Program-made: the position numbers and the translations under genes
Notes under the pieces: generated by a model
Seen by the model: the letters and a program-made list of their open reading frames with translations, nothing else
The model's database searches: none
Told to the model about the DNA's origin: nothing
Part shown: positions 1 to 64,000 of the stretch, in pieces
Layout of the letters: every line of letters starts with the position of its first letter
Position numbering within the stretch: position 1 is the stretch's first letter
DNA from: Salinigranum marinum
GTDB lineage: Archaea > Halobacteriota > Halobacteria > Halobacteriales > Haloferacaceae
Direction of reading: 5' to 3'
Length of the DNA: 64,000 nucleotides
NCBI RefSeq assembly: GCF_024228675.1
Contig: NZ_CP100461.1
Coordinates: forward strand, 248,001 to 312,000

Positions 1-960
1 GGCGAGTCCGCCGACGAACACGAGCACGACGCTGATGGGGACCAGCAACCGGGCCGCCCCCGACGAGACCGCGACAGTCAGCGAGGTGGGCGCGCCGGCG
101 AAGACGGCCGCGTTGACGACGCTCCGGACGAGCACGAGCCCGACCGCGTAGCCGAGCGCGACGCCGACGGCCGAAAGGAGCGCCGCGCGGACGCCGAACA
201 GCGCGTAGACACGGAGGGGCGTCGCGCCGGTCGACCGAACGACGGAGATCGTCTCACGGCGGTCTTCGACAGCGACCCGCGTGACGCTGAAGGCCGTGAC
301 CGCGACGAGCACACAGCCCGCGAGGCTCATGACGAGGAGGAGATCGACGAGTTGTCGCGTCCCGAGGACGAAAAACGCGAGCGCCGAGAGGAGGGGGACG
401 GCGTCGCCCGGCGGCGTGGTCTGGGCGTCGAGCGTGGGCGTGACGACGAACGCGCCCGTCGAGCCGAGGCGATCGACGGTGTCGACGCTCGTGACGTACC
501 ACCGGTCGGGGACCACCTGCCCCTCGGGACGCGGTGTGAGGGTGACGCGCTCCGCCCCGGATGGTGCCTCGACCGTCCGCTCGACCGATCCGGGCTGGTT
601 CGCCGCGGCGAGCGTCCCCGACTGCCCCTGTGGGAACTCGAAGGTGCGCTCGCGGACGCTCAGCGTCGGGAGTGCCGACGGGACGCCGACGACGGTTCGC
701 TCGCTCCCGCCGACCGTGACGGTCGTCGTCGGGAGGACGAACGCGTCCGCCCCTGCCGCGGTCCGTGCCCCGTCGGCCGACGAGTAATGTTCGACCGTTG
801 CCTGGCTCCCCAGACCGGTCGCGATCGCGGTCGTCTGGCTGCCCATCGCGAGTCCGAGCAGTGTGACTCCCGTCAGGAACGCGATGGTGACGGCGACGAC
901 GAGGACTGCCAGTCGGTCACGCCGTGACCAGCGGAGGACGAGCGCCTGACGATATCCCAT
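1..960 (-). CDS. ABC transporter permease, FtsX/MacB type (C-terminal part beyond window)
   Basis: The minus-strand frame is open from the ATG at 960 to the window edge, giving 320 residues without a stop. The N-terminus (MGYRQALVLRWSRRDRL) leads into one membrane helix at about residues 15-40. An extracytoplasmic domain of about 150 residues follows, and then at least three hydrophobic helices from about residue 195 onward, one carrying the cytoplasmic loop VEDRRETISVVRSTGATPLR. This one-plus-three arrangement with a loop of the form 'R..Ei..lraiGa' is typical of FtsX/MacB/LolC permeases, which couple to a separate ATPase to export or extract substrates. The partner ATPase would lie left of the window. 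Substrate unknown. Confidence 0.8.
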   Translation of the reverse strand, partial: MGYRQALVLRWSRRDRLAVLVVAVTIAFLTGVTLLGLAMGSQTTAIATGLGSQATVEHYSSADGARTAAGADAFVLPTTTVTVGGSERTVVGVPSALPTLSVRERTFEFPQGQSGTLAAANQPGSVERTVEAPSGAERVTLTPRPEGQVVPDRWYVTSVDTVDRLGSTGAFVVTPTLDAQTTPPGDAVPLLSALAFFVLGTRQLVDLLLVMSLAGCVLVAVTAFSVTRVAVEDRRETISVVRSTGATPLRVYALFGVRAALLSAVGVALGYAVGLVLVRSVVNAAVFAGAPTSLTVAVSSGAARLLVPISVVLVFVGGLA

Positions 961-1178
961 TCGATGGAAAACAGTCGCGGTGACAGGAATAAAAGTGTAC
1001 CAGATCGGACGGGACGGTCAGGGCGGCGTGTTCGTGACGGTGTGCCGACGATCGTACGAGCCCCTGCGACGCGTGGTGTCGATCGTCGCGTTCAGCGTCT
1101 CAGCGGGTCGAATCCGCGCAATTGGAGTGTCGTGGGAACCGAAGGGGACTTCGGCGCTGGTCGCGAATCGAGTCTCGA

Positions 1179-1730
1179 ATGCTCCCCTGGGCCCACGCGG
1201 CGTTTGGCTATCTCCTCTTTACTGGAAAAAGTGGGGTCCGCCCCGCCGGCGTTCCCGTCCTCGCACTCGCCTTCGGCACCCAGTTTCCGGACCTCGTCGA
1301 CAAGCCACTCGCGTGGACGTTCGGTGTCCTGCCATCGGGTCGAAGCCTCGGCCACTCCGTGTTCGCGCTGGTCGTGATTTGCGGCCTGCTGTACGTGGTC
1401 GTGAGCGAGTCCAGACGGCGTGAACTGCTCGCGTTCGCCATCGGCTACGCGTCGCACCTGCTCGGTGACGGGATCGCACCTGCCGCCGAAGGAGAGTTCG
1501 CACAGTTCGGCTTCCTGTTCTGGCCGCTCACGTCCGCTCCGCTTTCGGACGAGGGCATGGCGTTCATCGATTTCTTCACCACGCTCGAGTTCTCCGGGTG
1601 GTTCGTCTTCGGCGTCGGTCTCACCCTCCTCGGACTCTTCGTCTGGGCCCGAGACGGATATCCGGGCGTCCGCGACGTCCTCCTTCCACTGATCACGGGG
1701 AGCGTCGACGATCACGACATCAGGTCGTGA
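1179..1730 (+). CDS. Membrane-bound metal-dependent hydrolase, DUF457/YdjM-like
   Basis: This 183-residue protein starts at the ATG giving MLPWAHAAFGYLLF. A longer frame begins 57 bases upstream, but its extension is basic and not family-like. Family motifs in order are HAAFGYL near the N-terminus, FPDLVDKPL at about residue 35, GRSLGHS at about 55 and YASHLLGD at about 90. These place His and Asp residues at the membrane face, as in the LexA-binding inner-membrane hydrolase family. At least four hydrophobic segments are visible. The biochemical reaction is not established for this family, so the hydrolase name is by homology only. Confidence 0.75.
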   Translation: MLPWAHAAFGYLLFTGKSGVRPAGVPVLALAFGTQFPDLVDKPLAWTFGVLPSGRSLGHSVFALVVICGLLYVVVSESRRRELLAFAIGYASHLLGDGIAPAAEGEFAQFGFLFWPLTSAPLSDEGMAFIDFFTTLEFSGWFVFGVGLTLLGLFVWARDGYPGVRDVLLPLITGSVDDHDIRS

Positions 1731-2128
1731 ACGGCTCCGAGTCGCCGCGTCGATAGCGGTTCCTCTGAGATGGGAGGGTTGCACAACACGACACGATACG
1801 CGGGACGACGGGAACTGCGACCGCACACGAGGGGAGCTGGTTCACGAGCGACGTGAGTGAGGACCGAGACGGCAGACACTGACGATGTCGGCTCTGAGAA
1901 CGGTCGACTGACATCCCGCATTGCTCCGCGCTAGTGAAGGACCCTCGCGACGACCAGGCCGAGCAGCGCACCAGCGCCGTCAGACCCGGATATCTACGGT
2001 AGTGATATTAAAATCCGATAATTGATATTAAATTCGATAGCATCTGGTTTCTTGATGCGACTGTGAAACGCGAACAAGTGTCTACGCTGGTAGCGCGGGG
2101 ACGAAAAGAGCGGAACCGCTCGACCGGA
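1731..2128. other. Intergenic, no gene seen
   Basis: These 398 bases lie between two convergent genes. Short frames exist on both strands but none has a recognisable motif or start context. An AT-rich patch at about 2008-2040 may act as a terminator region for the convergent transcripts. Confidence 0.5.
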
Positions 2129-3283
2129 CTATCGCCGTGCGCGGGCGGCGAGTCCACCCACCACGAGCAGGGCGAAGAGCAGCGGGAGCGCACCGACCGG
2201 AAGTTGCGTATCGGTCGTCTCCGTGCTCGCGTCCGTCGAATCGGCCGGCGTCGAGGTGTCGCCCTCGTCGTCGGTCGACATCGTCTCGGCGGTCGACGTC
2301 GAGTCGCCCATCGAATCTCCGTTCTCGCCTGGGGAATCGGTCGACGGTGCGGTCTCCGTCTCGGTCGCGGTCTCCGTCGCGGTCGACGTCTCCGTCGACG
2401 CGTCGTCAGCACCGCCACCACCAGCACCACCGCCACCGCCCCCACCGCCGCCTGCGGCGTCCTCATCGTCTTCCGGCGTCTCCGTCTCGTCGGGCGTGTC
2501 CGTCCCGTCCGGGGTGTCCGTTCCATCAGGCGTCTCAGTTCCCGGTTCGGGGCTGCTCGGCTCCTCTTCGGCCATCGTCACCTCGAGTTCCTGTGGATCC
2601 GACAGGCCGATGAGGACGTTCTCACCGTCCACTTCGTCGTTCCCGCGGACGAAGATGTAGACGTTGTACTCACCCGTCTCGGAGACCGAGACGGTCCCAG
2701 TGTACTCCATCGATCCGTTCTCCGACAGTGACTCCTGGGCCACGATGTTCTCGGAGCCGTCCTCGGCGACGACGACCTCGACGTCGTTCGGTGACGGCGC
2801 GCTCGCCTCTTCGGTCAGCGTCGTGCTCACCGCGAACGACGTGCCCGCCTCGGCCGTGTCGGGGATCTGCTCGGAGACGGCGTATCCCTTGACGACGACC
2901 GGCATGAGCGTCTGAATACTCCCGTCGGCGTACACCGCTGCGAAGTAAGTACCCGGAGAGAGCGATCCCGTCGAGAACGTCACGGAATCGCTCCCGGTCC
3001 CGTCAGCGTCGTCCTCGTATCCACGATTACTGTCGCGGAGTTCGACGGTGTACGACGCATTGGTCGGGGCGGTCACATCGAGGACGAGGCGATCACCCTG
3101 CGAAACACGGGCGGACTCGTCAATATCGAAGGAGTCACCGCCGAACGAGACCGTCCGATCGGGTGTATCGACCGCGCTCGGAGATGATAGTTCGTACGTC
3201 GCTGCGCCGACCGAGGCGGGGAACAACCCAGCGGCGACAACGACGAGTGTCAACGCAAGGACGAGATTCACTCGTCTGGACAT
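2129..3283 (-). CDS. Secreted surface protein with low-complexity stalk and C-terminal membrane anchor
   Basis: This 384-residue protein starts at MSRRVNLVLA (a start 30 bases upstream would precede the signal peptide awkwardly). Residues 5-28 form a signal peptide ending near VGAATYEL. Residues 30-230 form beta-rich domains resembling haloarchaeal BGTP/PGF-type surface repeats. A stalk follows with TDTPDGTDTPDG repeats, a polyglycine run and a Thr/Ser/Glu-rich linker suited to O-glycosylation. The C-terminus ends in a hydrophobic helix (LPLLFALLVVGGLAARARR), a layout like archaeosortase substrates but without a clear PGF motif. It is divergent from the next surface protein. Role likely in the cell envelope; ligand unknown. 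Confidence 0.8.
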   Translation of the reverse strand: MSRRVNLVLALTLVVVAAGLFPASVGAATYELSSPSAVDTPDRTVSFGGDSFDIDESARVSQGDRLVLDVTAPTNASYTVELRDSNRGYEDDADGTGSDSVTFSTGSLSPGTYFAAVYADGSIQTLMPVVVKGYAVSEQIPDTAEAGTSFAVSTTLTEEASAPSPNDVEVVVAEDGSENIVAQESLSENGSMEYTGTVSVSETGEYNVYIFVRGNDEVDGENVLIGLSDPQELEVTMAEEEPSSPEPGTETPDGTDTPDGTDTPDETETPEDDEDAAGGGGGGGGGAGGGGADDASTETSTATETATETETAPSTDSPGENGDSMGDSTSTAETMSTDDEGDTSTPADSTDASTETTDTQLPVGALPLLFALLVVGGLAARARR

Positions 3284-3711
3284 GGTACCACACACACTCC
3301 TGAGGAGTGTCAAGAAGGTTTCGAGAACCGCATCAGAGCTGGGCTGTTCCGGTCCGACCGATCGCGAGATATCTGGCCGCTGAGCGACGCGGTTAAAATT
3401 CGGTATGAGGCCTGTCCGAGGTCCTACGCGCGTACGGACGATTATCGACGAACTCCACGTTCACCCGAGGCGACGTCGAAAGTAACTAGACGATCATTAT
3501 GTCACAACGGTGGTTTTAATGTCTACTCCGTTACCCGACTCACGGACGGTTCGCGTCTCAGGACGATAGGGGTCCCAAATCGTCGGCTCACGGCCGTATT
3601 CGCGTCGAACGGGCGTCCGTGTAAGAGATTGTACCAGCGAAGCGCGTAAAATCAATCCCAGCGTCGAGAAATAACACAACAAATATGTGACTTTGGTTAG
3701 GACAGTACCGT
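3284..3711. promoter_or_regulatory. Divergent promoter region between two surface protein genes
   Basis: This 428-base region contains no gene. An AT-rich element (aaatat, about 3680-3685) lies 27-32 bases upstream of the ATG at 3712, the spacing expected for an archaeal TATA box with a leaderless transcript. On the other strand a ttttaa element near 3392-3397 could serve the leftward gene with a longer leader. Confidence 0.4.
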
Positions 3712-6186
3712 ATGCGAGACAGGTCACCCCTTCGACTAATCGCCGTGTTCGTCTCTGTCCTGGTCGTGACCGGGGCGATACCGGCCGCGGCCGTAGGAGC
3801 GTACACTGACACTGACAACCCGGTCGAGCCGCGCGAAGCGGTCTCGGCTGGCTTCCAGGACGTTTCGAGCAACATCGAGGTGTGGGACCGCGCGGCGCTC
3901 CCACTCCGTATCGACTCCGACAACGGTGACACCGTCGTCGGAAACGTCGACCAACAGGTGAGTATCGAGCAGCTGAACATCGACCGGGCGCGGCTCGATA
4001 CGGGCGACATCGCCGTGTACGACGATCAGGCGACGCTCGATCTGGAGTTCGAGAGCAAGACCTTCGCGTCGACCGGCCAGTTCGCCAATCAGGACGCCCA
4101 GCTGATCGCGGCGCACATCGACGGCAGCAGCGGTCAGACGGACGCGCTGGACTCGAACTCGCCGGCCACGGCGAACCAGCTGCTCTCGCTGCTGACCGCC
4201 GAGGGCGCGGAGTTCGATCTGGTCGAGAACTACGGAACCCTCGACGGCAACGGCGAGCTGACCGGCTCGTACGACCTCGGTGACGAGGACCAAGGCCCCG
4301 GCTTCTACGTGTTCTTCCTCGTGCAGGACTACGACCAGGAGGCCGGAACCTGGGGCGTCACTGACAGTGGCTTCGAGGAGAGCAACGGCGACCTCAGCGT
4401 CTCCGGTGACGCGCGCGTGCTCGGCCTCGACACGGCGATGGTCCACGAGGAGTCCTCCAGCGCCACGCCCGAGCAGCAATCGTACGCCGCGGGCTCGGAC
4501 GTCACCTTCGACGTCGACGGCGACGAGGGAGACGCCACGACGCACGCGATCGTCGTCTACGACGAAGAGGAGTTCGAGGGACGCGACGTCATCACGGAGA
4601 TCGACGGAAACCTCAACGGTGATCTGAGCGCGGACCAGGTGACGGTCAGGCGCGAGATCGAATCCGTCAGAGGTGTCGCGTCGGTCCAGAGCTCGCTCGA
4701 CACTCCCGGCGTCGGGGCGCTCGGTGATTCCCGCGTCTCGGGGGTGTTCAGCGGCGCACAACTCGTCGAGTTCGTCGCCGACCAAGCGAACGCCGAGGAT
4801 CCCCTCGACGAGACGACGGACGACTCCATGACGCTCGACGCGTCAGTTACGGTGGCCCCGAACACCAACGGCGAAGGGGTCCGGGTCGGAACGCTCTCCG
4901 AGTGGGAGCCCGGTGAGTACACTTACGTCCACATCGCCTCGGGCGGAGACTCCGGGATCGAGACCACGTCGGGAACGGTGACCATCACCGAGGCCGAGGA
5001 AGAAAACCCAGGTCTCAGCAAGATGCTCGAAGGTGAGCGTGGGACCAAGTTCCAGATGCCGTCCGGCGGCAGTGTGACCGAACTCGGTCTGGAGTTCGGC
5101 AGTGAAGTCAGCGGGATGGTCACGGTCTCCGAGCGCGAGAGCGCACCGGAGGACTCGCTGAACGCGCAGGAAGGCGTCGAGGACCCGGTCTACCTCGACA
5201 TCACCGCGCCGAACGGCGAAGGTGAGACGATCATCACCGCGACGTTCCAGAAGTCCAGCCTCGACGGTCTCGATCCCAACGACTTCTCGCTGTGGAACTA
5301 CAGGGACGGCCAGTGGGTCCAGCTCGAGACGACCCTCCTTTCGGAGACCGAGACGACCGTGACGTACAGAGCGGTCACGACCAGTTTCTCACCCTTCGCG
5401 CTCGGTGAGTCGGTGGACGGCTCCGATGGATCGTCGCCGAGCGAGTCGGTGACGGCCGACGGCGACAGCAGTGACAGCGACATCGAAGCGCTGCTCCGGA
5501 CGTCGCTCGACGGCGTCTCCTCGGGCGACTTCACGGTCGGTGAGGGGAGCGACGTCCTCGAGAGCCTCTCGATGGAGTTCGACGGTGAGTCCAGCGGCGA
5601 TCTCGTCATCCGCGAGTTCGACCGCCCCGCGGGCTACACCGACTACGAGGGCGAGAACGACCAGATCCTGACGGTGGTCGACCTCGAACCGCCGACGGAC
5701 GTCCGCTACGATTCGGGCAGCGTCACGTTCGAGCTGAAGCAGTCCGCGCTCGACTCGCTCGGCGTCTCCGCTGACGGGCTGCAGATCCAGGCGTACGACA
5801 CCTCGTCGGGCTCGTGGGACACCCTCGAGACCGAAGTCGTCGCGAGCGACGACGAGACCGCGACGCTCCGTGCCGACGTGTCGGACTTCGGCACCTACGT
5901 GATCTCGCGCGCACCGGCTCAACAGCAGACGACGGCGACGCCGACCGAGACGGCGACGCCCGACGACACGGCCACCGAGACGGCGACCGAAGCGCCCGCA
6001 GCCGAAGAGGAGACGGCGACGGCCGAACCCGAGATGGAGACGGAGACGGACGTCCCGCAGGCCAGCGGGAGTGACGAGAGCTCGACGGAGACCACGTCGA
6101 CGGAGTTCCCCGGTCTCGGAATCACCGTGACGATCGTGGCGTTCGTGATGACGCTGCTCGCGCTGGGCCGGCGTCGGCTCGAGTAG
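3712..6186 (+). CDS. Large PGF-type surface glycoprotein with two PGF-pre-PGF-like domains
   Basis: This protein has 824 residues. A signal peptide covers residues 1-30 (hydrophobic LIAVFVSVLVVTG, ending after AAAVGA). Beta-rich acidic domains follow to about residue 430. Two tandem domains then resemble the PGF-pre-PGF domain: about 445-565, with NDFSLWNYRDGQWVQLET and TTSFSPFALGE, and about 590-735, with LQIQAYDTSSGSWDTL and VSDFGTYVIS. A Thr/Glu/Ala-rich stalk (about 740-795) precedes the C-terminal FPGLG motif, a hydrophobic helix and RRR. FPGLG is close to the PGF-CTERM signal processed by archaeosortase A, so covalent lipid anchoring is plausible but not certain. Start chosen from the signal peptide and TATA spacing. 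Confidence 0.85.
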   Translation: MRDRSPLRLIAVFVSVLVVTGAIPAAAVGAYTDTDNPVEPREAVSAGFQDVSSNIEVWDRAALPLRIDSDNGDTVVGNVDQQVSIEQLNIDRARLDTGDIAVYDDQATLDLEFESKTFASTGQFANQDAQLIAAHIDGSSGQTDALDSNSPATANQLLSLLTAEGAEFDLVENYGTLDGNGELTGSYDLGDEDQGPGFYVFFLVQDYDQEAGTWGVTDSGFEESNGDLSVSGDARVLGLDTAMVHEESSSATPEQQSYAAGSDVTFDVDGDEGDATTHAIVVYDEEEFEGRDVITEIDGNLNGDLSADQVTVRREIESVRGVASVQSSLDTPGVGALGDSRVSGVFSGAQLVEFVADQANAEDPLDETTDDSMTLDASVTVAPNTNGEGVRVGTLSEWEPGEYTYVHIASGGDSGIETTSGTVTITEAEEENPGLSKMLEGERGTKFQMPSGGSVTELGLEFGSEVSGMVTVSERESAPEDSLNAQEGVEDPVYLDITAPNGEGETIITATFQKSSLDGLDPNDFSLWNYRDGQWVQLETTLLSETETTVTYRAVTTSFSPFALGESVDGSDGSSPSESVTADGDSSDSDIEALLRTSLDGVSSGDFTVGEGSDVLESLSMEFDGESSGDLVIREFDRPAGYTDYEGENDQILTVVDLEPPTDVRYDSGSVTFELKQSALDSLGVSADGLQIQAYDTSSGSWDTLETEVVASDDETATLRADVSDFGTYVISRAPAQQQTTATPTETATPDDTATETATEAPAAEEETATAEPEMETETDVPQASGSDESSTETTSTEFPGLGITVTIVAFVMTLLALGRRRLE

Positions 6187-6231
6187 ACGTCGCGTTCTAT
6201 CCGATTCGGCGCGGCTTTTCTACCCGAGATT

Positions 6232-6319
6232 CGTAAAACGACAAACCTCTTCGTTCTCAAACGCTGAATCGTGGTTGCAAGCCTTCGCCGTCTGGTGAAA
6301 TCGATGTCAAAGTTAACAC
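6232..6319 (+). mobile_element. Solo 3' end of an IS6-type element (relic)
   Basis: Reading forward gives RQTSSFSN then ESWLQAFAVW and a stop, which matches the C-terminal end of haloarchaeal IS6-type transposases such as the decayed copy near 56.4 kb. The sequence ends in ttaacac, the element's terminal repeat. An internal deletion joins the two blocks and the rest of the element is absent. Confidence 0.6.
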
Positions 6320-6376
6320 GACCCGGTCGGTCGAAGTATGCCGGTTGTGTCGCACTGTGTCGGGTTCTCTCTGGCC

Positions 6377-6601
6377 TCAAGGAGCGACCGGAGGGAGCGA
6401 GTAGGCCGGAGGCTCCACCTCGAAACTGCTGAACCTGGTTTCTTGGGTCGGCGTTTCGAGCACGAAACTCCGTCTTTCATGCTCTGGAAGCTCATCGGAG
6501 GGTTCCTCGAGAATGTTCTCTCTTTCTACCTGATCCAAGGAGAGAGTCCCACCGTTCACGGCGAGGAAGATGTCACCACCGTCTGGCGTACCACCAGTCA
6601 T
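6377..6601 (-). CDS. Small acidic protein downstream of PIN toxin (uncertain)
   Basis: A 74-residue frame whose ATG overlaps the stop of the PIN gene by four bases (ATGA), which suggests translational coupling. The first 55 residues are acidic and look protein-like (MTGGTPDGGDIFLAVNGG). The last 20 run into a repeat-like palindromic sequence also seen near 15.69 kb, so the C-terminus may be rearranged. No known family recognised. It could equally be a chance frame. Confidence 0.3.
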   Translation of the reverse strand: MTGGTPDGGDIFLAVNGGTLSLDQVERENILEEPSDELPEHERRSFVLETPTQETRFSSFEVEPPAYSLPPVAP

Positions 6602-7053
6602 ACATCGGAGAGACCGACATCTTCCGGAACAAGCGTGAATCCAAGCGTTCGAAAATCACCGTCGAAAGCGAAGATATGCTCAATATGCCGCTCGTCGGCG
6701 AGAATACTGGTCGTATGATCCACAAAGGAGATCTCCTGGTCATCGTAGTCTTCGAATCGTTCAGCCGCAGTCTCGAAGGTAGCTCTACCAATGGGAACGA
6801 CGTTGATGCTCTCCGAGTTTCGAATGGCGTTCAGAGCCCGAACAGCGTCTCTGTGTCCGAGTTTGTATAAAGTGAGAGTTGCAAGTTCTGAGAGAACGGA
6901 TTGTGAGGTGAATATCGGGCGGTAGGCGACATCACCTGAGCGGATGTTATCAAAAACCCGGGTAGCGGTCTGATGATGCTTGTCATCTTCATCGGCACGA
7001 GCGTAGAATGCTCCCGTATCAACGAATATCGGTGTTGCACCTGGCTTGTTCAT
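6598..7053 (-). CDS. PIN-domain ribonuclease toxin (VapC-like)
   Basis: This 151-residue protein has the PIN-domain acidic residues in order: D in FVDTGAFYA (about residue 12), E in VLSELATL (about 56), D in ISFVDHTT (about 114) and D in FAFDGDF (about 130). PIN domains bind Mg/Mn and cleave RNA, often tRNA or rRNA in VapBC systems. Its ATG overlaps the stop of the upstream winged-helix gene by four bases, so the two are co-translated as a probable toxin-antitoxin pair. Start is fixed by the overlap. Length is normal for the family. Confidence 0.85.
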   Translation of the reverse strand: MNKPGATPIFVDTGAFYARADEDDKHHQTATRVFDNIRSGDVAYRPIFTSQSVLSELATLTLYKLGHRDAVRALNAIRNSESINVVPIGRATFETAAERFEDYDDQEISFVDHTTSILADERHIEHIFAFDGDFRTLGFTLVPEDVGLSDV

Positions 7054-7403
7054 GCAGATTCTTCGCCGTACAGAACCTCATCGACTCTCTCAGATACGTC
7101 AGATTCGCCAGATGCGCCGGGTTCAAACTCCCAAAATGGATCATCCGGGTCGACTCCTCGTGCGGGGTCCTGTTCGTGCACGATCCACCACACAACCCTT
7201 CCTGCTGTTTTTCGACTGGCAACGTGACCCTGTTCCTCCAAGGTGCGAAGCTTCCGGCGTGCCGTTTCCCGGGAACAATCGAAAGTCTCAGCAACGTCAC
7301 CAGACGTGACTACCGGACCCTCTACAGCCTCAAAGACACCGAGAACGTCGTCGAGCGTGACGGTCTCCGTATATCGTCCAGTGTCGCCGCGTTCACGAGA
7401 CAT
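7050..7403 (-). CDS. Winged-helix transcriptional regulator, probable antitoxin partner of PIN protein
   Basis: A 117-residue protein starting at MSRERGDTGRY; an upstream in-frame start would add an AT-rich leader. Residues 15-75 form a winged helix: DVLGVFEAVEGPVV, the recognition region CSRETARRKLRTLEEQG, and the wing VASRKTAGRVVWW. The rest is acidic and likely contacts the toxin. In haloarchaea such MarR/ArsR-like proteins replace VapB as partners of PIN toxins. It probably represses its own operon. Confidence 0.7.
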   Translation of the reverse strand: MSRERGDTGRYTETVTLDDVLGVFEAVEGPVVTSGDVAETFDCSRETARRKLRTLEEQGHVASRKTAGRVVWWIVHEQDPARGVDPDDPFWEFEPGASGESDVSERVDEVLYGEESA

Positions 7404-7620
7404 AATTGAATGTTTGGAATCGATATTCAAAGACCTATTGGTGTACACCTTGTGGGATACCTTAACCGGTATACCACGTGCCGTACATTATGTGCGTGAG
7501 CACCCGTGTTCGGTTAAATTGAGAAATCGAGAGACTTGTCGAACGTGCAAGACACGCTGCCATCGACGCGATAACCAGTGAGCTCGCGACCCAAGAAATC
7601 GAGGTCTCCTCGGACGGGCT
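7404..7620. other. Intergenic with possible truncated gene fragment
   Basis: An AT-rich promoter region for the leftward toxin operon occupies about 7405-7500. On the plus strand a frame at about 7522-7632 (EIERLVERARHAAIDAI) has a coding-like helical composition but no start, and it is cut by the IS6-type element at 7621. It may be the 5' or internal remnant of a lost gene. Confidence 0.3.
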
Positions 7621-8236
7621 GTGTTAACTTAGGAACGAGGCGGTTGATGTTCGAATGTTCTATGCCCGAGATCAACCGCCTCAGTCGAAATACGAGTGGA
7701 TTGACTTGGAATTTGTGGAGCGACAGCGGGTACCCGAGTTCGTGATTCAAGTAGGAATTCAGCTCTATATTGCGGGATTATTGCTCTCGAATACCAAACA
7801 ATATCTTGAGAAGTTGGGTGTCGAGCGGAGTCAAACCGCGATTCACGACTGGGTGCGGAAGGCAGATCTACAGCCCGACAGCGATGTGAGTCCGAATCAG
7901 ATTGCAGTTGGCGAACCGGTGATCAGCGTCAACGGCCAGCGCCACTGGCTGTACGCTGCGGTCGGCCCCGAGACAAACCAGTTCCTTCACGTACGGCTGT
8001 TTCAGACGCGCACAACGGAACTTACCGTGCTGTTTCTTCGTGAACTCCGCGAGAAACAGCAGCTCACCGACGTCACATTCTTGATCGATGCTGCGACTCA
8101 TTTGAAAGCCGCACTCGACCGACTCGGCCTCCGATTTCGAGTGAACCACCATGGAAATCGGAACAGCGTCGAACGTATGTCCCGTGAGGTAAAACGACGA
8201 AGATCTTCGTTTTCGAATCCGTTCTCGGACGGTGAT
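7621..8236 (+). pseudogene. IS6-type transposase, truncated at the 3' end
   Basis: The element starts with the terminal repeat gtgttaactt and encodes an IS6-type DDE transposase. An N-terminal one-base frameshift is evident when it is compared with the copy near 55.8 kb. From about 7690 the frame reads WIDLEFVERQRVPEF, then TAIHDWVRKADLQ and INGQ-type core SVNGQRHWLYAAV. The first catalytic Asp is replaced (VGEPVIS where VDETLI is expected). The frame diverges at about 8225 where the 159-bp repeat begins, so the C-terminus and right end are missing. Not functional. Confidence 0.75.
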
Positions 8237-8395
8237 CGGAGAGGGCCCGGCAGTCCGCACCGACAGTCGGTCGACGGTCATCTCGGTCGCTCATCTCGAT
8301 GAACAGTAACTCGGCTATCGAGCGGTCGGAGGGTCTGTCATCGCTCGAGCTTTCGGCGCAGCGCTCGGCAGGTGACGATGGGTCGAGATGAGCGA
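8237..8395. repeat. 159-bp direct repeat, copy 1
   Basis: The sequence is about 95% identical over 159 bases to 10395-10553 by direct comparison (about eight substitutions, no gaps). The right part is bounded by a 13-base inverted repeat, tcgctcatctcga at 8287-8299 and tcgagatgagcga at 8383-8395. The repeat abuts the broken end of an IS6-type element. No convincing coding frame. Confidence 0.8.
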
Positions 8396-8507
8396 TGGAG
8401 AAATGTAGATAGAGAAAGTAAGCTTACTCACGAATGGGCTGTGAGGGTGTCGCTCTGCCGGTGGTATCGAACGATTCCGCGCGAGACAACGACCGCCGAC
8501 ACGACAC

Positions 8508-9560
8508 ATGATACAGGGGAGTCCGGTAGTCCAAATCGGAGTCATCGTCGCGACAGTCCTCGGGCTGTGGGTCGGCGCTCGCCTGCTGGTCGATTCGGTG
8601 GTCCGACTAGCCCGCCGCGTCGGCCTGTCCGAACTCACGATCGGCTTGACTATTGTCGCTGCGGGCACCTCCACACCCGAACTGATCGTCTCCACCGACG
8701 CGGCCCTCGGTGGATTCGGTGACATCGCGGTCGGCAATATCGTCGGCTCGAACATATACAACCTCGCGTTTATTCTCGGTGTCGTCTCGCTGGTCCGGGT
8801 CATCCCGATCGAGCGGTCGCTGGTTCACCGCGACGGGGTCGCGCTCGTCGCGAGCGCACTCCTCGGTGGAGCCGTCCTGTTGGACGGGACGGTCAGTCGC
8901 CTCGAAGGTGTGGTCCTCGTCGGTCTGTTCGCCTTTTACACTGCGTATCTCCTCCGGACCGGTGGTGAGCCCTCCGACGGGGAGCCCCCCTCCGGAACGC
9001 CCACCGCGCGAACGGACAGAACGGGAGTCTCCGCCGCCGGGGAGGAGAGCGAGGCCGGAGCCGACGGGACGCAGGCCATCCCGACGGCGCTGACCGAACG
9101 AGTCGCGTTCCGTGGCCGCGACGTGCTCCTCGTGACCGTCGGCCTGCTGATCGTGTTGGTCAGTGGTGACCTCCTGGTCGGGGCGGCCACCAGTCTGGCC
9201 CGTGGTGCGGGCATCTCGGAGTGGGTCATCGGAGGGACCATCGTCGCCGCTGGCACCTCCACGCCGGAGTTCGCGGTCTCTCTGGTAGCGATGCGAACCG
9301 GACGAATCGGCGTCTCGGTCGGGAACGTCGTCGGGAGCAACGTGTTCAACATCCTCGGCATTCTCGGCTTCGCGGCGGCGCTCAGGCCACTATCGGTCGG
9401 CCCCGCCGCGCTCGAGACTACCGCCTGGCTGCTGGGCATCTCGGTGCTAATGGTGGCGGCACTGTGGACTGGCCGGAAACTCTCTCGACTGGAGGGTGGG
9501 TTGTTCGCCCTCTCCGAGTCGGTGCGCTGGATACTCGGGTTACTCGGGCTGGTCGGGTGA
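8508..9560 (+). CDS. Sodium/calcium antiporter (CaCA family)
   Basis: This 350-residue membrane protein contains both CaCA alpha-repeats. Repeat 1, about residues 45-92, carries VAAGTSTPELIVS and VGNIVGSNIYNL. Repeat 2, about 242-290, carries VAAGTSTPEFAVS and VGNVVGSNVFN. The acidic residue in each GTSTPE motif binds Ca or Na. About ten hydrophobic segments and a Ser/Thr/Glu-rich central loop (about 145-195) match the YrbG-type archaeal exchangers. It likely exports Ca in exchange for Na or H. It stands alone, flanked on both sides by the 159-bp repeat and transposon remains, which suggests it was moved as a cassette. Confidence 0.9.
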   Translation: MIQGSPVVQIGVIVATVLGLWVGARLLVDSVVRLARRVGLSELTIGLTIVAAGTSTPELIVSTDAALGGFGDIAVGNIVGSNIYNLAFILGVVSLVRVIPIERSLVHRDGVALVASALLGGAVLLDGTVSRLEGVVLVGLFAFYTAYLLRTGGEPSDGEPPSGTPTARTDRTGVSAAGEESEAGADGTQAIPTALTERVAFRGRDVLLVTVGLLIVLVSGDLLVGAATSLARGAGISEWVIGGTIVAAGTSTPEFAVSLVAMRTGRIGVSVGNVVGSNVFNILGILGFAAALRPLSVGPAALETTAWLLGISVLMVAALWTGRKLSRLEGGLFALSESVRWILGLLGLVG

Positions 9561-9576
9561 TCGACGCTTCCGTACG

Positions 9577-10019
9577 ATGAGCGCGTCCGCCGGGGTCCTC
9601 CTGGCCGCCCTCGCAGCCGGTGACCTCCGGTGCAGTCGCTCGCCGTCCGTCTCGGTACCACGGGTCGATCCATCAGCGGCGTCCTCGCGGTCGACCTACT
9701 CATTGTCGGTTCCCTCGCCGCCCTAGCCCCCGGTACCACGGATGGACTGACGCCGGTAGCGCTGGGGGCTCTCGCCCTCGCTGGCGTCCCCGGGTCGGTG
9801 CTCGACTGGGCCTGCTGCTACCGGTATCATCCGGCTCGGAGCGAGCAGGGCGGAACCACTCCGGACGTTGCTGCCGCTGTTCGCTGTCGGCACGGCTGTC
9901 CCCGTCCTTGACGAACCGGTCACACCACTCGTCGGCGGCGTGTTCCTGTTCGTGATCGTACAGCGACCCCCACCGTCCCCTCGATACGGCCCGGTCGCCG
10001 CCCGGTTGAATCGAACTCC
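9577..10019 (+). pseudogene. Frameshifted membrane protein gene (decayed)
   Basis: No single frame is open across this stretch, but hydrophobic, protein-like segments occur in three frames in succession: MSASAGVLLAALAAGDL from 9577, then ISGVLAVDLLIVGSL and LGALALAGVPGS from about 9630, then RTLLPLFAVGTAVPVLDE and PLVGGVFLFVIVQ from about 9860. Together they read as one membrane protein broken by at least two frameshifts. It follows the antiporter by 16 bases and may have been a related transporter, but the family cannot be assigned. Confidence 0.4.
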
Positions 10020-10074
10020 CGGTTCCCCCGGCTAGTCCAGCAGCCGTCCGAAGCGTCCCGAGCGAGTGCTATCT

Positions 10075-10365
10075 TCAGACCCCGAGCCAATCGTTGTTGC
10101 TGACCTCGTAGCCGTTGTGCTCGCAGTACGCCCGCGCTCGGCGACGGACCGACTTGGAGGTGGGGCGCTTTCCGGTCGTTCGAATCTCCTCGACGATCCA
10201 GTCGGCCACGACGGTGACCCCCTCGTCGTCGTCGTCCGGCGCAACGTCTTCCAGCGCCCGGAAGGTCTTCTCGTACACCTTGTGTTGCTGGTCACGGTCG
10301 TCGTCACGGAGTCCTGCCTCGCCCTCGGCCTCGGTAATGCGCTCGATAGTACTGTCGATAGACAT
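10075..10365 (-). CDS. Conserved hypothetical acidic small protein
   Basis: A 96-residue acidic protein, probably mostly helical (IDSTIERITEAEGE, KVYEKTFRALEDVAP), with a basic patch RPTSKSVRRRARAYCEHNGY near the C-terminus that could bind nucleic acid. Composition is typical of haloarchaeal cytoplasmic proteins. No family recognised. It lies alone between the decayed membrane gene and the second 159-bp repeat. Start is the only ATG near the frame opening. Confidence 0.6.
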   Translation of the reverse strand: MSIDSTIERITEAEGEAGLRDDDRDQQHKVYEKTFRALEDVAPDDDDEGVTVVADWIVEEIRTTGKRPTSKSVRRRARAYCEHNGYEVSNNDWLGV

Positions 10366-10394
10366 GACTTGAGATAGTATCTCCCGGTACTAAA

Positions 10395-10553
10395 CGGAGA
10401 GGGCCCGGCAGTCCGCACCGACAGTCGGTCGACGGTCATCTCGATCGCTCATCTCGGTGAACGGTAACACGGCTATCGAACGGTCGGAGGGTCTGTCATC
10501 GCTCGAGCTTTCGGCGCAGCGCTCGACTGGTGACGACGGGTCGAGATGAGCGA
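10395..10553. repeat. 159-bp direct repeat, copy 2
   Basis: This is the second copy of the sequence at 8237-8395, same length and orientation. It ends with the same inverted repeat (tcgctcatctcg at 10445-10456, cgagatgagcga at 10542-10553). The interval between the copies holds the antiporter, the decayed membrane gene and the 96-residue protein. Confidence 0.8.
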
Positions 10554-10555
10554 CG

Positions 10556-10985
10556 TCAACTCCCCCGTCCTGACCGCCGTAGGCGGTTAAGGTGGGGCTT
10601 GCGTGGCTTCCAGCGGGGGTGGGTTGCACGCCCGTCTGGACTTGTTTGCTGGCAGGTCGGACCAGCAGCGGCAATGTAATTGTCGGTGTTCTCACGCTCT
10701 GACCCGTGTGGGTACCCAGAGGCGCGTAGCGTCACGTTCGCGGTCATCGTTCCCGACGTTGGGGCCAGTTGACCGTGGCCCGTTCCACCCGAGAAACCAC
10801 CATGCTTGGACCCTCCCACGATTGCTGTGGCCCCCTTCGCAGGGGTACTTCTGCCCGTGTGGAACTATGTCACGGGTGACGGTTCGTCGTCATAAACGTT
10901 TGCGCTCGAAACGAACGCGCTTCCTCTCTTCCCTACTCACTCGCGTTGCTCGCTCCTTGAGAAAGGGGCCTCCGCGCTACCCCTT
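10556..10985 (-). mobile_element. Probable 3' remnant of an IS200/IS605-type (TnpB) element
   Basis: Read on the minus strand, the end KPRKPHLNRLRRSGRG resembles the tail of the TnpB at 12.5-13.6 kb ([16 protein letters not shown]), both encoded by a stretch of the form 'aagccccacc'. A perfect six-base hairpin (accgcc at 10573-10578, ggcggt at 10582-10587) sits at the end. No open TnpB frame remains. The assignment rests on this weak similarity. Confidence 0.35.
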
Positions 10986-11026
10986 AGGTGAGATATGCTT
11001 ACAACACTCGACAAAATAGGGGTTGC

Positions 11027-12310
11027 ATGTCCGAGTTCGTCGTCCAAAACGTCACTATTCGAGGTCAGGATTCGGTCGACATCGAAATCCGGGACGGCAC
11101 CATCGACAGGATCGTCCCCCACGGCGATGGCCACGTCACGGCGTTCGACAAGGACCGGCGGTACGACGCTGACGGTCGCTTCGCGACCGCCTCGTTGACC
11201 GAACCGCATACGCATCTCGATGCAGTCCTGAGTGCGGGACGGCCGCGGTGGAACCAGTCAGGGACGCTCGCGGAAGGCTGGAGCCTCTGGGAGGAACTCC
11301 GCCACGACATCACCAAAGCGGAGATCAAGCAAAACGCCATCCGAGCGATCGAGTGGCTTGCGGCGAACGGCGTCACCCGGGTTCGGACACACGTCGACAC
11401 CACATACGAGGAACTCACCGGTGTCGAGGCACTGATCGAGGTGAGGGAGGAAGTGCAAGACATCGTCGATCTCCAGCTGGTCGCGTTTCCCGTCAGTGGG
11501 CTGTTCACGACTGATGGCGACGTGGAGCTATTCCAGGACGCGATCGATATGGGGCTCGATCTGGTTGGCGGCATCCCGCACAACGAGTACACTCGCGAAG
11601 ATGGGGTGAAGGAGATCGAGACAGTCGTCGACATCGCCGAGCAGACCGGGCTGCCGCTCGACCTCCACATCGACGAGACGGACGATCCACAGTCACGGTT
11701 CACGGGGATCCTCGCGAGCGAGGCGCTCAAACGAGGTCTCGGTCGCCGGACGACCGCGAGTCACGCAACCGCGATGCACTCGTATTCGAACGCGTATGCG
11801 GCCAAACTGATCGGAATGCTCGCCGAGAGTGGGATGCAGGTCGTCACGAACCCGCCGATCAACGAAGTGCTTCAGGGGCGGTATGACGACTATCCGCGGC
11901 GGCGGGGACACACCCGCGTGCGCGAACTCCGTGATGCGGGCGTCCCCGTCGGTATCGGGCAGGACGACATCATGGACCCGTGGTACCACTACGGAGACGG
12001 TGATCCACTGACTGCCGCTTTCGTTCTGTTGCACTTCGCCCACATGAACGGTCGTGACGATATCGACCCGCTGTGGGAGATGCTCGTCGACGCGAACGCG
12101 GAACTCTTCGGAGCGACGGACCATGGGCTCGAAGAGGGGAACGAGGGATCGATCGTCGTCTATGACAGCCCAGATCCGTTCAATACACTCCGACTGCGCC
12201 CACCGCGGACGCTCGTACTCAAAGACGGCAGGCCCATCGCGAAGACGGAGCCGCGCGAGACGACCGTACTCCGGAGCGAGGGCTCGCGCGTGGTTGATTT
12301 CCAGCGTTAA
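11027..12310 (+). CDS. Cytosine deaminase-like amidohydrolase
   Basis: This 427-residue protein begins at MSEFVVQNVTIRG; the longer frame adds a non-family leader. Amidohydrolase metal ligands are visible: PHTHLDA (about residue 60), the helix-end HIDETDDP (about 215), ASHATAM (about 247) and GQDDIMDPWYHYGDGDP (about 315). The last is very close to the CodA active-site Asp motif (DD-x-x-DPWY). The product therefore most likely deaminates cytosine, isoguanine or a related heterocycle in the cytoplasm. It is a single-gene unit; the upstream AT-rich sequence near 10993-11003 may be its promoter. Substrate is inferred by family only. Confidence 0.8.
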   Translation: MSEFVVQNVTIRGQDSVDIEIRDGTIDRIVPHGDGHVTAFDKDRRYDADGRFATASLTEPHTHLDAVLSAGRPRWNQSGTLAEGWSLWEELRHDITKAEIKQNAIRAIEWLAANGVTRVRTHVDTTYEELTGVEALIEVREEVQDIVDLQLVAFPVSGLFTTDGDVELFQDAIDMGLDLVGGIPHNEYTREDGVKEIETVVDIAEQTGLPLDLHIDETDDPQSRFTGILASEALKRGLGRRTTASHATAMHSYSNAYAAKLIGMLAESGMQVVTNPPINEVLQGRYDDYPRRRGHTRVRELRDAGVPVGIGQDDIMDPWYHYGDGDPLTAAFVLLHFAHMNGRDDIDPLWEMLVDANAELFGATDHGLEEGNEGSIVVYDSPDPFNTLRLRPPRTLVLKDGRPIAKTEPRETTVLRSEGSRVVDFQR

Positions 12311-12402
12311 TACTGTCTCACCCTACCTGGCCTCACTCACCGAGCCTCCTCTCATCCACCGCATCCCATCTCACCTCGCCTCACACAAGTGCAAGGCGGA
12401 AG

Positions 12403-12422
12403 CCCACGAGTTCAGTCGTGGG
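12403..12422. repeat. Hairpin at the right end of an IS605-type element
   Basis: Stem cccacga (12403-12409) and tcgtggg (12416-12422) with a six-base loop lie about 65 bases beyond the TnpB stop codon. Such subterminal hairpins mark the right end of IS200/IS605 elements and close the guide RNA that overlaps the end of tnpB. The same half-site, ending in cttcagtc, abuts the Tn5-like IS at 36.88 kb. Confidence 0.55.
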
Positions 12423-12486
12423 TTACTGACATCCGGATGGACTCGAGTTCGCGGTCGGGAGCAGGATGGATGTAAACTACCCTACC

Positions 12487-13656
12487 CTACTTCGCTCGGT
12501 CTGACGACCTCGCTTCGTTGAGGGTGGGGCTTTCGCGTGGACTCCTGCTCTGGCCGGAATCCCCGGCAGGAGGTTCATATCCTCCGTTCGCGTTCAACAT
12601 CCCGCGATTCAAGCGCACGCCTACGGGTGCGCTTCCGCCGTCCCCAGTCTGGTTACGGCGGAGATACCGCAGTCCAATGTTCTTCGCGGCGTTGTAGTCG
12701 GCGTGATTCTCGTAACCGCATTTCAAACACTCGAAGTCCTCGCTGTCGCGGTTGTCCGGGTGCGTGAACCCACAGTGTGAGCAACGGCGTGACGTATTCT
12801 TCGGGTCCACCTGCTCCACGTCGATACCGTGGAGTTCGGCCTTGTATTCGACGTATTCGTACAACCGCTCGAACGCCCACTTGTGCCCCCACGACGCACC
12901 GGAGAGTCGGTCGCGGATGCCGGTCAACTCCTCGAAGGCGATGACCGTGCAGCCGTTCTCGGCGACTTCTTCGATGATGCCGTTCGCAATCCGGTGAAGC
13001 ATCATCTTGAACCGCCCCGACTCTTTTCGCCCTACCGACTGGATGTTCTCGTGAGCGTGACGGCTTCCGCATTGCTGGAGTAAGGCCCGCCGCTTCTCGT
13101 ACTCCCGTCGCCAGTGGTCGAACTCGTGACCACTCCAGAACCTTCCCGTCGAAGTGACAGCGAGTTGGTTCACGCCGAGGTCAACGCCGAGGACTGTGCT
13201 GTGCCCGGTCGGTGCCTGTTCCACCGTGTCAGTCTCCACCTCCGCTTTTGTCCGGAGATGAAGGAACCACTCACCGTCCTTGTGGTGAAGTTCTGCCCCC
13301 GTCACCTCGTAGTCGTCGTTGTCGAGATACCGGCTGTGAGGTGTGTTGCGGTCCTCGTCGGGTAGGACGTACTGGACTTCAATGCGTCCGTCAACAGTTG
13401 CTAATGAGACGTACTCGTCGTGGAAGGTCGCACACCGTTTGTCGTACACCGCGGTCGGGTTCGAGAACTGTGGCTTGCCAGCGTATTCGCCCTGTTTCCA
13501 GCGGGCGACGACGCCCTGGATGGCGTCGGCGGCCTTGTTGCGAGCGTTCTGGACGAGGTTGGCGTGCAACCGCGTCTGTTCACGCACGTCGTCGTAGGTT
13601 TCTTCCTGCAACTGGGAGGGTGTCATACAACGGTCCACATGCTTGAGCTTCACCAC
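12487..13656 (-). CDS. tnpB: TnpB RNA-guided nuclease of an IS200/IS605 element, N-terminus short
   Basis: A 389-residue protein with the RuvC-type catalytic residues: D in [10 protein letters not shown] (about residue 151), E in AFEELTG (about 242) and D in HADYNAAKN (about 321). A four-Cys zinc ribbon ([20 protein letters not shown]) lies between the last two. The start is a GTG and the first 20 residues do not match TnpB, whose usual N-terminal wedge domain of about 40-50 residues is missing. The 5' end is therefore probably truncated, and no tnpA is adjacent. TnpB cleaves DNA guided by an RNA made from the element's right end. Confidence 0.8.
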
Positions 13657-13714
13657 CTCGATTCGCTCGGTACAGACGGTGGACTTATCACCTGCAACAG
13701 CCAGGCGATGATGG

Positions 13715-13888
13715 ATGAGTGAGGATAGTGAATCAGGAGTAAGCGGGAAAGGAATGGGGGCAGGATTGGCGATTGGGATCGCAATCGGCGTCGCTATTGG
13801 TGCTGCTACTGATAATCTCGGACTGTGGATTGCACTCGGCGTTGCACTTGGTGCCGCAATTGGGGCTGGTTTGAGTAATCGGGAATAG
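13715..13888 (+). CDS. 57-residue glycine-zipper membrane protein
   Basis: From ATG 13715 to TAG 13888 the frame encodes a short acidic N-terminus ([13 protein letters not shown]) followed by two hydrophobic helices built of small residues ([18 protein letters not shown] and [16 protein letters not shown]), separated by a DNLG turn. The repeated G-x-x-x-G spacing is a classic glycine zipper, so the protein probably forms a tight membrane hairpin or oligomer. Codon usage is good and the start is unambiguous. Function unknown. It begins 58 bases beyond the end of the divergent tnpB frame. Confidence 0.65.
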
Positions 13889-14244
13889 GGGGGATGATCT
13901 CTAATTGATGGATTCGCAACGAGTAGTGAACAGCCGATTCATTCCCCACACTCCTGAAAACAACCGCCTTGTGAACTTTCTATGACACTCTAATCGCGGC
14001 TCGAACTCCTCGGGCCGGTACGTGCGGGGCTGTCCTGTCTGGGCGGTTTTCGCCCTCACGCTGGCGATATCCTGGAGGTCCCGGTTCCCAATCACGTTCG
14101 GGATCGTCGAGGACGGTCTGTCCAGACTGGGGTTGCTCACTCTCAGCGTCCACGGTCCACCACTCGCAGGAACACTGGTGACTACGCTCGTCGATCAGTC
14201 TCCGCCTAGAAGCCCCCGCAGTCTCCTGTGAGAGGGTGGGCCCG
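13889..14244. other. Intergenic with a solitary transposon end
   Basis: No convincing gene is present. The sequence ttctatgacactc near 13978-13990 matches the terminal repeat of the IS5-type elements at 44.2 kb and 56.5-57.6 kb, so a transposon end remains here without its body. A minus-strand frame (about 79 residues) spans it but has no motif. Confidence 0.4.
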
Positions 14245-14601
14245 TTACTTGGAACCTGCGATCCGAGTGATCCCCCAGGCACCGATAACTGCGAGAGCAT
14301 ATGCGCTTGCGAACACCAGTACGTCGCCGCGAGCGTTTAGAATCGCAGGGATCGATTCCGGCGAAACCCCCCCAAGTGAGAGCGCCCACTCGACACCGAT
14401 GGAGATACCGATTGCAGGAATCGAGAGGATGCCCAGCGGGAGTAACAGAAGCCGAACGAACTCGGGAAGCGTCCGAACCCATGCGACGGCTGGTCTAGGG
14501 GAGGGATCGATCATCGCCGCGATCACGACCCACCCCAGGATCTGCACGACGAAGATTGTGAGAACGTACCTATTGACGAACGTCAAGAAGCGAGAGTCCA
14601 T
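14245..14601 (-). CDS. Small integral membrane protein, unknown
   Basis: A 118-residue protein with three to four hydrophobic segments (YVLTIFVVQILGWVVIAAM; LLLLPLGILSIPAIGI; VLVFASAYALAVIGAWG). It begins with ATG and has a plausible haloarchaeal composition. No family was recognised. It sits between two transposon remnants, alone, with no visible operon partner. Confidence 0.55.
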   Translation of the reverse strand: MDSRFLTFVNRYVLTIFVVQILGWVVIAAMIDPSPRPAVAWVRTLPEFVRLLLLPLGILSIPAIGISIGVEWALSLGGVSPESIPAILNARGDVLVFASAYALAVIGAWGITRIAGSK

Positions 14602-14666
14602 TCGATAGTTGAAGGCGTCCAGTATGTAAATGCGTTGCCTTGTTTGAGGGTGTTATAGAAGAGTTC

Positions 14667-15581
14667 TCACACCGTGATCACGGTACTTCCCGGATTGTCT
14701 CCGCGTTCGTAGTTGGTGATTGCGACGACAAGGCGAAGACACAGCGCAAGGAACACCTGTGCCCGTGCGTGGACGCGGCCTCGGGCGCACCCACGCCCGA
14801 GGCCGCAATCCTTCACTGATTCGTTGGTTCGTTCAACTCCTGTACGGCGGTTGTACGTCCTATCTAACGTTGATTGCTTCAGCTGAACGTCTTCTCCATG
14901 TTCCTCGATACGGTCTTCAACTCTGTACTCGATGTCTTTTGGGTCGTCGGTGTTTCGCGCGTTGTACGGAGCGACTGGCACGACCCCTGCGGCCAGCAGG
15001 TGGTCGTGCCAGTCGAGCGTGTCGTAAGCGCTGTCACCGACCATCCATATCGGTTTCTCGACGGCGAGCGCGTCACGCGTGACGCGCATCGCCGTCTCTT
15101 CTGGCGCTTGTTTGCTCTCGGTGAACTCGGCTGCAATCGGGATCTTTTGTCCGGTCGAGACGATCGTGCAGCCGTAGCCGTAGTAGTATTCGTCGTCGGT
15201 TGGATCGTAGCATTTCGACGCGTCTGGATCGGCAGGCATCGCTCTCACGTCGGTTGAATCGATGCAGTAGGTTAAGTCGAGCAGGCCGCGGCGGGCGGCC
15301 TGCTCGACGAGGTGATCGAAGACATCATCAACGACCTGTTCTAGGTCAGTGAGGAAGCGATCGACCGCATCTCTCGACGGCGGTCGATCGAACCCACAGC
15401 ACAGCCAGACAAATGACACCCTCTGCAACTGGGCCTTGCTCGTGGTCTTGTACTCACCCTGCCAAGCGTGGTCAACAACGTAATTGGCGGCCCACAGAAA
15501 CTCATCGACTGTCTCTCGGAGAAGTGAGGCGTCGTCACTGCCCACGTCGAGTTTGACCGGGACAGTGCGCCGCACCTCCAT
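14667..15581 (-). pseudogene. Chimeric ORF: TnpB N-terminus fused in frame to IS5-type transposase
   Basis: A 304-residue open frame. Residues 1-54 ([30 protein letters not shown]) are a typical haloarchaeal TnpB N-terminal domain. From residue 55 on it is an IS5-type DDE transposase: D in [11 protein letters not shown] in VGDSAYDTL and E in [10 protein letters not shown], closely similar to the decayed copy at 56.5-57.6 kb. That copy has about 90 further N-terminal residues, which are missing here. The transposon's left end (gtgttatagaag near 14650) is present but no right end is seen, so a deletion joined the two genes. Transposition activity is unlikely. Confidence 0.75.
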
Positions 15582-15853
15582 ACGTCAGACGTATGGGTAG
15601 TAGTTTATCACTCTTGGGCAGAAGGGGCGGTAACAGTTCGTGGTCTATTGCGGTGTTGTCGGCTTCCTCTCCGGCCTACCCGCTCGCTTCGCTCGCTCCT
15701 TGAGGCCGGAGGCTCCGCCTCGAATACGCTGAACTCGACGGTCACCGACGGACGTTGACCGCCCGAGCGACGAAGAGTGTGGTCGTTGGCCCGAACGATC
15801 GGTCGGATGTGAGCGAGACGACCGGACGGGTCGACGGGCGGGAGGCTGTTCAG

Positions 15854-16729
15854 CTACGCGATCCGTTCGTGTGCTGCTGAGAGTGCCCGCTCGGTATACG
15901 CGGGGAGGAGACCCTTGCGATACTCGCTTGAGGCCTGCTCATCGGACATGATCCGCCGCTCGTCGAGATCAGTGCCCGCATGTTCTGCAGCGTCCGCAAG
16001 CGCGCTCGTCTCGAGAGGTGCCCCTTCGAGTGCTTCTTCAACGGGGTCGAGTCTCACCGCGTGATCCAGTACCCCGTTTACGGCGACGCGGGCAGACTCG
16101 ATCGTCTCTCCATCGGTCCAAAGCACTGCCGCGACACCGACCATGGCGTACCCCGAGGACGGACTGCGTTTCTTCACGTAAGCCCCAGCATCGGTCGGGC
16201 CGTAGTCTGGCACCTCGATCCACGTGAGGAGTTCAGTGCTCTCCAGCGCAGTCGTGAATATCCCCTCGAAGAAGTCGTCCACGTCCACCTGGCGTTCGCC
16301 GCTCGATCCGTGGATGTGGAGTCGAGCGTCTGCAGCTAGGACTGCAGCAGGGAGGTCTGCGGCTGGATCTGCGTGTGCGAGGTTACCGCCGATCGTCCCC
16401 ATGCTTCGGACCTGCACATCACCGATCTCACTGGCCGCCTCCGCGATGACGGTCGCCCGATCCCAGAGCGCTTCGTCGTCCGTGAGCTCCGCATACGACG
16501 TGAGCGAGCCGATCCGAGTCGTGTCGTCACCCACCTCGACACCGCGGACTTCGTCGAGGCGTCCGATGTCGACGACCGTCTCGACATCCGTGAGTCCCGA
16601 TTTCATCAGGGGAACGAGGCTGTGTCCCCCCGCGAGCACCTCGATCTCTCTGTCCTCGTGCTTGTCCAAGAGTTCGACGGCGTGCTCGACGCTTTCGGCG
16701 CGCTCGTAGCTGAACGTCGGCGGGTACAT
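15854..16729 (-). CDS. coxM: Molybdenum hydroxylase FAD-binding (medium) subunit
   Basis: A 291-residue protein of the CO dehydrogenase medium-subunit family. The FAD-binding motifs are AGGHSLVPLMK (about residues 33-43) and TIGGNLAHADPAADLP (about 112-127). The C-terminal domain (about 180-290) is the usual CoxM C-domain. It passes electrons from the iron-sulfur subunit to an acceptor at the membrane. Its ATG shares one base with the stop codon of the large-subunit gene (TAATG), so the three genes S-L-M form one leftward operon. Symbol by family only, because the substrate is probably not CO. Confidence 0.85.
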   Translation of the reverse strand: MYPPTFSYERAESVEHAVELLDKHEDREIEVLAGGHSLVPLMKSGLTDVETVVDIGRLDEVRGVEVGDDTTRIGSLTSYAELTDDEALWDRATVIAEAASEIGDVQVRSMGTIGGNLAHADPAADLPAAVLAADARLHIHGSSGERQVDVDDFFEGIFTTALESTELLTWIEVPDYGPTDAGAYVKKRSPSSGYAMVGVAAVLWTDGETIESARVAVNGVLDHAVRLDPVEEALEGAPLETSALADAAEHAGTDLDERRIMSDEQASSEYRKGLLPAYTERALSAAHERIA

Positions 16730-19128
16730 TACGATTCACCTCCGGGTCCAGTCTCGGACTCCTGGATGGCCGTCCAGATGACCTCGTCAGTGACCGGCAT
16801 ATTCACGTGATCGATGCCGAACGGTTCGAGAGCGTCGACAACCGCGTTCACGACCGCCGGCGGTGCCGCGAGCGTGCCAGCCTCTCCAACCCCCTTCACC
16901 CCGATCGGATTGTGCGGTGAGGGGGTGACCGTACTGTCCAGTTCGAGTTCCGGAACGGTGTTCGTCTTCGGGAGCCCATAGTCGAGAAGCGTCGCTGTTC
17001 GGATATTCCCGCGGTCATCGTAGACGGCCGCCTCCGATCGCGCCTGTCCGATGCCCTGTGCGACCCCGCCTTGCACCTGCCCCTCGACGATCTGGGGGTT
17101 GATCTGTTCACCGCAGTCATCGACTCCCACGTATCGCACGAACTCGAGTTCGCCCGTCGCAGGATCGATCTCGACGACAGCGATGTGTGTTCCGAAGGGG
17201 AACGTGAGGTTCTCGGGATCATAAAAAGAGGTCTCCTCAAGCCCCGGTTCCATCTCGTCGGGCAGGTCGTGCCCGAGATACGCCTCCGCGGCAATCTCTT
17301 GGATAGTCATCGAGCGATCCGGTGCCCCAGTCACGGCGAACGCACCGTCCTCGAAATCGATATCTTCGAGCTGGACCTCCAGTTGGTGTGCCGCGATCTT
17401 CCGACCTTTCTCGACGACTTTGTCTGCTCCCCGGGCGACGGCGCCTCCACCGACCGGCCCACTCCGGGAGGCGTAGGTTCCTTGCCCGTGTGCAATCTGA
17501 TCGGTATCGCCTTCGACCACTTCGACGTCGTCGTACGGGACCCCGAGTTTGTCCGCGACGATCTGGGCGAAGGTGGTCTCGTGTCCCTGTCCGTGGCCGG
17601 ATGTCCCACAGAACGCCGTCACGGTGCCCGAGGGATGGACACGAATCGTGCTGTTCTCCCAGTAGCCACTTTGCGCTCCGAGCATCCCGCAGATCGCCGA
17701 GGGGCCGAGCCCAGACATTTCAATGAACGAGGCGACGCCGATCCCCAGATAGCGCCCTTCCTCTCGGAGTTTCGCTTGCCGGCCGCGTAACGCCTCGTAG
17801 TCGACCATCTCGAGCGCTCTGTCCAGTGCTGGCTCGTAGTCGCCACTGTCGTACAGCATCCCGGTGACCGTCTCGAACGGGAACTCGTCCGCCGAGATGA
17901 AGTTCCGTCGGCGGATTTCGACCGGGTCGATCCCCAGTTCCGTCGCGGCCGTCTTCATGAGCCGTTCGAGCAGGTGTGTGGCGTCGGTGAGGTTCGCCCC
18001 GCGGTACGCGTCTACGGGTGCGGCGTTCGTGAGGACGCCCCGAATCCGACAGTGAGCCGCATTGAGATCGTACGGCCCGGACAACACGCCCCAGTACTCG
18101 TCCGTTGGGAGTGCGGGGAGCAGACAGGAGACGTAGGCACCGAGGTCGACGTGGCCGGTCACCCGGACCGCCCGGACGGTCCCGTCGTCGTCGATAGCGA
18201 GTTCCCCCTCCTGTGCTAACCCCCGACCGTGAGCGTCGGTTTGACTGGCTTCGGACCGTGGCGCAATCCACTTCACCGGCCGTTCGAGGTACATCGCGAG
18301 CCAAGCGGTGATCGCCTCGTCGGCGTAGTGGTAGATCTTGCTCCCGAACCCCCCGCCGACATCGGGTGCGACGACCTGGATTTTGTGCTCCGGATAATCC
18401 AGCACCCGTGAGAGGAGGCTCCGATGCAAGTGCGGGTTCTGGCTCGTCATCTGCAGTTCGAGTTTCCCGCTTGACCCCGAGTAGGTCGCGAGCGCACCAC
18501 GGGTTTCGATCGATGTCGGGAGGATGCGTTGGCTCGGGAGCTCGACGCTGAATGTGTGGTCGGCCGCCTCGAACTGCTCATCGGTCGCCTCTGCATCACC
18601 TTCCTCCCAATCGAAGACCACGTTATCAGGCGCTTCGTCGTGGAGCGTCGGAGCGTCCGCTTCCATGGCGTCGAAGGGGCTCACAACGGCGTCGAGCGGC
18701 TCGTAGTCAACGTGGATCTGGTCACGTGCGTTGTATGCCGTGTACCGGTCTTCCGCGATGACGACCGCGATCGATTCGCCCTGATACCGCGCTCGGTCCC
18801 CCACGATGACGCGCTTCCAGAACGCCTCTGGGATCTCGAAGTCGGTGAAGTGCCAGATGACTGGTATATGTCCCGGAGTCGGCAGCGCTGCAGCCTCGAA
18901 ATCCTCGGCGGTCAGGACATCGATGACCCCCTCGACTTCCTCCGCACGACTGGTGTCGATGTCGTTGATCTTGGCGTGGCCGTGTTGACTGCGAAGGATC
19001 GCGATATGGCACATCCCCGGCTCTTCTAGGTCGTCGACGTAGCCCGCATCGCCCGTGATTAGCTCGGGGTCTTCTTTTCGCTCGACCGTTTTTCCGAAGT
19101 ACTTGCCTGCGGGGGCCGTCTCACTCAT
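16729..19128 (-). CDS. coxL: Molybdenum hydroxylase large (molybdopterin) subunit, CoxL family
   Basis: Starts at MSETAPAGKYFG, fixed by an eight-base overlap with the small-subunit gene; 799 residues. Molybdopterin-binding motifs are VGGGFGSK (about residue 265), GQGHETTFAQIV, TYASRSGPVGGGA and the catalytic Glu in GVKGVGEAGT (about 749). The active-site loop reads AYRGANL at about 374. True CO dehydrogenases (form I) have AYxCSFR and form II proteins AYRGAGR, so this enzyme lacks the Cu-binding Cys and even the form II Arg. It is probably an aldehyde, purine or other heterocycle hydroxylase. Symbol marks family, not CO oxidation. Confidence 0.85.
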   Translation of the reverse strand: MSETAPAGKYFGKTVERKEDPELITGDAGYVDDLEEPGMCHIAILRSQHGHAKINDIDTSRAEEVEGVIDVLTAEDFEAAALPTPGHIPVIWHFTDFEIPEAFWKRVIVGDRARYQGESIAVVIAEDRYTAYNARDQIHVDYEPLDAVVSPFDAMEADAPTLHDEAPDNVVFDWEEGDAEATDEQFEAADHTFSVELPSQRILPTSIETRGALATYSGSSGKLELQMTSQNPHLHRSLLSRVLDYPEHKIQVVAPDVGGGFGSKIYHYADEAITAWLAMYLERPVKWIAPRSEASQTDAHGRGLAQEGELAIDDDGTVRAVRVTGHVDLGAYVSCLLPALPTDEYWGVLSGPYDLNAAHCRIRGVLTNAAPVDAYRGANLTDATHLLERLMKTAATELGIDPVEIRRRNFISADEFPFETVTGMLYDSGDYEPALDRALEMVDYEALRGRQAKLREEGRYLGIGVASFIEMSGLGPSAICGMLGAQSGYWENSTIRVHPSGTVTAFCGTSGHGQGHETTFAQIVADKLGVPYDDVEVVEGDTDQIAHGQGTYASRSGPVGGGAVARGADKVVEKGRKIAAHQLEVQLEDIDFEDGAFAVTGAPDRSMTIQEIAAEAYLGHDLPDEMEPGLEETSFYDPENLTFPFGTHIAVVEIDPATGELEFVRYVGVDDCGEQINPQIVEGQVQGGVAQGIGQARSEAAVYDDRGNIRTATLLDYGLPKTNTVPELELDSTVTPSPHNPIGVKGVGEAGTLAAPPAVVNAVVDALEPFGIDHVNMPVTDEVIWTAIQESETGPGGES

Positions 19129-19609
19129 GGCTGCCTCCCGAGTGCATCTTTTCCGCTGCCGATTCGACCGCGTTGACGATGTTTTGATAGCCGGTGCATC
19201 GACAGAGATTACCCTCGAGCCCGTCACGGATCTCCTCGCGAGTCGGATCCGGGTTTTGTTTCAAGAGATCGACTGCGGTCATCATCATCCCCGGCGTGCA
19301 GTAGCCACACTGGAGACCGTGTTCCTGACTGAATCCCTCCTGAATTGGATGCAGTTCTCCATTGGTTTTCAGTCCCTCGACGGTCTCGATCTCGGCTCCG
19401 TCCGCCTGCATAGTGAGGAGTGTGCAGGATTTCACCGGTTTCCCATCCATCAAGACGGTGCAGGCACCGCAAACACCGCTTTCACAGCCGATGTTCGTGC
19501 CCGTGTAGCCCAGTTCCCCGCGTAACGTATGCACCAGCAATCGACTCGGCTCGATGCTGATCTCGTGCTCGTTCCCATTAACCGTCAGAGAAACGTCTTC
19601 GCGTCGCAT
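19121..19609 (-). CDS. coxS: Molybdenum hydroxylase small [2Fe-2S] subunit
   Basis: A 162-residue protein with both iron-sulfur clusters. The plant-type ferredoxin motif is CESGVCGACTVLMDGKPVKSC (first Cys at about residue 42) and the helical-domain motif is CGYCTPGMMM with CRCTGYQN (about 100-140). It is normal in length and composition for the CoxS/XdhC family and carries electrons from the Mo centre to FAD. It is the first gene of the operon; the AT-rich region just upstream of 19609 (about 19620-19660) should hold the promoter. Confidence 0.9.
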   Translation of the reverse strand: MRREDVSLTVNGNEHEISIEPSRLLVHTLRGELGYTGTNIGCESGVCGACTVLMDGKPVKSCTLLTMQADGAEIETVEGLKTNGELHPIQEGFSQEHGLQCGYCTPGMMMTAVDLLKQNPDPTREEIRDGLEGNLCRCTGYQNIVNAVESAAEKMHSGGSHE

Positions 19610-19858
19610 AATTCGTGCTACACAACTTCAAGCATACAGATATAGATTCCGACGCCGGTGTACAATTTTACAGTAAGTGTTCGGTTCGAGTCTGTTTTGA
19701 GCACTTATAAAGAGAATATGTTTCGAGAATATTAGTTCACCACGTCTGAAGTCTATCACCGTACGTGGAGAACCTGATCCGTTGACGACCGACTCTCATC
19801 CCCAGTGCGCGCTTCGAAGAATATCTCACGAACGCACTTCAGGAGACTGCTGATTCGT

Positions 19859-20296
19859 TCAGGAGTCGAACTCGTCCCAGACTGCTCCCGTTCGTTCGTA
19901 CACCCACGGAGCAACGACTCGAGAGATCACCGCCCACAGTTCGGGCGGGTACTCCCGATTCTCACCGTCTTCGTGACGAGCCTCCGGCGGTGCGTGAAAA
20001 TGCTCTCGCGTGTAGTCCTCACTGTCGTGTCTGTCCCATCGGCACAGCCACGTCTCACCGTGATGATCTTCGACGTATGAGATGTGGAAGTCCCCGTTCG
20101 TGTACGACTGCACCTCGATGTATGCGTCCGAAATGTACTTTGGAGGGTAGTACTGCCGTTCGAGGGAGACGATAGCCGAGTCGGGTCGGTTCGCCGGAAA
20201 CACCGTCGTACTCGTGACCCACGATTCGGACGCCAGCACCGACGCGAGTTCGCGGAGGAGCGCCCGGTTCGGTGTTCGGTCGCGCTGGCCGTCCAC
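19859..20296 (-). CDS. Partner protein of HTH module 1 (TumE-like pattern)
   Basis: A 145-residue acidic protein starting two bases after the upstream regulator stop. The central part reads FHISYVEDHHGETWLCRWDRHD, then EHFHAPPEA. An alternation of Tyr, Trp-x-x-His and a late His-Phe-His-Pro-Pro recurs in the partners at 27.1-27.6 kb and 36.1-36.5 kb. The pattern recalls DUF6516/TumE toxins, but this is a judgement by eye. The order regulator then partner, with no gap, is the same in all three modules, so the pair is likely a functional unit, possibly toxin-antitoxin. Confidence 0.6.
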   Translation of the reverse strand: MDGQRDRTPNRALLRELASVLASESWVTSTTVFPANRPDSAIVSLERQYYPPKYISDAYIEVQSYTNGDFHISYVEDHHGETWLCRWDRHDSEDYTREHFHAPPEARHEDGENREYPPELWAVISRVVAPWVYERTGAVWDEFDS

Positions 20297-20298
20297 CG

Positions 20299-20829
20299 TC
20301 AGGCGACCCCTTCGTCGACGGGATTATCCCGTCGGGAGCGCCGGAGATCACGAATCTCTCTGCGAATCGCGGCCCAGTTGTTCAGGTCCAACCAGACCGT
20401 TTCGGCGTCGCCATACTCTCCGTACTCCAGCGGGTCGATTTTATTGGGCTTCTCGACATCGTACGTGTCCCGATACGCTTCGTCTTCGGAGAGCAGTTCA
20501 CCGAGTCGGTTTCGGTACTCGTCGTCGTCCAGTTCCGAGAGTCGATTGAGTCGCCGCCACTCGAAGTACGACTCGTTCCGCTCAAACGTCTCCGGGTTTT
20601 CAGTCACCCGCCTCAACACGCCGATGTCTGCGAGTCGTCGCAGATGCCGCCGGGCCGAGTTCTTCGAACAGTCTGCTCGCTCTGCAACCTCCACAACACG
20701 AGTTGGGGTGTTGAGTTCGAGTGCGGTCCGGTACACTCGTTCGTCTGCCGGAGCGTTGTCGAGTCGTTCACCGAGGTCTTCGGAGAAGTCCGAGGAGGGC
20801 GGACCACGTTCGTCGTCGGAGGCGTTCAT
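20299..20829 (-). CDS. Winged-helix regulator of module 1 (DUF7342-like)
   Basis: A 176-residue protein; ATG at 20829 is preferred to the GTG two codons earlier. A winged helix covers about residues 30-85, with RVVEVAERADCSKNSARRHL as helix-turn-helix and LRRVTENPETFERN as wing. A charged helical tail (ELLSEDEAYRDTYDVEKP, AAIRREIRDLRRSRRD) probably dimerises. Paralogous regulators occur at 26.5 and 35.5 kb. It likely represses its own two-gene operon; an AT-rich element lies at about 20840-20865. Confidence 0.7.
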   Translation of the reverse strand: MNASDDERGPPSSDFSEDLGERLDNAPADERVYRTALELNTPTRVVEVAERADCSKNSARRHLRRLADIGVLRRVTENPETFERNESYFEWRRLNRLSELDDDEYRNRLGELLSEDEAYRDTYDVEKPNKIDPLEYGEYGDAETVWLDLNNWAAIRREIRDLRRSRRDNPVDEGVA

Positions 20830-21113
20830 GAGCACTAGTACAGAATACTGATGAATATAATTAGCGCTCGTTCATAGATATGATCGATAGTCGATCAGGA
20901 TGAAACAAGAGAGACGACGACTGGGTAGACGTCGTCGAGGTACTTTCGCCGCTGTTCCACCTTCTCGCGCTCACACCTTGTTCAGGAACAGTGTACTGAA
21001 CGTCAAGAAGAAATCCAGCACTGGTTAGAGTTCACAGCCACTCCCCATCCTCTGAAACGTCTCATTCCTCCCGAGTAGGAACTTTGAGGGAGGCGACAAG
21101 AGAGTAGAAAATC

Positions 21114-21398
21114 ATGAGTCCGACCGTCCACGAGGTTCGGAACGCGATTCGAGCGGCGACGGGCCGCTTCGAACGGGAGTTCGAGGCATCGTTCACGAAG
21201 GAAGAACTGCAGGCGATCTGTGAGGCACTCACGATCAGTGTCGACGAGGCGGGACGTCCGTCAGCGACGCGGATGCGTCAACAAATCCGGGCGCAGGTCG
21301 GCATCGCGGAGTCGCTGGAGACGGCAGACGACTCCACGTTCCGGAAAGCCGAACTCCAAGCGATCGCTGACGGGGTCGGGGCGTCGTCCGAGCCGTAG
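21114..21398 (+). CDS. Conserved hypothetical small protein
   Basis: A 94-residue helical protein with two similar halves: about residues 5-40 (VRNAIRAATGRFERE, FTKEELQAICEAL) and 50-90 (MRQQIRAQVGIAESL, FRKAELQAIADGV). The internal repeat 'F.K.ELQAI' suggests a duplicated helical hairpin. No family recognised. A likely promoter lies in the 280-base gap to the divergent module 1. Confidence 0.6.
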   Translation: MSPTVHEVRNAIRAATGRFEREFEASFTKEELQAICEALTISVDEAGRPSATRMRQQIRAQVGIAESLETADDSTFRKAELQAIADGVGASSEP

Positions 21399-21559
21399 TC
21401 TCCCTCTCTCGATCGATTTGCCTGCTGTGAGTCTCGATACGATTACCTCGGGTGCGAGCGCATTCGCCTGCTCAAGCCGCCCCCTCGATGAACCAGTGTC
21501 TCCGATTACTACTCGGTCTCTGTCAGTAACGGCGTGATCGATACAGAGGGTGAGTCGAC

Positions 21560-21751
21560 TCAGCAGCAGTCGCTACCAGCGTCGCAGACCTCGCCGTACT
21601 CGAGTCCGGTCGCCTCGTTGATGGCTTCGGTGCACTCTACGAGGACCGACTCGAACTCGGACCGCGTCGACTCCGACTGCAGCGTCTGGAGTGTCTTCCC
21701 CAGGGTGTCGGCAGCCGTCAAGACGTCCTCGTCAGGAGTACTCAACAGCAC
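21560..21751 (-). CDS. Small Cys-tailed protein of the ars locus
   Basis: A 63-residue acidic helical protein that ends in YGEVCDAGSDCC. The three Cys in the last eight residues, two of them adjacent, would suit soft-metal or metalloid binding. It starts with GTG and overlaps the end of the YlbF-like gene by ten bases, so it was the last gene of an arsD-arsA-ylbF-like operon. No family recognised. The function (As or Sb sequestration or delivery) is inferred from context and the Cys tail only. Confidence 0.6.
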   Translation of the reverse strand: MLLSTPDEDVLTAADTLGKTLQTLQSESTRSEFESVLVECTEAINEATGLEYGEVCDAGSDCC

Positions 21752-22089
21752 CCACCTCCGCGCGACTGTGCGAATTCCTGACCGATTCGTTCGCTGATGA
21801 CGTCGTTGGTCTGTTCGAGGAGGGCGACGAGTTCTGCCCGCGCGTCTCGGTGCTCTTGGATTGTCTCGTTGTTTTCAATTTCGGTCTGGAGGTCTCGCAA
21901 CTCACTCATGACTGCGGGGTCGAATTCGCCGTCCTGCAGCGCGTCCTGCTTCTGTTGGTACGTCTCGAGCAACTCGATCGACTCGGAATCTGCTTCGAGT
22001 TCCTGCTGGGCCTCCACGAACCGCTGGTACGTCTCGGAGTCGCAGAGCGTCTCGAGGTGCTCCGTTGAATGCCGACGCTGTCTGCGGAT
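21742..22089 (-). pseudogene. YlbF-like protein with CC tail, 3' part, split by IS insertion
   Basis: A frame continuous with EHLETLCDSETYQRFVEA (reading from about 22065) and continuing to the stop at 21742. It shows the YlbF/YmcA helical pattern (ELRDLQTEIENNETIQEH) and ends RGGGCC. It has no own start except an internal GTG at 22017. The missing 5' end is found at 23162-23230, on the other side of the IS5-type element, starting MSESRTEAPAVETKLQ. The intact gene would encode about 130-140 residues. In Bacillus YlbF-type proteins assist RNA processing; the CC tail here points to a metal-related role. Confidence 0.6.
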
Positions 22090-22130
22090 TATATCGTTGA
22101 TTTCAGGGGAATTGGACGCCGTCGGGCGGT

Positions 22131-22946
22131 ATGGGACGTCTCAGGAACCTTGCACAGACGTTTCAGGAGTTCGCCACGAGCCACGTTGAGGAACCGGATG
22201 TACCCGACGTCGCCGACGGCGACGACGGGTACGACGACTCCACGAAGATCGCACTGCTCTTGCTCAAAGAAGAACTCAACAAACCCCTCAGGCAGTTCGA
22301 AGACTACCTGAACGAGATGCCCGGTATTCTCGACGTCTTCGGCCTTGAGAGATCTCCTGATTTCACGTCGTTCAGCGTGTGGGACAGAGAATTTCCGATG
22401 AAAGAGCTGCGCCGCCTGCTCCGCCGAAGCGCGGAGCAGGCGGGGCTGTCGGGAACTGCATCAATCGACGCCAGTGGCTTCCAGCGTGATCAAGCAAGCT
22501 CGCACTACCGCAATCGTGTCGGCTACTCGTTCAATGCGATGAAAACTACGCTGCTCGTCGATACGGAGTCACTTGCGGTTATGGACGCTCATTTCACGAC
22601 AAAGAAAGCCTATGACGGCCATATCGGGCTGCAGGTCTTTCGGCGGAACGCCGAAGACCTGCAGACGCTGCTGGCCGACAAGATGTACTCATGGAGCGAT
22701 CTCCGAGATGCCTGTCGTGAATCGTCAACGCGTCCAGTGATCAAACACTGCGAACAAAATGCGCTCAAGAAGGCTCACAACGCTCGAATTGACGACGAGG
22801 TCTACAACCAACGGTCGATGAGTGAAACAGTGTTTGCGATGCTAAAGGACGGCGGCGACGAGATCCGCTCCCGGAGCTGGCATGGCCAGTTCCGGGAGCT
22901 CACGCGCAAGTGCATCGTACATAACCTCGAGCAGGCGGCGAGTTAG
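22131..22946 (+). CDS. IS5-family transposase
   Basis: An intact 271-residue DDE transposase. The first Asp lies in SGTASIDASGFQRD (about residue 108), the second in DLQTLLADKMYSW (about 183) and the Glu in RSMSETVFAML (about 236). The N-terminal half has the helical IS5 region (KIALLLLKEELNKPLR). A decayed relative lies at 61.5-62.2 kb. The gene ends inside a perfect 12-base stem. Confidence 0.85.
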   Translation: MGRLRNLAQTFQEFATSHVEEPDVPDVADGDDGYDDSTKIALLLLKEELNKPLRQFEDYLNEMPGILDVFGLERSPDFTSFSVWDREFPMKELRRLLRRSAEQAGLSGTASIDASGFQRDQASSHYRNRVGYSFNAMKTTLLVDTESLAVMDAHFTTKKAYDGHIGLQVFRRNAEDLQTLLADKMYSWSDLRDACRESSTRPVIKHCEQNALKKAHNARIDDEVYNQRSMSETVFAMLKDGGDEIRSRSWHGQFRELTRKCIVHNLEQAAS

Positions 22947-22960
22947 GGCTCGCCGCCTGC
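22931..22960. terminator. Strong hairpin at the end of the IS5-type transposase gene
   Basis: gcaggcggcgag (22931-22942) pairs perfectly with ctcgccgcctgc (22949-22960) across a six-base loop that contains the stop codon. It may terminate transcription or shield the element from outside transcription. Confidence 0.5.
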
Positions 22961-23161
22961 TCTCCTTCTCCGGATGTATCCGAGAGAGGCATCGCCATCG
23001 TCCAGTTCATCCTTTGTGTGGTATCTTGTGAAACTGATGTTTTGATTACCGCGCAAGCAGGCTGAAATCGAATCGATTGATCTGAAAATCTGGCGAGGGA
23101 GCGTAGCTACTGGCGGAAAATTGCATGTCATAATTTTGATTCCGACGCTATCTTGCGTTCA

Positions 23162-23230
23162 ACACTGCATCTCGAGGAACGCCTGAAGCTTCGTCTCGAC
23201 GGCGGGCGCTTCGGTTCGACTCTCGCTCAC
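23162..23230 (-). pseudogene. 5' fragment of the split YlbF-like gene
   Basis: A GTG overlaps the arsA stop codon (GTGA) and opens a frame MSESRTEAPAVETKLQ, FLEMQC, which stops at the IS boundary. The coupling with arsA and the composition show it to be the start of the YlbF-like protein whose remainder lies at 21742-22089. Confidence 0.55.
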
Positions 23231-25161
23231 GACGCCGTCACCTCCTCGTGTTTCTCCTCACGGACGCCAGCCAAGCCAGCAATCACCGCACCGAACGAGC
23301 GGAGTTCGTCCAGCCCAACCGGTTCGTCTCGTCGAAGCGGTGCGAGCATCATCGGCGCGTCGAACCGGTCGCTGATCTCGTCGAGGTACCGTTCCTGCTG
23401 GGCACGACGGTTCTCGAAGAAGGCGTTGTCACCGTACTCCTGGGGAAGGAGGTAGTTTGCCACGACTAGCGAAGTCTCGATACCGACTTGATCGCGCAGG
23501 TCTTCCGCCGCCCGGTACGCTTCCATCATCGGTGTATACTCGGGGTACATGACGAACGCGAACGTGCTCTTGTCGGGGTTCTGCATCGTCTCGATCACGT
23601 CGTCGTACTTGCCTTCCTTCTCCGGTGCAGCCCCTTTCGTCAGCGACCCGAGGTCCATGAAGCCCTTCCAGTCCGACGGGAGTTCGAGCAGTCGGAGCGT
23701 GTGACCGGTTGGTGCGGTGTCGAAGACGACCACGTCGTACCCGTCTTCGTCGAAGTAGCTGACGAACTTCTCGAGCGCCGCCATCTCTTCGGCACACGGC
23801 GACTCCAGTTCTTCCTCGACGTTCTGGATTGCGGCGTCGACGTCGATGGCGTCGTCGTCTCGCTCCTCGTACATCTCGGTGACGTGGTCGAGAACGTTCG
23901 TCCGGTACTCCTCGAGCGCCTCCTCCTGATCGATACGGGCCGCGTCGAGGTTCTCCTGCCCGACCGACGTGGGGTCGTGACCGACCGGTTCCTCGAAGAT
24001 ATCTTCCAAGTGGGCTGCCGGGTCGGTCGTCACGACGAGCGTCTCGTAGCCTCCTTCGGCGAGTGCGGTCGCCGTCGTCGAGGCGATAGTGCTCTTTCCG
24101 ACGCCGCCCTTCCCAGTGAAAAAGAGGTACCGTGTCCCGTCGACCGGTTTCAATTGTTCTGCAACGGCATCGGGGTCGGTGAGTTTATTCAGGTCCACCG
24201 CACGCCCGTCCGTCGTCGCGTCGGGTGCTGTCCCGACATCGACGGTGGCGTCCTCACCGTCGTAGAGGACACCGCCGACGTCCGAGAGCAGGTCGAGCCC
24301 GGTGATCTCGCCCGGCTGGAGCGGATAGGTCGCGAGGGCCTGTTCGTCGAACGTCGCGGCGACGCGGTCGATGACCGACTGTTCGTCCGCGCGCTTCCCC
24401 TCGAAGAAGGGGTCTTCACAGACCGACTCCGGAAGATAGCCGTTGACGACGAGCAGCTGAGATTCGATTCCAAGGTCGGCGAGGTCTGCGGCACTCCGTT
24501 CGACCTCGTCGATCGAAGAGGCTTCGGGCTTGCCGACGAAGGCGAACGAGGTTCGGTCCTCGTCTTGGAGCGTCTCTATGGCACGCTCGTAATCGGCTTT
24601 CTTGTCCTCCATGGAGGCTGCTGGACCGATACACGTCGACCCGCCCTTTTCGAGTTCCGCGTTCCAGTCAGAAGGGAGTTCCATCAGGCGGATGGTGTGT
24701 CCGGTCGGTGCAGTGTCGAAGACGACGACATCGTATTCAGGGCTGTCCATGAAGTCGACGAAATTGTCGAAGGCGGCGATCTCCTCGACACATGGACTGT
24801 TGAGTTGCTCCTCGACTGTTTCGAGGTGCTCGTCGTCGAGCAGTTGCCGCATCGGCTCGATCGTCTCCTGGCGGTACTCCTCTGCGGCGGCGTCCGGGTC
24901 GATTTCGATGGCCGAGAGGTTTTCGACCTCGTCGATTCCCGTAACCTCGTGACCAATGTTCTGGCCAAAGATGTCGGAGAGATTCGGCGCTGGGTCGGTC
25001 GTCACCAGCAGTGTGTCGTAGCCGTTGTCGGCCAGCCAGGTCGCAGTCGCACAGCTGACGGTACTCTTGCCGACGCCGCCTTTTCCGCTGAAGAAGACGA
25101 ACTCAGTCGCTTCGTCCGTCGGTTCGACGACCGCGCGGGCGTCGGTCAGTGTGGCGGTCAT
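23227..25161 (-). CDS. arsA: Arsenite/antimonite efflux ATPase ArsA
   Basis: A 644-residue protein with two homologous ATPase halves. P-loops GKGGVGKST lie at about residues 26-34 and 348-356. DTAPTGHT signal-transduction motifs occur in both halves. Metalloid-site Cys candidates are in NSPCVEEI and GSTCIGP in half 1, and ESPCAEEM in half 2. It starts at MTATLTDARAVV; the longer frame reads through arsD in another frame. In bacteria ArsA energises the ArsB pump and receives As(III) from ArsD; no arsB is in this window. ATGA overlap with arsD shows an operon. Confidence 0.92.
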   Translation of the reverse strand: MTATLTDARAVVEPTDEATEFVFFSGKGGVGKSTVSCATATWLADNGYDTLLVTTDPAPNLSDIFGQNIGHEVTGIDEVENLSAIEIDPDAAAEEYRQETIEPMRQLLDDEHLETVEEQLNSPCVEEIAAFDNFVDFMDSPEYDVVVFDTAPTGHTIRLMELPSDWNAELEKGGSTCIGPAASMEDKKADYERAIETLQDEDRTSFAFVGKPEASSIDEVERSAADLADLGIESQLLVVNGYLPESVCEDPFFEGKRADEQSVIDRVAATFDEQALATYPLQPGEITGLDLLSDVGGVLYDGEDATVDVGTAPDATTDGRAVDLNKLTDPDAVAEQLKPVDGTRYLFFTGKGGVGKSTIASTTATALAEGGYETLVVTTDPAAHLEDIFEEPVGHDPTSVGQENLDAARIDQEEALEEYRTNVLDHVTEMYEERDDDAIDVDAAIQNVEEELESPCAEEMAALEKFVSYFDEDGYDVVVFDTAPTGHTLRLLELPSDWKGFMDLGSLTKGAAPEKEGKYDDVIETMQNPDKSTFAFVMYPEYTPMMEAYRAAEDLRDQVGIETSLVVANYLLPQEYGDNAFFENRRAQQERYLDEISDRFDAPMMLAPLRRDEPVGLDELRSFGAVIAGLAGVREEKHEEVTAS

Positions 25162-25493
25162 CGCGAGGCCTCCTGGGGCTGCGTGTGGTCTTCGAGGATG
25201 GATTCGAGTTCGTCGTAGCCGAGATACTCGGACTTTCCGACGATTTCGTCGTCGACGACCGTGATGGGGAGAATCGACGGTCCGTGCGCTTCGACGAGGT
25301 CGGCGATACGCTGTGTCTGGAGGAACTGGTCGATGTCGTGTTGCATGTTCGCTCGCGAGACGTCGACGTCTTCGAACGCCGCCTCTAACTGGTCGAGGGC
25401 GGCGCTGACTTCGACGAGTTCGTCGTCCGGGTCGGGTCCGCAGACGCCGGTGGAACAACACATCGCTTCTTCGTACAGGGTGAGTTCGGTCAT
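25158..25493 (-). CDS. arsD: Arsenic metallochaperone ArsD
   Basis: A 111-residue protein with the essential CC pair in YEEAMCCSTGVCGPD (residues 12, 13 and 18, exactly the E. coli ArsD positions) and a thioredoxin-like fold (LPITVVDDEIVGKSEYLGYDE). It delivers As(III)/Sb(III) to ArsA and may also act as a weak repressor. It is the first gene of the leftward operon arsD-arsA-ylbF-like-Cys tail. Confidence 0.92.
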   Translation of the reverse strand: MTELTLYEEAMCCSTGVCGPDPDDELVEVSAALDQLEAAFEDVDVSRANMQHDIDQFLQTQRIADLVEAHGPSILPITVVDDEIVGKSEYLGYDELESILEDHTQPQEASR

Positions 25494-25718
25494 TGCTGAC
25501 AGTGAGTCGCTCGTTCAATTGTTTTGATACATGACGGGACCATGGAGTGGACAGTGGGCAGATATTTTCTCAAGTACATCTGAAGATTTGTTCAACTAAC
25601 TGTTAAGCCCTTTGCTTTGGATTCTTCTCGTCTGTCATGACCGGAACGGCCTGAAAGACGAGAAATAGGACGATAGCGACTCTACACAGATGTTCTTCTG
25701 GGTCAGCGTCCGGACGAT

Positions 25719-25738
25719 ATCTTAGAAATATCTAAGAT
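25719..25738. promoter_or_regulatory. Palindromic operator in the arsR-arsD intergenic region
   Basis: atcttaga (25719-25726) and tctaagat (25731-25738) form a perfect inverted repeat with a four-base AT spacer. It lies 75 bases upstream of arsR and in the shared region with the divergent arsD. A dimeric ArsR would fit such a site, so control of both genes is inferred. Confidence 0.55.
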
Positions 25739-25812
25739 GACTTCAGAACAGATACTGAACCTTCGGAACTCGCTCCACAACGCTTAATCCCGTATCTGTT
25801 CAACCGTAGCGC

Positions 25813-26205
25813 ATGTCATCGACCGAGCGACTGCAGCGATATCTCGCAAGCGAACGGGGTGAGTGCGGTGATGGTGAGGTCACCGAACGACTAGCCGAAC
25901 TCGAAGAATGGGACGAGATCGCTGGCGGCCCAAATCTCGAAGAGGATGTCGGGGTGCTCTCAGCACTCGCCAACGAAACTCGGTACAAGATCGTCCGCAT
26001 TCTCCACGTGGCTGAGGAGGAACTCTGTGTCTGTGAGTTCTCTCCACTTCTCGACGTCAGCGACAGCGCAATAAGTCATGCCCTCTCCCAGCTCACAGAC
26101 GCCGGGTTACTCACCCGTCGAAAGGACGGGAAGTGGCGCAAGTACCGGGCTACGCCGAGAGCGAACGCTGTTCTCGTTGCACTCGACGGCTCACGGAAGT
26201 TGTGA
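25813..26205 (+). CDS. arsR: ArsR-family metalloregulator
   Basis: A 130-residue protein. The winged helix covers about residues 45-115: LSALANETRYKIVRIL, the As-binding motif ELCVCEF (two Cys spaced as in ArsR), recognition helix VSDSAISHALSQL, and wing TRRKDGKWRKYRATP. It is divergent from arsD-arsA, the usual ars arrangement. On binding As(III) it would release the shared operator. The N-terminal 40 residues, with CGDGE, are an extra acidic extension seen in some haloarchaeal ArsR proteins. Confidence 0.88.
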   Translation: MSSTERLQRYLASERGECGDGEVTERLAELEEWDEIAGGPNLEEDVGVLSALANETRYKIVRILHVAEEELCVCEFSPLLDVSDSAISHALSQLTDAGLLTRRKDGKWRKYRATPRANAVLVALDGSRKL

Positions 26206-26287
26206 TCGGTAGTCACCGACGCACGGGGTGTCCATGTACCGAATGTGGTCGTTCTGGCTCGATCGAGCAGCGCTCGTTGCTCGGAGA

Positions 26288-26500
26288 TTAATCACTCATG
26301 ATCTCAACCGAACACGAATGGTATTCGAGAGCGACAAACCGACGAGATGGCGCTGAATACCCACTTGAATCGCGAACTCGGGTGTCTGTTGTCGCTCCAC
26401 AAATTCCAACTCGATCCACTCGGTAAGTTCGCCGAGGCGGTCGATTTCGGGCATAGAACATTCGAACATCGACCGCCTCGGTCCTCACGTAACACGACAC
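26288..26500 (-). mobile_element. IS6-type transposase 5' fragment (relic)
   Basis: Reading leftward gives MPEIDRLGE, WIELEFVERQ and IQVGIQ, which equals the N-terminus of the IS6-type copy at 55.8 kb, after which the match is lost. A stray end of about 200 bases remains; not functional. Confidence 0.6.
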
Positions 26501-26547
26501 AGTATATTTGTCCCAAGGCTAATATGCTTATGCGAGAGAGCTACTGT

Positions 26548-27102
26548 ATGACCAACGCCCCCGCCGACGTGAACGAGCGCGTTACCGAGGAGTGGAAGTC
26601 CGAGACCACTCCCGGCGAGCGCGTCCGCACGGTAATGAAGCGGACGTACGAACCGCAGTCGGTTGCTGCGATCGCCGAGCGTGCGCTGACTTCAGCGACG
26701 ACCGCACGCAAGCACCTCGGCATCCTCACCGAGGACGGCTACGCTGAGGCAGTCACTCCCCCGGACAAGCGCGGGACGTGGTACAGACGTGCTCCCCGCT
26801 CGGTCGTCCTCGAACGTGCCCAGCAGATACTCGACTCGGTCGATGTCGAGACACTGTCGGCACGCGTCACGGAGCTTCGCGAAACCGTTCGTGAGTTCGA
26901 GGAACAGACAGGAGCAGAATCACCACGCGCCGCGGCCATCGCTGAAACGGATCTGGACTCGGAGACGATGACGGAGTGGCAGACAACACGTCGGAACCTG
27001 AAGCTCGCACGGGCTGCACTCGCGCTCGCGGACGCGACTGACGTTGTCGGAGACGACGCCGGATCGGACGGCCGGGGCGACCCGGCCGGTGTCATCGGCT
27101 AA
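26548..27102 (+). CDS. Winged-helix regulator of module 2
   Basis: A 184-residue protein from MTNAPADVNERV. The longer frame would read through the IS6 relic; in-frame ATGs at 26524 and 26530 are less likely. Helix-turn-helix SVAAIAERALTSATTARKHL and wing AVTPPDKRGTWYRRAP span about residues 40-90; a coiled-coil region (VTELRETVREFEEQ) follows. Paralogues are at 20.3 and 35.6 kb. A TATA-like tatattt with flanking atatt/aatat symmetry at about 26502-26523 is a likely self-operator. Confidence 0.72.
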   Translation: MTNAPADVNERVTEEWKSETTPGERVRTVMKRTYEPQSVAAIAERALTSATTARKHLGILTEDGYAEAVTPPDKRGTWYRRAPRSVVLERAQQILDSVDVETLSARVTELRETVREFEEQTGAESPRAAAIAETDLDSETMTEWQTTRRNLKLARAALALADATDVVGDDAGSDGRGDPAGVIG

Positions 27103-27105
27103 CCG

Positions 27106-27570
27106 ATGCGAGATACCGAATCTCACTCACTACGTGGCGCTATCGACGCTGGCGCACTCCACGACTTTCGCTCCGAGTTCGAGCGCCTCGACCCACTCGC
27201 GAGCGGCGTGCTGGACGACCCACTGAGTCCCAGTGAACTGCGTCTCCAGCTAGATGACGGGATTGGCGAGGCGACGAGTGCGACCATCACCGTCCGGTGG
27301 TCAGTGCGAGACGATTACAACGTTCACTACAGCGACGACACGGATCGAGATCTCCGATGGGACGTGCATCCACACGACTACACCGACCCCAACGGTGACG
27401 GTCACTACCACCCACCGCCGAACGCATCAAGCGACGACGGTGAGGTCAAAGCGTCCTGTATCAGGGTGACGGAATTTGTCCTCGTCGCTCGCGCTGTCCA
27501 TCAGTTGTGGCGGGCCGGGTACGACAGCGGGACTGTCGATCCACTCAACGACGCGAACAATCCACCGTAG
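27106..27570 (+). CDS. Partner protein of HTH module 2
   Basis: A 154-residue protein that starts three bases after the regulator stop. Key region: ITVRWSVRDDYNVHYSDD, RWDVHPHDYTDPNGDGHYHPPP. The Tyr, Trp-x-x-His and His-x-His-Pro-Pro pattern recurs in the partners at 19.9 and 36.1 kb despite low overall identity. An acidic fold with possible metal-binding or catalytic His residues is likely. A TumE-like toxin role is an inference. Confidence 0.6.
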   Translation: MRDTESHSLRGAIDAGALHDFRSEFERLDPLASGVLDDPLSPSELRLQLDDGIGEATSATITVRWSVRDDYNVHYSDDTDRDLRWDVHPHDYTDPNGDGHYHPPPNASSDDGEVKASCIRVTEFVLVARAVHQLWRAGYDSGTVDPLNDANNPP

Positions 27571-27744
27571 GCGCTGTCTCCAGAGCACTCTGGTGGTGTC
27601 GTTGGTTTCCGAGGCTGCCGCTGACAGTCCTCGTCTGAGCGCCACGGTGAATACTTGACGGACACGCGACGTGGTTTCGGGTCCAAGGGGCAAAGACGAG
27701 CCATCCACCGAAGGTATAACAGCCGAGAACCCCCTACTGAACGT

Positions 27745-28020
27745 ATGAGCATTACCCGCGACGACGATATGCTCGGTGGTGAGCCACGAATCGATGGCAC
27801 ACGAGTCGGGGTTCGACACGTCGCGGCGCGGGTAATCGACAGTGGCCAGTCGCCCGCGCACGTCGCGGATCAGATCGATGTCTCGCTCGCGAGTGTCTAT
27901 GAGGCGCTGTCGTACTACTACGCCCACCTCGACGAACTGCGCGAGTTCGAACGTGAGAACACAGAGGCGTTCGAGCGTGTTCGAGAGTCGTCGGTAAAAC
28001 CGAAAGAGACCGTCCGGTGA
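27745..28020 (+). CDS. DUF433 antitoxin-like DNA-binding protein
   Basis: A 91-residue protein from MSITRDDDMLGGEPRI. The DUF433 motif is GGEPRIDGTRVGVRHVA followed by SPAHVADQIDVSLASVYEAL, an HTH-like region. Such proteins act as antitoxins to DUF5615 PIN-like nucleases. Its stop overlaps the GTG of the next gene (GTGA), the usual layout for this pair. An upstream extension of the frame lacks family similarity and was rejected. Confidence 0.85.
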   Translation: MSITRDDDMLGGEPRIDGTRVGVRHVAARVIDSGQSPAHVADQIDVSLASVYEALSYYYAHLDELREFERENTEAFERVRESSVKPKETVR

Positions 28021-28631
28021 CTGGCGTCCGGATTCTCCTCGACGAACACGTCGGCCGAGTCTTCGAACGCGTCTTCCGAGAACGAGGCCACGACGTCACG
28101 CAGGCCAAAGACCAGTTCGGAGAACGAACGAGCGACGCGGAACTGGTCGCGTAGTGTGGTGAGCACGACATATTCCCGGTGACGAACAACGCGAAGGACT
28201 TCGAGCCACTGCACCACGAATACGACCACGCGGGCATCCTTCTATACTACGAACAGGGACTTCCCAATACCGACCCCGAAGGCCTCGCACGAGCAGTGGA
28301 TGAGGTACTCAATCAGTATAGGCTGGCCGGAATCGAAAATCGACTCGTCGACCTTGGCGAGTGGTACGAGTGGCTTCACCAGGAGTGCCCGTCCCGCAGA
28401 TACACCCTGTACAGGCGGTTCGAGGCGACTGCCTCGGGGCTTGCCTCGAGGCGATTCACGGGCGTCGAGTGGTTGCTAGTCCGATTGACGCGAGCACAGC
28501 CTGACTCTGTGCGGCTAGAAGATCGTCGAGATTTCGTAGCCCCAGTCGTAGTCTTCGACAACGACGGTATCGAGGTAGTCGTTCGGATCGAGGCCGTGTT
28601 GCCGAAGTTCCTCGATAGCTGCGTCCAATGA
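28017..28631 (+). pseudogene. DUF5615 PIN-like toxin broken by an in-frame TAG
   Basis: From GTG 28017 the frame reads VRILLDEHVGRVFERV and HDVTQAKDQFGERTSD, meets TAG at 28152-28154 and continues in frame as CGEHDIFPVTNNAKDFEPLHH. The two halves form one DUF5615 domain (Asp near the N-terminus, TNNAKDF). The TAG falls where the family normally has Trp (TGG to TAG is one base). The frame then runs on past the usual domain end (about 28380) into a non-homologous tail. The toxin is probably inactive, or rarely read through. Confidence 0.7.
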
Positions 28632-29750
28632 CCAGTCGAGTGAGCCTGTCTCGCTCTCGGCGTCGAAGGAAATGGACTCGAGCGGGAGTGTCGAAGGGTC
28701 GTCACTCCCAGTCACTGCTTCCAGCAGGTCGTCGTCGACAGCATCGTTGGGTTGATGGAACGAGTACGCTCGACCGTCGTCGGTATCTGTGGGCGAGAGG
28801 AAGAAACAGTAGGTCTCGTACTCGCCGTTGAGTTCGTGACGACGCATCCGGACCGCGTCGGGGTCGCTCTTGGTGAGTCGGTGAATCGCGACGGTCTTCG
28901 TCCGGTACAATGCCCGCTTCCGTGTCGAGGAGGCTCGCGCTTCTGCACCCTGCCCAGTCTGATACGCGGTATCCGCTTGCTCGCCAAACTGTTTCGCGTA
29001 GCGATTAATCGTGTGCACCGCCTGAAGAACGTCGTCCTCGTGCGGAAGTGGTTCGAGTTCGGTGTATTCGATCTCGGGGTGTCGTGGCAGTGTGGGGTCG
29101 ATATCGAGCGTCCGAGTGTCGATGTTCGGCTCTTCGGGCAACTCAGCGAGGTCGTCCAGTACCTCGACACGAGCGATCTCGCCGAGTGCGATTCGGTCGA
29201 ACCCCTGGGGGTCGCGTGCGGCCTCTGCACAGAGCGCGTACACCGACACCGTCGGCCGCTCGAACGGCACATGCGGCCGTGCCTGAGAATCGTCGGGTGC
29301 ACTGTCAGCCCACTCGGTGATGAGGGGCGAATCGTCGGGGATGCCGTCGAGGTGGTCATACGACAGGTCGCTTGTGTTGTCGAGGTCTGCGAGTCCGTGT
29401 TCGCGACTCGCCCAGACTTCGAGACGGCGCTGTGGGTCCGTGAACGGCGATTCGAGGTCCACGTCCTCCGCGTGCCAGTGTTTTTCGAGGCCGATCCGTC
29501 GCCACTCCGATTCGGGGACATGGATACCGCTGAAACTCGCGAGCGTGAGGCCACCATCTTCGATATCGGCCTGTTCGATCACTGCGTCGAGAGATGAAAG
29601 CGGAATCGTGTCCGTTTCCACGCCCGTGCGGTTCCGGTAGGGGCTCGTCGGAATCGTTGCCTCTTCGTCGACGAGGAAGATCCGGACTGGTGACCCCACG
29701 TGTGTCACAAGCAGATGGGCGATTTTATCGGGAGGATGGCGATCGGTCAT
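28515..29750 (-). CDS. Large acidic protein of unknown function
   Basis: A 411-residue acidic protein from MTDRHPPDKIAHLLVTHVG. Predicted features: a beta-rich N-terminal domain (PVRIFLVDEEATI), a central region with ERPTVSVYALCAEAARDP, a charged helix QAVHTINRYAKQFGEQADTA with RKRALYRTKTVAIHRL (about residues 250-300), and a C-terminal half that includes EYETYCFFLSPTDTDDGRAY. No transmembrane or signal segments. Its 3' end overlaps the decayed toxin tail on the opposite strand. It lies beside the RelB/TROVE region but no shared role can be shown. Confidence 0.65.
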   Translation of the reverse strand: MTDRHPPDKIAHLLVTHVGSPVRIFLVDEEATIPTSPYRNRTGVETDTIPLSSLDAVIEQADIEDGGLTLASFSGIHVPESEWRRIGLEKHWHAEDVDLESPFTDPQRRLEVWASREHGLADLDNTSDLSYDHLDGIPDDSPLITEWADSAPDDSQARPHVPFERPTVSVYALCAEAARDPQGFDRIALGEIARVEVLDDLAELPEEPNIDTRTLDIDPTLPRHPEIEYTELEPLPHEDDVLQAVHTINRYAKQFGEQADTAYQTGQGAEARASSTRKRALYRTKTVAIHRLTKSDPDAVRMRRHELNGEYETYCFFLSPTDTDDGRAYSFHQPNDAVDDDLLEAVTGSDDPSTLPLESISFDAESETGSLDWSLDAAIEELRQHGLDPNDYLDTVVVEDYDWGYEISTIF

Positions 29751-29845
29751 CAGGGAGGACGTTGCTCGTCATCCGGTATTAACCTCATCAGCACCCGAGG
29801 ACGGAAGTCTCCACGCACAAATCTACAGGCGGAACAGGCCGAGTG

Positions 29846-29922
29846 CCTCGGGGTCGTACGGAAATCAATGATTTCCGTGATGACGAGAGAGCTTTGCTCT
29901 CTCGAACCACTTGACCCCGAGG
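29846..29922. ncRNA. Three-helix structured end of an IS605-type element
   Basis: An outer stem cctcggggtc (29846-29855) with gaccccgagg (29913-29922) encloses two hairpins: cggaaatca/tgatttccg (29859-29877) and cgagagagc/gctctctcg (29884-29904, loop ttt). All helices are perfect. It lies just beyond the stop of a decayed tnpA with no tnpB in between, so it probably is the element's right end and the scaffold of its guide RNA, left as a solo unit. Confidence 0.55.
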
Positions 29923-29941
29923 GTGAAAACCGTACACTCCG

Positions 29942-30190
29942 CTAAACGTGTTCCGTTCGCTCGATATACTGCTCAATCGTGTCGGTCAAAACATCGCCTG
30001 CCGTCCTCACGTAGTACGATTTTTCCCAGAACCCACCACCCCACAGGTACTCCTCTAAGAACGGTTCGTGCGGTTCCCACATCTCCCGTGCCGTGATGCT
30101 CTTGACTGTCCGGACAATCTCGCTCGGTGCGTGCTTCGAATGGGCTGACGGAACTGGTGTACGTGGTCGGGCGAGGTGTGCAACGATAGG
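29942..30190 (-). pseudogene. IS200/IS605 TnpA (Y1 HUH transposase) fragment
   Basis: The C-terminal half of TnpA: SEIVRTVKSITAREMW, LEEYLWGGGFWEKSYYV and the helix DTIEQYIERT. The HUH metal motif (PDHVHQF) is present at about 30160 in another frame, so a frameshift separates it. The N-terminal strand and about 50 residues are missing. The fragment is fused in frame to a toxin relic. Confidence 0.65.
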
Positions 30191-30385
30191 TCCGGGAGAT
30201 ATGCATTCGAAACCGGTCACAGCGCACGTCACTCGGGAGTTTCTCTTTGTCCCCACGACCCCGCCCTGAGTACGGGTTCGCTGCCAAAAGCCCAATTTCT
30301 CCGTGCAAATGCGCTCGGTCTTCTCGTCGGCAACATCGAGAAACTCGCGGGTCTTTTCACCGAGCAGGACGTCGTACTCAGACAT
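30191..30385 (-). pseudogene. RelE-type toxin, frameshifted
   Basis: It begins MSEYDVLLGEKTREFL and DEKTERICTE at 30385, then the coding sequence moves to another frame near 30300 (LLAANPYSGRGRGDKEKL, RCDRFRMHISRTY). Put together this is a RelE/ParE-like toxin that ends where the TnpA fragment begins. An eight-base overlap links it with the antitoxin gene. The toxin cannot be made as one chain. Confidence 0.65.
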
Positions 30386-30569
30386 CCTCGAGTGGCGTCA
30401 ACTCGTCGCTATCGGCCTCCTCCAACGTCTGGAATCGCTGCTCGAGTTCCTGTCGCCGTCGATGTTGCGCCAGCTCTTTCAGGAGGTCGTCGTACGTCTG
30501 GCCCGGCTCTTTGAGTTCGTGGAGTTCCTTGCGCGTCTCTTCAGTCACCAGAAAATATTTGTCGGCCAA
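30378..30569 (-). CDS. RelB-like antitoxin (orphaned)
   Basis: A 63-residue protein: a short ribbon MADKYFLVTEETRKELHEL, then a charged helix LKELAQHRRRQELEQRF and an acidic tail. It has the size and pattern of haloarchaeal antitoxins paired with RelE. The frame is intact although its toxin is broken. It may still bind its promoter. Confidence 0.7.
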   Translation of the reverse strand: MADKYFLVTEETRKELHELKEPGQTYDDLLKELAQHRRRQELEQRFQTLEEADSDELTPLEDV

Positions 30570-30689
30570 TATGTTCTGTCAGTCCGTGCAGGGCTGATAG
30601 TCTTAACAGTTCCTCCAGCCGAGTTACTAATCGAGCTGCTGGATTCCCGTTCGATGAGAGATCGCCTGACGGGTGGTGCTCGGGACGGG

Positions 30690-30983
30690 TCATCCGATCC
30701 GTCCGATCGACTCAAGCCCGGGGACCTCGGCAAGGCGCGCTCTCAGCTCCGAATCACCCATCGGTGTAAGCCACCGAAGAGTGATTCCGACGGTGATGAT
30801 CGTGGCCGAAAGCTGTGGCTCGATACTGTGCAGTTCGTCGATCGATACGTCATCGATCTTCCTGGGCTGTGAGAGACGCTCCTCGGCGTTGGCGACGAGG
30901 TCACCGTCCGCGCCGCAGGGGATACGGATCGTCACGACAGCCGTTGTCGTCGGTTCTGGGTCGTTGGTGTGGAGTATCGCCAT
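30690..30983 (-). CDS. 97-residue protein downstream of the Ro/TROVE gene
   Basis: Starts MAILHTNDPEPTTTAVV. It has beta strands TAVVTIRIPCG and LSATIITVGITLRW around an acidic helix (NAEERLSQPRKIDD, SIDELHSIEP), a small alpha-beta fold of ferredoxin-like type by appearance. It follows the Ro/TROVE gene and a tRNA-like element on the same strand (70 bases after the latter), so it is likely co-transcribed. No family recognised; a role with RNA or with the Ro protein is only suggested by position. Confidence 0.6.
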   Translation of the reverse strand: MAILHTNDPEPTTTAVVTIRIPCGADGDLVANAEERLSQPRKIDDVSIDELHSIEPQLSATIITVGITLRWLTPMGDSELRARLAEVPGLESIGRIG

Positions 30984-31052
30984 AATCTAAACTCCGTTGA
31001 GGAGCACCTCACGGGCTTCACGGGCTGGGTGTGCCACGGGCTGTGCTCCGAG

Positions 31053-31125
31053 TGCGCGAGGGACGATTCGAACGCCCGTCTCGGTCGTGGCCCGACCGCG
31101 TGTTACCGAATTACACTACTCGCGC
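31053..31125 (-). tRNA. tRNA-like element, Gly(GCC)-like, lacking U33
   Basis: A full cloverleaf is possible: acceptor GCGCGAG/CTCGCGC, D-stem GTGT/ACAC with GG in the loop, anticodon stem CGGTC/GACCG, T-stem GGGCG/CGTCC with loop TTCGAAT, discriminator A. The anticodon loop is GGGCCAC, so position 33 is G instead of the universal U and the anticodon would be GCC. It lies 27 bases after the Ro gene stop, on the same strand. Confidence 0.6.
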
Positions 31126-31151
31126 TCGAGAAAGAACACACAAAGAAACCG

Positions 31152-32681
31152 TTATGTGGGCTCGAATGCGTCGATATCGTCGATGACCTGCATCGGGTTC
31201 TCGGCGTGCGTGATGAACGAAAGGACGGTCTCCGACCAGCCAGAGACGTTGTAGACGTTCTCGTAGCCCTCCGGCGTCACCAAGTCGCCGTAGGATGCGA
31301 GGTCGACGAGGTACAACGCAGTGTCGGACGCAACCTCGTCCCGATAGGCGTCAAACGCCGTCTTGACCGTCTGGTCATCGCGCGCCGTGAACGGCGTGCT
31401 GTCCCAGATCTGCATATCGGTGATGACGACGATGCGTTCGACAGGCGCACCCCGCTCACGAAGGTGCTCCAGTGGCTTCCATCCGTTCGTCGAGTTCCCG
31501 ACGTCCTCGTCGATGGCCAGCACCGCCGCTTGGCGCTGCAGCACTGGCGTGTCGACGTGCATCGGAACGGTCTGGAAGTCGTCACCGAAGCCACCGACTT
31601 CGGCACCCTGGTCGGCGAGGATCGCACCGAACAATGCCCCGATCTCCTTGAGCCTGAGCGTGCTGTGCGTGGATAGTGGGTGGCCCATCGACCCCGACAG
31701 ATCGACGGCGACGAACGTGTCGCCGAATCCATCAGGCACCGTCTCGACCGCGACGTCGATTGCGTCTTCCAGCCATCGTTCGACTGCGGGAGCGTGGACA
31801 TCTGCGGCCTGAAGCGCAGTGTACGCCTGGTAGTACCGGAACGGGTACAGCGGGGCGTGGCGCACCGCCTCCAGATCGAGGTGGCTCACGACGGTGTCTT
31901 CGTCAACGCCGGCTTCGAGCATGTTCCGAAGGTTCCGGATCGACGCGAAGATCGGCAGCGTGTACGCGTCGTCCTCGATGAGCGTTTCCCAGGCGTCCCT
32001 GGTGTTGCCGCGCTCGGAGATGACTGTCTCCCACGTGTTCGGCGACGGCAGTGGGTCAACGTCGGGATAGTCGTCAAGGCCGCCGCACACGAACCGCTCG
32101 AACAGGACGTCCTGCTCGTCATCAACGGGCTCGGGATGGACTCGATTGAACACGTCGTGCAGCGTCACCTCGCGTCGTGACAGCTCGTACTTGCCGAGGG
32201 TGTACGCGTCGGCCATCGAGACGAGTGCGTCCTCGATACCGCGTCGAAGCGGCCACGGGGCAGTTCCGCCGAACAGCTGGTCGTGGATCGCGAGGGCAGT
32301 CGCCGTCTCGTCCATCCGCTGGATGATCGCCGGTGCCCACTCGCGGATGAGCGACTCGGGAGAGTCGTCCTTGAACCGGTCGTCGTTGGCTGCCAGTACG
32401 AGCAGGACTTGTGGGATGTCCCGTAGATGGAGTTCCTGCCGCGCGTACGCAGCGAGCTTCAGGACGAACTCCGGGTCCTCGTCTGCCGCGGCATCGAACC
32501 GTCGGACGACAGCAGCGAGTTGTTCGTCATCGGCCTCGTAGAACGAGCCCTCCAGCAGTTGGTTGATCGTGCGCTTGTACAGTGCGAGTCGGGGGTCGGC
32601 AGGCTCGAACGCTTCCCCACCTTCGTCGTTGGTGGTTCGCGTCGCCTCCGCGACCGTTTGTGTTGGCTTGTTGAATTCCAT
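31152..32681 (-). CDS. Ro60/TROVE-domain RNA-binding protein
   Basis: A 509-residue protein. Residues 25-335 form the HEAT-like TROVE ring (DPRLALYKRTINQLL, DPEFVLKLAAYARQELHLRD, LPSPNTWETVISERGN, ASIRNLRNMLEAGV). Residues 335-505 are a von Willebrand A domain with an intact MIDAS (AVDLSGSM, and IVVITDMQIW). Ro proteins bind the ends of misfolded RNAs in the ring and tRNA-like Y RNAs on its outside. Starts at ATG 32681, 69 bases after a tRNA-Arg. It lies inside a same-strand array of tRNA-like elements, which may be its RNA partners. No rtcB is seen here. Confidence 0.9.
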   Translation of the reverse strand: MEFNKPTQTVAEATRTTNDEGGEAFEPADPRLALYKRTINQLLEGSFYEADDEQLAAVVRRFDAAADEDPEFVLKLAAYARQELHLRDIPQVLLVLAANDDRFKDDSPESLIREWAPAIIQRMDETATALAIHDQLFGGTAPWPLRRGIEDALVSMADAYTLGKYELSRREVTLHDVFNRVHPEPVDDEQDVLFERFVCGGLDDYPDVDPLPSPNTWETVISERGNTRDAWETLIEDDAYTLPIFASIRNLRNMLEAGVDEDTVVSHLDLEAVRHAPLYPFRYYQAYTALQAADVHAPAVERWLEDAIDVAVETVPDGFGDTFVAVDLSGSMGHPLSTHSTLRLKEIGALFGAILADQGAEVGGFGDDFQTVPMHVDTPVLQRQAAVLAIDEDVGNSTNGWKPLEHLRERGAPVERIVVITDMQIWDSTPFTARDDQTVKTAFDAYRDEVASDTALYLVDLASYGDLVTPEGYENVYNVSGWSETVLSFITHAENPMQVIDDIDAFEPT

Positions 32682-32749
32682 ACTATCATTTGGAGCCGCA
32701 ACAGGCGACTCCGATACCGGTGCTACTCACACGACGTGCGAGCAGCGAA

Positions 32750-32824
32750 CGTCCCCGACACGATTCGAACGTGCGGCACCCGGCTTCGAAGGCCGGTGCT
32801 CTGTCCTACCTGAGCTACGGGGAC
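32750..32824 (-). tRNA. tRNA-Arg(UCG)
   Basis: Canonical fold: acceptor GTCCCCG/CGGGGAC, D-stem GCTC/GAGC, anticodon stem CCGGC/GCCGG with loop CTTCGAA (U33 present, anticodon TCG), T-stem GCACG/CGTGT with loop TTCGAAT, discriminator G. It looks more like a bacterial or viral tRNA than the usual haloarchaeal tRNA-Arg. It is the last array member before the Ro gene. Confidence 0.85.
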
Positions 32825-32832
32825 ACGGACGT

Positions 32833-32852
32833 GGCCGGAAAACTGTTTGAGC
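32833..32852 (-). repeat. Array leader motif, copy 1
   Basis: On the minus strand the stretch preceding tRNA-Arg reads with core ACAGTTTTCCGG. The same core precedes the elements at 32950-33030 (33029-33051) and, as TCAGTTTCTCGACC, at 33109-33184 (33181-33198). A repeated leader upstream of each unit suggests unit duplication or a processing or promoter signal. Confidence 0.45.
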
Positions 32853-32949
32853 CTGGACAGCGTGCTACCAGATCACACGACGGGAGGAGAGGGATTCCAC
32901 CACCGGAAGACGCAAGCGTCTTCGGAGCCCTGCCTCGCTTTCGCTCGGC

Positions 32950-33030
32950 AGGACGGCGGGATTCGAACCGAACGTCCGGCTCTTGAGGCGAAGGATGGCT
33001 CCACCTCGACGGCCACGGCATGAGTGGCGG
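32950..33030 (-). ncRNA. Degenerate tRNA-like element
   Basis: A T-loop (TTCGAAT, 32961-32967 on the complement) and a Leu-like loop CTCAAGA are present, but the T-stem has mismatches and no acceptor stem forms. Its middle part shares CCGTCGAGGTGGAGC with the next element (CCGTCGAGTTGGAGC), and it has the same leader, so the two are relatives in different states of change. Confidence 0.4.
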
Positions 33031-33108
33031 CGACCGGAAAACTGTCGGAGCGGGATCCGGTGTCGAGAGCACCCTCGTGCTCTCTTTGTCCGGGGTGTTC
33101 TCGATGGA

Positions 33109-33184
33109 TGGGACCACCGACAGGATTTGAACCTGCGAGTTCCTGGCGAAGCAACGCTCCAACTCGACGGTCGCCACGGGCGGT
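33109..33184 (-). ncRNA. tRNA-like element with encoded CCA and aberrant anticodon region
   Basis: Acceptor ACCGCC(C)/(C)GGTGGT, T-stem GCAGG/CCTGT with loop TTCAAAT, discriminator C and an encoded CCA. The 39 bases between acceptor and T-arm do not form normal D and anticodon arms. Instead CGAGTT/AACTCG or GGCGA/TCGCC pairings are possible. It resembles a tRNA half (minihelix) carrying an alternative arm. Confidence 0.45.
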
Positions 33185-33193
33185 CGAGAAACT

Positions 33194-33253
33194 GACGGTG
33201 CGATGGGCTATGACTCCCATTGTGGGCCTTGCGGGCTGAAGGAACGCACCGTC
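33194..33253 (-). ncRNA. Structured 60-nt element in the tRNA-like array
   Basis: A perfect nine-base stem gacggtgcg/cgcaccgtc (33194-33202 and 33245-33253) encloses two small hairpins (CCTT/AAGG and CCCA/TGGG on the minus strand). The result is a compact junction without a T-loop consensus. Confidence 0.4.
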
Positions 33254-33348
33254 TCGCCGACTGTCCGCTGGGGGGAACCGACAGCAAGCGCGTACCGATC
33301 CGTGTCGCTACCTCAATGGTACGACGCTGTCCACTGTCGATTCCCGAG

Positions 33349-33425
33349 TGCTCCCGAGGGGAATCGAACCCCCCGAACTCCAGTTCGAAGGACTGGCGTC
33401 TCTCGCCAACGGAGACTCCGGGAGC
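33349..33425 (-). tRNA. tRNA-like element, Glu(UUC)-like, with C33
   Basis: Full cloverleaf: acceptor GCTCCCG/CGGGAGC, D-stem GTCT/AGAC with TTGG in the loop, anticodon stem CCAGT/ACTGG, T-stem GGGGG/CCCCT with loop TTCGATT, discriminator A. The loop is CCTTCGA, giving C at position 33 and a nominal TTC anticodon. The D-arm and flanks match the element at 34740-34815, so the two are paralogues. Confidence 0.6.
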
Positions 33426-33498
33426 AGCTTCGTCAGTCAGATGTCACGAGGGAGACACCGGCATCGGTACTCAAATCACGGTCGAAGAGAGCACGGGT

Positions 33499-33903
33499 TT
33501 ACCGAAGGCGTTCGAATCCTTCGAGTCGCCCGTGCGTGAACGTCACCTGGTACGTGACCAGTGAATCGAGTTCCTCGAACGAACGAGTGATCTCGAATCG
33601 GCCGTGGTAGTCGTCTCGTTCGTTCCAGCCATCGTGGATTCGTTTGCGACATCCAGCCATATAGCGGAAATCTCCCTCGTCGACGTCGTCTCGGTTCGCG
33701 TATGGTCGGTCCTCGGGCGGCACGTCTTCGTAGTGCCACTCCGCTTCGAGGAGTCGACCGTCCGCCGTGATTCGAAACGTCGTCATACGTGGTCGGTCGA
33801 TACCTTTCGTTTGCCAGTCGACGTCCGCTGCCGGAGTGATCACGTCGGAATACTCCGGCAGATGGACATCATCGGCGAGTTCGACTGTGTCGAAGAGACC
33901 CAT
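33499..33903 (-). CDS. Virus-type conserved protein inside the tRNA-like array
   Basis: A 134-residue protein from MGLFDTVELADDVHLPEY; a longer upstream frame would cross the tRNA-Met and was rejected. The opening MGLFDTV, then VDWQTKGIDRPRMTTFRITADG and late RKRIHDGWNERDD, is the layout of small hypothetical proteins common in tailed phages and haloviruses ('MGMFD...WQTK...Y.it.dGrL'). Its function is unknown. It starts 12 bases after the 3' end of tRNA-Met. Its presence supports a viral origin for the array. Confidence 0.65.
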   Translation of the reverse strand: MGLFDTVELADDVHLPEYSDVITPAADVDWQTKGIDRPRMTTFRITADGRLLEAEWHYEDVPPEDRPYANRDDVDEGDFRYMAGCRKRIHDGWNERDDYHGRFEITRSFEELDSLVTYQVTFTHGRLEGFERLR

Positions 33904-33915
33904 CGTTGTCCTCCA

Positions 33916-33986
33916 TTGCGGGACCAGGAGTCGAACCTGGACCTCAGGGATATGAGCCCCGTGGGCTAACATTACCCCATCCCGCA
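33916..33986 (-). tRNA. tRNA-Met(CAU)
   Basis: Canonical: acceptor TGCGGGA/TCCCGCA, D-stem GGGT/GCCC, anticodon stem CGGGG/CCCTG with loop CTCATAT (U33, anticodon CAT), T-stem CCAGG/CCTGG with loop TTCGACT, discriminator A. Met versus an Ile tRNA with a modified C34 cannot be told from sequence alone. Confidence 0.85.
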
Positions 33987-34015
33987 GCGCGGGAGTCAGG
34001 CCAGAAATCGGCCAG

Positions 34016-34140
34016 TGGGACGGGCAGGATTCGAACCTGCGTGTTCTCGGGAACAGCGAGATGAAGAACCTCTCGCCGTCGCACCGGGTTTCCGGTGAAA
34101 ATCCGGCGAGAGTGTGAACGCCAGGCTCTTCGGCCGTCCC
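34016..34140 (-). ncRNA. tRNA-like element with class II variable arm and large hairpin insertion
   Basis: Acceptor GGGACGG/CCGTCCC, T-stem GCAGG/CCTGC with loop TTCGAAT, variable arm TGTTC/GAACA, anticodon-like arm GCGAGA/TCTCGC with a nine-base loop GGTTCTTCA. Between the D region and this arm lies a 43-base hairpin with a nine-base stem CTCTCGCCG/CGGCGAGAG and an inner CACCGG/CCGGTG. This could be a non-standard intron or an added RNA domain. Discriminator A. Confidence 0.5.
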
Positions 34141-34144
34141 GCAG

Positions 34145-34216
34145 TCTCCTCGGCACGACTCGAACGTGCGTCTCCTCCTCTACACGGAGGTGTCGTCGCC
34201 GCTAGACCACGAGGAG
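34145..34216 (-). tRNA. tRNA-Tyr(GUA)
   Basis: Acceptor CTCCTCG/CGAGGAG, D-stem GTC/GAC, anticodon stem CCTCC/GGAGG with loop GTGTAGA (U33, anticodon GTA), T-stem GCACG/CGTGC with loop TTCGAGT, discriminator A. It is separated from the previous element by only four bases, a spacing typical of viral tRNA arrays. The first pair C-G matches archaeal tRNA-Tyr identity. Confidence 0.8.
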
Positions 34217-34219
34217 CCG

Positions 34220-34301
34220 TGCTGCCGCGAGGATTCGAACCTCGGTCCCGTGCAAACGAGGCACGGAGCGTCGCCCGCTGGACGACCGAGCGTTCGGCAG
34301 T
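34220..34301 (-). tRNA. tRNA-like element, Thr(CGU)-like, with insertions
   Basis: Anticodon stem CGTGC/GCACG with loop CTCGTTT (U33, anticodon CGT), T-stem CGAGG/CCTCG with loop TTCGAAT and D-stem GTCG/CGAC are sound. The acceptor pairs only six of seven (A-C at the first pair). The spacers between acceptor and D-stem (eight bases) and between D-stem and anticodon stem (four bases) are too long for a standard tRNA. Confidence 0.5.
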
Positions 34302-34349
34302 TGAGTATCTGTCTCGTTGATCATCGATCTGTACGACTGGCTCCGACTG

Positions 34350-34452
34350 CGCAACCACGGCTAAGTAGCCCCGGTTGCGTGTCTCATCGCAGGGGCGTAC
34401 TTCGGGTAATCCCGGGAATACCACACCGGACCATGGAGGTTGCAGACCCTGC
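34350..34452 (-). ncRNA. Two structured degenerate elements of the array
   Basis: 34350-34379 is a perfect seven-base stem (cgcaacc/ggttgcg) with an inner ggct/agcc helix. 34389-34452 is a 64-base unit closed by GCAGGG/CCCTGC and containing a near palindrome around cccggg. Neither has a T-loop. They lie between clear tRNA-like elements and may be decayed members. Confidence 0.35.
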
Positions 34453-34739
34453 CGGGCCCGTCACCGCCGATGCGACCCCGAACGGTCGAACCGGCGGAGT
34501 GTGCCTCCCTCGATGAGTATCCCCACGTGGCTAGACCACGCGTCCACACCGTCGGAATGCGTCCGACGAGCACCCGGTCGGCTTTGCCTCCCGAGTACGC
34601 CAGGAGACTCAGGCCGCTCGTCGCCGGAGCCCAGCCTCGCTCTGCGTGGCTGGACCGCCGTCGGGAGTTCACCCCCGAATCACGATCACGGCCGTGACAG
34701 GGCCGGATGCTCGTTGGATCACACCGCGTCGGTGTGCAG

Positions 34740-34815
34740 TCGCCCCGGCCGGAATCGAACCGGCGACCTCCGGATTCAACCTCCGGCGTCCCTCGCCAGC
34801 GGAGACTCCGGGGCT
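34740..34815 (-). tRNA. tRNA-like element, Gln(UUG)-like, with G33
   Basis: Acceptor AGCCCCG/CGGGGCG (first pair mismatched), D-stem GTCT/GGAC with CTGG in the loop, anticodon stem CCGGA/TCCGG, T-stem GCCGG/CCGGC with loop TTCGATT. The loop GGTTGAA gives G33 and a nominal TTG anticodon. A paralogue of 33349-33425. It is the first recognisable member of the array in the direction of transcription. Confidence 0.55.
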
Positions 34816-35499
34816 CGACGCAGCCGCAGCTATCGCTGCGGGGATGCGTACCAGCGGCTTCTGGTGCGCTCAGCGCGCGCAGAACCGCACGTCCGCCCAC
34901 TGTCAGGAACGAACGCAGACCATACTGCCGCGAACCTCATCCAGTCCACTCGCGTGACGCATGGAGGCAGACGAGCCACTGGATGAAAGCAGGCGACAAC
35001 CCCGTGTTCGCCAGCCCCGGACGGGTAGTCCGTGTGGGGGCCAGGTTATGCGGGTGAGAGCGTCCGGAGACCACCGGCGCGCGTCGCACTCGTGTGTTCG
35101 ACCGTGACACACGCCAAGCGATTCTCGATCGGACTCTCCGAGCACTGGTCTTGTAGGTACCCGCCGATCACGCGACCCGCGGCTAAGCGAGAACGAGTAC
35201 GCCGCGGTTTGAAACGGGTATCGACCATACTGGGGGACTCTCCGTGTGCAACTGTTGTTTCGGACGTCAATACCGGATATCGTGGCAATTGTATTAAAAT
35301 TAGTCAGGGTGTGGTAATCACAGTCACAGCACAGCGCAGCACACCACGTACCAACTCGCGAGACGGCCCACTATCGAGAGTCATCCCGCTTGGTACAAGG
35401 ACCACAGCGAGCCCCCTCCGAGCCGAGTGCTCGGGGGCGTTCGAAGGGCCTCTCCTGCGACTCGTTCACACACCGCCTCCCCAGGAACATCGATTAGAG
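34816..35499. other. Intergenic, upstream of the tRNA-like array and module 3
   Basis: About 680 bases with several open but motif-free frames; no gene was accepted. It should contain the leftward promoter of the tRNA-like array and leads rightward to the regulator at 35551. Short inverted repeats are present but no clear TATA box was found for the array. Confidence 0.4.
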
Positions 35500-35523
35500 A
35501 TAATTTGGACTACCTCAAATTAT
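35500..35523. promoter_or_regulatory. Operator/TATA palindrome upstream of module 3
   Basis: ataattt (35500-35506) and aaattat (35517-35523) form a perfect inverted repeat with a ten-base spacer, ending 27 bases before the ATG at 35551. The AT-rich right arm lies where a TATA box is expected, so a bound repressor would block initiation. Autoregulation by the encoded winged-helix protein is inferred. Confidence 0.5.
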
Positions 35524-35550
35524 TTCTATATTGGAGGTGTAGATGGAGTC

Positions 35551-36069
35551 ATGAGCGACGACCCGGCCCGAAACTGGAGTGACAGTCTGTCGGCGGCCGA
35601 GCGCGTCGAAGCGGTCGCACTCACTGTTGGTGAACCCCGAACGGCAAATTGGATCGCTGCAGAGGCCGAGGTCGCCCACGAAACCGCGACGAAGTACCTC
35701 AAACGCCTCACTGACGACGGAAAACTGCGCGCCGATACACGTGGCCAGCGAACGACGTACGAGCCCGACCCCGTCGGTCAGTACCTCACCGAGATTCGCG
35801 AGCTCTACGAAGAACACTCACCTGACGAACTCGCCGCGAGTCTCGAACAGATGAACGAGCAAATTCGAACGTGGAAGGCAGAATACGACGTCGACACCCC
35901 GAACGAACTCCGTGCAAGCCTCGGCCGGACAGAATACGTCACGGACGAGCGCGAACGTCGACAAGTGGCCTGCGAGTGGGACCACCTCGAAACACGCCGT
36001 CGTCTCGTCGAAGATGCACTCCGACTCTACGACCGCTTCCCCAGTGAGCGACGCTCTGTGTCCGCATGA
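35551..36069 (+). CDS. Winged-helix regulator of module 3
   Basis: A 172-residue protein from MSDDPARNWSDSLSAAERV (a longer upstream frame is not protein-like). HTH TANWIAAEAEVAHETATKYL and wing ADTRGQRTTYEPDP lie at about residues 30-80. A charged helical tail includes ELAASLEQMNEQIRTWK. It has the same architecture as the regulators at 20.3 and 26.5 kb. Its stop overlaps the ATG of the partner gene (ATGA). Confidence 0.72.
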   Translation: MSDDPARNWSDSLSAAERVEAVALTVGEPRTANWIAAEAEVAHETATKYLKRLTDDGKLRADTRGQRTTYEPDPVGQYLTEIRELYEEHSPDELAASLEQMNEQIRTWKAEYDVDTPNELRASLGRTEYVTDERERRQVACEWDHLETRRRLVEDALRLYDRFPSERRSVSA

Positions 36070-36506
36070 CACATGGAGCGGACAACCCGGCCCTCTATCG
36101 AACGCTCAAGGATGTACTCAAGCGACAAGCCGAGGTCATCTCCGTCTGGTTCGAGCCGGACGCGATCCAGAAGCGATACCTCGCCGCTGCGGTCGACCCA
36201 CGGCGAGTCGTGCCACCGACCGGACCTGAGTCACCTCAACTCGAGGTCCACTGGAAACTCACTCCGCCCCACGACGAGTTCAGAATCGATTACGCCGATC
36301 CGAACGTGGGGTTTCATTGCGGCTGGCATCAGGACACTGATCACACCGACCTCGGCGTGGCGCACTTCCAATACCAGACGGATTCGATGGAGAACCCACA
36401 CTACGAACAGGCCGTGTTCGAAGCAACGTCTCCCCCGAAACTCCTCTGGGAGTGCTGTGATGAGCTCTTCGAGAAGGTTATCCCGGCTCATACGGCAGAA
36501 GTATAA
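36066..36506 (+). CDS. Partner protein of HTH module 3
   Basis: A 146-residue protein translationally coupled to the regulator. Key region: FRIDYADPNVGFHCGWHQD and LGVAHFQYQT. The pattern 'F.I.Y.D....c.WH.D....g.aHF' matches the partners at 19.9 and 27.1 kb. An N-terminal region with FEPDAIQKRYLAAAVD precedes the motif. A probable toxin or effector of a two-gene unit; reaction unknown. Confidence 0.62.
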   Translation: MTHGADNPALYRTLKDVLKRQAEVISVWFEPDAIQKRYLAAAVDPRRVVPPTGPESPQLEVHWKLTPPHDEFRIDYADPNVGFHCGWHQDTDHTDLGVAHFQYQTDSMENPHYEQAVFEATSPPKLLWECCDELFEKVIPAHTAEV

Positions 36507-36883
36507 CGAGGAGCGTTCGAACTCGCGAGTTGCGTTCGTGACTCGATCGTCGATCGCTGCCGTCTCGGTGTCGGCTGTCACTTCGTCGGTTGAGAAGCGA
36601 TGCAGTGGGGCACGAAGTTCGTCGCCGTACTCGAACGGTATCCGTTCCGCATGGGTCATCGATCTTCGCTTCCGGAAACCACCCACCGGTCTCAAAGCCA
36701 GTCCCGTAGTGAGTGATCCGAATACGCTCGTGGACACCCCGCCGACCACGACCACCGTCCTCTGGGTTCGACGATACTGACATGAGTTCCGAGCAGCTGT
36801 TAACCAACAGGTATGGGGAAACGCGGAGCGTGTTGGTTAACCGATCGACTTACCACCGCCGTCAGTAACCCACGACTTCAGTC
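36507..36883. other. Intergenic with a long inverted repeat and possible decayed gene
   Basis: On the minus strand protein-like segments in two frames (HYGTGFETGGWFPEAK; AERIPFEYGDELRAPLHRF) suggest a frameshifted gene at about 36520-36780, family unknown. gttaaccaaca (36799-36809) and tgttggttaac (36831-36841) form a perfect 11-base inverted repeat. Next to the Tn5-like IS lies cccacgacttcagtc, a half-site of an IS605-type end hairpin. Confidence 0.35.
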
Positions 36884-38372
36884 CTGTCTCTTACCCACAA
36901 ATCCTATCGCCGTAGTTCGCGGAACGTGTTGCCAAGATGCAGAGCGGTTCACGAAGCCGGCGGACTGATCTAGCCGAAGCGGAGCTGTGTCAGACGGATG
37001 TCTCTGGCACGGTTCGCAAGGAGTTTCAGTCTGCTGAGTTTGGTGATGAACGGCTTACTGACCGATTGATGCAGGTCGGCGATCGGCTCGGCAGGGCACC
37101 TGCCGAGTCGATCCCCAACGCCTGCGAGGACTGGGCCTCCACAAAGGCTACGTACCGATTTTGCGATAACGAGCGTGTGGACCCAGACGAGATTCTCTCC
37201 GCCCACGCGCGAGAACAACGCTCACGCGTCGATGACAACGAGGAACTCCTCGTTGTCTCTGACACGACTGAGCTCGTGTTCCCGAGACATCCGTCCAAGG
37301 AGGGACTCGGTGACATCGGCAACTCTACGACGGATCTCGAAGGTGTCAAGGTTCACTCGACGATCGGAGTCGATCCACAGACACATCGCATGACTGGGGT
37401 CATCGATCAGCAGTCGCTGATCGAGGACCAACAGGCCAGCACCAAACACGACGCGAATGGGAAGGGTGAGCGGATCGAATTAGAGAGCGAACAGAAAAAA
37501 TGGATTCGAGGGGACAGGCAAGCCAGCGACTGGCTTGCCGAGGAGATTCGACCGATATTCATCCACGACCGAGGAGCTGATGCATTTGCGTTCTACCGCG
37601 AAGTTACAGACGAGCTGGACGCTGGATTCGTCGTCCGGGCGAATCAGAATCGCTGTATTCAGACGCCGTCCGGAACGGACGGGCGTCTGATTGACTGGAG
37701 TGAAGACCTCCCCGAACAAGGTCGCACGTCGATAGAGATCGAACAAGGAAGTGGAAGAGCAGCTAGAGAGGCTGAGCTGATCGTCAAAGCCGGCTCGTGT
37801 GAGCTACTTCCACCGCAGAACGATCTAACTCACACCGAGCCAGTCGAGGTAAACGTCGTGCGGATCGACGAACGTGGAGAACAAGACGACCCGATTCAGT
37901 GGGTGTTACTCACCACTGAATCGGTCGTTGCGTTCAGTGATTCGCTGAGTGTGATAGAATCTTACCGCGCTCGATGGACGATCGAAGACTGGCACAAGGT
38001 GCTGAAGACTGGATGCCGGATCGAGGAACGCCGACTGGAAACGTGGGAGCGCATGGAGGTCTTGTTGAGTGTCTATTCGGTAATCGCGTGGAAGGTGCTG
38101 GAGTTACGGGAACTTGCTCGGGGAGACACACACTGCTCACCTGATGTCCTTCTGAGCGAGATTGAACGGTCAATTCTGGAAACGAAATTTCCAGAATTGA
38201 CCGACAACGGGGCTCAAGCGTACGCAATTGCGATTACGAAGATCGGCGGCTACCTTGACCGAGGCTCCGATCCACCGCCCGGTTGGGAGACGATTTGGAA
38301 AGGCCTCAAGAAACTTCAGACCTGGGCGGAGGGATACGAACTGCGCTCCTGAGACTTATGGGTAAGAGACAG
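36884..38372 (+). mobile_element. IS4-family, Tn5/IS50-like insertion sequence
   Basis: Perfect 14-base terminal inverted repeats ctgtctcttaccca at 36884-36897 and its complement at 38359-38372 bound a single transposase gene; length 1489 bases. The first ten bases equal the Tn5/IS50 outside end. No matching nine-base target duplication was found in the flanks, so a rearrangement after insertion is possible. Confidence 0.85.
36937..38352 (+). CDS. Tn5-like transposase (IS4 family)
   Basis: An intact 471-residue protein. Tn5 features: N-terminal EFGDERLTDRL and KATYRFCDN, first catalytic Asp in VVSDTTELVF (about residue 108), second in FIHDRGADAFAFY (about 210), and the exact YREK signature in YRARWTIEDWHKVLK (about 345) that holds the catalytic Glu. 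The C-terminal helical region LPPQ-type tail ends GWETIWKGLKKLQTW. The enzyme cuts at the IS ends through DNA hairpin intermediates. All key residues are present, so it is likely active. Confidence 0.92.
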   Translation: MQSGSRSRRTDLAEAELCQTDVSGTVRKEFQSAEFGDERLTDRLMQVGDRLGRAPAESIPNACEDWASTKATYRFCDNERVDPDEILSAHAREQRSRVDDNEELLVVSDTTELVFPRHPSKEGLGDIGNSTTDLEGVKVHSTIGVDPQTHRMTGVIDQQSLIEDQQASTKHDANGKGERIELESEQKKWIRGDRQASDWLAEEIRPIFIHDRGADAFAFYREVTDELDAGFVVRANQNRCIQTPSGTDGRLIDWSEDLPEQGRTSIEIEQGSGRAAREAELIVKAGSCELLPPQNDLTHTEPVEVNVVRIDERGEQDDPIQWVLLTTESVVAFSDSLSVIESYRARWTIEDWHKVLKTGCRIEERRLETWERMEVLLSVYSVIAWKVLELRELARGDTHCSPDVLLSEIERSILETKFPELTDNGAQAYAIAITKIGGYLDRGSDPPPGWETIWKGLKKLQTWAEGYELRS

Positions 38373-39348
38373 GCCTAAAGACGGGGGTATGCGCTCGTAA
38401 CTCTATCAAACGAATCGGTTTCGGCCGGTGTCTCGACGATCGTCGGTATCTGACACGTATTCCAAACCCGTCGAAACGAGCCCACAACCTGGGATACCAG
38501 TTGTCCCCCGATCAAAATCGGTCTCCCCGAACCCTAATTCGACGAAATCCTCCGCAAGGTAGCTGTGTGAGCGGAGGAAGGGAACGGGATCGGACCGAGC
38601 GGACGGACGTTCAGAGACGCACTCAGGCGTCGAAATCCCGGTACAGAGAGCGTGAGACAGCGCAATCCGAGATCACGAGGTCACAACTCGACGGGCTCGA
38701 CACAGGGAGAGAATCATCCAAACACGGTTGCAGTCATGCGGTTTTGGGTGGGAAAAAGCGTCGAAAACGACTGGATACGGACAGGCCACCACGCACGAGT
38801 GCGAACTCCCCCAAACGTCGAGGAGAGAGCCGCTCCGAGCCTAACTCGGCGGAATCCATCCGAAACTCCAGAGCGACGACAGAGTGAGATATCGGCGTTC
38901 GCAGGAGCCACTCGCCTCCATTCGACCCTACATCGACCCCGAAAACACCGTCGAGAGCATTCCTTGCGGAGGAAAACACCGAGTTAGGATCCCCTGGCAC
39001 GAACGGAGAACTCACAAGACCCGCTCTCCGTCGATTCGTGCCTCTCGTACCGAGTTAGGATGCGAACTCGACCGCGTGACACCCGACAGAGTCTCTGTTG
39101 ACCCCGACGTCGCGACGACACCGACCCACCCGACGGAGACAGTGGCTCCCAGCGAGCGACTACTCGATCGTTCTTCGAGGAGAGAACTCCTTTAGGCTAC
39201 CACTCGAACAGAGTAGAAGCCCACGTATCAACGAGTATGCGGGCGAGGACGCGGTGGCAGGCGCGCTTTCGAGGAAGAGACCCAATAGAGTACAACGAAA
39301 ACGCGCACAGGGACCACTGGGGCCGCAGGCAAGCGACGGTGGGTGGTG
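38373..39348. other. Long region without a convincing gene; short repeated motifs
   Basis: Open frames on both strands are Arg/Ser-rich and motif-free. A motif cctaactcgg occurs at 38840-38849 and inverted at 38979-38988 and 39050-39059, with a variant at 38533-38541. Around two of them a longer stretch is shared (cctaa-tcg-cg-aatcc). This could be a decayed gene or a protein-binding region such as iterons. Confidence 0.35.
39295..39338. repeat. 44-bp direct repeat, copy 1
   Basis: acgaaaacgcgcac, then gggaccactggggcc, then caggc and cgacg match 42521-42564 with about five substitutions. The interval between copies holds the small proteins, the DUF5658 protein and the PTPTET-repeat protein. 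Confidence 0.6.
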
Positions 39349-39462
39349 TCAGCAGATCGCTACTGAGTCGCAGTCGGGACACCGCTCGATCGCGTCACCC
39401 GGTCGGGCGAGATCGTCCCGGCCACAGTCGAGGCAGATCCTGACACTCATTCGTGCTGCCAT
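39349..39462 (-). CDS. 37-residue zinc-ribbon microprotein
   Basis: From ATG 39462 (an internal ATG at 39450 is also possible) to TGA at 39349. It reads MAARMSVRICLDCGRDDL then ERCPDCDSVAIC. Two C-x-x-C knuckles of rubredoxin or zinc-ribbon type would bind one Zn. It fits the small zinc-finger proteins common in haloarchaea. It stands alone; function unknown. Confidence 0.6.
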   Translation of the reverse strand: MAARMSVRICLDCGRDDLARPGDAIERCPDCDSVAIC

Positions 39463-39715
39463 CGGTTCGTCAGACGGCCGTCTGACATAAGAACGTACCG
39501 GGGGAGTGTTTGGGTGGTGGATAGTCCACTATGCAGGCATATATTGCACAGGCGGCCGAGAGAGTGCGAATGGGTGCTGGGACCATCCGATCGATGTCAG
39601 TGGACTCCTTTTTCATCGTCGATCCGACGGAGGCTGTGCAATCGCCGTTCAGGTGCACCGTCCCTGACGCAAGCGCACACTGACGGGGTGTGCTCACTGA
39701 GCGTAACTCAGTGGC
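39463..39715. other. Intergenic
   Basis: No gene was recognised. A palindrome tcagacggccgtctga (39470-39485) lies just upstream of the zinc-ribbon gene and may be a regulatory site. Confidence 0.35.
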
Positions 39716-39898
39716 ATGCCGCGCATTCTCGAAGCCGAAGCAACATCATACGAGCAAAGAGTCCAGGAGATCGCAGACGGCATCCGTAACGGAAACGAGT
39801 TCACAACTGAAACAGCAGATGCGCTGTGGACAGCCGTTCTGAATCAACTAACGGGTTCCTCAGACGCCCTTATCTCATGGATGATTAGACAACGTTGA
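39716..39898 (+). CDS. Small acidic protein, unknown
   Basis: A 60-residue protein, MPRILEAEATSYEQRVQEI then FTTETADALWTAVLNQL. Helical, with good composition, no family recognised. The 300 bases after it hold a short 5' frame (MFQLLWERQSQQAAVK, from 39932) and a possible 31-residue acidic frame (40081-40176, MSSAESDANVEPLSMEEFM), both uncertain. Confidence 0.4.
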   Translation: MPRILEAEATSYEQRVQEIADGIRNGNEFTTETADALWTAVLNQLTGSSDALISWMIRQR

Positions 39899-40202
39899 GC
39901 CCGGGCCATATCTCGCAGATGACCTCCTGAAATGTTCCAACTACTCTGGGAACGCCAATCACAACAGGCCGCTGTCAAGCCGGCGTTGGTTGCGACCGTG
40001 ATCGAAAGACTTGACCACACTCAAGAAACAGTCGGCGGTGAATACGAGGAAGAGCCGATTGGTGAGCATCCTTTTTGCACATGTCTTCAGCCGAATCGGA
40101 CGCGAATGTTGAGCCACTGTCCATGGAGGAATTCATGGAACAATACAGCCAAGACGAAGAGAACCAGTCGGAATAAGAGCCATAGAACCTAATCTGGATT
40201 TA

Positions 40203-40652
40203 TTACGTAAAGACGAGTAGTCCCGTGTTCGAGAGTGCGGCAAGCGCCCACGGCAGTCCAAGCGAGGCAGGAACCAGCACACGCTCGTCTCGCGGTAACA
40301 CCGTCCAGCAGCCCAGACCGATCACGGCAGCGACGGCTTTCAACTGCCAGAGAATCGAGACACCAAATGTCTCGAAGGCCGCACGGAGGAGGGGATTGGA
40401 CTCGGCGAACCCCTGTTCGAGTCCCACAGTCGTGGTGTGAACGTCGAGGACGAGTGTGGCAAGCACCATGAGCCACATCCAGTGCTCAACGAGCGTCTGG
40501 TACTGGACGAGCCACGTTTCGACACTGTTGAGACTTAACCCAGCCGTGCGTTCCTGTGACTCGTCCGTATAAAATATCGTATTCCGTATATTTTCACTCC
40601 AGCCCGATTCAGTAAATCCCCTGAGTTTGAGATAGAGCGTATTTGATGGCAT
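40203..40652 (-). CDS. DUF5658 membrane protein
   Basis: A 149-residue protein. The DUF5658 core is HWMWLMVLATLVLDVHTTTVGL, then GFAESNPLLRAAFETFG and hydrophobic helices ILWQLKAVAAVIGLGCW and SLGLPWALAALSNTGLL. Four membrane segments are likely, with a soluble N-terminus of about 50 residues. This haloarchaeal family is common; function not known. Confidence 0.75.
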   Translation of the reverse strand: MPSNTLYLKLRGFTESGWSENIRNTIFYTDESQERTAGLSLNSVETWLVQYQTLVEHWMWLMVLATLVLDVHTTTVGLEQGFAESNPLLRAAFETFGVSILWQLKAVAAVIGLGCWTVLPRDERVLVPASLGLPWALAALSNTGLLVFT

Positions 40653-41028
40653 ATCTCATCATACGTGTTCATACATTATAACTGATTATTCTTAAGGGTA
40701 CTACTATACTGTAACGACCCCCATTTAAGTAGAGTTTATATGCTCTCGATCGCTCTGAGAGGGCTCTTGATGACGCACAGCTAGTGGTCACTACGGGGAG
40801 ATCGAGGCCCCCCGAACGCGGGTTGACCCATCGCTCTCCACACGTTGTGTCGAAAAGTCGAACGATATCCGTTGGGGAGAGTTCGGAGACTATTGGAAAT
40901 GATATGTAATTCATAGAATCCGGTAAAATTGCTTTCGTACCCCTCTTCGCCGGTTATACGAATATCATATTCTGTATTTTCACGCACAGCGTTTTATATC
41001 AAAAATCAAAACTCTGGTGATAGAGATA
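40653..41028. promoter_or_regulatory. Intergenic with promoter of the PTPTET protein gene
   Basis: AT-rich and without genes. tttatat (40992-40998) lies about 31-37 bases before the ATG at 41029, the position of a haloarchaeal TATA box for a leaderless or short-leader transcript. Confidence 0.5.
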
Positions 41029-42066
41029 ATGAGTCGAAAAGACGCTGCGAACGGCCCTTCTGCAGAGAGGGGCGACACCGACGACTCTGTTCGGCTCAAA
41101 ATCGGTCGGCGTGGACTTCTCTCTCTCGTTGCTGCTGTCGGTGCGGCCTCCGCCGGCGTCCTCAATTTTGGACAGACCGATGACCAGACGTCACAGACGA
41201 CTTCCACCCCGGAGTCCTTTGGGTATGGTGGCCCAGTAACGTCAACGACAGACACGCCCAGTTCGCCGACGCCCACCACGACAGCGACAGCTGGGAGGAC
41301 TACCAGTTCCGACCGGACGCCGAGTCCGTTTCCGACCCAGACAAAGACTCCGGTCGCGACGTCGGCTGTTACGTCAACCGCGACTCCAACGTCGGAACCG
41401 TCCGGAGTACCATCTGCCGGAGGTGGTGGCGGTGGTGGTGGTGGTGGCGGAGGCGGTGGTGGCGGTGGGCCAGTTGAAGAAACACCGACCCCGACTGAGA
41501 CGCCTACGCCAACTAAGACACCCACGCCGACCTCGACCGAGACGCCCACACCAACTGAGACACCCACGCCAACCTCGACCGAGACGCCCACACCAACTGA
41601 GACACCCACGCCGACCCCGACCGAGACGCCTACGTCTACTCCAACCGAGACACCCACCCCGACCCCGACTGAAACGTCCACACCCACCTCTACGCCAACT
41701 AAGACGCCTACGACTACACCGACTGAGACACCCACCCCGACCCCGACTGAGACTCCTACTCCAACACCAACCGAGACACCCACCTCAACTCCAACCGAGA
41801 CACCTACGTCTACCCCAACCGAGACACCTACGTCTACCCCAACCGAGACACCTACGTCTACCCCAACCGAGACACCCACCTCAACACCCACGCCGACTGA
41901 AACACCCACACCTACGCCAACCGATACACCGACTCCCACGCCGACCCCGACTGAAACGTCCACACCCACGCCGACCGAGACGCCTACACCCACCTCAACC
42001 CCAATTCCAGATGACGACTTCGGTGAGTTCGGATACGGCGAAGGTGGATTCGGCGGCACGGTCTGA
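41029..42066 (+). CDS. Tat-exported protein with long PTPTET stalk
   Basis: A 345-residue protein from [16 protein letters not shown] twin-arginine signal ([19 protein letters not shown], about residues 25-45) precedes a Thr/Pro/Ser-rich region, a run of about 17 Gly, and about 170 residues of (P-T-P-T-E-T)-type repeats. The last 20 residues are [16 protein letters not shown], an ending also seen in haloarchaeal secreted proteins. The stalk is a natural O-glycosylation target and would stand rigidly off the cell. No enzymatic domain is present. Start chosen from the TATA spacing and the RR motif. Confidence 0.75.
41478..42005 (+). repeat. Tandem [12 protein letters not shown] codon repeats
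   Basis: About 88 two-residue steps (Pro-Thr, Glu-Thr, Ser-Thr, Lys-Thr) in tandem, with synonymous codons varied, so the protein repeat rather than DNA slippage alone is kept. Identical 24-base blocks recur at 41800-41875, indicating recent expansion. Confidence 0.8.
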
Positions 42067-43001
42067 CGCTGGATCCGCGTCTTACCGTTCGAGAAGGGTT
42101 CTTTGCATCGAACGGTCGTTGTTAGTATAAGCGAGGAAAGAACGGGCTGTCCCCCACAGGCTCTGATCGTCGTAATAATCGATTTCTCGGGGTGCCGCTA
42201 GCCTCAACAGTGGAACAGTCGCTACCAAGCGCGACAGATACTCCACAGAATCACTCTTGATCGAAGGTGATTCGAGAGAGGATATGCTCGAAGTCCTCTC
42301 TCGTGTAGGTTCCACGCGGTTTGGTTCGAAGTCTAGTGCCGGGTAAACGAGTGTTGAGGCGGCACGACAGACCTGTTTCGCCTCAGTAGGTCCGATCATA
42401 CGACGACTACGATTTGAGTCGTCAGTCAGGTTGGACAACTACTGTAATCGGCGGGGTTCTCTCCTCGCAGAAAAACAGGGACCTCGCAGTTGCTACTCCT
42501 CTAGCATCATGAAGTATATCACGAAAACGCGCACGGGGACCACTGGGGCCACAGGCGAACGACGAGGAGACCGGCGTCCCAAGCCAAGGCCCGACCCGAC
42601 GAGAGGGGTTAGCGAACTTCGAGAGGTAGTCGAACTTCCAAACGAGGGCTGTGACGACGATATCCCGGCACCCAAACCTGACGCACCGTCGTTCGAATCC
42701 TGATCCATGGTGTCACGGACTCCTCGGACAGGGAGATCGTCAAGTGCTCCAGACGTACGGCTACAGATACGACCGAACCCGCGGAGACCACGCCATTTTG
42801 AACTATACCTACCCCGAGACGCGAGAGAAACGAGAATCGTGGCTGTTCCGCTCCACAAGCACGGTTGGACCGGTCCGAGTTTGGGATGAGAATAGTCAGA
42901 TACAGCAAAAATAAGTCAAATATTAAGTAGCAAGGTCGTTTTTTGGATGGTATATACAGTCATCAGCCTCACATGTTGGACTGAAATCGAGAGTTCGTAG
43001 C
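42067..43001. other. Region without a convincing gene; contains 44-bp repeat copy 2
   Basis: A minus-strand frame at 42082-42438 (118 residues, with a protein-like end DDQSLWGTARSFLAYTNN) is the best candidate but has no known motif. The 44-base repeat copy lies at 42521-42564. From about 42900 the sequence turns AT-rich toward the promoter of the next gene. Confidence 0.35.
42521..42564. repeat. 44-bp direct repeat, copy 2
   Basis: This is the second copy of the sequence at 39295-39338, same orientation, about 89% identical by eye. Confidence 0.6.
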
Positions 43002-43568
43002 ATGTCATCCATGAAAACATACATTTTCCGTGTATGGGTGCTTCCGAATCCAGCAGTAGGCTTCATGCCCCACATGGATGTCTGGCGTGAGATCGAAATC
43101 GATGACTCACAAACACTGGTTGCGCTTCATGAGACAATCGCTGATGCGTTCGATTGGTGGAACATCCGCGACTACGAGTTTGTCGTGCATGACACCGAGA
43201 GCGGTCTCCAAAATCGATATAGTCCCCCGAAAGCACCTGGCGAAGAGTCGAGACAGACCAGATCCAGAGCTGACCGTCTTATCCAGAGCATCCGTCCAGC
43301 GACCGACAGCAGGGCGGGTACGTGGTTCCAGAGCGATCAAGCTGATTCAGTGACGGAGTACGAGAGCGCCGAAATCCCCATCAGTAGAATTGATCCCACG
43401 GAGCTTCATTCGTTGCGCTATCGGTTCAATCCTGGACACAGTTACGATCACCACATAGAACTGCAACAAACCCGCAAGGGAGGGCAGAGGAGTGACCCGA
43501 AAGTAGTCCGTGAACAGGGTACGAGCCCACCGACACACCCCCAGGTCGGTATGACGATCTTCCGTTGA
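43002..43568 (+). CDS. pRiA4b ORF-3-like protein
   Basis: A 188-residue protein from MSSMKTYIFRVWVLPNP. Family marks: DVWREIEIDDSQTLVALHETIADAFDWW (the 'P.iWR.i.v....tl..LH.vi..afgW' motif) and LRYRFNPGHSYDHHIELQ (the 'y.YdfGD.W.H.i.le' motif). The family is widespread on plasmids and its function is unknown. The middle (about residues 75-125) is an Arg/Ser-rich insert. The C-terminal 30 residues look non-family. Confidence 0.7.
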   Translation: MSSMKTYIFRVWVLPNPAVGFMPHMDVWREIEIDDSQTLVALHETIADAFDWWNIRDYEFVVHDTESGLQNRYSPPKAPGEESRQTRSRADRLIQSIRPATDSRAGTWFQSDQADSVTEYESAEIPISRIDPTELHSLRYRFNPGHSYDHHIELQQTRKGGQRSDPKVVREQGTSPPTHPQVGMTIFR

Positions 43569-43870
43569 TTGGTTCGCTCTTCTATTGCTCAGGGTCGTTC
43601 GTTTCTCAGTACCGGTAGTCCAGTTTTCGGCCTTGACGTGGCGTGGTTCTGTGACTGCCTTGCGCAGTGCAGCCACATCGGCCTCGGAGAGGCGATTGAA
43701 CGGCGGACGTGATGGATCTTCTCTCTGGAATCATTCTATTGAGATAAAACACGCATGGCATATGCATCACTCAAATTGACACGGACTCTGCGGGAGTCGC
43801 GCTCGTTGATGACACCGTGGACGTATACAAATAGAGGGGCACGATCGGGGGATTACCCTTCTCGTTCAGT

Positions 43871-44210
43871 TCACGAAGGACGAGCCGCTTCACGTGGTCT
43901 TCGTTCAAGCACGTCGGGTGCCGACCGTTCGACAGTATGAACTCCCGCCACTCGCGGATCGTTCGCTCGTACCCGCCGACCGGTCTTCAGTGCGAGATCT
44001 TTCGGCACGAGGCCATCCTGAACGAACAGCCTGAACACGTCCACGTCGAACTCTTCGAGAAATTCGAAGGAGAGATGCTCAAACAACGCTAGCGTCTCTG
44101 TCTCCACGCCATTGAAGAACGAGTCTACCGAAGGGTGATCTTGCGGGGTCGTTGGGCTCATACCACCTCAGCGTTCACCCTGCTCTTTGGTGTTCTGCTC
44201 GTTCTATGAC
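43871..44210 (-). mobile_element. IS5-type transposon end and transposase N-terminus (relic)
   Basis: The leftward frame from 44161 (DSFFNGVETETLALFEHLS, FEFLEEFDVDVFRLF) equals the N-terminus of the IS5-type transposase decayed at 56.5-57.6 kb. The end repeat ttctatgacactc lies at about 44192-44205. The rest of the element is missing; the 300 bases to the left (43569-43870) show no intact gene. Confidence 0.6.
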
Positions 44211-44490
44211 ACTCTCGAAGATTTGGTTATACGAAACCCGTAGTTTATAAAGAACCTAATGAGAATGCGTCCACATCTTGATAGGAGATAGGAAATACCG
44301 GGAAACTGAACCTGAAGATAATATTGACTGCCAATGGAGGCATCAAGCTACATCAAACGACGTTCTATAACACCAGCACTCTTAATGTTAGATACTGTAG
44401 CTGATTGTTGTGTCGTCTCTACTATTCCACTGTTATCTCAGTTGATTCTTAGATAGAATATATGAAGTACGACGAAAAGCATGCGGTGTT

Positions 44491-46275
44491 ATGGAAGAAA
44501 CTCCGAACTTCTCCCTGAGTCAACCTACCAAAGGATCACTTGATTGGCACGTCCCACTGAATAAGAATTATGACCTAATCGATGGGAAATTACCAATAGT
44601 TGCTAAATACTCTAATCGTGATAATTATAACCCCTTAAATAATCAGTTGCTCTTCGCTCATGATATAGGCCAGTGGTTGATTTTTAATAGGGAATCAGAC
44701 TCTTGGAAGAAATTAAACAATTTGGGCTCAGAAGGTAATCCTGTCTCGGCCGAAACTAACCAAACCAATGGTGTTGTTTACGCAAGAAATTTTGAGGGAT
44801 CGGGTTTGGCTTCCAAAATTGAAGAGGCGTTAAACTGGATAAAGTATAATCAGGATGGCCAGGGCCGAATACGCATAACACCTAAGCATGACGGGTCAAA
44901 TTGGGTTTGGGATAAGTCACTGACTATTGACCCATCTGAATATGCTGGGATACATATTGACATCGACGATACAGTAGCTATTGAACATGACACCTCGGTG
45001 CCCGGATGGACACTGATAATCAACACGACGTCATCAATAAATGCAGTCAACAATGGTCAAGCATTTAAAATGACTGGGGGATACTTTAATGGACAAGGCC
45101 AAATCAACAGTGATTTAGATGGTTTCTGCCGTCTTCAAGATTCTACTTTAGCAACAATTGCACCCTCTCGCGTAGAGCGCTACTTTAGTAAAGGAACATC
45201 AAATAAATTAATAAAAGCCTTCGAAGTTCGCAATTACAATTCTTTTAGTGAGGATCTCATAATCGGACCTTGTGACATTTGGAGTTCTGATATCGCGATA
45301 GATTTTGTTCCTAGTAGTGTATCAGGTGGTGAAGGGACAGATTCCTTCGATGGAATCGAGATTCAGTCAATAACCGCGCGTTTGATTAGGAATATTGGTA
45401 TTAGATTCCGCGGGATTGTCCAGAATTCTACTATTCATCAACCCACGGTGTTTCTCGCTAAGGATGACGCGATTGCCTTCTACTTGGACGCAGCAATGGG
45501 TGGATCCAGCATATCCAACCCAAAGGGCGAGAAATCTACTGGAGAAGAAATTAATACAGTCTTCTTTAGAACCGGAGAAAAATTTGGGCAATCTCCAATG
45601 ATAATCAACCCATGGTCTGTTTTAGATACCGACTACTCTCGTTTCACCCAGGATGACGCAATTTTTGCCATGGGTCCTGGCACAGGCTCGGGCATAAACT
45701 CTCCGCAGCTGTCGAAATCTGACAGATTCATTATTTCTGATGGTGAGCACAGTCTGCTTGAAGTAAAATCGGACTCGAATTTAGGTGATTCATCCTTCGC
45801 AGTCGGTAAAAACGCATCCGCCAAGGGCAGTTTCTCAACATCAGTCGGATGGAATTCAACCGATAACTCCCACCCGGGAAGTACCGTTCTCGGACGGAAT
45901 GCTAAGTCTCAAGGGGAATATGGTGTAGCCATTGGCGAACAGGCCTTAGCTAAAAAATTCGGGGTCGCTATAGGTAGAGGTGCAAAAGTCTCCAAAGACG
46001 GTTCGGGAATCGCTATTGGTCTGAATTCAACATCTTCAGCCCACAATGTAATTCACATTGGTGCTGGCGGAGAAACCTTGACTCCAAGAATCGCTCGAGT
46101 TGCTGGTGGCACGACAGAATTTGTATTTCCATTGAATCGGGGGCCCACGATTAGCGATGACGACTTAAACAAGAACGAGGCTGCATTTAGTATGGACGAT
46201 AGTGGTGATAAAATGCTAGTAAGAGTTAAAACATCAAGCGGTGAGGTAAAAACCGGTAGCATACAGTTTGACTGA
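44491..46275 (+). CDS. Fibre-like surface protein: tail-fibre N-terminus, beta-helix and YadA-like head repeats
   Basis: A 594-residue protein without a signal peptide. Residues 8-32 (PTKGSLDWHVPLNKNYDLID) match a motif at the start of phage tail fibre and appendage proteins. About 110-420 is a right-handed beta-helix-like region. About 425-515 contains head repeats of YadA/Hep-Hag type, such as SSFAVGKNASAKGSFSTSVG, GVAIGEQALAKKFGVAIG and SGIAIGLNST. These usually form trimers. The gene opens the AT-rich glycan island, and its codon use is unlike the GC-rich left part. It may be a receptor-binding or adhesive fibre of viral origin. Confidence 0.7.
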   Translation: MEETPNFSLSQPTKGSLDWHVPLNKNYDLIDGKLPIVAKYSNRDNYNPLNNQLLFAHDIGQWLIFNRESDSWKKLNNLGSEGNPVSAETNQTNGVVYARNFEGSGLASKIEEALNWIKYNQDGQGRIRITPKHDGSNWVWDKSLTIDPSEYAGIHIDIDDTVAIEHDTSVPGWTLIINTTSSINAVNNGQAFKMTGGYFNGQGQINSDLDGFCRLQDSTLATIAPSRVERYFSKGTSNKLIKAFEVRNYNSFSEDLIIGPCDIWSSDIAIDFVPSSVSGGEGTDSFDGIEIQSITARLIRNIGIRFRGIVQNSTIHQPTVFLAKDDAIAFYLDAAMGGSSISNPKGEKSTGEEINTVFFRTGEKFGQSPMIINPWSVLDTDYSRFTQDDAIFAMGPGTGSGINSPQLSKSDRFIISDGEHSLLEVKSDSNLGDSSFAVGKNASAKGSFSTSVGWNSTDNSHPGSTVLGRNAKSQGEYGVAIGEQALAKKFGVAIGRGAKVSKDGSGIAIGLNSTSSAHNVIHIGAGGETLTPRIARVAGGTTEFVFPLNRGPTISDDDLNKNEAAFSMDDSGDKMLVRVKTSSGEVKTGSIQFD

Positions 46276-46389
46276 AAATAACCTCCAAAGGGTGAACGAA
46301 AATTAGCTCAGTGATTCATCAACAAATATAGAAGCACTGCCTTTATTACAATCAAGAAAGAGATTCAAGACAAATACATTATATCACAC

Positions 46390-47796
46390 ATGAAACCAAA
46401 TATTATAACGATTGTAGCAGACTGTTTAAGATATGACAGAGTTATGGACACGGCGAATGATAATTTTAGTCTTGATACCAAGAATATCGACAGATTAGCT
46501 GATCAGGGGGTATCGTATTCGAACAGTTATTCTACGGGATCCTGGACTGTCCCAGCACATGGTTCCTTTTTTTCTGGAAGGTACCCTTCTGAACACGCTG
46601 CAACGTGCTTGAATAAACGGTTTGATATTGAACGGGAAGGAACGCTGGCTGGCCAATTATCATCGCTAGATTATACCTCGGTCGGATTCTCAGCTAACCC
46701 CTGGGTCAGTGATGAGTTCGGATTTTCCTCTGGATTTGACCGATTTTATGACATACACCCAGGATTATTCGCAATGAAGTGTGAAATATCCGCTCGTAAT
46801 AATTCAGAATATCAAACCAGTATTTTCCCATCTGTTGAGGATGGTATTAAGAGGTTCGTCCGTGGGATAATGCCGAATCGTATATTCAATTATCTCAAGC
46901 CGAAGCACCCGAGTGCAAGTGCAGAAGATGTGAATTCGAGAATATTCGAAGAAATTGACATAGGTTCGCAGGATAGGCCGTTCTACATGTTTGTGAATTA
47001 TATGGACGTGCACGAACCATACAGAATTCATGAAAAGTATCTGCACGAAGAGGAATTTGGTGTGCAGGGCTCTATCTCATGGAACTTAGATAGTCTCAAT
47101 CAAAACGAGATAGATGATTATCAATCAGAAGCGATTGAATCAATATACAATGCCTCCGTGACGTACCTAGATTCATGTATTGGTGAATTGTTGAAATGGC
47201 TCGAGAGTAGGAATGTATTGGAAGAGTCTATTATAATTATCCTATCCGATCACGGCCAATCACTGGGTGAAAATGGGTTCTGGGGCCACGGAACATACTT
47301 ATCAGACGAACTGATACGAATACCAGTGATAGTCTCTGGACCAAGCCAATATATTGACAGGTGGCCAGACCGAGACACTACAATCTCTATAGGAGAAGTT
47401 CCATATTATTTACTCGAATCTATTTCGGAACAGTTTCAATCTGGGTCGGATTTATTGAAAAGATCTGCAAATAAGAAAATCGCTGGAGGTGATAGTCCCG
47501 TTGCTGCCGAATCACACGGAGCACATGAGGAAGGTTACTCAGATTTAGATAGTATCCCCAATAAAGGGTTCATCTCAATAGCGCTGAACGATACGAAATA
47601 CGTTAAGAATTTAGATGACTGTAGTATTAAGTCCTTGATAGACGATTTCGAATGGACCTATGACAAAATTCCTCCCGAAATGAGACATTTAGAAGATGAA
47701 ATTCTTGAAATTGATGTGTCAATGAATGATGAACCAAACCAGGCCGGGATGAATGCTGACACACAGAAAAGACTGAAAGACCTAGGATATATTTAA
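46390..47796 (+). CDS. Sulfatase-fold hydrolase/transferase
   Basis: A 468-residue protein of the alkaline phosphatase superfamily. Metal and active-site motifs: ITIVADCLRYDRV (residues 6-18), STGSWTVPAHGSFFSGRYPSEH (nucleophile region, about 50), MDVHEPYRIH and ILSDHGQSLGENGFWGHG (about 290). The C-terminal QKRLKDLGYI is a common ending in haloarchaeal members. The Cys/Ser of classic sulfatases is replaced by Thr or Ser in SWTVPAH, so phosphotransfer to glycans is as likely as sulfate hydrolysis. Cytoplasmic, no signal peptide. Confidence 0.85.
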   Translation: MKPNIITIVADCLRYDRVMDTANDNFSLDTKNIDRLADQGVSYSNSYSTGSWTVPAHGSFFSGRYPSEHAATCLNKRFDIEREGTLAGQLSSLDYTSVGFSANPWVSDEFGFSSGFDRFYDIHPGLFAMKCEISARNNSEYQTSIFPSVEDGIKRFVRGIMPNRIFNYLKPKHPSASAEDVNSRIFEEIDIGSQDRPFYMFVNYMDVHEPYRIHEKYLHEEEFGVQGSISWNLDSLNQNEIDDYQSEAIESIYNASVTYLDSCIGELLKWLESRNVLEESIIIILSDHGQSLGENGFWGHGTYLSDELIRIPVIVSGPSQYIDRWPDRDTTISIGEVPYYLLESISEQFQSGSDLLKRSANKKIAGGDSPVAAESHGAHEEGYSDLDSIPNKGFISIALNDTKYVKNLDDCSIKSLIDDFEWTYDKIPPEMRHLEDEILEIDVSMNDEPNQAGMNADTQKRLKDLGYI

Positions 47797-47820
47797 CGTC
47801 ACGGAGGAAACAATTCAATC

Positions 47821-48633
47821 ATGAATGATGTCTCCGCGATGGTTGTGACGCTGAATGAAGAGGAAAATATCGAAAACTGCCTAGAGACTCTCGAGTGGTG
47901 TGATGAGATAATCATCGTAGACGGATATAGTAATGACCAAACAGTCAGTCTTGCGAAAGAGTATACTAACAAAGTGTATATGGATGAACCCGCTGGATAT
48001 GGAGATCCTGCCAGAAAAATCGCGATTGAAGAGGCGAGCAATGAATGGATTTGCATGCTGGACGCAGACGAGATGATTCCTAAAAAATTGGCTAACCGGC
48101 TTGAGCGGCTCGCCAAGAATAGTGAGGCCGACGTCATATATGCACCTCGAATGAATTTTAGTCTAGGTGAATGGATAGATAACGCTGGATTCTGGCCCGA
48201 CTATCGCCCAATACTGTTCCGTAAGAAGCAAGCCAATCTATCCGATGACGTTCACGACTTCATCAATTTTGATGAGGAGACTGCATCCATCAAAATGGAA
48301 CAGGACCCTGACATTGCTATCCGTCATTTTAACCACACCAACCTGCATGACAAAATTGATAGAATTAATAAATATACTACTATTGAGTCAGAACAGATTG
48401 AATACACAAATTGGGGAATGGTATCACGTTCTATCCTCGAATTTGTTAATAGGTACTTCATCCAAACTGGATTCCGATCTGGGGTCACTGGACTGATACT
48501 TTCGATACTCCAAGCGTGGTACGTTTTTTTAAGCTATCTGAAAGCAAGGGAAGCACATGTCGTTGGAAGTGAAGAAGACATCAATGCAAAATATGACCAT
48601 GAAAAGCAAAAGGTACTTCAAGATTGGAGTTGA
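47821..48633 (+). CDS. Glycosyltransferase family 2
   Basis: A 270-residue GT-A enzyme. Opening DVSAMVVTLNEEENIENCLETL, IIIVDGYSNDQTVSLAKEY for nucleotide-sugar binding, then MLDADEMIP as the DxD motif (about residue 82) and PILFRKKQANLSDDVHD. The C-terminal hydrophobic helix (SGVTGLILSILQAWYVFLSYL) tethers it to the membrane. It resembles WaaE/KdtX-type transferases. It starts 24 bases after the sulfatase-fold gene, so they form an operon for surface glycan assembly. Confidence 0.88.
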   Translation: MNDVSAMVVTLNEEENIENCLETLEWCDEIIIVDGYSNDQTVSLAKEYTNKVYMDEPAGYGDPARKIAIEEASNEWICMLDADEMIPKKLANRLERLAKNSEADVIYAPRMNFSLGEWIDNAGFWPDYRPILFRKKQANLSDDVHDFINFDEETASIKMEQDPDIAIRHFNHTNLHDKIDRINKYTTIESEQIEYTNWGMVSRSILEFVNRYFIQTGFRSGVTGLILSILQAWYVFLSYLKAREAHVVGSEEDINAKYDHEKQKVLQDWS

Positions 48634-48665
48634 TCTCAACTTAACCTAAATTAAATGTTATATTC

Positions 48666-50474
48666 ATGAACCGACATTTTCAGACGAGAATATTCCACGA
48701 GTATTTTGAGCTCGCTGCACTCTTTATTTCGGTCATTATTGTGGTTAATATATTTGTGTTCATCGACCCTATCTTAGCTGTAAAAGCCTCATTTCTAATT
48801 GTCGGTTGTCTAATTGTGCTTATATCCACGTATTCGTCCGGTACAGGTGATAATCTTAGCGAAAATCAACGATTTAAAATAATGATTTCAGTACTGTTGA
48901 TATATTTTTCTATATCTAACCTTGGACATATACCGATTCAATCATTGTTTATCGCACTGGCAGTAGTATCATTCTTTGCTGCCTCAGGGCTGAACAACGG
49001 AGCGGGCCCAGTGTTCGCCATGATAAGTTCATCAATTGCTATTGCAATTATATTTATACATTTGGTTCTAAATTCCGGAATGATAGTAGGTAACATTGAT
49101 CCTCTTTGGCAGCACTATCCCAATGTAAAGTCAATCATCGAAACTGGCGGGTTATCAGGAATTGACACTAGATATGTTAATTTCCCTAATCTATTCACCT
49201 TAATTTCGATTACATCTCTAGTAACAGGTACGAAGACGTACTATAGCGCGGTTTTATCCCAAATTGCGTTCGGATTCACATTAATATTGGTGACTTACCA
49301 ATTCACATTCCGATTGTCAGGAGAAAAGCCAGCTACCATTGGGGTCTTGGTATTAGTCGCGCTTTTTCCAATTACATTTCACATCCCGATACTGTTCCCT
49401 CAAACATTGGCTACCATTTTCGGATTACTTATTTTCTCTATCCTGCTGAGTGACCGGACTCCACGCATCAATATCCTAATGTATATATTTTGTTGTTCAC
49501 TTTTACTAACTCACCATCTTTCAGCGGTTGTGTTCATACTATTGTATTTTCTTGCGAGTTATTTTGTTGAATTTCAGAAAAAGGCCTTGCTACCAATAAG
49601 TGGAGCTGTTTCGATATATATCATATTTTTTGCCAATCAATTTGTTATTAGCTTGAAACGGGCAACAATCGAGCTTCTCGATAAAATTTTCACTCAGAAC
49701 GGATCTACGTCTGCCGAGGTTGTTTATTTAGGTACTACAAAAGGACAGGCGACGATTGGCTCCACTATATGGTATCTTATTTCGCTCAGAGGTGTATACT
49801 ATATAGCCGTTTGCGTTGTACTTTTAATTTCCTTATACTATTGGCAGCGCGAAAGAGACCATGGAGAAGGACTAATGGGGATTATTTGTTCATTTTCTAT
49901 ACTACCACTTCCCATCTCAATAGTGGGGCTGACAAGGGGGAGATTCTTTATGGCATTTCTGACAATTCCATTGCTCAGTATTGGAATATGCAAAGGATTG
50001 GCTAGGACAAGGTACTCAGATATTATTCTCATTCTTTCAGTCGTTACGATGATTACGCTTTCACCGGCTGTAGCGTTTGGGTACACTCCTATTCATGAGA
50101 GTAGTGATGGGCACAGGTTTCAATACGTGATTTCAGAGGCAGAAAGTGTTAGGTTGAGTCATGTTTCTGATTTTTCAACCCGGTTTGATACCACACTTAC
50201 GACATTCCGAATTACTTCTTATTATGTGAACTATACTGGAGGTACAGCTCACCAAGAGGTTAATATATCCAATGGCAATGTGATTCTGCCAAAGGGAGCC
50301 TTCTTATATCGTTATAGTTGGGGAAAGTATCGTGCAAGCAAACATGGAGATTTGAAAACTACAGACATATTAATGTCAGAAAGTTACATAAATCACTCAA
50401 TTATTGACTCGAACAAGATATACTCCTCAGGTGATGTGGGATTATTATGGAACGAAAAAGTTAAACGGTTTTGA
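48666..50474 (+). CDS. Polytopic membrane protein of glycan locus (GT-C or polymerase-like)
   Basis: A 602-residue protein with about 13 hydrophobic helices and an extrac-ytoplasmic C-terminal domain of about 130 residues. The loop NIDPLWQHYPNVKSIIETGGL after the fifth or sixth helix, with Asp and His, resembles the first large loop of GT-C glycosyltransferases. It starts 32 bases after the glycosyltransferase-2 gene, so a role in polymerising or transferring surface glycans is likely. Strongly AT-rich. The exact class cannot be settled from sequence alone. Confidence 0.65.
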   Translation: MNRHFQTRIFHEYFELAALFISVIIVVNIFVFIDPILAVKASFLIVGCLIVLISTYSSGTGDNLSENQRFKIMISVLLIYFSISNLGHIPIQSLFIALAVVSFFAASGLNNGAGPVFAMISSSIAIAIIFIHLVLNSGMIVGNIDPLWQHYPNVKSIIETGGLSGIDTRYVNFPNLFTLISITSLVTGTKTYYSAVLSQIAFGFTLILVTYQFTFRLSGEKPATIGVLVLVALFPITFHIPILFPQTLATIFGLLIFSILLSDRTPRINILMYIFCCSLLLTHHLSAVVFILLYFLASYFVEFQKKALLPISGAVSIYIIFFANQFVISLKRATIELLDKIFTQNGSTSAEVVYLGTTKGQATIGSTIWYLISLRGVYYIAVCVVLLISLYYWQRERDHGEGLMGIICSFSILPLPISIVGLTRGRFFMAFLTIPLLSIGICKGLARTRYSDIILILSVVTMITLSPAVAFGYTPIHESSDGHRFQYVISEAESVRLSHVSDFSTRFDTTLTTFRITSYYVNYTGGTAHQEVNISNGNVILPKGAFLYRYSWGKYRASKHGDLKTTDILMSESYINHSIIDSNKIYSSGDVGLLWNEKVKRF

Positions 50475-50481
50475 TTAGCTG

Positions 50482-51217
50482 GGCACTTTCTAGTTAACAG
50501 CCTCAGCTGGCGTTCGATCATTTAGCGCCCGGTCGCTGAAAGTTATAGTAGTACGCGAACTGCGCAAGCCATTGGGCGACGGCAGCCCGACTGCCGATCC
50601 ACGAATTATGGAAGCGGTCGATCCTCATTTTGAGGGTGTGAAACCACTTTTCGATGAGGTTTCGGTCCACGTAGTCCAGATAACCGCTCAAGTCTAATCG
50701 AAAGAGGGCAGTCAGATAGCTGTAGCCGTCGACGAGAAGCTCGGCGTTTGAGAGATCACGTTTCTCGGTGGGTTGACGAAAGAACTCGGTTGCTGGATCG
50801 GTACCACACCGTTTGAAGAGATCGACGCCGAGCAGAGCTTTGAGTCGACGTCTATTGCAGCACACAACCACGACCACTCGCCGTTGATTTTGACAGCGAT
50901 CTCGTCGACCGCGACCCGCGTCGGCTGCGCCGACGACGGGTCGGGAACGCTTTCAGCCGGCCGATGTACCCACTGCCAGATCGCCTGATGAGACCGTTCT
51001 GCGCCGAGGAGATGCAGAATCTCTCTTGTCTCTCTGAGAGAACAACCGGTCGCGTGGAGGCGGACGGCGAGCGCCCTGACGGGCGTCGCCGTCCGCTCAC
51101 GCTCCCAACATTCTTTTAATTCTGTCGCGAAGCACTCGCCGAGCAGGTCTTCGAGAATTGGCCCAACCAAACTCTAAGACCTGCTCGCTTCTCAAACTGG
51201 CCTAACTAGACAGTGCC
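50482..51217 (-). mobile_element. IS6-family insertion sequence with frameshifted transposase
   Basis: Imperfect terminal repeats ggcactttctagtta (50482) and, at the other end, the complement of ggcactgtctagtta (51217) bound the element. Two overlapping leftward frames (50712-51170 and 50518-50877) together give one transposase: VAVDEIAVKINGEWSW (first Asp), LVDGYSYLTALF (second Asp) and DRNLIEKWFHTLKMR (Glu). A one-base shift near 50850 (after DVDSKL) breaks it. All catalytic residues survive, so decay is recent. Confidence 0.75.
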
Positions 51218-51253
51218 GGAAAAGACAAAGTATCAGCCCTACAATAAACTAAC

Positions 51254-51520
51254 ATGGCTACTGATAAGATACGGTTGATTCTCGGTCAGATTATATGGAT
51301 GGTAACTACGTCTGTATTGCTAATCTTGACTGAATCATTCTCATATGAGCTGTATTTCGTCACGTCTACTATCGGTTTTCTTATTACGGCCGATATTCTG
51401 ATGCTATCTTACAGACATCTACTGCGAAAGAAGATATTTTTATTGAGCTTCGTGGTCGGACTGGTAGGATCCACAATTATAATTATCAAACAACTCTTGA
51501 AAGTTGTTGAAATACTCTAA
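51254..51520 (+). CDS. Small membrane protein of glycan locus
   Basis: An 88-residue protein with three hydrophobic segments (LILGQIIWMVTTSVLLIL; LYFVTSTIGFLITADILML; IFLLSFVVGLVGSTIIII). It starts just beyond the IS6-type element. No family recognised; small partners of this kind accompany flippases or polymerases. Confidence 0.5.
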   Translation: MATDKIRLILGQIIWMVTTSVLLILTESFSYELYFVTSTIGFLITADILMLSYRHLLRKKIFLLSFVVGLVGSTIIIIKQLLKVVEIL

Positions 51521-51660
51521 CCCCAAAATGGCAGCGACCATATAGACTCAATCACATGTTTCAGCGTCGCCACAAAATTGTATAACGCTCTTAGGAAGCA
51601 GATTGTTGACGGTGAGAGCAGTGGCTGAAAGTCGAAGAGGGCAAGGGCACCGCGTCAGCG

Positions 51661-52700
51661 GTGCCCGACATGTTCCCAGTAAACCGATTCGTGTCCGAAT
51701 CGGCTCCAGCGGACCTGCTGCAACAGGTTCGCTGGCGTGATGGTGTTGAGTGCCCTCGCTGCCGTTCTGACCTGACGGTCAGAAACGGCAGCTATCGGGT
51801 GTATCAGCGGTATTTGTGTAAGAATTGCGGTCGCACGCTCAATGACAAGACTGGCACGATCTTCTCTCACTCAAAGCTCAAGCTGAAAGAGGGTTACTTC
51901 ACGATTTACGTCTTCTTACGGTTCAACACAAGCATTCGACAAATCGAAGCAGAACTCGAGCTTTCTTACAGGACGTGAGACAGCGTGTCAAGCGCTTCGC
52001 CAGAGCGCTCGACACGCCTTCGGTACGGCTGTCTGGGCCAGTCGAGATCGACGAGGTGTACGTCTTTGCTGGGCTAAAAGGTCGCGAGCGGGACCAGACG
52101 TCCCGCTCGCGTGCCCTGTCTACACGCGGGCGAGGAACGTATGAAGACGACAAACCACCCGTGTTCACGCTGGTCGATCGCGGTACTGACGAACGGTACG
52201 TCGTGCCAGCCAAATCCGCCGACGAATCGAATGTGCGACTCCTGCTCGCTAATCACGAGCAGGAGTCGCTCACCGTCTACACCGACGGATTTCGAGCCTA
52301 CGACCCGCTCGAAGACGACGATGAGTTCCAGCGTGAGTTCGTCGTTCACAGCGACAGCGAATACGCCGATGACGAGACCCACATCAACATTTGCGAGAGC
52401 CACGGGTCGCTCCTGCGACTCTGGCTCTCGCCTCACCGAGGTGTCTCCAAAGATAGACTCACATCATATATCCGAGCGTTTCAGCTCCATCGTGAAGTCT
52501 TCCGAAACCCGGTAAAGAAGCGCTCAAAACGATCCTCGAAACTGCGCTGTGACTCACCAACAATCTACGCCATAAGAGCGTTCTTTGAGATGAAAAGCCC
52601 AACTATCACTGTCTGGACGCTCGAGGGGCGCAATCATTCCATAACCATCGCTAAAGAAATCCGGCGCATGGTATTTTCAGTACATCACAAAGCCGGTTAG
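51661..52700 (+). pseudogene. IS1595-family transposase, frameshifted
   Basis: The first frame (51661-51978) has the N-terminal zinc ribbon (CPRCRSDLTVRNG, CKNCGRTLND). The second (51975-52700) continues with the ISXO2-like DDE domain: VEIDEVYVFAGLKG, VYTDGFRAYDPL and EYADDETHINICESHGSLLR. One missing base at about 51975 splits them (SYRT then RQRVKRF). After about 52570 the match fades. The element is dead unless frameshifting occurs. Confidence 0.75.
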
Positions 52701-52724
52701 TTGAGACGTCTGCTTGCTGAAGGT

Positions 52725-53891
52725 GTGTCTACGACCCAGCAAGCAGACGGTGAGATTCACGAGGACCAGCTTCTTAACTTCCTCGTCAACTCCCTTGACG
52801 AGGAAGTTGCTCTTACATTCGCTGAAAACGCTGAGATCGACGCTGAAGACATCTACGAGGTCCTCGTCGGCGCGTGCGCCGACGGGACCTCGGTCTCGAC
52901 GCTCTGTAAGAGAAGCGAAGATGCACCCCACGAAAACTCGGTTCTCTACCATCTCCGCACTAAGTTCGACCTCGAGACGCTCGAACAAGTCGGGAACACG
53001 CTCCTCCAGAAGGACGTTCTCGACGTCCTCCCCGAGCAGGTGGAGGTCGTTGCGGACCTCCACCTGCGACCCTACTACGGTGACGAAGACGACACAGAGG
53101 GCCTCTACCACTCGGAAGCGAAACGTGGAACGACCGCGTTCCACGCGTACGCGACGCTGTACGCACGCGTGAAGAACAAACGCTACACGCTGGCGGTGCG
53201 CCGTCTCGAAGACGGCGACACCGCCAGTAGCGTCCTCGCAGAGTTTCTCGGGATCCTCGACGGCCTTGACCTCGACGTCAAGGCCGTCTATCTTGACCGC
53301 GAATTCTACGACAGCAAGTGTTTGACACTGCTTCACGCGCACAACCACGCGTACGTCATGCCGATCGTCCGCTGGGGACGGACGATCAAGCGAGAACTCT
53401 CGGAAGGCTGGAGTCGCGTGATTCAGCACAACCTGACGGCGAAACTCGACGGTCACAGCTGGACCGTCGAGTTTCCCGTCTACATCGACTGCACCTACCA
53501 GAACGGGAGGTACGACGGGCATGGGGTGGCGCGTCACGGCTATGCCGCTGACGCGCCGTTCATCAACACTCCACGAGACGCCCGATACCACTACGCGAAA
53601 CGCTTCGGTATCGAGGCAAGCTACCGGCTCTCCGAGCAAACGATTGCGACGACTACGACACAGAATCCGGTCGTACGGCTGTTATACGTCGTGGTGAGTT
53701 TGCTGTTACAGAACGTGTGGCGGTATCTGCACTGGGAGTACGTGGCGATGCCCCGCCGAGGCGGGCGTCGCCTCTGGGAGTGGTCGTACAAGGAGTTCAC
53801 CAACATGATGCGACGCGCAGCGTGGACGGCCCTCGCGACGCGTCGGGCCGTCCCCGCAAACCGGCCACCGGACGACCGATTTAGCCGGTAA
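52725..53891 (+). CDS. ISH3-family transposase
   Basis: A 388-residue protein from GTG, giving MSTTQQADGEIHEDQLL, the usual ISH3 N-terminus. Features: EDIYEVLVGACADGTSVSTLC, VVADLHLRPYYGDED (first Asp), VYLDREFYDSKC (second Asp) and KRFGIEASYRLSEQ (Glu). The element's ends have ggttag at about 52694 and ctaacc at about 53905. The frame is intact and likely active. It was inserted directly after the IS1595 relic. Confidence 0.85.
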   Translation: MSTTQQADGEIHEDQLLNFLVNSLDEEVALTFAENAEIDAEDIYEVLVGACADGTSVSTLCKRSEDAPHENSVLYHLRTKFDLETLEQVGNTLLQKDVLDVLPEQVEVVADLHLRPYYGDEDDTEGLYHSEAKRGTTAFHAYATLYARVKNKRYTLAVRRLEDGDTASSVLAEFLGILDGLDLDVKAVYLDREFYDSKCLTLLHAHNHAYVMPIVRWGRTIKRELSEGWSRVIQHNLTAKLDGHSWTVEFPVYIDCTYQNGRYDGHGVARHGYAADAPFINTPRDARYHYAKRFGIEASYRLSEQTIATTTTQNPVVRLLYVVVSLLLQNVWRYLHWEYVAMPRRGGRRLWEWSYKEFTNMMRRAAWTALATRRAVPANRPPDDRFSR

Positions 53892-54378
53892 TCTCCGACT
53901 GGGCTAACCAGCGGTGTGAGTGGCGACGCTGTCGCGTCGGCGGCAGCCGCCGCCGACAGCGACAGCTCTCCATCGGTTCGCCCAAAATTCTCACGTCGAG
54001 ACCCCCAGTGCAACCGCTCCGCCACAGAACTCAGGCTTCAGAAACAGCTAGCCGAGGATCCTTTGTGAGGTACTGATTTTTGATGGCAGATATACGCGTT
54101 TGATTGCAAAGAAGAAAATAAATGACATCACAAAAATTAAAATATTTGAGAGTATCTAGATAATTTGGAAGCCGCTGGTAAACTCTTTCCACTCCCTGCT
54201 ATGGGATTTTTTCTTGGACAAGATTATAGTCAAGATGAGTAGCAATATATACAGTTCAAACCTCGTTTTTTATAAAGTCATCATCCCAATCTAGAATTTT
54301 TAATCTATTATATGTCTGTTGTAATTACGCTGTAGTCGGAGGAGTTCTGTGTTGACTAGTGATAAGTTGGGTGGCCTT
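53892..54378. other. Intergenic with a long GC hairpin
   Basis: gctgtcg-c-gtcggcggc (53929-53945) pairs with gccgccgac-a-cgacagc ending at 53967, a 16-pair hairpin. A minus-strand frame from about 54025 (MAERLHWGSRRENFG) runs into the ISH3 element and may be a cut gene. The rest is AT-rich and appears to be noncoding. Confidence 0.4.
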
Positions 54379-55704
54379 TTATTTGTACCCCAAGCTTTCA
54401 AGCCGCTCCTCAACCTCGGAGTCCATGTCCTCTTGGAGGTACCGAGCTTCAACATCGAGCTCGTTAAGACGTGAAAGGACAGCACTTCTCACTAATTCTC
54501 CTCCTGCCGTCGAGGTATCGACCTGCTCAATTCCGTTACGGAGGTCAAACAATCGATGTTCGCCGGCAATCTCATCACCCTCGTACAGCCAATCATTAGA
54601 ACGAGCACCGACGATAACCTCTCCATGTACCTCGTGTTCTGCCATAATATACTCGCGTGCCTCGTCAAAGCCAGGAATCTGTCCTTCATACTCGCTAGGA
54701 ACGTTTATTCCGAGAGATTTATGAATGAGTGGTGGTATATCAAGTAAACTTATCATTTGGTCCTTCGCATCGTAAAGGTAGTCCGGTCCGTTCACGACTA
54801 TGAGAGGGACATGTAAGAGTTCGTCGTACATCCTCTCTGGCTTTCCGTACTGACCGTGGCTACCAAAGAGTTCACCGTGATCTGAGGTGATGATAATAAG
54901 TGTGTCATCGTATAGGCCTTCAGTTCGTAACGTATCTATAATTCGTTGAATCTGATTGTCAACGTAAGCAATCGCCGCGTCATAGAGCTTTCGTAGGTTA
55001 CAAATTTCTGTATCCGAGAGCGCTTCGGGTTCCTTCAAGAGGGCGGAGTACCACTCCGATACATCGTTCTGTGTAACATTCCCGACTCCGTACTCGCGAC
55101 GGTACTGCTTAGGAGGGAAGCACGGGTGATGAACGTCCATATAATGCGTCCATACGTGAAACGGAGTACTGGTCTTTTTAATCCAGTCAATTGTATCGTC
55201 GGTAATTACGTCCGCGCTGACATACGGACGTGGTTTTCCTTTGATTAATTGGTAAGACTTCTTAATGACATCGGTGAAGTGAAGCATATCGTCAACACGC
55301 TTAATTTTAGGGTTGTTAATCTCTATCCCACGCGGGAACACCTTTGTCGCAATTCCCATCAAAGGATTCTGATAGTCTTCGAACGTGTCAAATCCGACGT
55401 CATAGTTGAAGTGGCTCGAAAGGAAGGGGTTACACTGGAATCCACCTGTAGTTAGTCCGGCGTCATTAAGAAAGGTACTGACTCTCGGTCGGTCATCAGC
55501 GAGAGGACCAAGCCCTTCGTACGAGAGCGGTAGCGTTCCCGTAAGCATCGCAGGGAAAGACGGGGTGGTACCGGGACCAGTCGCAAAGGCACTACTGAAT
55601 TTTACTCCGTCTCCAGTGGCTGACACCAAACATGGTGTGTCCTCGTTTGAATAATCCGACCGTAGCGAATCGATTGTTATGAGTAAACTATTTTTTTGCG
55701 TCAT
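54379..55704 (-). CDS. Sulfatase-fold hydrolase/transferase
   Basis: A 441-residue protein. Motifs: LLITIDSLRSDYS (residues 7-19), GPGTTPSFPAMLTG (nucleophile region, about 45), YMDVHHPCFPP (about 190) and IIITSDHGELFGSHGQYGKPE (about 275). The C-terminus ends EERLESLGYK. It is related to the enzyme at 46.4 kb but not a recent duplicate, and it lies on the opposite strand. A cytoplasmic enzyme acting on surface glycan or lipid-linked precursors is likely; the substrate is unknown. Confidence 0.85.
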   Translation of the reverse strand: MTQKNSLLITIDSLRSDYSNEDTPCLVSATGDGVKFSSAFATGPGTTPSFPAMLTGTLPLSYEGLGPLADDRPRVSTFLNDAGLTTGGFQCNPFLSSHFNYDVGFDTFEDYQNPLMGIATKVFPRGIEINNPKIKRVDDMLHFTDVIKKSYQLIKGKPRPYVSADVITDDTIDWIKKTSTPFHVWTHYMDVHHPCFPPKQYRREYGVGNVTQNDVSEWYSALLKEPEALSDTEICNLRKLYDAAIAYVDNQIQRIIDTLRTEGLYDDTLIIITSDHGELFGSHGQYGKPERMYDELLHVPLIVVNGPDYLYDAKDQMISLLDIPPLIHKSLGINVPSEYEGQIPGFDEAREYIMAEHEVHGEVIVGARSNDWLYEGDEIAGEHRLFDLRNGIEQVDTSTAGGELVRSAVLSRLNELDVEARYLQEDMDSEVEERLESLGYK

Positions 55705-55779
55705 TGATAACTAGCAGTGTATATGTGTTTATAAATCCCGGAGTTAATGTTTATAAAATCATTCTAACATATTTCGTTC

Positions 55780-56462
55780 GTGTTAAGTTAGGGACGAGGC
55801 GGTCGAAGTTCGAATGTTCTATGCCCGAATTCAACCGCCTCAACCGAAATACCGATTGGATCAACTTGGAGTTTGTGGAGCGAGAACGGACACCCGAGGT
55901 CGCGATTCAAGTGGGTATTCAACTCCACCTCGCTGGTTTGTCGCTCTCTAATAATAAACAATATCTTGAGAGGTTGGGTGTCAAGCGAAGCCGAACTGCA
56001 ATTCACGACTGGGTGCGGAATGCCGATTTACAACCCAACAGGGACGTAGAACCGGATCAGATTGCGGTCGACGAGACACTGATCCGTGTCAACGGCCAGC
56101 GTCACTGGCTGTACGCTGCGGTCGATCCCGACACGAATCAATTCCTCCATGTACGGTTGTTTCAGACGCGCACGACGCAGCTCACACTGCTGTTCCTTCG
56201 CGAACTCCACGAGAAACAGCAGGTCTCAGACGTGACGTTTCTCGTCGATGACTCGCACCATCTCAAGAACGCGCTGGGGCGACTTGGCCTCCGATTTCGA
56301 GTGAGCCGCCATGGCAATCGGAACGCCATCAAACGTGTCGTTCGTGGGGTATAACGACGAAATTTTTTGTTCTCAAATACGCTCTCGAACGCACAGTTGC
56401 CGACAGTTGACTCATGGCTGAAAGCCTTCGCTGTCTGGTAGAATCGATGCTAAAGCTAACAC
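55780..56462 (+). mobile_element. IS6-type element with decayed transposase
   Basis: Terminal repeats gtgttaagtt (55780) and gctaacac (to 56462). The transposase begins MPEFNRLNRN at about 55820, with DETLIRVNGQRHWLY (first Asp) and FLVDDSHHLKN (second Asp). A stop at 56352-56354 cuts it after AIKRVVRGV, where the family has an E-x-x-x-R-E-V region, so the catalytic Glu is changed to Lys. Further in-frame stops follow. It cannot move itself. Confidence 0.8.
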
Positions 56463-56525
56463 GAGGTATATTTAATAATCAAATATTACATCCCGTCCGG
56501 ATTTCCCTCGTTCAACTCATCCGCT

Positions 56526-57589
56526 GAGCGTGTCATAGAATCCATCTCATAATTTCTCACAGCCCGGATCGCTTCCCCGCTCGTAGTTGGTGACGGCAAA
56601 GACGAGCCGTAGGCAGAGCGCAACGAACACTTCTGTTCGTGCGTGGACGCGGCCTCGGGCGCGGACGTGGCCGAGGCCGCAGTCTTTAATTGCGTCGTTG
56701 GTTCGCTCGACTCCTGTCCGGTCGTTATACTTCTCGTCCAAGATGGATTGCTTCAGCTGAACGCCCTCGCTGTGTTCGGCGATGCAATTCTCGATCCTGT
56801 ACTCGACACCGAGTGGATCGTCGGTGTTTCGCGCGTTGTACGGGGCGATTGGCACGACCCCTGCGGCCAGCAGGTGGTCGTGCTAATCGAGGATATCGTA
56901 GACGCTGTCTCCAAGCATCCAGATCGGTGTATCAACGGTGAGCGCGTCACGCGTGACGCGCATCGCTGTCTCTTGATCTGTTTGTTTGGTCTGTATAAAT
57001 TCGGCTGCAATCGGGATCTTTGCGCCGGTCGAGACGATCGTACAGCCGAAACCGTAGTAGTACCCCTCCGCTGTTGGATCGTAGTTCCACGATGCAGTGT
57101 CGTTGTACTGGATTGCTTCGACGTGGGTCAAACCGATTGAGTACGTGGAGTCGAGCAGGCCGCGGGGCGACGGCCTGCTCGACGAGCCTGTCGAAGACAT
57201 CGTCGGTGACGTGTTGGAGGTCAGTGAGAAAGGGATCAATCGTGTCTCTGGATGGCGGTTTGGTGAGTCCGCAGTAGTACCACACGAGTGCGTGCTGGAG
57301 TTTTCGTGTAACCGGACGTGTACCGTAGATGTCCTTGTAATAGCAGTGCAGAAAGCCGCAGAAGAGGTCTGGTGGCTGATGCACTCGTGTTCGCCCCCTC
57401 GAAGCGGGGGCGAACACGTCGCACTCAATCAAAAACTCGAACTTAAGATGCTTGAACAGCGGTACTGTCTCGGTCGCCGCCGCATTCAAGAAGTCGTTGG
57501 CCGAAGCTACGTCTTGCAGGGCGTTAGTGCTGCTGGACACAGTTTCCAAGCCCTGCGGCCTCCTTTGGGAGGCTTTCTATGACACGCTC
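56526..57589 (-). mobile_element. IS5-type element with decayed transposase
   Basis: Perfect 15-base terminal repeats gagcgtgtcatagaa (56526-56540) and its complement (57575-57589). The transposase, read leftward in pieces (57549, 57428 and 56855), has TETVPLFKHLKFEFL, GLTHVEAIQYN, LGDSVYDILD and GVERTNDAIKDCGL. Several frameshifts and a stop break it, and the first Asp is lost. It is the reference for the chimeric ORF at 14.7-15.6 kb. Confidence 0.8.
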
Positions 57590-57680
57590 CACCCGCTAGG
57601 AAAAATCCAGCCTCCTTTCGCCGGTTCGCCTTGTTCACCCAGAACAATTGAATTCCCGTACGAATTTACTGGAGGGTCCA

Positions 57681-58885
57681 CTAGTGGTGCTTCAACTATC
57701 AACTGAGACAGGGTTGAGCCTGCGGAGTTTGATGCGTGCGTCGTCAGTCGTGAACTGCCAGTCGATAGTCGAATCCGCCTCGTTCTTGGTCCTTTCCCAC
57801 GCAGCGACCTCCGAACGGAGGGTCGCTGCGTCGGACATCCGACGGTCGAGAAACTAAGGCGCGAGTGCGCTGAGTTCGATTTCCTCCATATTGAGCCAGC
57901 TTCCGTGTGGTGGAGTGAAGTGAAACTCAAACTTCTCAAGCGGTCGACGAGCCTCAGTCGGCGGGAGGAACTCGTAGAACGCGTACTCGGTGTGAGTGCT
58001 GAAGTTGTCAAGCACCAATCGGATACGAGCCGCATCCGGGTAGTGCTCATCGACGAGTTGGCGCATCTGCTCGACGAACTCGACTTTGGTTCGCTTCCTG
58101 GTCACATCGACGTGCCGCCAGCCGACCAGCGGTTCACTGATTACGAAGAGGTTGCGCGTTCCAGATCGCAGGTACGTGTAATGGGTGCGAGCGACCGCTC
58201 CCGGTTTCGCCGGGAGCGGTTCGCGGACGTGCCTGAGGAGTTGTTTGTTGGTTTCGTCGAAGCAGACGACTGGACGGTCTTTGTCGTACGGTTCGTGGTA
58301 GAGGGCGAGGACATCTTCCATGCGGCAGACGAACTTGGCGTTCTGGCCGGGTAGGGAGGATCACCCACTGGGAGGATCGGTGAGGCTACAGTTGGTTTTT
58401 TGAGAATCTGTCGAACGGTCTCGTGTGAGATCGACTCGACGTCGACCTCATCGAGCGTGACAAGTCTGTCTGCGAGGAGGTGGAGTGTCCAGCTAGCGCG
58501 CCCTTCGGGCTGCTCGCTGCACGCCAACGCAACAAGGTGAGCTTCAGCGGTGCCATCAAGTTTGCGCGCGTAGATGTGGTCAGGGTTCTTCCGTTCGATG
58601 GTGCCGAGACGCTCGCGGGAGAAGCGCTCCCGCGTGCGCTGACGGTGGCACGGCCACAGTCCAGCGCGTCAGCGATCTTCGGATCGCTCCAGCCTTCCTC
58701 GGATTTCAACAAGATGCGTGCTCGGGTGAGTTCACAGGCACTGTGGTTACCTGCTGAAACGAGCGCTTCGAGTTCTGCACGCCCTTCATCCGTCAACTCG
58801 ACAAGATACAGCTTCCACCCATGAGGATGTTCCAGAGGCCGTGCAGCTGTTTTACGCTATCACGTCACGGTTGAAACACCACTAG
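57681..58885 (-). mobile_element. IS630-family element with broken transposase
   Basis: The ends are ctagtggtgcttcaac (57681) and the complement of ctagtggtgtttcaac (58885), with the TA expected at IS630 targets. The leftward transposase has the N-terminal HTH (ARILLKSEEGWSDPKI, 58796), a frameshift, then VVCFDETNKQLL (first Asp), IRLVLDNFSTHTEYAF (second) and SWLNMEEIELSALAP (Glu). A TAG at 57854-57856 interrupts it, and the tail SDAATLRSEVAAWERTKN follows in frame. Inactive. Confidence 0.75.
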
Positions 58886-59361
58886 ACAGTGCCTCCTTTC
58901 CTGGTTTAGCAAGGTGGTAAGGGTCCAGAAGATCTTTCTGTGAGGTGTCTAATGTTTTGTTTATTCAATTAATTTTTAAATTAAATTTGAACGGACATAT
59001 GAAATTATTGATAGGATCGGATTCAAGTTGTTGAATATATAAACTTTGGTCCAAAACTCTGAACACACATGAGAAATTGCACAATATATCAAAATAAATT
59101 GGCAATGAAAGTTTTGAAATTTGCCCTGGTCAAAATGATTTTCTTATATCGTGAACCAATTATTAACTACTACTCTGTATATTATTTTCTCGGTTGAACA
59201 TTAAATAGGACGTAGGCTCACAATAGATATGGAAATTAATAAATGCGAGTAAGCTCAAAATCCAATAGTAATAATAAAAGTCAGTGTTTGACATCACCGA
59301 ATTAATGAACTAAATCAAGCCTTGTGGACTAATCTCAATCAAACCAGTCATTCGTTACTAA
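58886..59361. promoter_or_regulatory. AT-rich noncoding stretch before the glycosyltransferase pair
   Basis: About 470 bases with no open frame of note, among the most AT-rich of the window. It should contain the promoter for the gene at 59362. Several tatata-like stretches prevent choosing one. Confidence 0.45.
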
Positions 59362-60297
59362 ATGAGTAAAAAATACCCTTCGGTAAACGCGATTATAATT
59401 AACTGGGAGAATTATGAAGACACATCAAATTGTATAAAATCACTTAAAGAAAGTTCTTACCGAAACTTCGATATTACAGTTGTTGACAATGGATCCACCG
59501 ACGAATCTCTTAAGAAATTGCGAGTACGATTCCCTGATGTGAATTTCATTGGTGTTGATTCAAATAAAGGATTTGGCGCAGCTGTAAACAGGGCCGTAGA
59601 GCCAGTGAAAAATTATAGTTATGACTATACGTGGGTCTTGAACAACGATGTGATATTCCCTGATCAGAATCTATTAACAAACCTTGTTCAAGATGCTGAG
59701 GAAAACACTAAGATCGGTATCATTACCCCGAAAGTCCTCCATTATCCAGAAATAAACAAAGTCTGGTTCATAAAAGGGCAAATAAACTGGAATATTGGCT
59801 ACCCGTATCATCAATCAGAGTCGCAACATTTATTTGATATATTTCGGTCAAATGAGAACTACAGCGAAGATATATTACAAAACGATTACATTCCCTTCTG
59901 CAGCGCATTAATCCGAACGGATGTCTTTCGCGAAGTCGGTGGAATCCCGGAGGACTATTTCCTATACTTTGAAGACGTGGAGTATTGTTGCCGCGTGTCG
60001 GAAGCGGGATTCGAAGTGAAGACAAGTCAAAAGTCTATAATTTACCATCGAGAATCAAGTTCGTCCGCTGGGGCGAGAAAGACGATTCCATCATATTACA
60101 TGGCGAGAAATCGATGGCATTTCTACCGCGATAATGATGATAAGATAGGACTATTGTTTTATATGTTCTCACTTATTTGGATCCTACTCAATATTTTAGA
60201 CAGAGCACATAAGAAAGAGTGGATGAGTATCATTGCTTTATTACTTGGTTCCTACGATGGAATCCTCGGTGTTAGATATCGAGGTAGGTATCCATGA
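59362..60297 (+). CDS. Glycosyltransferase family 2 (rhamnosyltransferase-like)
   Basis: A 311-residue protein. VNAIIINWENYEDTSNCIKSL, VVDNGSTDESLKKL and SNKGFGAAVNRAV bind the nucleotide sugar; WVLNNDVIFP is the DxD equivalent (about residue 92). PEDYFLYFEDVEYCCRVSEAG (about 195-215) is the ED-type catalytic region typical of rhamnosyl- and galactofuranosyl-transferases. C-terminal amphipathic and hydrophobic helices suggest membrane association. It overlaps the next gene by four bases (ATGA). Confidence 0.9.
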   Translation: MSKKYPSVNAIIINWENYEDTSNCIKSLKESSYRNFDITVVDNGSTDESLKKLRVRFPDVNFIGVDSNKGFGAAVNRAVEPVKNYSYDYTWVLNNDVIFPDQNLLTNLVQDAEENTKIGIITPKVLHYPEINKVWFIKGQINWNIGYPYHQSESQHLFDIFRSNENYSEDILQNDYIPFCSALIRTDVFREVGGIPEDYFLYFEDVEYCCRVSEAGFEVKTSQKSIIYHRESSSSAGARKTIPSYYMARNRWHFYRDNDDKIGLLFYMFSLIWILLNILDRAHKKEWMSIIALLLGSYDGILGVRYRGRYP

Positions 60298-61484
60298 ACT
60301 TACTCCAAATCACCAGCTCAGAGGTCTATCCGCCCTCAACGGGAGGAACTCACAGGTCACATGGATTGTTGTTATCATTTATTAACCAATGCGATTCAGT
60401 GGTCAGATATGCTCAGGGATCACCCGGTCTGCCACTGACCGTTGGCCCAGATGAGATAGAAATTAAACATAATTACAAGGAAATTAGAGAATGTGGAATA
60501 TTATCTCTCGTATCCAAAGCACCAATGTTGTTTGGTCAACCAAACATATTACAAGGTATCCCATTGCGATTGACCCTCCCAAAAATTCTTGCTAAAGAAC
60601 TACAAAAAGCGGATATCGTTCAGGTAGAGGGCCCATGGCAGATGCCCGGCATAGCACACCATACTCCTGAAAGCACTCCATTAATATTCTCAAGCCATAA
60701 TGCTGAATACGAAGTGTTTTCTGGCGATGACAATACTGTGACTGACAGTATGTTTCTCAGGCAACTCCGACGTATTGAAGAAACATCAATAAAATGCTCT
60801 GACTTAGTAATTTGTACCACAGAACGTGACAAGGACGCTCTCAAAACTAGGTATTCTCTTGATTTCCCATCGGTAATCGTGCCAAATGGGACTTATGAGT
60901 CAAATATTCGAGACAGTTTTGATGATGATTTGGGTACAAAGAAGTATGAGAAGTTCGGAGTACGCGAGAATGCATTCGTTGGGGTTTTCATCGGATCAGG
61001 ATATGCTCCGAATATTGATGCGGTCGAACAAATAATTAATATTTCAAATAAATTGTCTAATACCGATATTGAGTTTCAGATAGTAGTTTGTGGTTCTGTA
61101 TGCGAACACTTCACTGACAGTTATGAAAACATCAATATGCTGGGTTTCGTGGATGACTTAGAGTCCATATATAATATTTCTGACTTTGGATTAAATCCAA
61201 TTAGATTTGGAAGCGGAAGTAACATCAAAATCTTAGATTATATGTCCAGAGGGCTGCCGGTCATAACCACGAAATTTGGTTCTCGCGGATATCGCTTAGT
61301 CCACAAAAACAACGCATTAATTTCTGATCTTTCATCGTTTCATAGTGAGATTTATCGCTTATTTCATAACCATGACCTCAGGGCGAGACTCCAAGTCAAC
61401 TCTCACCAATATATTGAAGAAAACCATACTTGGGAGGATATATCTGCGAACTACCGAAGAAATGTGAAAAGATTAATTAGGTAG
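60294..61484 (+). CDS. Glycosyltransferase family 4 (GT-B)
   Basis: A 396-residue protein. The N-terminal domain opens MNLLQITSSEVYPPSTGGTH with the GT-B glycine loop. The linker has SSHNAEYEVF and VICTTERDKDAL. The C-terminal nucleotide-sugar domain has VGVFIGSGYAPNIDAVEQII, INMLGFVDDLESIYN and FGLNPIRFGSGSNIKILDYMSRGLPVI, in which the E-x7-E motif is altered (Gly/Ser-rich with Asp). It is co-translated with the glycosyltransferase-2 gene, so they likely add successive sugars to the same glycan. Confidence 0.9.
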   Translation: MNLLQITSSEVYPPSTGGTHRSHGLLLSFINQCDSVVRYAQGSPGLPLTVGPDEIEIKHNYKEIRECGILSLVSKAPMLFGQPNILQGIPLRLTLPKILAKELQKADIVQVEGPWQMPGIAHHTPESTPLIFSSHNAEYEVFSGDDNTVTDSMFLRQLRRIEETSIKCSDLVICTTERDKDALKTRYSLDFPSVIVPNGTYESNIRDSFDDDLGTKKYEKFGVRENAFVGVFIGSGYAPNIDAVEQIINISNKLSNTDIEFQIVVCGSVCEHFTDSYENINMLGFVDDLESIYNISDFGLNPIRFGSGSNIKILDYMSRGLPVITTKFGSRGYRLVHKNNALISDLSSFHSEIYRLFHNHDLRARLQVNSHQYIEENHTWEDISANYRRNVKRLIR

Positions 61485-61499
61485 AGTTAGCGCAGTAGA

Positions 61500-62250
61500 A
61501 AATTTTTCGACTCTGTAGTTTCGGCACACGGCGGTTGATTTCACGGATATCTCACGCTCCGTCGGAGGTTGTAGAGGGTCGCTTTCAGCAGCATTTCACG
61601 AAACTCCAGCCACCAGCTACGCGCACGCACGGCAGCGCCGAGCGTGCGCTTGATTGACGAGAAGTCGGTTTCTGACATGGAGCGCTGGTGATACCGATCA
61701 CTGTCCATACGGGCGTTATGAGCGTAATCGAGTGGATTCATGATCTGTGTTTGATCAGCGGTCTGATGCCGTTTTCGCGGAGTTCGTCGCGGAAGGCTTT
61801 CGCGTCGTAGCCTCGGTCGGCGGCAAGGCTTCGCAGGTCGCCGGCGTTCCGCCGGGCGACCTGCGGGCCGATCTTCGCATCGTGTTTCTTCGAGGTAGTC
61901 GAGTGGATGTCGGTGATGTACAGCGTTTCAACATCCACGAGAGCAGTGACTTTCAGTGCCCGGACGCGGTAGTTAGTGCGGTTGGCGTAGTGGCAGCTCG
62001 GTTGGTCGCGGTCGAAGCCAGTCGAATCGATGGCGGCGTGACCAGTGCGTTCCTCGACGCGTCGGTCGAGGAACGCACGCCACGTTTTCGTTGGAATCCA
62101 CGCAAACCGTCCGGAGGACAGTGTAGTGAGGAAGCCGTGTTAGGGCCGATTTCGTCTAAAACACCGGGCATTTCACTGAACAAATCCACCGCGACGCGGT
62201 AGGATTTGCCCAGCTCGATTGGAGTGCATGCAGCGTGAGCATCGCCCACT
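61500..62250 (-). pseudogene. IS5-family transposase relic
   Basis: Pieces in different frames match the intact transposase at 22.1-22.9 kb: PVG-type start SEMPGVLDEIG (62170), GPQVARRNAGDLRSLAADRGYDAK (61870), RPLIKH, then QRSMSETDFSSIKRTLG and LLKATLYNLRR (61560). Several frameshifts and a stop occur. No clean ends were found. Confidence 0.65.
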
Positions 62251-62490
62251 CAGCGAACCCGCGACCCCCTTCGGGGTCGGCGGGTTCGTCAGGGTTTGTA
62301 ACAACAGATTTAGACTTAGCGACCGTAACACGAGTGAAGAGACGGATTTCGGATGTTACACCGATCTGTCTCTTCGTTTTCTACGGCAATAACGCAGTCG
62401 TGGCGTCTCAGTCTAGCGAAACTACAGAGCCAATTTTTCTAATAGTGCTTTCTGATCAACCAATCGAAGTAACTGTGAACTACGGGGCTT

Positions 62491-63912
62491 TCAGTAATAT
62501 GTTGATACAATCTCAAAGAACTGTTCTCTTGTATTTGGGACTATCACCAGTAATAAAAAGTAAATTATTACGCCCATAAATACCATGAAAAGAATAGATA
62601 CTACCGAATCAGTATTCATAAACTCTTTAAGTAGGTGGACACAAACGCTCATCAGGACCGAACATATCACACATATAATTATTTCGGTGTACATAATCCT
62701 AATATTCATGAATTTCGACAGCATATATGTTACAATCACAGTACTCAATGAAAATGATACGACTGTCGCTATAGCAGCGCCTTCCATCCCTATTTGTTGT
62801 ACTAGGTAAAAATTCAGCGATATATTAATAATGATACTAACAATAACTGCGAGGGCACGTAGCTCCGGATGGTCAATACCGGACAGTAGATTTTTATTGA
62901 TTCGATCAATTGCCTCAAATAATTTCCCAGACATTAATATAATTAATACTACAAATCCGGATTCGAACTGTTCACCGAATGCCAATCTTATTATTGCTTC
63001 CCCCAAGACGATGCTTCCAAAAAACGCTGGTATCACGAAGGCCAATGAGATTAGAATTACGACTGGAAGCAAATCTTCGATTTCTTTCATGCTTCCAGAT
63101 GCGTCCCATGAACTAACTTGAGGAAGAATTGTCGTCTCAATTGCACTTGTAAACAACATAACCAAAGCCGACACCCTCCAAGCAACCTCGTAAGCTCCCA
63201 CAGCAGCTTGACCTATTAACAATCCAATTACAGCGATATCTAGCCAGTTGTATAAATAAGAATCTACAAAAGCGACTACGCTAAATTTAGAAAAATTAAA
63301 AAGTGAGCGAGCAGCTCTAAGTGAGGGGGAACCGATTGGCGTATTCCACTTATAAATAGAAATAAGTGAAATGACCCCTGTGCTGAAGGCGAGCGCATAT
63401 ACTAGACCCCTGTAATCAGAGCCTGAAAATATCAATGCTATTGCGACACAGTTGAAAATAATCTGTTTTGAGAAACTCATCATCGCGGTCTCATCCACTC
63501 TAAGCTCTCCCTTAAGAACATTAATTCCTAGCTTGAAAAATTCGTTTAGAATAACTACGATTATTAGGGCTACTGCCAACTTAGCACCCAAATATGAATT
63601 AATGATTCCTCTGAAATTAAATGCTATGAGAGAAACCAATATGAGGCTGAGACTAAATAAAACGATTGCAGTAGACACTATCTCAGAACGATCAGCAGGA
63701 TCCGACTCTTCACTTAACCTTTTAATAACTGCACCTTGTAAACCTAGGTCAGCGGGGATTGCGAAGAGCTCAAGCAATGCTTGGAACAGAAAAAAGATAC
63801 CAAGTTGTTCTGCACCCAAACTCCTAGCAAAGTATACTAGCCCAAGCATGCTAATCACTGACCCAAAGGCTCTTGCTAGGAACACATAGACGGTAGACTT
63901 AGCCAGATTCAT
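62491..63912 (-). CDS. Wzx-type polysaccharide flippase (MOP superfamily)
   Basis: A 473-residue protein with about 12-14 hydrophobic helices. The N-terminal pattern VYVFLARAFGSVISMLGLVYFARSLGAEQLGIF is the classic Wzx/PST start (residues 8-40), followed by ADLGLQGAVIKRLSE. It moves lipid-linked sugar units across the membrane. It is oriented toward the other glycan genes. The AT-rich sequence just upstream holds its promoter. Normal length, intact. Confidence 0.9.
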   Translation of the reverse strand: MNLAKSTVYVFLARAFGSVISMLGLVYFARSLGAEQLGIFFLFQALLELFAIPADLGLQGAVIKRLSEESDPADRSEIVSTAIVLFSLSLILVSLIAFNFRGIINSYLGAKLAVALIIVVILNEFFKLGINVLKGELRVDETAMMSFSKQIIFNCVAIALIFSGSDYRGLVYALAFSTGVISLISIYKWNTPIGSPSLRAARSLFNFSKFSVVAFVDSYLYNWLDIAVIGLLIGQAAVGAYEVAWRVSALVMLFTSAIETTILPQVSSWDASGSMKEIEDLLPVVILISLAFVIPAFFGSIVLGEAIIRLAFGEQFESGFVVLIILMSGKLFEAIDRINKNLLSGIDHPELRALAVIVSIIINISLNFYLVQQIGMEGAAIATVVSFSLSTVIVTYMLSKFMNIRIMYTEIIICVICSVLMSVCVHLLKEFMNTDSVVSILFMVFMGVIIYFLLLVIVPNTREQFFEIVSTYY

Positions 63913-64000
63913 TATGTATATAGTTCAGTTAATATATAATCCCTTGTAAAAGTATTAATCGATGACCGTGCGGTAGACATTTATTGTATCGTTTGCAACA
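63913..64000 (-). promoter_or_regulatory. Promoter region of the flippase gene
   Basis: An AT-rich tract with aatatataa (63929-63937) lies about 17-25 bases before the leftward ATG at 63912, with a second tatat element closer. It fits an archaeal TATA box with a very short leader. Confidence 0.45.

Follow-up and report, generated by a model that had tools for sequence, protein, structure and literature searches.

HcsL and HcsS, two small proteins with paired cysteines at their C-termini, very probably serve archaeal ArsD-ArsA as functional accessory subunits. Their genes are real and form a conserved part of arsDA loci in haloarchaea; a few methanogens have the pair as well. In the window (the whole 64,000-nucleotide stretch of Salinigranum marinum DNA analysed here) an intact four-gene arsD-arsA-hcsL-hcsS operon is not present; hcsL is broken there by an insertion sequence (IS).

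The genes and other features of the ars locus are presented in Table 1. The window genes scored above the cut-offs of all three relevant NCBIfam models (HcsL, HcsS and ArsA_halo). For HcsL this was reached by the 3' part alone, which ends in GGGCC, the gene itself being split, and HcsS likewise carries a C-terminal CC. Given these scores and a dN/dS of about 0.3 for each of the two, we take hcsL and hcsS to be real genes. The YlbF-like frame ending in GGGCC and the 63-residue protein ending in CDAGSDCC, both called from the letters alone in an earlier note on this DNA, correspond to HcsL and HcsS, respectively. The same note had regarded this extension as undescribed among ars components, which does not hold, as NCBIfam and RefSeq already name HcsL (NF041416) and HcsS (NF041415), termed "halo-CC-star", and ArsA_halo (NF041417). 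The order arsD-arsA-hcsL-hcsS is also found on RefSeq plasmids, including pNRC100 of Halobacterium NRC-1, and the window differs from these named loci in its split hcsL. Our literature search returned no paper on, or function assigned to, HcsL or HcsS, and it covered few subscription journals, so a published description is possible.

Table 1 Features of the ars locus in the window
Feature	Position	Strand	Evidence or remark
hcsS, 63 codons, half-length YlbF-like, ends CDAGSDCC	21560..21751	-	NF041415 88.1 bits (cut-off 55)
hcsL 3' part (YlbF/RicF-like), start codon lost	21742..22057	-	NF041416 143.8 bits (cut-off 140); PF06133 57.1 bits (gathering cut-off 23.9)
GGAGGTG, Shine-Dalgarno-like, inside hcsL tail codons	21753..21759	-	sequence; putative site
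8-bp target-site duplication TCTCGAGG	22050..22057 and 23170-23177		copies flank the IS
IS5-family element, 1,112 bp	22058..23169	+	imperfect terminal inverted repeats TGC...GTTGAAyGC; ends and target-site duplication
IS5-family transposase gene	22131-22946	opposite to ars genes	NF033579 192 bits
hcsL 5' remnant (VSESRTEAPAVETKLQAFLE)	23170..23230	-	GTGA overlap with arsA stop; span includes one copy of the target-site duplication
arsA, two-domain ATPase, ArsA_halo type	23227..25161	-	NF041417 1162.7 bits (cut-off 800)
arsD, As(III) metallochaperone (Cys12, Cys13, Cys18)	25158..25493	-	NF033727 110.8 bits (cut-off 90); PF06953
arsR-type regulator gene, divergent from arsD	25813..26205	+	NF033788 75.8 bits (cut-off 55)

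The arsD and arsA genes overlap by ATGA, and the divergent arsR-type gene holds the same position in relatives. The three cysteines of ArsD (12/13/18) were invariant in 57 of 57 sequences, as were ArsA Cys 37, 124, 177, 248 and 456 in 55 of 55; the invariant metal-site cysteines of ArsA are presumably those known as C113/C172/C422 in R773. From this invariance, the classical ArsD-ArsA relay looks intact. Between arsR and arsD lies a perfect inverted repeat, ATCTTAGA-N4-TCTAAGAT (25719-25738), which was not found upstream of arsD in 29 relatives and was rejected as a conserved ArsR operator. DUF7342 helix-turn-helix proteins are encoded on both sides of the ars region (20299-20835, minus strand; 26347-27102, plus strand), and genes beside the locus (16729-19609) encode the large subunit of a molybdopterin-type dehydrogenase and, next to it, a 2Fe-2S-like small subunit.

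The IS5-type element interrupts hcsL after about codon 20. Because the related copies in the same genome, an 11-copy family, are only 73-74% identical to it, its ends were defined by the target-site duplication, the terminal repeats and the restored hcsL frame. When the element was excised by script and the flanks were joined, an uninterrupted hcsL of 122 codons was obtained, the length seen in relatives. The first 20 hcsL codons remain behind arsA, and the present frame terminates inside the element after 23 codons. The earlier note had placed arsD, arsA and both small genes in one operon with GTGA coupling; the genes and the GTGA are there, the latter being the ancestral arsA/hcsL overlap, whereas the operon is not unbroken, with the element separating arsA from the remainder of hcsL. 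A profile search of the source genome with the HcsL model revealed no second hcsL, the sole other match being a housekeeping YlbF of about 60 bits. Since hcsL is split, normal formation of the proposed HcsL-HcsS complex is ruled out in the present strain, which represents a natural hcsL disruption that can be compared with intact relatives.

To describe the linkage of the pair to arsD-arsA, 145 haloarchaeal genomes were searched with profiles at curated cut-offs. ArsD was above its cut-off in 30 of them and HcsL and HcsS were present in all 30, a co-occurrence without exception in the 145 genomes (Fisher p 5e-28, phylogeny ignored). ArsA_halo was detected in 32 genomes, 31 of which hold HcsS. 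A further 66 loci, all in Halobacteria, came from scanning named genomes; among them the gene order arsR(-) arsD arsA hcsL hcsS recurs, and the 4-nt arsA/hcsL overlap is possible in every locus that holds arsA (64/64). The pair is therefore conserved across the synteny survey, as expected from the earlier note. Haloarchaeal copies of hcsL or hcsS away from intact ars genes were mostly remnants, and those without ArsA were either remnants or an hcsS that had lost hcsL. The ars cassette has collapsed in one locus (L075, near 4787-5008), where ArsA residues 86-118 lead into a remnant of HcsS.

HcsS matches were also obtained in five genomes from a different class of the haloarchaeal phylum, and as mcrA was found in four of them (the fifth is 66% complete), the carriers outside haloarchaea are methanogens. 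In two genomes of this class, arsR-arsD-(AhpD-like)-arsA-hcsL-hcsS-acr3 lie on one strand (L186 7710-12188; L187 5279-9883), and a third carries arsR-arsD-arsA-hcsL-hcsS. The AhpD-like protein between arsD and arsA has a CEKCF motif. Methanogen HcsL proteins score 91-103 bits, below the NF041416 cut-off, and therefore receive no name from the NCBIfam model; the HcsS tails of methanogens, including CAPAGGCDCGGKC and CAPPTCGCGGTC, have four cysteines. One further methanogen genus (two related genomes) carries two tandem pairs of HcsL-HcsS-like genes with no ars genes nearby (L188 6429-7713; L189 6273-7557), and its HcsL-like tails, GGCY and GGCR, have a single Cys.

HcsL belongs to the Com_YlbF family (PF06133). 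Its AlphaFold2 model (pLDDT 87) matched RicF/RicA best (TM 0.78, rmsd 1.9 A over 112 columns), with modest Foldseek E-values (1.7e-3), and a search of the HcsL profile against the PDB returned YmcA, RicF, RicA and YheA (2pih 2.8e-7, 6prk 3.2e-7). HcsS alone had no Pfam match, and no meaningful match in the PDB by sequence or by model. When the two profiles were compared with hhalign, HcsS aligned to HcsL residues 64-122, including the tail (95%, E 3.9e-8, a single comparison), and the NCBIfam models of the two gave weak cross-hits. HcsS thus appears to be a half-length YlbF equivalent to the second half of HcsL, a remote homology indicated by one profile comparison and these cross-hits. Both Cys-tailed proteins were probably derived from one fold, like RicA and RicF (YmcA-YlbF) of the Bacillus Ric/Y-complex, which the pair resembles in fold, in the Com_YlbF domain, in the Cys of the C-terminal tails and in having two paralogous subunits. 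It differs from RicA-RicF in the half length of HcsS and in a partner gene that is arsA instead of ricT. RicT/PSP1 (PF04468) was found in none of 59 haloarchaea searched, the Bacillus control being positive, so membership of a Ric complex fails.

HcsL ends in GGGCC in 65 of the 66 scanned loci, a set partly selected by the GGGC pattern, and in all 30 HcsL proteins collected independently by profile. The HcsS tail follows the pattern C-x4-6-CC, conserved with no known overlapping gene to force it. Its last Cys is kept in >90% of sequences and CC in 58 of 64, about 6 of 64 missing one tail Cys (SC, GC, DC or CG), and the middle Cys is Tyr in one subclade. The tails are thus conserved across relatives, as the earlier note supposed, and their loss would have counted against it. 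The housekeeping YlbF proteins of haloarchaea, such as G000:C1:1072533-1072865, score about 60 bits against NF041416 and are Com_YlbF-type with a paired-Cys tail, like HcsL; in 14 of 14 cases GGCC or GACC is followed by two or three terminal residues. Unlike HcsL, they end in GGCC(Q/E)D or GACCQD and have neither an HcsS partner nor linkage to ars. An ars-specific gain of the HcsL tail is thereby ruled out, and because unlinked proteins share the paired cysteines, the tail alone makes no case for a metalloid carrier. The carrier role suggested in the earlier note loses that argument and may still hold on other grounds, namely the strict ArsD-ArsA linkage, the HcsS C-x4-6-CC, the four-Cys methanogen tail and the Ric precedent; the alternative role as sensors found no specific support. 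In 4 of 14 loci (L172 1287-2423, G000 chromosome; L173, L177, L181), the gene of the housekeeping YlbF is followed by that of a MinD/ParA-type ATPase (GGKGGxGKT), an echo of HcsL beside ArsA.

At the hcsL/hcsS junction, the TTG at 21745, 7 nt after GGAGGTG, may be the real start of hcsS, and the DNA of the hcsL tail probably doubles as the hcsS ribosome-binding site. TGC TGT TGA is invariant at the nucleotide level in 30 relatives, though substitutions at third bases would leave the proteins of both frames unchanged. This invariance favours the explanation that GGGCC owes its conservation chiefly to the hcsS start and ribosome-binding site, which lie in its DNA (GGAGGTGGGTGCTGTTGA). We consider that explanation very improbable, since the HcsL CC is kept in methanogens although hcsL and hcsS do not overlap there, and so is not forced by the overlap; unlinked housekeeping YlbF proteins have it as well, and the HcsS tail would be left unexplained. 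The CC tail as a sole artefact of the overlap is thus ruled out, and the DNA constraint, weakened by the methanogen loci, remains a contributing influence on codon choice.

We propose, with a probability of about 0.42, that archaeal ArsD-ArsA has HcsL and HcsS as obligate accessory subunits, which form a Ric-like complex with an As(III)/Sb(III) thiolate site; linkage, homology, fold class and Cys conservation were computed, and from these we infer the complex, the ligand and the direction of transfer. In this proposal, HcsL, a full-length YlbF, and HcsS, its second half, would both derive from the YlbF (RicF/RicA) family and would form a helical complex in the manner of RicF and RicA. The flexible tails, GGGCC of HcsL and C-x4-6-CC of HcsS, would then meet to build one As(III)/Sb(III) thiolate site, which would buffer the metalloid and exchange it with either ArsD or ArsA; ACR3, where present, would be the exporter. 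A precedent for YlbF tails that converge on a metal is the Ric complex, where a single cluster is ligated jointly by tail cysteines from RicF and RicA and by a vicinal RicT Cys (PMC6751060); HcsL-HcsS may resemble Ric in having tail cysteines at an interface. Several observations stand against the proposal: the HcsL CC is common to housekeeping YlbF proteins unlinked to ars, so the chemistry may be another, such as Fe-S; some HcsS lack one tail Cys; the tandem pairs of methanogens have no ars genes nearby; and the HcsS model has no PDB match and the AlphaFold2 tails are disordered. A mode of action based on an As(III)/Sb(III) thiolate site, with metal binding presumed, accordingly remains tentative, at somewhat less than even odds.

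In a rival explanation, the pair would hold an Fe-S cluster like RicA-RicF-RicT and, instead of being a metalloid carrier, would regulate the ars ATPase or ars mRNA in response to redox state or metalloid damage. The RicF/RicA fold, the layout of the tail cysteines and a CC tail that predates the link to ars would agree with this, as would the attack of As(III) on Fe-S proteins. We regard this as rather unlikely given the absence of RicT from the 59 haloarchaea searched and the linkage of the pair, within haloarchaea, to ArsD-ArsA only; moreover, ligation of one Fe-S cluster by vicinal cysteines is undocumented with one possible exception (PMC6751060).

Compared with the ArsD-ArsA-ArsB/ACR3 pump, the window system is alike in the cysteines of ArsD and of the ArsA metal site and differs in its two extra YlbF-type subunits and in its exporters. 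ArsB was found in none of the 145 haloarchaeal genomes, the source genome included, and no ACR3 was detected in the source genome at E 1e-20, so that neither known membrane partner was identified there. ACR3 was present in 7 of the 30 cassette genomes vs 70 of the 115 others (p 4e-4, phylogeny ignored). An avoidance of ACR3 by the cassette was considered and dissolved by genus (in the largest, g2, 3 of the 9 genomes with the cassette have ACR3 and none of the 6 genomes lacking the cassette), and the difference was taken as shared ancestry. In genus g22 (G003, G012, G018, G023, G035, G067, G094, G127), seven genomes have ACR3 and no hcs cassette, and G018 has the cassette and no ACR3. The cassette, we conclude firmly, needs neither ACR3 nor ArsB. 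In another explanation, HcsL-HcsS would act as structural adaptors, either for the assembly of ArsA or for its docking to a membrane exporter, with Cys tails as docking peptides or Zn(II) binders. Deletion of the RicF or RicA tail abolishes RicT binding (PMC6751060), acr3 directly follows hcsS in two methanogens, and the strict ArsA linkage with its 4-nt overlap would fit such a role. Against it, the loci do not all share an exporter and the tail cysteines are more conserved than docking alone needs, and we think it unlikely.

A gene for an LMW phosphatase lies within 10 kb in 34 of the 46 loci with full flanks, and the vicinal-Cys tails could accordingly be thiol electron donors for an LMW-phosphatase-type arsenate reductase. 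The phosphatase is missing near the other 12, and HcsL-HcsS track ArsD-ArsA rather than the phosphatase, which leaves this role with little chance.

Knockouts in Halobacterium NRC-1 had demonstrated that the plasmid arsADRC region confers arsenite and antimonite resistance, with no role for a putative chromosomal arsB, and a novel arsenite pump was proposed (PMC1447603, PMC3600143). In NRC-1, annotated hcsL and hcsS adjoin arsA within this cluster; the sections consulted of PMC1447603 and PMC3600143 do not discuss them. They are the obvious genes to examine next behind the unexplained NRC-1 exporter. In archaea without ArsB and ACR3, HcsL-HcsS might even link ArsA to export as a second class of arsenite/antimonite thiolate carrier, one derived from YlbF, and thus belong to the pump postulated for NRC-1, a suggestion we hold to be doubtful. 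If HcsL and HcsS do bind As(III), a role in metalloid handling would be added to the Fe-S clusters and RNA processing for which the YlbF family is known.

Follow-up and report, generated by a model that had tools for sequence, protein, structure and literature searches.

Bacterial Y RNAs have been reported to be highly divergent from those of vertebrates, whose Ro site consists of a 7-bp helix, a bulged C and a 3-nt bulge (PMC4726728), and circular permutation has been reported for the bacterial Y RNA 6CU1 (PMC11472068; PMC8394870). In archaea, co-location of TROVE genes with tRNA clusters was reported in 2019 by Morgado and Vicente, with no mechanism given in the accessible part of their paper; there, 20 of 29 published archaeal clusters include TROVE, so clusters without it exist (PMC6333295). 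Sets of TROVE, RlaP and ligase genes in jumbo phages were proposed to counter tRNA cleavage (PMC7824862). Borg elements carry TROVE as well (PMC11208441).

The locus described here lies in a 64,000-nt stretch of the Salinigranum marinum genome, referred to as the window. Its Ro60/TROVE gene sits at the 3' end of an array of tRNA genes on the same strand; this array is a partly decayed copy (Table 1). The sequence shows that the locus encodes a Ro60-type protein, RNAs that combine one covarying stem-loop-stem module with tRNA-like parts, a same-strand array of divergent tRNAs and a conserved 97-aa protein. We consider it probable that this is an archaeal Ro RNP cassette that has spread horizontally and comprises Y RNAs and spare tRNAs, the copy seen here being partly decayed. 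To our knowledge, and in the literature searched, Y RNAs have not been described in archaea. The original prediction, which knew of no described archaeal system of this kind, needs correction for the co-location, which had already been published (PMC6333295); new here are the Y-type RNAs between the array and TROVE, which had gone unnoticed.

Table 1 Features of the Ro60/TROVE locus, in window coordinates.
Feature	Position	Strand	Evidence or remark
97-aa protein, 3' of tRNA-Gly, ferredoxin-like fold predicted	30690..30983	-	present at 41/48 loci
tRNA-Gly(gcc), directly 3' of TROVE	31052..31125	-	ARAGORN; 40 calls of Gly(gcc) across 48 loci
Ro60/TROVE protein, 509 aa, helical ring and vWA domain, intact MIDAS DxSGS	31152..32681	-	Pfam PF05731, PF25045; AF2 model
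Conserved hairpin abutting the TROVE start codon, 5' side	32692..32712	-	upstream-region alignment
tRNA-Arg(tcg), final tRNA before TROVE	32749..32825	-	ARAGORN; Rfam 60.8 bits
Y-type unit 4, partly decayed in window, insert 32904-32955	32830..33017	-	orthologous position, motif; structure from 14 homologues
Y-type unit 2, core of T arm and two further hairpins	33029..33175	-	strict pairing search 9/9+8/8; fold z -3.8
Y-type unit 1, with intact inner stem and partly decayed outer stem	33179..33265	-	model R1 44.9 bits, E 8.5e-11
Additional conserved long hairpin, Y-type segment	33273..33345	-	complementary ends GGGAATCGACAG/CTGTCGGTTCCC
tRNA-Glu(ttc)	33348..33425	-	ARAGORN; called 44 times in 48 loci
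134-aa protein gene within array	33499..33903	-	homologues at about 21 loci, mostly inside array
tRNA-Met(cat), initiator-like G:C-rich anticodon stem	33916..33986	-	ARAGORN; Rfam 61.6 bits
Hybrid RNA, with capped Ro-type stem and anticodon-like hairpin between the acceptor and T arms of a tRNA	34016..34140	-	homologues at 25 loci
tRNA-Tyr(gta)	34144..34216	-	ARAGORN; Rfam 51.9 bits
tRNA-like gene, called Thr(cgt), in slot of Pro(tgg) of other arrays; probably degenerate	34221..34288	-	ARAGORN; array order
tRNA-Gln(ttg), first gene of this and most arrays	34739..34815	-	ARAGORN

The Ro60/TROVE gene and its tRNA array

The TROVE protein of the window matched Pfam PF05731 (E 1.4e-20) and PF25045 (vWA_Ro60), bearing out the gene assignment made from the sequence alone. 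Its AF2 model aligned with solved Ro60/Rsr structures at TM 0.62-0.73, and Foldseek returned E values of 4e-21 to 9kop, 6.5e-14 to 1yvp and 3.5e-13 to 2nvo. With a TROVE and a vWA domain in a Ro fold, the protein belongs to the Ro60/Rsr family. TROVE was found in 44 of 391 Halobacteria genomes, nearly all copies lying within such a tRNA array, and this recurrence indicates that the pairing is no accident of the window genome. The arrangement is thus widespread in haloarchaea, many of which lack the cassette.

All seven tRNA genes that ARAGORN called within 31052-34815 are on the minus strand, as is TROVE, and three of them pass the Rfam gathering score. Across 48 oriented TROVE loci, 625 tRNAs are encoded on the TROVE strand and one on the opposite strand, in the conserved order Gln-Asp-...-Glu-Arg-TROVE-Gly. 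About 11 T-arm-like sites belong to the window array. Since the short T-loop motif alone was not significant (within 14 kb, 14 sites on this strand against 16 on the opposite one), the evidence for the array consists of the cloverleaf calls and their conservation; ARAGORN at lowered thresholds gave noise on both strands. These data sustain the original prediction of a T-arm array on the TROVE strand and refine its view of the elements as tRNAs or tRNA mimics. Most are tRNA genes, and the mimics are the one to five Y-type RNAs and a hybrid RNA: the elements around 33133 and 32969 are parts of Y-type units, not tRNAs, and the one around 34037 is part of the tRNA-like hybrid.

The array tRNAs share only 61-81% identity with chromosomal isoacceptors, and are therefore not close copies of them. 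Acceptor stems and many isotype signals are kept, and most isotypes conform in their discriminators (Asp G73 in 39/39, Tyr C1:G72 in 31/32); discriminators are changed in some array tRNAs (Gln, Arg, Lys), and several array tRNAs are decayed. Anticodon-loop change, as might give resistance to anticodon nucleases, was considered as the main theme of the array; compared by eye, some anticodon loops differ at positions 37-38 and others are identical. The array might consist of just mobile extra tRNAs that provide a codon usage or growth benefit and co-travel with a Ro protein which, with its RNAs, acts elsewhere. This reading would fit the existence of tRNA clusters without TROVE (TROVE occurs in 20/29; PMC6333295) and locus L109, where TROVE has no called array tRNA. 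We regard it as unlikely, given that nearly all haloarchaeal TROVE genes are found in a one-strand array of conserved order and that the hybrid RNA physically joins tRNA and Ro-RNA parts.

Fold searches with the 97-aa protein gave just generic ferredoxin-like matches (E of at least 1.5e-3, TM about 0.46). Most recurrent open reading frames in the arrays were rejected as genes, being translation artefacts of structured RNA.

Y-type units upstream of TROVE

Between the array and TROVE lie one to five tandem non-tRNA RNAs. Each consists of a tRNA-like core on a 9-bp inner stem, separated by an internal loop (5' UCGA / 3' rNUUUUC) from an outer stem. In 49 distinct units, the 17 pairs of the stem module were 98.3% paired, a value inflated by the pairing filter through which the unit rows were gathered, compared with 79.0% in shuffles and at most 59% in slid controls. 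Double changes occurred at 14 pairs, with 169 double-change cells against 44 in shuffles (0/500). Unit 2 of the window keeps its 8-bp outer and 9-bp inner stems intact.

Covariance model R1, built without the window rows, was searched genome-wide at E<=8e-9 and matched in 41 of the 44 TROVE genomes and in none of the 347 others. The other three TROVE loci, which are divergent, carry a unit 80-170 nt upstream of TROVE (E 9e-7 to 7e-6). At L109, where ARAGORN finds no array tRNA, a unit is nevertheless present (R1 51 bits), and it was outside the R1 training set. The units are thus encoded with the Ro gene, and the originally predicted joint encoding of a Ro protein, tRNAs and tRNA mimics holds as a conserved unit across haloarchaea. 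The window copies are partly decayed, as would be expected if the units were decayed tRNA genes or repeat hairpins devoid of function; covariation combined with conserved loops, and their absence from the 347 genomes without TROVE, make this explanation extremely improbable.

As in Y RNAs, the ends of the units pair into a conserved stem with an internal loop, on the evidence of covariation in both stems and of conserved loop letters. For unit 4, RNAalifold gave a T arm, a capped acceptor-like stem with compensatory changes and a D arm; enclosed by the unit stems, these follow the order of a circularly permuted tRNA, so that the modelled fold of unit 4 has the permuted arms of a bacterial-type Y RNA. 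In the remaining units the core is just a T arm or a plain hairpin. Unit 4 could also be taken for a circularly permuted tRNA gene that has yet to be spliced; this reading was dropped, since the stem module common to all units occupies the place of its would-be anticodon region. With an 8-bp stem and a 4/7-nt internal loop, the units do not match the vertebrate Ro site, and Rfam Y RNA families gave no match up to E 10 when tested on one locus (L087), whose array covers all isotypes. Because the stem common to all units is a putative Ro-binding site, we interpret the units as archaeal Y RNAs.

The units could instead be cis-acting leader elements of the TROVE mRNA, serving autoregulation by Ro or by tRNA-like folding, as the unit ending close upstream of TROVE in L109 and in the virus HGTV-1 and the conserved hairpin abutting the TROVE start codon might suggest. 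However, up to five tandem units occur, as far as about 1 kb away, with a canonical tRNA-Arg between them and TROVE; their tRNA-like cores vary from unit to unit, and in the five-armed tRNA described below the acceptor stem is intact, as would suit an RNA whose ends are processed. Separate Y RNAs thus account better for the units, and leader elements seem quite improbable.

Hybrid RNA and five-armed tRNA

The hybrid RNA of the array resembles an un-permuted tRNA with a capped copy of the unit stem as a fifth arm; a consensus fold was obtained, and the window copy has a fold z of -4.2. Directly upstream of TROVE, a five-armed tRNA with an intact acceptor stem was found in four genomes of a second archaeal family, outside the class Halobacteria. 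Model R2 returns mostly ordinary tRNAs, leaving just its full-length matches informative, and no other genome of the second family had such a match.

ARAGORN models the insert as an intron, and true introns occur in haloarchaeal tRNAs. Still, we consider it very unlikely that the insert is a conventional archaeal intron placed at a non-canonical position. Its motif and internal loop match those of the stand-alone units, not a bulge-helix-bulge; a normal tRNA-Thr(UGU) is encoded separately in one host; and full-length copies in the second family are confined to TROVE genomes. The insert is better read as a Ro-type arm, and the shared RNA then appears in two circular permutations, opened either at the acceptor stem (the five-armed tRNA) or at the Ro stem (the order known from bacterial Y RNAs). 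Both permutations lie beside Ro genes, even within one cassette, which opens the origin of Y RNAs to direct test. We know of no explanation for why bacterial Y RNAs resemble circularly permuted tRNAs; a tRNA bearing an additional Ro-type arm could connect the two as a missing link.

Proposed function and comparison with known systems

In the proposed mechanism, the tRNA-like ends of Ro-bound Y-type RNAs would attract tRNA-handling enzymes or act as decoys for them, and the array would supply spare tRNAs with bodies unlike those of the host. When viruses, toxins or stress cleave or harm the tRNAs of the host, the Ro RNP and the array may together sustain translation, or else govern the quality and repair of tRNAs. 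The guarding, sorting or replacement of tRNAs during infection suggested by the original prediction may be part of such a role. The gene neighbourhood that the cassette provides for Ro suggests a link to tRNA supply and repair; PADLOC found no match of the cassette to a known anti-phage defence model. More tentatively, and with somewhat less than even confidence, it may be in archaea that tRNAs and Y RNAs are linked, through one five-armed RNA (acceptor, D, Ro stem, anticodon, T) that occurs as a tRNA whose Ro arm is capped and also, with the opening at this arm and a capped acceptor, as a Y RNA; it would travel in a mobile Ro cassette whose divergent tRNAs serve as guarded spares in tRNA-cleavage conflicts.

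The haloarchaeal tRNA clusters of PMC6333295 are the same kind of loci, with TROVE in 20/29 and a mobile-element context; the accessible part of that paper mentions neither Y RNAs nor a hybrid RNA, and neither a 97-aa partner nor a mechanism. Jumbo-phage RNA-repair sets also combine Ro/TROVE with RlaP and ligases, whereas the archaeal array and the five-armed tRNA are not described in the accessible part of the source (PMC7824862).

A similar gene set was found in one haloarchaeal virus. Halogranum tailed virus HGTV-1 shares with the cassette a TROVE gene (44% identical), a unit just before it, and many tRNAs, and it also carries RlaP, RtcB, RNA ligases and a CCA-adding enzyme. RlaP follows TROVE in HGTV-1 and occurs inside or near four arrays. 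In contrast to the cassette, this is a tailed virus genome with a single short unit (exactly one motif match in 125 kb) and tRNA clusters away from TROVE. The HGTV-1 unit came from a motif scan, which found none in IMG/VR contig L128; R1 had no significant match in either of the two.

In bacterial Rsr-Y RNA systems (Deinococcus RYPER; Salmonella rsr-yrlBA-rtcBA), a Ro gene likewise lies beside stem-plus-tRNA-like RNAs, with the same circularly permuted tRNA order as in unit 4. No RtcBA operon or PNPase gene was noticed at the archaeal locus, and the internal loop sequence of its units differs. The cassette further differs from these systems in its archaeal host, its one to five units per locus and its same-strand tRNA array, and it additionally holds the un-permuted, five-armed tRNA form.

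TROVE gene and tRNA array

The Ro60/TROVE gene of the original prediction is real, and its product has both the domain matches and the fold of the Ro60 family. The predicted array of T-arm-like sequences is borne out by tRNA genes that ARAGORN and Rfam call on the TROVE strand; the T-loop motif alone is uninformative, as 14 kb contain 14 matches on the array strand against 16 on the opposite one.

TROVE was present in 44 of 391 Halobacteria genomes, and 23 genera carry it; one genome per species was sampled, and related genomes are not independent. Forty-seven regions, each of at most 20 kb, were fetched around the TROVE genes found. Identity to the window protein is 75–92% in most loci and about 50% in three. 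Nearly all loci have TROVE as the final protein gene in an array of same-strand tRNAs (median 14, maximum 31), with 625 array tRNAs on its strand versus 1 opposite. The order Gln(ttg)-Asp(gtc)-Pro-Ser-Leu-Tyr-Glu-...-Glu(ttc)-Arg(tcg)-TROVE-Gly(gcc) is kept across loci, so the synteny is not peculiar to the window; the array of locus L087 spans all 20 isotypes.

Array tRNAs also lack close chromosomal copies, being only 61–81% identical to the chromosomal isoacceptors of the window genome and 72–93% identical among themselves across arrays. They retain 7-bp acceptor stems and mostly correct isotype signals (Asp G73 in 39/39; Tyr C1:G72 in 31/32; Ala G3:U70 in 8/12 array tRNA-Ala versus 3/559 other isotypes), while discriminators are altered in Gln, Arg and Lys tRNAs. 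This divergence, together with the kept stems and signals, argues for a divergent, largely intact tRNA set rather than a row of copies, although some members may not be chargeable.

Features of the TROVE cassette (window positions unless stated; L063, L064, L070, L087 and L105 are other TROVE loci)
Feature	Position	Strand	Remarks
97-aa protein, predicted ferredoxin-like	30690-30983	minus	after tRNA-Gly; at 41/48 loci
Seven tRNA genes	31052-34815	all minus (TROVE strand)	ARAGORN; three pass Rfam cut-off
Ro60/TROVE gene	31152-32681	minus	PF05731 E 1.4e-20; vWA_Ro60 domain 5e-7
Hairpin-rich inserts	32904-32955		same site in L087; within tRNA-Arg of L070 and L105; tRNA-like gene of L063
Y-type unit, R1 match	33265-33179	minus	44.9 bits
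134-aa protein	33499-33903	minus	in array between tRNA-Met and tRNA-Glu; ~20 loci, mostly 71-84% identical
Array RNA of opposite opening	34140-34016	minus	tRNA acceptor and T arms around capped stem module copy; fold z -4.2
~200-nt stretch, tRNA-Asp/tRNA-Pro	34310-34560	minus	conservation between arrays
Same stretch, relative to TROVE start	L064 -2355..-2105; L087 -3886..-3680; L063 -3605..-3405

Y-type units associated with TROVE

A segment of 400–1000 nt separates tRNA-Arg from the last array tRNAs and contains one to five tandem units without an ARAGORN call; we term them Y-type units, as candidate Y RNAs. Each has an outer stem (8 bp, GGUGRCCG/CGGYCACC type), 5' UCGA, an inner stem (9 bp), UUCCUUC and a core, followed by the inner stem, 3' rNUUUUC and the outer stem. 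The two stems and their internal loop form a shared stem module; the core ranges from a plain hairpin or a lone T arm to a T arm joined by two hairpins or by a capped acceptor-like stem and a D arm. Covariation supports the structure. Among 49 distinct units 98.3% of cells are paired versus 79.0% in shuffles, a value inflated by the pairing filter used in collecting the rows, which does not itself generate the variety of pair types. Double-sided changes occur at 14 of 17 stem pairs (169 double-change cells against an expectation of 44), and pairing in slid controls does not exceed 59%. No letter-for-letter match to the vertebrate Ro site was found in the units.

R1, a covariance model of the unit trained without rows from the window and locus L109, recovered both. 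L109 (51 bits) is a TROVE locus without any array tRNA seen by ARAGORN; the unit therefore persists without the array. Over the 391 genomes the association with TROVE is exclusive: of the 44 TROVE genomes, 41 have an R1 match at E ≤ 8e-9, and the 347 genomes lacking TROVE have none as strong; nine of these gave weak coreless matches (2e-5 to 8e-4). The three missed are the divergent ones, with a unit of shorter outer stem about 80–170 nt upstream of TROVE (E 9e-7 to 7e-6). The tailed virus HGTV-1 has TROVE, many tRNAs and, by motif scan, exactly one unit in 125 kb, just upstream of TROVE; the scan gave 0 in a 147-kb chromosomal control and a single match across 2.5 Mb of shuffled DNA. This short viral unit (11888–11980) is absent from the record's annotation.

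Distant arrays share a conserved non-coding stretch of ~200 nt that lies between tRNA-Asp and tRNA-Pro (GGGUCUGCAACCU...UUCCCGGG...GAAGUACGCCCCCG); it is neither tRNA nor stem-module unit and appears to be a further RNA of the cassette. Related hairpin-rich inserts (CCUGCC..GGCAGGGCUC / GUCAGAG..CUCUGACGAGCCCU) interrupt several array RNAs and are possibly introns or small mobile elements.

Two circular permutations of tRNA

One Y-type unit (unit 4) folds by RNAalifold of 14 homologues into two stems, a T arm, a capped acceptor-like stem (exchanges CG/GC, GC/AU, UA/CG) and a D arm. Its arm order is the circular permutation of tRNA found in the bacterial Y RNA 6CU1 (PMC11472068; PMC8394870). 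Another array RNA has the opposite opening (see table).

Outside Halobacteria, TROVE occurs in five genomes, all of one family. In four, a ~125-nt tRNA directly upstream of TROVE has, besides the acceptor, D, anticodon and T arms, a fifth arm located between those of D and anticodon; this arm is a repeat of the stem module, ending UACUUC. Full-length matches to a model of it (131–154 bits) were confined to those four genomes, the remainder being plain tRNAs at ≤58 bits; as the model was built from the same four, only the absences count as a test. Stripped of its insert, the RNA of one host is closest (78%) to a normal tRNA-Thr(UGU) that the same host carries separately; that host therefore does not require the insert as an intron in an essential gene. 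The fifth genome (L192) has two permuted-type units upstream of TROVE, with fold z of −2.6 and −2.9. By eye, one shows anticodon, T and D arms; the minimum-energy structure predicted for the first agrees only in part with the tRNA-like fold. Of the predicted Ro with its own tRNA mimics, the mimics are borne out in the Y-type units and the array RNA of opposite opening, whereas most array elements are tRNA genes.

Mobility, proposed role and known systems

Many haloarchaeal genera carry copies of the cassette (TROVE, array, units and partner genes), on plasmids as well as on chromosomes, and some genomes have two; the cassette is therefore mobile. An IS4-type transposase (PF14706, PF01609; window 36937–38352, plus strand) ~2 kb beyond the array fits this. 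The window also has an arsenic resistance cluster near the cassette (23227–26205; ArsA-like double ATPase, ArsD-like and ArsR-like genes, from translations by eye) and, at 40980–42066, a low-complexity reading frame whose translation (TPTETPTPT repeats, a poly-glycine run) resembles a cell-surface spacer protein.

The locus is probably a cassette for a Ro-Y RNP with a role in tRNA supply or repair. The stem module would be the putative Ro-binding site, the tRNA-like ends might recruit or decoy tRNA enzymes, and the array could provide tRNAs once host tRNAs are cut, although this spare-tRNA reading in particular is tentative, at slightly under an even chance.

The co-location itself is already known: of 29 archaeal tRNA clusters, Morgado and Vicente (2019) reported 20 with TROVE (PMC6333295). 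The tRNA-like domain of bacterial Y RNA tethers PNPase and undergoes modification by DusA and TruB (PMC8394870), and that of Salmonella YrlA was earlier suggested as a decoy against a tRNA nuclease (PMC7790460). The RNA-repair nucleotidyltransferase RlaP lies inside or near four arrays and after TROVE in HGTV-1, which also encodes RtcB, RNA ligases and a CCA-adding enzyme; this set resembles those of jumbo phages (PMC7824862).
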